Notes: generated by a model not told the origin, from the sequence alone. A stretch of DNA of 17,682 nucleotides from Nitrospinae bacterium RIFCSPLOWO2_12_FULL_45_22 (GCA_001803565.1 MHDQ01000043.1:1-17682); one strand, 5' to 3'. Shown: positions 1-17,682, counted from the first letter of the stretch. Numbers and translations: made by a program.

Positions 1-1005
1 CCCAGCACCACTACGCAGGCAATGGCCCTTTAATACTTTGCTGGCGCCATTAACGAGTACCGGAATGCCCCAGGCCCAGGACTCCAGCAGAGTAAGTGAT
101 AGACTCTCATATGGAGAGGGGATAATAACCAAGGAGGCGCGGCGTAGCCAGGTTTCCTTTTCCTTCTCTGATAGGTAACCAAGAACCATAAGGTCAGGAT
201 CAGAAGGCAGCTTAAGGACTTTTTGCCCTACCAAAACCAGCTTTAACTCCCCTCCACCCTTCTCTCTTTTATAACGGAGAAAGGAATCTACCAGGTCACC
301 ACACCCCTTCTTGACATCTACCCGGCCAATATATATCAGATATCCATCTTTCTGGGGTCCTGCGTGATTTAGGTTATCTGACGAACTATCTTCTGCAGGG
401 AGATCAATACCTACTCCGCAGACCTCATGGGGGATATGATTATTTTTGAAGTGGCTCTGGACAAAGGCCTGCTCTTCTAAAGAATTATAGATAATAGCCC
501 GGGGTAATTGAAATAGGGAGCGGAAAATCTTGAGATAGATCGGGGGCTCATCATGGGCGGTAGGCACTAAGATAGCTTTTTCTGGGACTAACGGTAAGCC
601 AAAATAAGTTGTGCAGTAGAGATAAGTAAAGAATACAAAATAATCGTAACGGTAGCGGTTGTCTTCAATAAAGTTAAATAACTGAGAAGAGAAGGGCCCC
701 TGGCGCTTCATCCATTCTATCTCTTCTGTAATAGTACCCTCGCCCTTCAATATCTTACGCGAAAACAGGTTGAACCATCTGATCCTTCTGGACCGGTCTA
801 CCAGGAAGCGCCACACAGTTACACCATTTATCTCCACTTTACCCGGGGGATAGAAGTTTTTCCAGGTAATATAGTCTTTGGCGCAGGTAGTGAGGATTTC
901 GATTTGCCAATGCCGGGCAAGGCGTTCTGCCAGAAGCCGACAGAGCCTCTCAGCACCACCACTGACCTCCGGGCCATAGCGCTGGACAACAAAAGCCATC
1001 CTCAT
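1..1005 (-). CDS. Family 4 (GT-B) glycosyltransferase, C-terminus cut by window edge
   Basis: I translated the open minus-strand frame by hand: 335 codons from ATG at 1005 to the window edge, without a stop. The start reads MRMAFVVQRYGPEVSGGAE, the usual beginning of a GT-B glycosyltransferase with its Gly-Gly donor-side loop. A GRVDVKKG stretch opens the second Rossmann domain. The hallmark EX7E motif is E300 and E308 within SPYESLSLTLLESWAWG, so only the last part of the C-terminal domain is missing. Such enzymes move a sugar from an NDP-sugar to a growing glycan in the cytoplasm. The ATG overlaps the TGA of the Wzt-like ATPase (ATGA, 1002-1005), so the two are probably translationally coupled, and the enzyme should help build the polysaccharide exported by its neighbours. 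The sugar substrate cannot be told. A second ATG at 999 is less likely as the start. Confidence 0.9.
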   Translation of the reverse strand, partial: MRMAFVVQRYGPEVSGGAERLCRLLAERLARHWQIEILTTCAKDYITWKNFYPPGKVEINGVTVWRFLVDRSRRIRWFNLFSRKILKGEGTITEEIEWMKRQGPFSSQLFNFIEDNRYRYDYFVFFTYLYCTTYFGLPLVPEKAILVPTAHDEPPIYLKIFRSLFQLPRAIIYNSLEEQAFVQSHFKNNHIPHEVCGVGIDLPAEDSSSDNLNHAGPQKDGYLIYIGRVDVKKGCGDLVDSFLRYKREKGGGELKLVLVGQKVLKLPSDPDLMVLGYLSEKEKETWLRRASLVIIPSPYESLSLTLLESWAWGIPVLVNGASKVLKGHCLRSGAG

Positions 1006-2294
1006 GGCGACATGACCCATTGGTGGGGGATGCGGCAGATGCCTAAGTCCTTCCGGTCAGCCCTGACCGCAAAGGAATAGAGGCGGGTCTGATAATCATA
1101 GTCATAACCATCCCGGGTATGGGCCGCTATATCCAACTGATAAGTCCCCTCAATAAGGTCTACTGATTTGATCAGTATCTTAAGCTGACCATCTTGGTTC
1201 AGATAAGGAATATCAATCCCCTCGATCTGGGTATTAGTACCGTAACAGCGTATCCCTTCGGGGGTATAGATACCGAATCCAAATACCGGGTCATTAACCG
1301 GGGAATTGACTTTATAATTGATCTCGATAGTCATGGGCTCTCCCCGGAAATAGACAAACTTCTCTCGGCCATTATAGTCCAGGAACCTCACACCGGTTAT
1401 CTCTATTTCCATACTACCCCAACGATTCAAGCGGTTCCGCTTCTGATCCGGACCTTCTTCGGCTGCCATAACAGAAGCAGGGTCACCAGATTCGGTAACG
1501 GCCTCTATGATTTCTGGGGGCTGTTGTGCCTGTCTGAATCGCTCTTCTTCCAGGGCCAGTACTTGCTGCCGGTACCGGTCTATAACCATCCGGGGAGTAC
1601 CTTGCTCTTTTATGATCCCTTCATCTAACCAGATAGCCTCATCACAGAGCCTCTCGATAGCAAACAAGTCGTGCGAGACGATAATGATGGTCTTTTTCTG
1701 GCGTTTAAATTCACCGATCCGGTCATTGCATTTACGGACAAAGGATTCATCACCCACCGCTAATATCTCATCTATCAGGAGTATATCGGGGTCTACATGG
1801 GTAGCGATGGAAAAGGCCAGGCGCATAAACATACCGGACGAATAAGTCCTTACTGGATAATCAATATACTCTTCTAGCTCAGAAAATCTTACAATCTCAT
1901 GATATTTTCTCTCAATCTCTCTCTTGGATAGGCCCAGGATAGTACCATTAAGATAGATATTTTCCCGGCCAGAAAAGATGGGATGAAAACCTATCCCTAG
2001 CTCTAGTAAGGACGATATCCTGCCATTTACCTGGATAGAACCGCTATCTGGCGATAGGATACCGCAGATCAGCTTGAGGAGGGTAGTTTTACCGGAGCCG
2101 TTCCGGCCAATAATACCCACCGTTGCCCCTTTTGATACTATAAGGTTTATATTGGTGAGTATCTCTTTTTTGCTATCGTCTCTGATGCTTTCTTTGCCTA
2201 AGCGAAATAGATGGGCCTTGAGGGTAGTGTAGTTGCTCAGCAGATTACGCCGCCGGAAGCTTTTTGAGACCTGCTCTAGTTTAACTGCTATCAT
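1002..2294 (-). CDS. wzt: Wzt-like ABC transporter ATPase for polysaccharide/O-antigen export
   Basis: This 430-residue protein has a complete nucleotide-binding domain: Walker A GRNGSGKT (63-70), signature YSSGMFMRLAFS (about 151-162), Walker B ILLIDE (171-176) and the switch His (H208). After a charged linker (about 245-290) comes a beta-rich C-terminal domain (about 290-430), as in Wzt proteins where it binds the finished glycan. The length matches two-domain Wzt rather than the shorter KpsT/TagH types. It should pair with the permease at 2602-3390 to move lipid-linked polysaccharide across the inner membrane. Unusually, 307 bp of repeat-filled DNA separates it from that permease, and I see no clear Shine-Dalgarno sequence before ATG 2294. 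It overlaps the downstream glycosyltransferase by 4 bp. Whether the glycan is O-antigen or another surface polysaccharide is open. Confidence 0.93.
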   Translation of the reverse strand: MIAVKLEQVSKSFRRRNLLSNYTTLKAHLFRLGKESIRDDSKKEILTNINLIVSKGATVGIIGRNGSGKTTLLKLICGILSPDSGSIQVNGRISSLLELGIGFHPIFSGRENIYLNGTILGLSKREIERKYHEIVRFSELEEYIDYPVRTYSSGMFMRLAFSIATHVDPDILLIDEILAVGDESFVRKCNDRIGEFKRQKKTIIIVSHDLFAIERLCDEAIWLDEGIIKEQGTPRMVIDRYRQQVLALEEERFRQAQQPPEIIEAVTESGDPASVMAAEEGPDQKRNRLNRWGSMEIEITGVRFLDYNGREKFVYFRGEPMTIEINYKVNSPVNDPVFGFGIYTPEGIRCYGTNTQIEGIDIPYLNQDGQLKILIKSVDLIEGTYQLDIAAHTRDGYDYDYQTRLYSFAVRADRKDLGICRIPHQWVMSP

Positions 2295-2383
2295 ATTAAA
2301 TTAATCAGGACACAGATTTTCGTAATTGTTTAGCCAAAATTAGGATTTTAGCCACGGATGAACACGGATAGACAGATTCGTTT

Positions 2384-2549
2384 CAATGCAAAATGCAAAA
2401 TTAGCAATTAGCATTTCAAAATCAAAGATCTGAGATTAAGAGATTTATAGAGACTAGGGGACTAAATATCTAATCTCTTTTTAGTCTCTTAATCTCCTAG
2501 TTTCTCTAATTGTTAATTGCTAATTTTAGATTGTTAATTTTGCAATGAA
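2384..2549. repeat. MITE-like palindromic element, copy A (between wzm and wzt)
   Basis: The left arm (2384-2419, containing GCAAAATTAGCAATTAGCA) is an imperfect inverted copy of the right arm (about 2508-2549, containing TTAATTGCTAATTTT). The middle holds further weakly inverted runs of AGTCTCTTAATCTC type. Further arms lie outside: 2352-2369 (CACGGATGAACACGGAT) against 2557-2573 (ATCTGTGTTCATCTGTG). A diverged second copy is at 14401-14557. There is no ORF. Together these fill the 307-bp gap 2295-2601. I infer a non-autonomous mobile or amplified palindromic element; no transposase or clear target-site duplication is visible. Confidence 0.75.
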
Positions 2550-2601
2550 GCCAATAATCTGTGTTCATCTGTGTACAGAATAAAATTCCTAAACTATTAA
2601 T

Positions 2602-3390
2602 TTAGATCTCCTCGGTCAAGGTCTTTCGGTAGCGATCAAAGACCAAATAGCCGATATAAAAAGTACTGATAGAATACAGGAAAACTATGATCATCTGATT
2701 GAACCCAGGAAATCGGTGATAAAAAAGGATATCCTGATACGCCATCATCATTACCCCGAGGGGATTCAAGAAGAGCAAAGGCCGCAGTTGCTCTGGGACT
2801 AAGCTGATCGGATAGATGATCGGGCATAGGAAAAACCATAGGGTCAAGAAGTTCCCCAGGATATGCTGCACATCCCGAAAAAAGACATTCAAGGCGGAGC
2901 TGACCAGTGCCAGGCCGAGGGTGAATAGGAACTGGAGGGTTATTAATAGCGGCAGAAATACCAGTGGTATACCCAGCTTGATCCCTAAGAAGAGGAGAAA
3001 GACAAAAAGTATCAGTAAGCCCAGGAGAAAATTGACCAGATTAGATATTACCGGAACAGTAGGCAGGACTTCAGGAGGAAAGGGGACTTTAGTAAGCAAG
3101 GTACTGCCTTGAATGATAGAATTGACCCCCTCAGCCATCGAGGAGGAGAACCATATCCAGGGTAACAACCCACAAAAGAGATAAGCGGTATAGTTCTCCA
3201 TCTCTATCTTCATATAGACTGAAAAGACCAGGGTATAAACTAACATCAGGAGCAACGGGTTGAGAAAAGACCAGAAAAAGCCGATAAACGACCCTCGGTA
3301 CCGGGCCCGTAGGGTCTGACTGACTAGGCTCTTTATCAGATAGCGGTACCTAACTAAATTTTTTATATTCGTCCAAATCCTCATTGGCAT
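2602..3390 (-). CDS. wzm: Wzm-like ABC-2 type permease for polysaccharide export
   Basis: This 262-residue membrane protein has about six hydrophobic segments and the ABC-2 transporter layout. A short cytoplasmic N-terminus (RYRYLIKSLVSQTLRARYRG) leads into helix 1 (FIGFFWSFLNPLLLMLVYTL). The central RDVQHILGNFLTLWFF and the Pro-rich LCPIIYPISLVPEQLRPLLF before the last helices are typical of Wzm/TagG-type exporters. The length is normal for the family. It would form a dimeric channel with the Wzt-like ATPase encoded next on the same strand. Start choice is uncertain: ATG 3390 and ATG 3384 (MPMR) are both possible and neither has a good Shine-Dalgarno sequence. Repeat-derived DNA lies on both sides of the gene, so its expression signals are not obvious. 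Confidence 0.92.
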   Translation of the reverse strand: MPMRIWTNIKNLVRYRYLIKSLVSQTLRARYRGSFIGFFWSFLNPLLLMLVYTLVFSVYMKIEMENYTAYLFCGLLPWIWFSSSMAEGVNSIIQGSTLLTKVPFPPEVLPTVPVISNLVNFLLGLLILFVFLLFLGIKLGIPLVFLPLLITLQFLFTLGLALVSSALNVFFRDVQHILGNFLTLWFFLCPIIYPISLVPEQLRPLLFLNPLGVMMMAYQDILFYHRFPGFNQMIIVFLYSISTFYIGYLVFDRYRKTLTEEI

Positions 3391-3431
3391 AAAAAGCTTT
3401 ATAAGCGTTCACCACAGAGACACAGTTATTA

Positions 3432-3486
3432 GGTCATTAGGTTACTGGGTTATTGGGTTACTAAATAACCCAATAACCTAATGACC
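3432..3486. repeat. Long perfect-looking hairpin repeat
   Basis: Two 23-nt arms (3432-3454 and 3464-3486) pair at 22 of 23 positions around a 9-nt loop. Each arm is built from GGTCATTAGGTTA- and GGGTTATT-type units that also repeat in tandem. It lies 20 bp downstream of the secreted-protein gene ending at 3506 (minus strand). It could stall or protect that transcript, but no T-tract follows in that direction, so I do not call it a rho-independent terminator. Confidence 0.8.
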
Positions 3487-3505
3487 CAATCACCCAAATT
3501 CCAGT

Positions 3506-3943
3506 TTATTTTGCTGGTTTGGGTGGCTGTTCCTTCCACCATTGGTTCCATTGGTGGATAGCCTTCTTTTCCTGGTCTTTGGTCAAGGGGCCGGGATAAC
3601 CAAAGGAGTGACCCGTAATATATTTTAAACGATATATGACGAACTGTTTTTCTGTAATATCGGGGTCATTCAGGCCCTTTATCAAGGATTCTATCTCAGT
3701 GTAAGAAGGATGGAAGAGCTTCTTTCCTAATTCCCAGGGCATAGAGATCCCGGCTTTAGGGAAGTCATAGAAGGTAAATTTAAAAGCAATCAGAGGCAAG
3801 TAGATAGGGAACAAAAGGATAGCCGTATCGCTATGGTACTCAAAGACCCTTTCTCCTACAGCCTTGGGACTAGTGGCAGATACCGCGCTACTGCTACCTA
3901 TCACAATAACTATTACTAATAGCATCAGCTTAATAGTCTTCAT
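3506..3943 (-). CDS. Small secreted protein of unknown function with C-terminal WNQWW motif
   Basis: This 145-residue protein has a classical signal peptide: MKTIK, a hydrophobic core LMLLVIVIVIG, and a likely cleavage site after A23 (AVSA|TS). The mature part has a hydrophobic stretch (about 43-58, LLFPIYLPLIAFKFTFYDF), so membrane association after export is possible. The C-terminus reads YRLKYITGHSFGYPGP, then AIHQWNQWWKEQP. That ITG-x2-FGY plus W-x2-WW pattern recalls the tail motif of some HEAT-like secreted proteins, but I cannot name a family with certainty. A good Shine-Dalgarno sequence (GAGGAG) precedes ATG 3943. It is the last gene of the same-strand run that includes the reductase-like subunits, 101 bp after the B-like subunit, so co-transcription is possible. 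No function is claimed. Confidence 0.8.
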   Translation of the reverse strand: MKTIKLMLLVIVIVIGSSSAVSATSPKAVGERVFEYHSDTAILLFPIYLPLIAFKFTFYDFPKAGISMPWELGKKLFHPSYTEIESLIKGLNDPDITEKQFVIYRLKYITGHSFGYPGPLTKDQEKKAIHQWNQWWKEQPPKPAK

Positions 3944-4044
3944 CTTTATCTCCTCTTATGTTGCGATAAAATAGCCTGGTTATTTAGTTAATCCAGCCTT
4001 GAATCCCACAAGAAGAAAGCCAACTAACTCAAAGAACTGCTGGG

Positions 4045-5355
4045 TCAATCTTCCAACTTGCTAAGGCCCAGGCTCTGGATGAAAGTCTCCAGGCGATCCA
4101 GCACCTGGCTCTCATCTAATTCCCTAAAGTCGGCAAAATTTCCCTCATAGATGGCAACGGGAAACCCTGCTTTTTGCAGTTCCAGTTTGGCCTCTGGCGA
4201 ACCAAGGGTGCAGAGGGGACAGCCCCGGTTGTAATGCATTACTACTCCTTCACACCGCCAATATTTAGCTAAGGCTATTATATCGAAAGCCTTCCGTTTG
4301 GGAGAAGAGAACGCTTGGCTGAGGGGACTCTCTAGATGCCACAGGGCAATAGCTCGCAGGGCATCTGCTCTATTGTTTAAGGGCATATTCCTCTCTTCTG
4401 GGGTCTTTGCTGGCAAAACCACCCCGTCTTCCCTGATTTCTATCTGGCCGCTGTTTATGCAATAAACCCAGATGCCTACAAATACAACCCCGTACTTCTC
4501 AAAATATCTGAACATCTTAAGAAAATTCCATGGTGGGGTAAGATCGGTCATGAGCCTGCATCTTTCGTCACCTACCGCGGCAATTTGATTCGCTATTCGA
4601 TCTTTTACTTCATCCCGGAGTGCTTCATAGAAAGCCACCGCCTCGGGTTGGTGCCTTATTCCTATGGCAATGGGCATAAGAGCTAATTCGCTTTTTAGAT
4701 CCAGTGGAGCGGGGATCGCCTGGTTAAGCAGGCATATCTCCCCCCAGAGCGCTTCACTTTTGAAAAAGTTACGGGAGGCTTCGATTAGCTTTTCGTCATC
4801 ATACTTCCTCCCGGTAATTTTTTCCATCCATTCAATGGAGTCATATAGCTGAGAGGCAAGGTATTCTATGACATCTTCAAACCTTACTCCGGGGGGTGTC
4901 ACTGGTTGTTCATAGACAAAAAGGGGTACATCATAATATTCCTTGCACACCTGGTACCATTTGCCATGGCCGGCATCACATAAATGTCTGGTCAGGAAAA
5001 AATCGGGTTTAGGAAAAGGACCGCCAAAATAGTAACGATCCAGGAACATAGACCCCCAATAGTTCCTCATATAGCCGCACATATCCCGGGCATATCCTCT
5101 TGCCTCGGCAGCCTCCATAGCCTCTAGTGAAAATGCTGGATCATATCCTATGCTGGCTCCATAGGGTTCGCCACTGAAATAGACAAAATCACCTAAGCCC
5201 GCTGGGAGGGCAAGACAACTAGCCCCTGAACCACTGACTAGCAGCCTGCCTTCTTCCCTGGCTGTTATTAGACTTTTATAATAATTTAACCGCAACTCTT
5301 TACCCTTCTGCCAACAGTCTAAAGGTTTTGATTTGTATTTGGATTGAATGCCCAT
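4045..5355 (-). CDS. Benzoyl-CoA reductase / 2-hydroxyacyl-CoA dehydratase family subunit (BcrB-like)
   Basis: This 436-residue protein is in the HgdB/BcrB family (Pfam 2-hydroxyglutaryl-CoA dehydratase, D-component). Visible marks are ARDMCGYMRNYWGSMFLDR (C93), PDFFLTRHLCDAGHGKWYQV (C126, K132), and a C-terminal RGCPLC (C379, C382) followed by the closing block EGNFADFRE...RLETFIQSL. Family members bind an [4Fe-4S] cluster and acyl-CoA in the cytoplasm. They either dehydrate 2-hydroxyacyl-CoA or reduce aromatic-ring CoA esters, receiving electrons from a separate ATPase. The length fits BcrB/BzdO better than the shorter C subunit. The start at 5355 is supported by AGGAGA seven bases upstream. 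The C-like partner ends 43 bp upstream on the same strand. The exact substrate is unknown; the closing block has EGN where the family usually has an acidic residue. Confidence 0.88.
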   Translation of the reverse strand: MGIQSKYKSKPLDCWQKGKELRLNYYKSLITAREEGRLLVSGSGASCLALPAGLGDFVYFSGEPYGASIGYDPAFSLEAMEAAEARGYARDMCGYMRNYWGSMFLDRYYFGGPFPKPDFFLTRHLCDAGHGKWYQVCKEYYDVPLFVYEQPVTPPGVRFEDVIEYLASQLYDSIEWMEKITGRKYDDEKLIEASRNFFKSEALWGEICLLNQAIPAPLDLKSELALMPIAIGIRHQPEAVAFYEALRDEVKDRIANQIAAVGDERCRLMTDLTPPWNFLKMFRYFEKYGVVFVGIWVYCINSGQIEIREDGVVLPAKTPEERNMPLNNRADALRAIALWHLESPLSQAFSSPKRKAFDIIALAKYWRCEGVVMHYNRGCPLCTLGSPEAKLELQKAGFPVAIYEGNFADFRELDESQVLDRLETFIQSLGLSKLED

Positions 5356-5398
5356 CTGTCTTTCTCCTAATAGTTTAGTATATCATTTAACTGGAGAT

Positions 5399-6517
5399 TC
5401 AGATCACTTCCATCGCCAGCATCTCCAGGAAGGCTTCTACCCGAGTCCGGAACTGCCCTATGGGTGTGGTAATATCAAACTCGAGGAACAGGCTTGGGAT
5501 ATTCCGCTCCTTGAGCAGGGCTATCAAGGGCGGGATATCGAACTCATGAGGGTCACAGAATTTTTGCTGGATTAAAATTACCCCCTGGACATGGTAGTCG
5601 TCTATTAGCTTAAAGATATAGGGCCACCTGCGCCGCTCAGGAAAATCTTTGGCTGGGCAAGGGGGCCGTTCTATATAGCGCTGGGCAATAGCAGCGAGCT
5701 TATCTTCTTCCGAAATCACTTCATTCCAAAAATATCTGGTGCCGGTACAGTGCTCATCCACCACTATGGTAGCCCCCAGGGATTCTACCATTCTTACAAA
5801 CTCCGTATCATCATCCTCACTACCAATAAGCATCAGGCGAATGCCCGGATCGCGTTCATTTTGTCTCTGGTCTATATTTTGCCAGATTTCTTGCAGAAGG
5901 ACATTATGTTCTGCTTTATCCATCACCTGGCTGGAAAGGACTATATCCATAGCCTCCGCACCAAGGATCGGGGGGATGGTGCGTTGCCTTAGCATATAGA
6001 GTTGTTTGGTTAGACAGCGATTTGTGTTGTAAATATCAATTGCCCTTTCCATATCTTCCTGAGAGATCTCCTTTGCTGTCCATTCTTCCAGACTCTTTTT
6101 AAATCGGTCTAATTCCTTTATCAAAAAAGGTTTCGCTCTACTACTCTGAATATTTGAGGGAGTGCTTATAAAATGGCTATAGGATAAAGGTATGTTTAAT
6201 TCCCAACTGGCAAAGGCATTACGCATATGGATACAACTCCGGGCCTTAGCAATACCATCCAGGTAATCATATTTCCCCAGTAACCCTTGCGCTAAACAAT
6301 CACGGCAATAAGGACAATACATGCTATAGATATGCCGGTCTGTGACATCTTGAGGCTGATGGCTGCCGAAGATTCTTACTGGTAGTGCACCCGCTGCATA
6401 AGCCAATTCTTCTGGCAAATAAGTACAAAAATATCCCAATACTCTCCCGCCGGTCCTGGCTTTCCACTCTCTGGCATAATCATGGCGTTTGTCAAATATT
6501 TCTCGAAACCTATCCAT
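5399..6517 (-). CDS. Benzoyl-CoA reductase C-like subunit (BcrC/BzdN type)
   Basis: From ATG 6517 this is 372 residues. Family marks are REWKARTGGRVLGYFCTYLP (C31), the Cys-rich YCPYCRDCLAQGLLGKYDYLD (C68, C71, C74), ARSCIHMRN (C95), QKFCDPHEFD near the C-terminus and LEFDITTPIGQFRTRVEAFL at the end. It should heterodimerise with the B-like subunit and share the acyl-CoA and Fe-S site. I prefer 6517 to the longer ATG at 6568 because AAGGAG (6525-6530) sits seven bases before 6517. The extra 17 codons run into a palindromic intergenic repeat that itself supplies the 6568 ATG. The genes for the electron-activating ATPase subunits (BcrA/BcrD or HgdC type) are not in this window. A 2-hydroxyacyl-CoA dehydratase role remains possible, though the sequence pattern looks closer to benzoyl-CoA reductase. 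Confidence 0.87.
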   Translation of the reverse strand: MDRFREIFDKRHDYAREWKARTGGRVLGYFCTYLPEELAYAAGALPVRIFGSHQPQDVTDRHIYSMYCPYCRDCLAQGLLGKYDYLDGIAKARSCIHMRNAFASWELNIPLSYSHFISTPSNIQSSRAKPFLIKELDRFKKSLEEWTAKEISQEDMERAIDIYNTNRCLTKQLYMLRQRTIPPILGAEAMDIVLSSQVMDKAEHNVLLQEIWQNIDQRQNERDPGIRLMLIGSEDDDTEFVRMVESLGATIVVDEHCTGTRYFWNEVISEEDKLAAIAQRYIERPPCPAKDFPERRRWPYIFKLIDDYHVQGVILIQQKFCDPHEFDIPPLIALLKERNIPSLFLEFDITTPIGQFRTRVEAFLEMLAMEVI

Positions 6518-6524
6518 CTTAGAA

Positions 6525-6530
6525 CTCCTT
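6525..6530 (-). promoter_or_regulatory. Ribosome binding site that fixes the BcrC-like start
   Basis: AAGGAG on the minus strand, seven bases before ATG 6517. No comparable site precedes the upstream in-frame ATG at 6568, which lies inside the palindromic repeat 6563-6638. Confidence 0.7.
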
Positions 6531-6562
6531 AGTAGAGCGTCTTCTAAATAACGTTGCAATGC

Positions 6563-6638
6563 TGTCATTTCGAGCGTAGCGAGAAATCTTAATGAATAAG
6601 GAATGTTACAAAGATCTCTCCCTTCGGTCGAGATGACA
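6563..6638. repeat. Palindromic intergenic repeat, inner-arm type, copy 1
   Basis: The arms TGTCATTTCGAGC (6563-6575) and GGTCGAGATGACA (6626-6638) are inverted copies matching at 11 of 13 positions. The inner part carries GCGTAGCGAGAAATCTT on one side and AAGATCTCTCCCTTCGG on the other. It belongs with the inner units of the repeats at 7517-7652 and 10555-10666, which share the TGTCATT(C/T)TGAGC / GCTCAG-GATGAC design. It sits between the SDR and the BcrC-like gene and lacks the outer GTGAACGGTTAC arms. Confidence 0.8.
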
Positions 6639-6687
6639 TGGAATTTACGAAACGATCCACTAGTTAATCAGTAATTAATTAGCGTAT

Positions 6688-7473
6688 TTAGCCTGGATAG
6701 CACAGCCCACCATTTATGCTCAGGGTCTGTCCTGTGATGGCATTTGAGACATCAGAGGCCAGAAATAATGCCGCTTCGGCAATATCATTTTGGGTTACAG
6801 GAAATGGCTGTTTCTCCAGGGCCTTCTTAAATACCTTAGCGACAGGATGGTCTGAACCCAGCATATCTCTTATTAACGGGCTATCGCTGATTACAGTGAG
6901 AGATATGGTATTAATTCGGATCTTCCACCGGGCAAACTCTTGCGCCAGGGTCTTAGTCATCAGGACCAATGCTGCCCCTGAAGCACCCACCATTGATTCA
7001 CCTGGCGTGGGCCATCTTCCAGCATCGGTTCCCAGCATTACTATCTTACCTGATTGTCTTTCAATCATGTAGTTAATCGCTGCCTTCACGCAGTAAGCCC
7101 TATTTAACCACTGAATCTTGGCCAGGTCGAAATAATCTTCCGGGTCCGTATCTCTAAAAAACCTTGCTTTTCCGAACAATGCCACGGCTCCACCAGAAAC
7201 TACCAGGATATCAATCTTCCCAAACCTTTCTATTCCCCTGTCAACCATCCGCTTTACTTCCGGGTAGTTATTTATATCTGCCTCTTCAAAAATAGCTTCC
7301 CGACCCAAACTGATAACCTCCTTTACCACATCCTGACCTAACTCGGGGGTTGAATCCTTCCCATGTAGAATAAGATTAGCCCCATTTTCTGCAAACTTCA
7401 AAGCAATTGCCTTGCCAATACCCGCACTAGACCCAGTCACTAATGCTACCTTACCCGCTAGGTTTGATGGCAT
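6688..7473 (-). CDS. Divergent short-chain dehydrogenase/reductase lacking the YxxxK pair
   Basis: This 261-residue protein has the SDR Rossmann fold: TGSSAGIG (13-20) for NAD(P), ADINNY (about 65-70), an IDILVVSGGA strand where NNAG is usual, and the C-terminal DVSNAITGQTLSINGGL block that ends classical SDRs. The active site is odd. Counting 13 residues on from the usual catalytic Ser position (here T149 in MLGTDAG), the expected Tyr is V162 and the expected Lys is G166, in MVGASGAALVLMTKTLAQE. Downstream landmarks (KTLAQEFARWKIRINTIS) align without gaps, so this is not an alignment slip. It may bind a nucleotide or CoA without classical redox chemistry, or use other residues. GGGAGGGG precedes ATG 7473. 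It lies between the crotonase and the reductase-like subunits, so a shared acyl-CoA pathway is likely. Confidence 0.88.
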   Translation of the reverse strand: MPSNLAGKVALVTGSSAGIGKAIALKFAENGANLILHGKDSTPELGQDVVKEVISLGREAIFEEADINNYPEVKRMVDRGIERFGKIDILVVSGGAVALFGKARFFRDTDPEDYFDLAKIQWLNRAYCVKAAINYMIERQSGKIVMLGTDAGRWPTPGESMVGASGAALVLMTKTLAQEFARWKIRINTISLTVISDSPLIRDMLGSDHPVAKVFKKALEKQPFPVTQNDIAEAALFLASDVSNAITGQTLSINGGLCYPG

Positions 7474-7516
7474 GTTTTATCCCCTCCCTAATTATGGACT
7501 AAGAAACTCTATTCAT

Positions 7517-7652
7517 GTAACTGTTCACCAGCTTCCCATCACCACGTCATTCTGAGCCAAAGCCCTGAGCAAAGCGAAGGGGCAAGCCAAGAATCTCAAT
7601 CCCCAGCAGACCCTTCGTTCCGCTCAGGATGACAGGTACAGTGAACGGTTAC
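7517..7652. repeat. Nested palindromic repeat, copy 2 (outer plus inner arms)
   Basis: The outer arms GTAACTGTTCAC (7517-7528) and GTGAACGGTTAC (7641-7652) are inverted, matching 11 of 12. The inner arms are GTCATTCTGAGC (7546-7557) and GCTCAGGATGAC (7622-7633). The interior repeats AGCGAAGGGGCAAGCC and CCCTTCG pieces. It occupies the gap between the crotonase and the SDR and shares both arm sets with 10555-10666. Confidence 0.85.
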
Positions 7653-7690
7653 CTATTCATTTCAGCTTTTATCCTCTTGGCTCTAGTGAC

Positions 7691-8479
7691 TTATTTAAAC
7701 TGAGGTTTACGCCTCTCCTTAAAAGCTGTCAATCCTTCACGGACATCTTCGCCTTTGTAATGGAGCCCTATCGCCCACTGTTCCAATTTTAATGCCTCAT
7801 GAATATTCATCTGCATACCCTGGTTCACTAATAACTTAGCAATACGGGATGCCTCACTGCTCTTGCTGACAATCTTGTTCACCATCTCAGTAGCCGCTTC
7901 TTCCAGCTTATCTGCCGGTACCACCATATTTACCAGGCCCCATTCCATAGCCTTCTGAGGGGTTATCCAATCACCTGTAAGGATAAGCTCTTTAGCCCTA
8001 TTTATACCGATCTTTCTGGGTAGGCGCTGCGTTCCACCACCACCAGCAATCAGGCCAAAATTGGTATGCTGATCACCAATCCGGGCCTCCTCGGAGGCAA
8101 TCAAGATATCACAGACTAAAGCCAGCTCTAAACCACCTGCTAAACATAAACCATTAATAGCGCCTATGACCGGTACCCGACTATTCTCTATACCGTTAAA
8201 GACCCGTTCCCAGGTCCGGCCATACTCCGCAAATATCCTAGGATCACCGCCACCCTCCATAAGCTGTTTTACGAAGGATAAATCCGCACCCGCGGAAAAG
8301 GCCTTGCCCTTACCGGTTATTACTAATGCCTTTATACTGTAGTCCCGCTCCAGATCGTCCCAGGCCTGACCTATCTCCTGGATAATTTCTAGATTCAATG
8401 GGTTCATTAACTCTGGACGATTGAGATAGATCCAGGCCCCAGGCCCCCGCTTCTCATAAATAATGTTCTTGAAGTCCAT
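7691..8479 (-). CDS. Enoyl-CoA hydratase/isomerase (crotonase) family protein
   Basis: This 262-residue protein is full length for a crotonase. The first oxyanion-hole strand is GKAFSAGADLSFV (59-70). The second is GLCLAGGLELALVCDIL (110-126), which keeps Glu118, the counterpart of Glu144 in rat enoyl-CoA hydratase. Twenty residues later, where rat hydratase has Glu164, this protein has His138 in IGDQHTNFGLIAGGGGTQRL. Family members act on CoA thioesters in the cytoplasm by hydration, isomerisation, ring hydrolysis or C-C bond cleavage. In anaerobic aromatic catabolism crotonases hydrate the dienoyl-CoA made by benzoyl-CoA reductase, and the neighbours fit such a role, but this is inference. 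AAGGAGGTT lies six bases before ATG 8479. It is the first gene of the acyl-CoA operon. Confidence 0.92.
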   Translation of the reverse strand: MDFKNIIYEKRGPGAWIYLNRPELMNPLNLEIIQEIGQAWDDLERDYSIKALVITGKGKAFSAGADLSFVKQLMEGGGDPRIFAEYGRTWERVFNGIENSRVPVIGAINGLCLAGGLELALVCDILIASEEARIGDQHTNFGLIAGGGGTQRLPRKIGINRAKELILTGDWITPQKAMEWGLVNMVVPADKLEEAATEMVNKIVSKSSEASRIAKLLVNQGMQMNIHEALKLEQWAIGLHYKGEDVREGLTAFKERRKPQFK

Positions 8480-8615
8480 ACTTTAACCTCCTTTTTAAAT
8501 TAGTTAGGACACAGATTTTCACAGAAGCGTAATACGCTGCTGCTACCAATCCTTGGTGGCTGAACGGTTACCTTTAATAATTACGCAAAAGTTCTAAAAA
8601 CACAAATCCTTGCCA

Positions 8616-8643
8616 TTATAGAAAATTTTTCTTTTTTAGCAAC
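8616..8643 (-). promoter_or_regulatory. Sigma70-type promoter for the acyl-CoA operon
   Basis: On the minus strand TTGCTA (8638-8643) and a perfect TATAAT (8616-8621) are separated by 16 bp. They would start a transcript near 8609, about 130 nt before the crotonase ATG. The leader passes through an isolated TGAACGGTTACC repeat arm (8561-8572) and the shared 15-mer at 8506-8520. Confidence 0.55.
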
Positions 8644-8714
8644 CGTATTTTGAATTGATAGAAGAAACTTCGGTGAGTTAAGGACTTGGTTCTCTTATGC
8701 AGGTCTTGTGCCGC

Positions 8715-9058
8715 CTAACAGTTCACCGGCATCAGTTATCAAGCAGGCCCTTTTAGTGAGCAATGAGTAATAAGCAGTTAACTGCTCACTCTATTAAACC
8801 TTCGCGTTATCTACAACTAGCGATAATTACACAAAAGGGTATGGGGCGATGGGTTATGGGGCTTCCCTATTACCCATCGCCTCTAGCCCACATTTAATCC
8901 GAAAAATGCGGATATGCTCTCAAATAGTTGTAGGGCAAGGCTTCAGCCTTGCATGAAATATTCGCCGAAGCAGGCCTAAAGGCTTGCCCTACCTGAGTTT
9001 GGAAAAAGAATTGCATTTTTCGGGTTAAAGTCTTTTCCTGAACCCCGTGAACTGTTAC
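8715..9058. repeat. Compound nested palindrome filling the 8480-9114 gap
   Basis: The outermost arms are TAACAGTTCAC (8716-8726) and GTGAACTGTTA (9047-9057), a perfect 11-bp inverted pair related to the arms at 7517-7652. Inside are GCAGTTAACTGC (8774-8785, self-palindrome); a hairpin GGCGATGGG (8845-8853) with CCCATCGCC (8873-8881); arms TTTAATCCGAAAAATGC (8893-8909) and GCATTTTTCGGGTTAAA (9013-9029), matching 16 of 17; and within that, GTAGGGCAAGGC (8930-8941) with GCTTGCCCTAC (8981-8991). I see no coding sequence in this 635-bp gap. Its left part holds the operon promoter and leader. Confidence 0.75.
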
Positions 9059-9114
9059 CTTCCGAGACATTTTAGATGAGATACAGGAATGAACGAGTAT
9101 TGTAGCTAGCCCTA

Positions 9115-10518
9115 TTACTTGACCTCCTGGTATTTGGTACGTTTAGCCCAACCCCAGGGATCAAACCCACCCCGCTTATCCCACATCTCTTGGTGTTCCT
9201 TCATCTTTTTTTTCAGGTTTTCAGGCACAGTCTTGACGCCTTGCCGGTCTTTGGCCTTCTTCGCTTCATAAATATGTGGATAAGGAGGAAAATGCTCTGC
9301 ACTGGTCACCGGCCGATAATTAGGCGCTTTGCGCCAGAAATACTCCTTCTGGAGCTGCGGTATGGAGAAGAATCCTGGGCCATAAGTCGGATCATCTGTC
9401 ACTCTTTTGCCAAACTTAACATCACCGTACCAGAGATAGACTCTGAAGTCCCGGTAAAGATCAACAATCTGGGCTACTGAACGGGGATAGCCGCCCCCGA
9501 CATTACCACCTGGGTCCACCCGGTCGTATTTATAATCGCATATCCGATATAGATTTCCCTGACGGTCATACTGTTCGAATCGGATGAAATACTTGGTATG
9601 CTTTTCAATCCACCAGAGCATATGGCCCAGATAGTAATTGGGATCATACTTATGGACCATCTTGACTACGTAGCACTCTATACAACCATCTTTACGGTAG
9701 GGATTCTGCTCTACACCCAAGACCCCGGGCAGCAGGTCTTTAAGATTATCTACAATACTCTTGGGCTCGCCCATCATACCGCCTTTGACTCCAGCGCTAT
9801 CACATATTACATCTTCACCCACGATCCAGTAATCATACTCCCAGGGCTGGCGCTCACCATTGTCATCGTTACTGAAGGGATAGCCCAGGGAATCATCCTG
9901 CCGGTCACCACCGGCCGAGCGTCTAACCCGCCTCAGGGCTGGGACCCAGGCATAGCGGTCCGGGTCTTTCCATTTCTTGGGGGTATTATTATATTTGACC
10001 ATCAACTGAGAAAAACCCCGCAGCTCGGGCGGGTTATCCAGCAAAGAAAAATAGCTCAGGAAGACGTCATTGGTGCCTACCTTGCCTGACCGATCATAAT
10101 TTACTACATCGTCATAATCATCCCAGGGGCTGAGCCGCCTGACATAGAGATTCCTGCCGGTGACCAATCCCCTTTTATTGATTAAGGGGGTATACAATAC
10201 CAGGTCAACATATTTGCCGCCCCAGAAGAGAAAATCACTGAAGAAATATAATTGTTCGCCCGTATAGGGGACATCTTTTCTGGGCCAGGTGGGTTTGTAG
10301 GGGAAGGGGCCTTTGGGTACCCAGGGATAGTCTGGGTCACGTTCCGTGTTGGAAGGTATTGGTTCGGGATATTCTACCCAGCCTTCAATGGTTGAAGGTG
10401 CTGGGGCATATTTATCCTTCGCGGTTTCTTCTGCCCAGCTTAAATTTGTTATACTGCAGATCCCGCATAATAACATCACCACTACCGACAGCGCTAGAAC
10501 TTTTAGCCCTCTTATCAT
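9115..10518 (-). CDS. Secreted DUF1329-type protein
   Basis: From ATG 10518 this is 467 residues with a signal peptide (MIRGLKVLALSVVVMLLCG) and a likely cut after A29 (LSWA|EET). The mature protein is rich in Tyr, Trp, Pro and Asp. The family mark is DRYAWVPALRRVRRSAGGDR (RRVRR at 196-200) followed by DDSLGYPFSNDD, as in DUF1329 proteins, which are thought to adopt a LolA/LolB-like outer-membrane lipoprotein-sorting fold. The periplasm or outer membrane is the likely location, and the ligand is unknown. Cysteines at CIECY in the middle could form a disulphide. I chose 10518 over the in-frame GTG at 10533 because GGAGGGA (10525-10531) sits seven bases before the ATG and overlaps the GTG. It lies alone between repeat-rich gaps and shows no certain partner gene. 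Confidence 0.85.
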   Translation of the reverse strand: MIRGLKVLALSVVVMLLCGICSITNLSWAEETAKDKYAPAPSTIEGWVEYPEPIPSNTERDPDYPWVPKGPFPYKPTWPRKDVPYTGEQLYFFSDFLFWGGKYVDLVLYTPLINKRGLVTGRNLYVRRLSPWDDYDDVVNYDRSGKVGTNDVFLSYFSLLDNPPELRGFSQLMVKYNNTPKKWKDPDRYAWVPALRRVRRSAGGDRQDDSLGYPFSNDDNGERQPWEYDYWIVGEDVICDSAGVKGGMMGEPKSIVDNLKDLLPGVLGVEQNPYRKDGCIECYVVKMVHKYDPNYYLGHMLWWIEKHTKYFIRFEQYDRQGNLYRICDYKYDRVDPGGNVGGGYPRSVAQIVDLYRDFRVYLWYGDVKFGKRVTDDPTYGPGFFSIPQLQKEYFWRKAPNYRPVTSAEHFPPYPHIYEAKKAKDRQGVKTVPENLKKKMKEHQEMWDKRGGFDPWGWAKRTKYQEVK

Positions 10519-10524
10519 AACCAG

Positions 10525-10531
10525 TCCCTCC
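10525..10531 (-). promoter_or_regulatory. Ribosome binding site that fixes the DUF1329 start
   Basis: GGAGGGA on the minus strand, seven bases before ATG 10518. An alternative GTG start at 10533 would overlap this site, so the shorter protein is preferred. Confidence 0.7.
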
Positions 10532-10554
10532 ACTAGGAAAAAGAGTTAACCACT

Positions 10555-10666
10555 GTAACCGTTCACCCACTTATCCACTGAAGGGTCATTCTGAGCCAAA
10601 GCGAAGAATCTCTTTCGCTGGAGACCCTTCGCTACGCTCAGGGTGACAGTCTCAGTGAACGGTTAC
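10555..10666. repeat. Nested palindromic repeat, copy 3 (outer plus inner arms)
   Basis: The outer arms GTAACCGTTCAC (10555-10566) and GTGAACGGTTAC (10655-10666) are a perfect 12-bp inverted pair. The inner arms are GTCATTCTGAGC (10585-10596) and GCTCAGGGTGAC (10636-10647). It lies between glgC and the DUF1329 gene. It is the cleanest copy of the family and defines both arm sets. No T-tract is present, so it is not a standard terminator. Confidence 0.87.
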
Positions 10667-10721
10667 TAACCACTTATCGCTTTGTCAGCGCCATTTGAGA
10701 TATTAGAAATAAACTCCTTGC

Positions 10722-11978
10722 TTATTTAACCCCTACTAAGTTGGATAAGAAGGGTGCATATTTTGGCAAAAGGGCATCTGAAGAGACATTTTCTCCCCGA
10801 GGAATAACAACAATGCCTGTCTCACTGACCAGGAACCGTTCTCTATCCCGCACTGGATCATAGCCAATATCTATGCCTGCGGGGATAGTGGCGAATTTGT
10901 CAATAATAGCGCGCCGAACTCTGGCCCCGGCCCCCATCCTTACTCCCTCCAGGATGATAGATTCCCGCACCGTGGCATTGGCATCAATTTGTACCTCAGG
11001 AGATAGGATAGAGTTCTCTACTACCGCGCCCCGGATAAGGCATCCCGGGGAAATAATAGAGTTAACGATAGTAGCTACCTGGGGTACTCCATCAGTTGAG
11101 GGGACAACCCTGGCGGGCGAGAATTGTCCCTGATAAGTCCTGATAGGCCATCGGGCATTATAAAGGTTTAGAGGGGAATGGGGAAAGAGCAAGTCCATCT
11201 GGGCCTCAAAATATGCCTCTATAGTCCCTACATCCCGCCAGTATAAAGGCTTTCCACTGGTTTTGTCTACAAAGGGATAGGCATATGCCTGACCTTTACC
11301 AATCATATTTGGTATTATGTCCTTACCAAAATCATGCGGGGTATTCCGAGAACTATCTTCCTCCAACTGTTTATACAGAGTTTGCCGGTTAAAGATATAT
11401 ACCCCCATAGAGGCAAAAGGCCTTCCTGAGACAAAGGGGGGCTTTTCCCGGAAGCCAATAATCCGACCGTCTCTATCTGTCTCTATAATACCGAATTGAT
11501 GGGCCTGGTTGCCATTGACCGGTATAGCCCCCACGGTTAATTCTGCCCCCCTGGCCCTATGGAAATGGAGCATATCTCTATAATCCATGGCATAGACATG
11601 ATCACCGGAAAGGATCAGGACTTCCTCGGGCTTAATCTTATCTATAAAATAGATATTCTGATAAACCGCATCGGCTGTACCCCGGTACCAATCCTCATGG
11701 ACCCGCTTCTGGGGAGGGAGGGGAATAATGAAGTCACCTACTTCTTCCGAGAAAATGTTCCAGCCCATCCGCAGGTGTCGCTCCAGGGAGGCAGATTTAT
11801 ATTGGGTCAGGACGGCAATCTTTCTCAACCCTGAATTGATACAGTTGCTCAGGGTGAAATCTATTAGCCGATAGATGCCAGCAAAAGGGACGGCTGGCTT
11901 AGCCCGATCTCTGGTCAAAGGGGAGAGCCTTTCCCCTTTTCCTCCACACAATATGAGGGCCACTACATCCTCCATCAT
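10722..11978 (-). CDS. glgC: Glucose-1-phosphate adenylyltransferase (ADP-glucose pyrophosphorylase)
   Basis: This 418-residue enzyme has normal length for bacterial GlgC and makes ADP-glucose from ATP and glucose-1-phosphate for glycogen synthesis. The N-terminal nucleotidyltransferase domain has CGGKGERLSPLT (about 11-22), RAKPAVPFAGIYRLIDF and LSNCINSGL, then SGDHVYAMDY, GFREKPPF, SMGVYIFN and YWRDVGTIEAYFEAQMDL. The C-terminus is a left-handed beta-helix (about 300-400, seen as ILSPEVQ.., VRESIILEGVRMGAGARVRRAI). The start at 11978 is backed by GGAGGTGA six bases upstream. It is the last gene of a same-strand set with dodecin and the CBS protein; the 99-bp gap to the CBS gene has no obvious terminator. 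Allosteric control by sugar phosphates is usual for the family, but the effector cannot be read here. Confidence 0.97.
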   Translation of the reverse strand: MMEDVVALILCGGKGERLSPLTRDRAKPAVPFAGIYRLIDFTLSNCINSGLRKIAVLTQYKSASLERHLRMGWNIFSEEVGDFIIPLPPQKRVHEDWYRGTADAVYQNIYFIDKIKPEEVLILSGDHVYAMDYRDMLHFHRARGAELTVGAIPVNGNQAHQFGIIETDRDGRIIGFREKPPFVSGRPFASMGVYIFNRQTLYKQLEEDSSRNTPHDFGKDIIPNMIGKGQAYAYPFVDKTSGKPLYWRDVGTIEAYFEAQMDLLFPHSPLNLYNARWPIRTYQGQFSPARVVPSTDGVPQVATIVNSIISPGCLIRGAVVENSILSPEVQIDANATVRESIILEGVRMGAGARVRRAIIDKFATIPAGIDIGYDPVRDRERFLVSETGIVVIPRGENVSSDALLPKYAPFLSNLVGVK

Positions 11979-12039
11979 GTCCCCTCACCTCCCCTTACTT
12001 TAGGGCTGATTTCTTAACTGTACTTGCCCCACACTTAAG

Positions 12040-12070
12040 CGTTCAGCTATCAGCCATCAGTTTTCAGCTA
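12040..12070. repeat. Short TCAGCTATCAGCCATCAG-type repeat tract
   Basis: GTTCAGCTATCAGCCATCAG followed by TTTTCAGCTA is a run of related ATCAG/TCAGC units in the CBS-glgC gap. It is a low-complexity intergenic tract with no visible role. Confidence 0.45.
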
Positions 12071-12077
12071 AATACAA

Positions 12078-12500
12078 TTATGCCTTCCAGCTCTTACCCG
12101 CAGCCAGCTCGGCATATTTTCTTATTATGTCACTGTTACTTATTATCCCGATTATGTTTTCTCCATCGAATACTGGCAGACGGCGATAGCCCAGGGTCTT
12201 CATCAGATGTGCGCAATATTTTACCGGGCAGTCAGGGGCAATAGTGACTACTGGCTTGTTCATTATGTCTCCCACGGTATAGTTCCGCTGCCCTACCCCG
12301 GGCTCTACAAATTTATCTATCAGGTCCCGCCGGCTAACAATGCCATAGGCATCATGCTTGCTCCGTTTATTAACAATCAAGCAAGAGACATTCTCTCCCG
12401 CCATCCGCTTTATGGCTTCCCAGAGAGCAACATCCTCATCAATAAACTTCACTTCCCTGGTCATAATCTCTTTTACCGGCATCTCCCTTACTTTTTCCAT
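12078..12500 (-). CDS. Tandem CBS-domain protein
   Basis: This 140-residue protein consists of one Bateman module. CBS1 covers about 8-67 (VKEIMTREVKFIDEDVALWE ... YGIVSRRDLIDKFV) and CBS2 about 75-132 (VGDIMNKPVVTIAPDCPVKY ... IIGIISNSDIIRKY). Such pairs bind adenine nucleotides (AMP, ADP, ATP, SAM) and act as energy sensors; there is no attached enzyme or channel domain. It begins 17 bp after the dodecin stop, so the two are almost certainly co-transcribed, and glgC follows on the same strand. A nucleotide-sensing protein beside glycogen-precursor synthesis fits energy-state control of storage, but no direct target is shown. The ribosome site (AGAGGGGG) before ATG 12500 is only moderate. 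Confidence 0.93.
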   Translation of the reverse strand: MEKVREMPVKEIMTREVKFIDEDVALWEAIKRMAGENVSCLIVNKRSKHDAYGIVSRRDLIDKFVEPGVGQRNYTVGDIMNKPVVTIAPDCPVKYCAHLMKTLGYRRLPVFDGENIIGIISNSDIIRKYAELAAGKSWKA

Positions 12501-12517
12501 AAAAAACCCCCTCTCGG

Positions 12518-12721
12518 CTAACGCTCTACACGGAAAGATACCTCTGCCCGCACCCGATACATATCTACCTTATCATCCTTCATCCTTACATCAAACTCGC
12601 TAACCCCTATGCGGGTTATACCCCGCAGGGTCTTCTGGGCCTCAGCAATGACATTATGGGTGGCTTCTTCCCAACTCTTCTCTGACTCCCCTACTAAGGT
12701 AATAATCTTTACTACTGACAT
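12518..12721 (-). CDS. Dodecin-family small protein
   Basis: This 67-residue protein has dodecin form: a first strand VVKIITLVG, then SEKSWEEATHNVIAEAQKTL as the single helix, then two strands ending KVDMYRVRAEVSFRVER. Dodecins assemble as hollow 12-mers in the cytoplasm and many store or buffer flavins. The Trp that stacks on the flavin in characterised dodecins (in a segment like NIRWFEV) is absent; this protein reads GITRIGVSEFDV there. Flavin binding is therefore doubtful and a different ligand is possible. GGGAGGTGA lies six bases before ATG 12721. It is the first gene of the dodecin-CBS-glgC set and lies behind the sigma54-type promoter at 12802-12817. Confidence 0.93.
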   Translation of the reverse strand: MSVVKIITLVGESEKSWEEATHNVIAEAQKTLRGITRIGVSEFDVRMKDDKVDMYRVRAEVSFRVER

Positions 12722-12801
12722 CTCTCTTCACCTCCCTTTCGCTGGTTCATCAATTATTAGACCAGATAGTTATTGCTTATATAAGGGCATAAATATCAGA
12801 A

Positions 12802-12817
12802 AGCAATTTTTATGCCA
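12802..12817 (-). promoter_or_regulatory. Sigma54 (RpoN) -24/-12 promoter of the dodecin operon
   Basis: On the minus strand TGGCATAAAAATTGCT has GG and GC dinucleotides exactly 10 bp apart, matching TGGCAC-N5-TTGC. Transcription would start near 12791, leaving a leader of about 70 nt before ATG 12721. An overlapping sigma70 candidate (TTGCTT 12801-12806, 17 bp, TATATA 12778-12783) is possible but is a poorer match. Confidence 0.65.
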
Positions 12818-12952
12818 CACCAATCTTTCCGGTACCACATCGGTATAGGCAATGGAAATGGGAGACATGAAGCTACTTGCATCATTAGCGTTTGTGCCCC
12901 TCCCTATAGCGCCTCTTTCATAAGCAAGAAGGCTATCTCGGGAACGGGCAGG

Positions 12953-12970
12953 GTGTCTCAATTATGACAC
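12953..12970. promoter_or_regulatory. Dyad GTGTC-N8-GACAC, possible enhancer-binding-protein site
   Basis: The dyad GTGTCTCAATTATGACAC is centred about 150 bp upstream of the sigma54-type element. That is the distance at which NtrC-type activators usually bind. It also lies about 115 bp upstream of the plus-strand promoter at 13085. The protein that would bind is not known. The rest of the 520-bp gap 12722-13241 shows no gene I believe. Confidence 0.4.
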
Positions 12971-13084
12971 AGTGGGGCGACGATTTGACGCAGTTGAGCC
13001 ATCCTGACTATAGAGGGATTTGATAGGGATTTAGCCAAAAAAAAATAGGTGATTTTACCCCCCTTAAATAGGGTAGAGTACCAA

Positions 13085-13113
13085 TTGTTTGTAGCCCGTC
13101 AGACTCTTATATT
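13085..13113 (+). promoter_or_regulatory. Sigma70-type promoter of the small membrane-protein gene
   Basis: TTGTTT (13085-13090) and TATATT (13108-13113) are separated by 17 bp. The start would be near 13120, giving a leader of about 120 nt before ATG 13242 that includes the folded region at 13136-13222. Confidence 0.5.
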
Positions 13114-13135
13114 ATATAGCGGAAAGAGGAGAAAG

Positions 13136-13222
13136 GATACCGAGGAAGCTTTCCAAAAAGGATGCTGAGGATGATCTTCAGCGCCATGGGTTAACCACGG
13201 TATTGGTCGGGCTTACTCGACC
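13136..13222 (+). ncRNA. Structured 5' leader, possible cis-regulatory RNA
   Basis: The closing stem ATACCG (13137-13142) with CGGTAT (13198-13203) encloses three possible hairpins: GGAA-gct-TTCC (13144-13154), an 8-bp stem GCTGAGGA (13164-13171) with TCTTCAGC (13175-13182), and GGTTAACC (13189-13196). A further stem GGTCG (13205-13209) with CGACC (13218-13222) lies just before the Shine-Dalgarno sequence. I could not match it to any riboswitch class I know, including c-di-GMP, TPP, SAM and glycine types. It is a folding-based suggestion only. Confidence 0.35.
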
Positions 13223-13226
13223 TAGT

Positions 13227-13235
13227 AAGGAGGTG
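13227..13235 (+). promoter_or_regulatory. Strong Shine-Dalgarno site that fixes the start at 13242
   Basis: AAGGAGGTG is a near-perfect anti-16S match, six bases before ATG 13242. It lies within the extra N-terminal codons of the longer reading frame that begins at 13203, so that longer start is rejected. Confidence 0.8.
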
Positions 13236-13241
13236 TTGATC

Positions 13242-13700
13242 ATGAGGCGTTATTATGGAGGCGGCAAGGTAAAGGCGGGTTTTTATTGGAACCCTCAAGG
13301 GTGGGAAATACATCCTATACCAGGCAAGGGAGCGATCTTACCAGGAGAGGCAGGCACCCACTATTATAGAGTACCTATGCTCCTTATGCTCTTTGGTGCC
13401 CCACTGTTAGGCATGGCGTATGTGCTCTTTCTGCCTTTTATTGGTTTTGCTATGGTCTTGAGCTTCCTGGGCCAGAAGCTCTATCACCTTGGGCAGAGGG
13501 TTGCTTACAGCCTGCTGGATGTAGTGGTCATCAATTGGAGACCTGGCGAGGCTTATCTGGTAGGGAAGAAAAAGGGAGGCCAAAAAAGGGTTCTTGCGCC
13601 ACCTGAAGAGACCCCCGGGGTTATCGAGACTAAAGAGGAGGATTATCTGGCGGAATTAGAGAAAGAAATAGCTGCCAGGCGGGAAGCAGAAAAGCGCTAG
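13242..13700 (+). CDS. Small membrane protein of unknown function
   Basis: From ATG 13242 this is 152 residues. The N-terminus (MRRYYGGGKVKAGFYWNPQG) is Gly- and Tyr-rich and is followed by IPGKGAILPGEAG. One long hydrophobic region (about 45-80: VPMLLMLFGAPLLGMAYVLF, LPFIGFAMVLSFLG) could be two short helices or a hairpin. The C-terminal part is soluble and ends in a charged helix (EEDYLAELEKEIAARREAEKR). I chose 13242 because AAGGAGGTG (13227-13235) lies six bases before it; an upstream in-frame ATG at 13203 has no such site. I do not recognise the family. It is the only plus-strand gene here and converges on the response regulator, sharing the CTAG at 13697-13700 as both stop codons. Confidence 0.82.
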   Translation: MRRYYGGGKVKAGFYWNPQGWEIHPIPGKGAILPGEAGTHYYRVPMLLMLFGAPLLGMAYVLFLPFIGFAMVLSFLGQKLYHLGQRVAYSLLDVVVINWRPGEAYLVGKKKGGQKRVLAPPEETPGVIETKEEDYLAELEKEIAARREAEKR

Positions 13701-14350
13701 GTGGTTATGATCCCTTTGCGGAGGGCAAACTTTATCAGTTCAGTACGGGTATGTAAATCCAGCTTGACCATAATATTGGTGCGGTGGGCCATCACCGTCT
13801 TGACACTAATACCGAGGATTTGGGCAATCCCTTTGCTGGTGTGGCCCTCCGCAATCAATTTTAGCACCTGCTTCTCCCGGTCAGATAAAGACTCATACGG
13901 GTCTTCACTGATCTCTTCCCTGTGCCTCTCTACATAACCTTCTATCACACCTCTGGCTACCTGAGGATGGAGAAAAGAGCCACCTTGATAAACCGCCCGG
14001 ATAGCCGAGACTAGCTCGGCCCCACCAGACTTCTTAAGCACATAACCAACTGCCCCGGCCTGTAAGAAGCGGAAGATGTACTCTTTGTCCTCATACTGGG
14101 TCAGGACAATAATCTTTGTCTTGGGGCTTATTTTGTGCAATTCCAGGGTAGCTTCCAGGCCACCTAAGCCAGGCATGGCAATATCCATAAGGACTATGTC
14201 CGGAGAAAACTTCATTGCTTGAGTAATGGCCTCCTTCCCATTACTGGCTTCCCCTACTACCTCTATATCCGGGTATTGGGAGAGTAGTGATCGGATACCT
14301 TCCCGTAATAGGGCATGATCATCGGCAATCAGAACCTTGATTTTATCCAT
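13697..14350 (-). CDS. NarL/FixJ-type response regulator
   Basis: This 217-residue protein has an N-terminal receiver domain with acidic pair D10-D11, phospho-acceptor D56 (DIVLMDIAMPG), the Thr of IIVLTQYED and conserved Lys in YVLKKSG. A linker (about 130-150) leads to a LuxR-type helix-turn-helix (about 151-215, LSDREKQVLKLIAEGHTSKG and GISVKTVMAHRTNIMVKLDL). It should bind DNA as a dimer when phosphorylated by the adjacent HisKA_3 kinase. The kinase gene ends 238 bp upstream; that gap holds a MITE-like palindrome, and no Shine-Dalgarno sequence precedes ATG 14350. The stop codon overlaps that of the convergent membrane-protein gene. Targets are unknown. Confidence 0.95.
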   Translation of the reverse strand: MDKIKVLIADDHALLREGIRSLLSQYPDIEVVGEASNGKEAITQAMKFSPDIVLMDIAMPGLGGLEATLELHKISPKTKIIVLTQYEDKEYIFRFLQAGAVGYVLKKSGGAELVSAIRAVYQGGSFLHPQVARGVIEGYVERHREEISEDPYESLSDREKQVLKLIAEGHTSKGIAQILGISVKTVMAHRTNIMVKLDLHTRTELIKFALRKGIITT

Positions 14351-14400
14351 AATTAGTAACTATTCAGCCACAAAAAGGCCCAAAAAAACATCAGGTTATT

Positions 14401-14557
14401 CAATGTAAAATGCAAAATTAACAATTAGCATTTCAAAATTAAAAACTGAAACTAAAGAATTTATAGAAACAGGGAGACCAAATATCCCATTCTCCAGTCT
14501 CTATTAGTCTCCTGGTTTCTCTAATTGCTAATTTTACATTGCTAATTTTGTAATGAA
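14401..14557. repeat. MITE-like palindromic element, copy B (between kinase and regulator)
   Basis: The left arm (14401-14434, containing TGCAAAATTAACAATTAGCA) is inverted relative to the right arm (about 14519-14557, containing TAATTGCTAATTTTACATT). It is alignable along its whole length with copy A at 2384-2549, including the shared ATTTATAGA and GTTTCTCTAATT blocks. By eye the two are roughly 75-80% alike. It has no coding content. Confidence 0.78.
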
Positions 14558-14588
14558 GGCAACCAGTGCTCCTTAGAAACCTGAGTAA

Positions 14589-16427
14589 TTACGATAAAGG
14601 CGCTTCGATAGTAATGCGAGTACCCATAGCCGGTGCGGTTTCCAGGGTAAAGGAGCCTCCTAGTTGATTGATCCTTTCTTTCATCCCCAGGAGTCCTAAT
14701 CCCCTCTTTTTATCGGTTGAGCTTTTCAGTTCCTCAACATCAAAACCCTTGCCATCATCTTCTATTTCTATGCTGACCATTTGGTCTCTTTGGCTATAAC
14801 CTATAACCACATTCTCTGCCTGGGCATGTTTAGCAATATTATTAATCGCCTCTTGCATTACCCGGAATATGGCAGTCTCTATCGGAGCTGGGAGTCTTTC
14901 CCTCTCTTCCTTTCCTTCAAAGGTTATCCCTACCCCAAGGGGTTCTAGTTGTCTCTGCGCATACCACTGGATAGCGGGTAGAAGCCCTAAGTCGTCTAAC
15001 ATCGCGGGCCGCAGAGCAAAGATAAGGCGATGGATACCATCCAGTATCTCTTCAGCTAAGGAGCGGGTATCCTGGAGTTTCTTTTTGAATGAAGTGTCGG
15101 GAGATTTCTCCATCTGGGTATCTAGAGCCAGTATCAAGGCGGAAAGGCTCTGGCTGGTCTCATCATGCAGCTCCCGGGCCATCCGCTTACGTTCGTCCTC
15201 CTGGGCAGAGATCACTTTCTTTAATAATTCCTGATGGGCCAGCTCTTTTCTCTTTAATGCCGCTTGAGAGGTTTCCAGTTCCTTAGTCCGTTCTTTAACC
15301 CGTTGCTCTAATTCACGATTCCATTGTTCTATAGTATCAATAGAGTCTTTGAGCTTCACCCGCATATGGTCAAAGGTCAGGGCTAATCTACCAATTTCAT
15401 CCTGCCCTGAGACGGGAATGGGCTCTTCTAAATCGCCCGAGGAGATCCTTTGGGCTGCCTGCGTTAGGCTATTTACCGGCCGGGTAATGCTCAGGCCAAT
15501 CCCCCAGGCCAATACTATGGCCAAAAGGAACAGGAACAAACTATACATTAAAATCCGGCGCAACATACCTCTGGCGGGTGCTAACACCTCAGCCTCAGCC
15601 TGTCTGATAGATACCCCCCACGGCGCCATAGCCAGGGGGACAAAGGCGATAACCTCCTGGGCTCGGCCCGTTCTCCCAACCAGACTGGTATCTTCATGAC
15701 AACTGTGACAGGTACCTACCGCAGTCTTCTTGGTTTGAATGAGGTTGGACAGGTAATTACCGTGATCAGTTGGTTTAAGTCCCCGCTGAGGGATAGAGGA
15801 ACTAATGACCCTGCCTCCCTCATCAATAATATCGAGATAACCGGTATGGTTACGGTTGAGGGCAGGGAAATTGTGCATAAAATAAGGACTACTGGGATTC
15901 ATAATGCCCCCTACCCATCCTACCAGCTTACCTTGCCAGTTTTTGATCGGCATAAAGGCAAAGGGGCCTTCGTCTTCTATTAACGATGAAATAATGGGCC
16001 TATTATCCCTTAATAATCTTTTTATGGTGGGGTTAGTAAAAAGATCTCTGCCTGACCACTCTTTGCGATAAGGTTCGCTCCAGAGGAGGGCACCCTGGGT
16101 ATTGAGTAGAAACACTCCCCCACTAAAAATGGAATTGAGATAAGCATTATGGAGGGCCTCTTTTTCGGGGGTAAGGTCACTGTCTTCCAGGTCCACACCG
16201 GGTAAGGACGATACTGCTTCTAAACGGCTAAGGTTTTGCTGGAGGATATAATCCCAATGATTAGCTATGGCCTGGGTTAAAGTTAGCCGTTCCTGGAAAG
16301 TACGCTGGATATTTTCCTGCATACCGAGATAGCCCGAAATATTCAGGGTGCCAATAATAACCAGCATGCCCATTATCACCAGTACCATGACCCTTCGTTT
16401 GAGGCTGGAAAAAACCCTTCTTTTCAC
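14589..16427 (-). CDS. HisKA_3 sensor histidine kinase with periplasmic CxxCH motif
   Basis: This 612-residue protein has helix 1 (about 13-34), a large extracytoplasmic sensor region of Cache-like layout (about 35-290) and helix 2 (about 291-313). HAMP (about 314-367) and a coiled coil (368-410) follow, then the HisKA_3 box with H421 (RMARELHDETSQSLSAL) and an HATPase domain (EAINNIAKHAQ; DDGKGF 557-562; RGLGLLGMKERI). The sensor region ends with VGTCHSCHEDTS: C240, C243 and H244 form a c-type haem motif just before the PLAMAPWGVSIRQ strand. Redox or gas sensing through one bound haem is a fair inference. It starts at GTG 16427, overlapping the upstream TGA (GTGA, 16424-16427), which implies coupling to the membrane-anchored protein. 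Its output partner should be the NarL-type regulator. Confidence 0.94.
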   Translation of the reverse strand: MKRRVFSSLKRRVMVLVIMGMLVIIGTLNISGYLGMQENIQRTFQERLTLTQAIANHWDYILQQNLSRLEAVSSLPGVDLEDSDLTPEKEALHNAYLNSIFSGGVFLLNTQGALLWSEPYRKEWSGRDLFTNPTIKRLLRDNRPIISSLIEDEGPFAFMPIKNWQGKLVGWVGGIMNPSSPYFMHNFPALNRNHTGYLDIIDEGGRVISSSIPQRGLKPTDHGNYLSNLIQTKKTAVGTCHSCHEDTSLVGRTGRAQEVIAFVPLAMAPWGVSIRQAEAEVLAPARGMLRRILMYSLFLFLLAIVLAWGIGLSITRPVNSLTQAAQRISSGDLEEPIPVSGQDEIGRLALTFDHMRVKLKDSIDTIEQWNRELEQRVKERTKELETSQAALKRKELAHQELLKKVISAQEDERKRMARELHDETSQSLSALILALDTQMEKSPDTSFKKKLQDTRSLAEEILDGIHRLIFALRPAMLDDLGLLPAIQWYAQRQLEPLGVGITFEGKEERERLPAPIETAIFRVMQEAINNIAKHAQAENVVIGYSQRDQMVSIEIEDDGKGFDVEELKSSTDKKRGLGLLGMKERINQLGGSFTLETAPAMGTRITIEAPLS

Positions 16428-16960
16428 CTTTCACGCACCATGCTTTTGGCGATCTTTAAGAGCTCGGTCTCTGAGAACCGGGCAGTAATAATAACCTGCC
16501 GGTCAGAACCCCTCCACCATACGCAGTTCCACCTCTGCCCATCGTCCTTAATAAAGGAGGCAAAGGTGGCCGCCTGCCTATTCAGCTTAATAGGTATTTC
16601 CTGGCCATAGGAGTTTAGCGGGAACAGTTCGGGGAGGGAAGGGGTTTGTTCAGAAAAAACCTGATGGATAGTCATCATTAAATCTTGATTTCTTCGATCA
16701 CGAAAGGATAATGAAACCATGCGATAAGGCCTTTGCTGTGCCTGTGTCTCTGCCGGAGGCCAGGAGATATAATCGGGGAAATAGGCCGGTAGAAGCAGTT
16801 TGATTCTTAATTTATACTCCGCTTCTTCTACCGCATTAAAGGTTTGCATAGCTTGATCCTTATAGATCAACGGTGGGATCCCATTCAAAACAAACAATGT
16901 CCCGGTTACAATTCCCATAACCAGCATTAATGAGATCAATATCTTAAAAAGCTCTTTCAT
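16424..16960 (-). CDS. Membrane-anchored protein of unknown function, DUF4367-like C-terminus
   Basis: This 178-residue protein has an N-terminal hydrophobic segment (about 8-28, ISLMLVMGIVTGTLFVLNG) and an exported remainder. The first exported stretch (YKLRIKLLLPAYFPDYISWP) is followed by a beta-rich part. The end reads LNRQAATF...RWNCVWWRGSDRQVIITA then FSETELLKIAKSM. That last pattern resembles the DUF4367 domain seen in anti-sigma-like and lipoprotein sensors, but the match is by eye. It begins 22 bp after the M56 peptidase gene and overlaps the kinase start by 4 bp, so the three look like one operon. It may be a periplasmic accessory or substrate of the peptidase or an input for the kinase; both are inference. 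I see no signal-peptidase II lipobox. Confidence 0.82.
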   Translation of the reverse strand: MKELFKILISLMLVMGIVTGTLFVLNGIPPLIYKDQAMQTFNAVEEAEYKLRIKLLLPAYFPDYISWPPAETQAQQRPYRMVSLSFRDRRNQDLMMTIHQVFSEQTPSLPELFPLNSYGQEIPIKLNRQAATFASFIKDDGQRWNCVWWRGSDRQVIITARFSETELLKIAKSMVRER

Positions 16961-16982
16961 CTTTTGTAACTCTCATAATTTC

Positions 16983-17682
16983 TTATACAACAAAAAATAA
17001 GAGCAAGGCAAGGGCCATCGCGGTCATTACTAAGCGGGCATTAGGATAATTAAGATCGGGGTTAGGCCTGGGTCGTGCCAGTCTCTCTACCCGCTCCGTT
17101 AGGCAAGCCTTCTTGGCCTGAAGACCCAAGGATAGCCGGAGCCGGCGGCCCTTTTGTCTTAAAAGGGGGTCTCCTTCTATTATCCGATAGACCTTAATCA
17201 GGCCTGAGGCCAGGGCTAAAGGCTTTTGGCTTATGGCAACTGCCAGATCATCACAGGCCTTTTCTGTATCCTGTATAATACGGCGAAAAGCGATAAGGAC
17301 GATGGGATTAAAGAACATCAGGATACGGAAAAAAAATAACACCCCCAGTTTCAGATGATCTCTCCGGACAATATGAATTATCTCATGTGCCAGGGCCCCT
17401 TTCAATTCATCTGGGTCAAGACTATCTATAATGGATTTAGAGATCAAGATGTCCGACCTGATAAAACCCGAGGTATGGATAATCGGCTTAGTGGAGTTTG
17501 TAAGGACCACGGGGGGGATGCCTCCTCCAAGGCTATCATTTATATCCATCAGGGCCTTTTTTAACTTGGGGCTATTGACCTTACCCGTTTTACTGTGGCG
17601 TCTAATACGCATTACCTGCCTGATGAAAGGGATAACCTCTTGCCCCAGGAAGATAATGCTTACAAGACAAGTGAGAATAATC
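16983..17682 (-). CDS. M56 (BlaR1/MecR1-like) membrane zinc metallopeptidase, N-terminus cut by window edge
   Basis: The frame stays open from ATG 17612 back to the right edge, so the gene starts beyond the window; the ATG is probably internal. The extra codons (ILTCLVSIIFLGQEVIPFI) add part of a membrane helix. The visible part has the zinc motif HExxH in ALAHEIIHIVRRDH and a downstream Glu in QDTEKACDDLAVAI as likely third ligand. A hydrophobic segment follows the HExxH motif (GVLFFFRILMFFNPIVLIAF), and a C-terminal helix is ALALLLFFVV. M56 peptidases cleave regulators in response to outside signals, classically BlaI/MecI. There is no large extracellular sensor after the protease domain here, unlike BlaR1. 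It leads an operon with the membrane-anchored protein and the haem-motif kinase. Any BlaI-like partner would lie outside the window. Confidence 0.88.
   Translation of the reverse strand, partial: IILTCLVSIIFLGQEVIPFIRQVMRIRRHSKTGKVNSPKLKKALMDINDSLGGGIPPVVLTNSTKPIIHTSGFIRSDILISKSIIDSLDPDELKGALAHEIIHIVRRDHLKLGVLFFFRILMFFNPIVLIAFRRIIQDTEKACDDLAVAISQKPLALASGLIKVYRIIEGDPLLRQKGRRLRLSLGLQAKKACLTERVERLARPRPNPDLNYPNARLVMTAMALALLLFFVV

Follow-up and report, generated by a model that had tools for sequence, protein, structure and literature searches.

A BZD-type benzoyl-CoA reductase-like gene pair with a remodelled pocket and no adjacent ATPase in a Nitrospinae genome

Gene content of the locus

The window analysed here, meaning the whole stretch of 17,682 bp, is contig C43 (MHDQ01000043.1) of the genome of Nitrospinae bacterium RIFCSPLOWO2_12_FULL_45_22 in its entirety, and the contig ends where the window ends. 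Four genes, all on the minus strand and in the order crotonase, SDR, N, O, encode a crotonase-family protein (7691–8479), an SDR-like protein without the catalytic Tyr and Lys (6688–7473), a BzdN-like subunit that is probably a double-cubane [8Fe-9S] electron-storage protein (5399–6517, with the ORF extending to 6568), and a BzdO-like catalytic [4Fe-4S] subunit of 436 aa with a remodelled pocket (4045–5355). All four ORFs are intact and lie in good RBS contexts. The crotonase and the SDR were assigned using Pfam, N from its match to BzdN, its cysteines and its RBS, and O from its match to BzdO, a structural model and its functional residues; both subunits match the HGD-D domain in Pfam (280 and 162 bits). 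Repeat comparison further revealed an intergenic repeat copy between the crotonase and SDR genes (7546–7652, strand not assigned), with a related copy at 10585–10666 and a fragment at 6562–6582. Because the ATG annotated as the start of N (6568) falls within this fragment and an AGGAG box is located just upstream of the ATG at 6517 (Met18), translation of N probably begins at Met18, position 6517, rather than at 6568.

The genes flanking this cluster, an ABC-2 transporter permease and a Wzt-like ATPase at 1002–3390 and a GlgC-like protein (identified by eye) at 10722–11978, are unrelated to the pair. A profile search of the whole 17,682 bp identified no BcrAD_BadFG ATPase on the contig, and an ATPase hidden past the edge of the window is excluded for this contig, since contig and window are the same. 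With unrelated genes on both sides, the locus is therefore truly without a BcrAD/BadFG ATPase, in agreement with a preliminary description of this DNA that had reported a catalytic pair beside a crotonase and an SDR with no ATPase nearby.

The same description had likened the crotonase and the SDR to a BadK/BadH module, and these roles we reject on catalytic residues for both proteins and, for the SDR, also on score. BadK was tested by proxy, using the catalytic glutamates of enoyl-CoA-hydratase type. The crotonase keeps the first of these, and the second (Glu164 in rat enoyl-CoA hydratase) is replaced by His, a substitution absent from all other 70 aligned crotonases, which comprise relatives and the rat reference. 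The SDR has Thr-Val-Gly in place of the Ser-Tyr-Lys triad, that is, Val and Gly for the catalytic Tyr and Lys, a triad that is complete in 28 of 30 aligned sequences, reference included, and it scores 114.4 bits against the BadH model TIGR03206, which has a cut-off of 431.2. The two proteins may be specialised or structural, and their altered catalytic residues complicate any simple pathway scheme.

Class, cluster sites and pocket of the two subunits

Class I benzoyl-CoA reductases belong to the oxygen-sensitive enzymes by which bacteria open aromatic rings. They operate at redox potentials beyond the range usual in biology, and their genes normally accompany those of their ATPase. The pair had initially been taken to resemble BadD/BadE (BcrB/C); however, the best PDB matches and the trees make it BzdN/BzdO-like. 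The best PDB matches of N and O are BzdN (420 bits) and BzdO (364 bits; 41% identity to 8s02) from Aromatoleum, with a dehydratase and MbdON following at far lower scores. In maximum-likelihood trees that included the paralogues from the same genome together with BzdNO, MbdON, and HadBC, N and O are each placed inside the BzdN or BzdO clade with support of 100/100, the exact spot of the window O within the BZD clade being weakly supported (87/73). An AlphaFold model of O (pLDDT 92.8) matches BzdO 8s02 with a Z score of 58.0 and an rmsd of 1.4 Å over 430 residues, compared with Z scores of about 44 for HadB and about 41 (40.6) for MbdO. Trees and fold thus support the assignment of both subunits to the BZD type of class I benzoyl-CoA reductases, outside the 2-hydroxyacyl-CoA dehydratases; the preliminary description had left this choice to phylogeny, which groups the pair with BzdN/BzdO and apart from HadBC. 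Both subunits nevertheless score under the equivalog cut-offs of NCBIfam, N with 437.7 bits against 453.8 for BzdN (TIGR03190) and O with 391.5 bits against 448.6 for BzdO (TIGR03191).

Six cysteines, at BzdN positions 36, 73, 100, 263, 293, and 327, are all present in N. They are common to BzdN and nearly all N paralogues and are shared incompletely by MbdN and HadC, and this conservation suggests that they are the ligands of an [8Fe-9S] cluster. The residues of the [8Fe-9S] shell (Arg53, Arg267, Arg290, His330, Ser239, and Gln324) are likewise all retained, and N shares 65% identity with its nearest paralogue, including long conserved stretches. A double cubane in O as well was considered and rejected: O has extra cysteines near the cluster region (Cys47, Cys299, and Cys382), none of which falls on an N ligand position by ungapped counting and profile alignment, and the profile alignment places a Ser of O opposite N Cys36 and shows no O cysteine opposite positions 263 and 293.

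Functional residues of O were taken from the BzdNO structure (PMC11971306), and the numbering was checked residue by residue. Cys93, Cys126, and Cys379 of O correspond to BzdO Cys95, Cys128, and Cys380, the three ligands of the catalytic [4Fe-4S] cluster. Glu65 and Tyr97 (BzdO numbering) are retained, and the equivalent of His131 is present, shifted by a one-residue insertion between Cys128 and His131. Seven pocket residues are altered (W46A, Q274T, Y298V, L302N, E381P, G382L, and L383C). Across more than 60 reference BzdO genes located beside BzdP/Q, from archaea, Chloroflexota, Planctomycetota, Bacillota, Aminicenantes, Gemmatimonadota, and others, the canonical pattern of Trp46, Glu65, Cys95, Tyr97, Cys128, His131, Gln274, Tyr298, Leu302, and Cys380-Glu-Gly-Leu is nearly invariant; at the same positions the window O has Ala, Glu, Cys, Tyr, Cys, His, Thr, Val, Asn, and Cys-Pro-Leu-Cys. 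In BzdO, the thioester oxygen is bound by Gln274 and Tyr298, and Trp46 fills the gap next to the benzoyl ring (PMC11971306). As all three residues are gone, the window O cannot hold benzoyl-CoA in the same way, and because it differs at seven positions that hardly vary among true BzdO proteins, a plain benzoyl-CoA role for the pair is, judging from the sequence, unlikely. That pocket residues were lost while cluster ligands were kept argues for a changed substrate over decay; alternatively, the seven changes could reflect relaxed selection.

A search of 386 sampled genomes yielded no orthologue of the remodelled O; all strong matches to O outside its own genome are canonical BzdO proteins encoded next to ATPases. 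The contrary picture drawn in the preliminary description, in which an ATPase gene lies immediately outside a homologous cluster and the pair belongs to known dehydratases, was not encountered: BZD operons of other phyla do have ATPases directly downstream, none of these operons is orthologous to the remodelled pair, and the pair lies outside the known dehydratases.

Linkage of ATPases and activases across the genome

We counted BZD-clade O genes with enough downstream sequence according to pocket type and adjacent ATPase. An ATPase gene is adjacent in 66 of 67 cases with a canonical pocket (66:1 with:without) and in 5 of 16 cases with a diverged pocket (5:11), rows that are related to one another, so that a Fisher value is not a probability. 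Diverged pockets therefore accompany loss of the adjacent ATPase among rows that are not phylogenetically independent. In the sole canonical case without an ATPase, a contig end is 811 bp away, and L123, counted among the five diverged cases with an ATPase, is a frame-broken canonical gene. Of the eleven diverged cases without an ATPase, five belong to Chloroflexota and six to the genome of the window.

The genome (3.67 Mb, 85% complete) contains 67 HGD-D matches. A first-look count across 387 sampled genomes gave 68 for this genome, 31 for the only other sampled member of its order, and 23 for the next-highest genome among the matches listed. No activase is present in 37 of 41 HGD-D stretches examined, and 17 of these 37 have more than 2 kb of sequence on both sides. 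The genome encodes about nine activases (ten matches, some of which are halves or double domains), all with both cluster-cysteine motifs. An activase pair on C81 adjoins three N and two O genes, a pair across C178/C153 adjoins one N–O unit, and a single activase on C15 sits between two O genes; intact stand-alone activases unlinked to any HGD-D gene are encoded on C249 and C51, and C225 encodes a double activase protein of 1423 aa. The join between C178 and C153 is one that we only infer, the activase halves being complementary and the contig ends sharing no overlap of at least 10 bp. The activases all lie outside the BzdP and BzdQ clades, to which those on C81 and C178/C153 are sisters. Because an ATPase is missing locally and activases are encoded elsewhere in the genome, an activator acting in trans, as had been suggested beforehand, is the leading reading; with a genome that is 85% complete, a true BzdPQ could be missing from the data. 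Neither a benzoate-CoA ligase (the preliminary description had pointed to an aryl-CoA ligase) nor a ring-opening hydrolase was found above cut-off in the 85% complete genome.

Among the paralogues, an in-frame TGA is located exactly at the Cys95 codon in three O genes (on C231, C148, and C53) and at the Cys100 codon in an N gene of the same-order genome. Both selB and tRNA-Sec were detected above cut-off in the genome of the window, and selB in the same-order genome. When the sequences were folded in search of SECIS elements, each of the three TGA codons of the O genes was followed, about 13 nt downstream, by the start of a hairpin; compared with shuffles, one hairpin is better than most (z −2.2) and the others are at −0.8 and 0.0. 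The placement of the TGA codons and the presence of selB and tRNA-Sec suggest that selenocysteine probably serves as an Fe-S cluster ligand in paralogues of the BCR/HAD family, a use of which we found no report in the openly licensed literature.

Possible function and relation to known systems

Given a pocket that has been remodelled, a fold and cluster ligands that have been kept, and activases that are unlinked, we consider it moderately probable that N and O form a catalytic dimer of BZD type that acts on a CoA thioester other than benzoyl-CoA and is energised in trans. N and O would form a catalytic heterodimer of the BCR/HAD radical-enzyme family in which the residues observed in N equip it for an [8Fe-9S] double-cubane cluster, and those observed in O, three Cys and the Glu/His pair, for an aqua-[4Fe-4S] catalytic cluster. 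Low-potential electrons from reduced ferredoxin would be raised by an ATP-hydrolysing activase from another locus; the first candidates are the stand-alone activases on C249 and C51, and the second the paired ones on C81 and C178/C153. The electrons would be stored on the double cubane of N and then passed to the cluster of O, which would reduce, or strip a leaving group from, the thioester. From the replacement of Trp46 by Ala and the loss of Gln274 and Tyr298, the ligands of the thioester oxygen, our guess is that the substrate is probably bulkier or held differently. The crotonase and the SDR would presumably act on the product, with altered chemistry.

The main rivals to activation in trans on another CoA thioester are a dehydratase-like use and an activase-free, oxidative use of the pair. 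A functional 2-hydroxyacyl-CoA dehydratase would recycle one activated electron, and few activases could then serve many dimers; the small number of activases relative to dozens of dimers fits such catalytic rather than stoichiometric use of ATP, and class III CoA-transferases, which are partners of known dehydratases, adjoin several HGD-D genes of the genome. We nevertheless consider this unlikely, as the pair groups with BzdN/BzdO and not with HadBC, N has double-cubane cysteines that HadC does not have, and no CoA-transferase is encoded in the window. That the pair dispenses with an activase altogether and works in the oxidative direction or on a higher-potential reaction, for example by dehydrogenating or re-aromatising a dienoyl-CoA, seems improbable to us, given that the activases of the genome would be available and that the window shows no gene for an acceptor or a partner; in its favour, the only reaction that isolated BzdNO catalyses in the absence of its ATPase is the reverse one, a viologen-dependent rearomatisation of dienoyl-CoA (PMC11971306), and the pairs without an ATPase have diverged pockets.

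We give little credence to an ordinary BZD-type benzoyl-CoA reductase isoenzyme. Its clade, fold, cluster ligands, Glu65, and His131 would be those expected, but the seven changed residues are contacts of the benzoyl group or the thioester that show almost no variation across more than 60 N-O-P-Q operons, both subunits fall under their equivalog cut-offs, and the genome yielded no ligase or ring-opening hydrolase above cut-off. A degenerating, functionless duplicate, to which the joint loss of catalytic residues in the O pocket, the SDR, and the crotonase might point, is highly improbable in view of the intact ORFs with good RBS contexts, the full set of cluster cysteines in N and O, and the long blocks that N shares with its nearest paralogue.

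Returning to activation in trans, a broader proposal, which we regard as possible but rather doubtful, is that this lineage has a plug-in system in which dozens of substrate-specialised double-cubane/[4Fe-4S] dimers, some with a selenocysteine cluster ligand, draw on a small set of unlinked ATP-driven activases; the window pair would be one plug-in for undescribed chemistry, possibly oxidative and without an activase. BZD-like paralogues and unlinked activators as such are already known, and we found no description of orphan BZD pairs with rebuilt pockets, or of an expansion this large, in the openly licensed literature. ATPase-uncoupled dimers, rebuilt pockets, and many paralogues suggest that the chemistry of this family reaches past benzoyl-CoA. 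BzdNO can be produced in E. coli; therefore, natural pocket variants such as the window pair lend themselves to direct testing and could broaden enzymatic Birch reduction.

The pair resembles BzdNO of Aromatoleum sp. CIB (PDB 8s02; PMC11971306) in fold, clade, the double-cubane cysteines of N, the [4Fe-4S] ligands of O, and Glu65/His131, and it differs from BzdNO in having no adjacent BzdPQ, in the seven pocket changes, in the insertion between Cys128 and His131, and in scoring under the equivalog cut-offs. MbdONPQ, the 3-methylbenzoyl-CoA reductase of Thauera chlorobenzoica (PDB 9g87 and 9gai), shares the superfamily and a two-subunit catalytic core (Z about 40.6) with the pair, but belongs to a separate clade, is without three of the six double-cubane cysteines in MbdN, and was solved in complex with its ATPase subunits. 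Similarly, HadBC, the (R)-2-hydroxyisocaproyl-CoA dehydratase (PDB 3o3m), has the same fold and the same [4Fe-4S] ligation in O and HadB, whereas it falls in a separate clade at about 22% identity, and HadC is without Cys at BzdN positions 36 and 263. The N cysteines match the [8Fe-9S] cluster type of DCCP (PDB 6eno and 7yyl), in which, unlike in the window pair with its O subunit without matching cysteines, both subunits carry a double cubane. Finally, although their substitutions are different and they are not orthologous to the window pair, orphan BZD-like N/O pairs from metagenome-assembled genomes of Dehalococcoidia and other Chloroflexota (L092, L105, L128, L150, and L161) likewise combine diverged pockets with the absence of an adjacent ATPase.

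HGD-D paralogues and activases

With 67 HGD-D matches, roughly 32 N-type (BzdN-like) and 35 O-type (BzdO-like) genes or fragments, the genome that carries the window (G000) had the highest first-look HGD-D count among the 387 sampled genomes. An O-N-activase-activase operon is probably divided between two of its contigs, C178 (L061) and C153 (L073), and this unit is flanked by two lone BzdO-like genes that have nearly canonical substrate pockets and no N partner; the converse, a lone BzdN-like gene, is found on C216 (L059). A further contig (C225; L081, 1-4269) encodes a 1,423-aa protein with two activase domains that is distant from all other activases.

In-frame TGA at Fe-S ligand codons

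Three O paralogues of this genome contain an in-frame TGA at the codon for BzdO Cys95 (C231, L060, 5490-5492; C53, L047, 6918-6920; C148, L048, 4010-4012), and a same-order genome (G001) contains one at the codon for BzdN Cys100 (L181 on its contig C14). In all four cases the position of the TGA coincides exactly with the codon for an Fe-S ligand. Because selB and tRNA-Sec are present, we read the TGA-encoded cluster ligands as probably selenocysteine.

Gene neighborhoods and repeats

On C77 (L056, 432-5455), a BZD-clade N/O pair is followed by two Get3/ArsA-fold ATPases that resemble BagB and BagA; these are possibly alternative energisers of the pair, or they may be unrelated to it. On C231 (L060, 1-3394), two (de)carboxylases of the UbiD-like type, as well as an Mrp-type Fe-S carrier ATPase, are divergent from the pair of N and the putative selenocysteine-containing O. 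Another SDR, whose catalytic Tyr is replaced by Asp, adjoins an N/O pair on C171 (L042, 2902-3726).

In the window, copies of an interspersed, palindromic-type intergenic repeat lie between the crotonase and SDR genes (7546-7652) and at 10585-10666, and a fragment of this repeat (6562-6582) overlaps the listed start of N. Upstream of the cluster, on the same strand and after a gap of ~640 bp, 9115-10533 encodes a secreted LolA-like/DUF1329-like protein.

In two Chloroflexota MAGs (L091 and L126), N-O-O-P-Q operons are present in which both O genes are diverged; in L091, the Cys95 ligand position of the first O is occupied by Asp.
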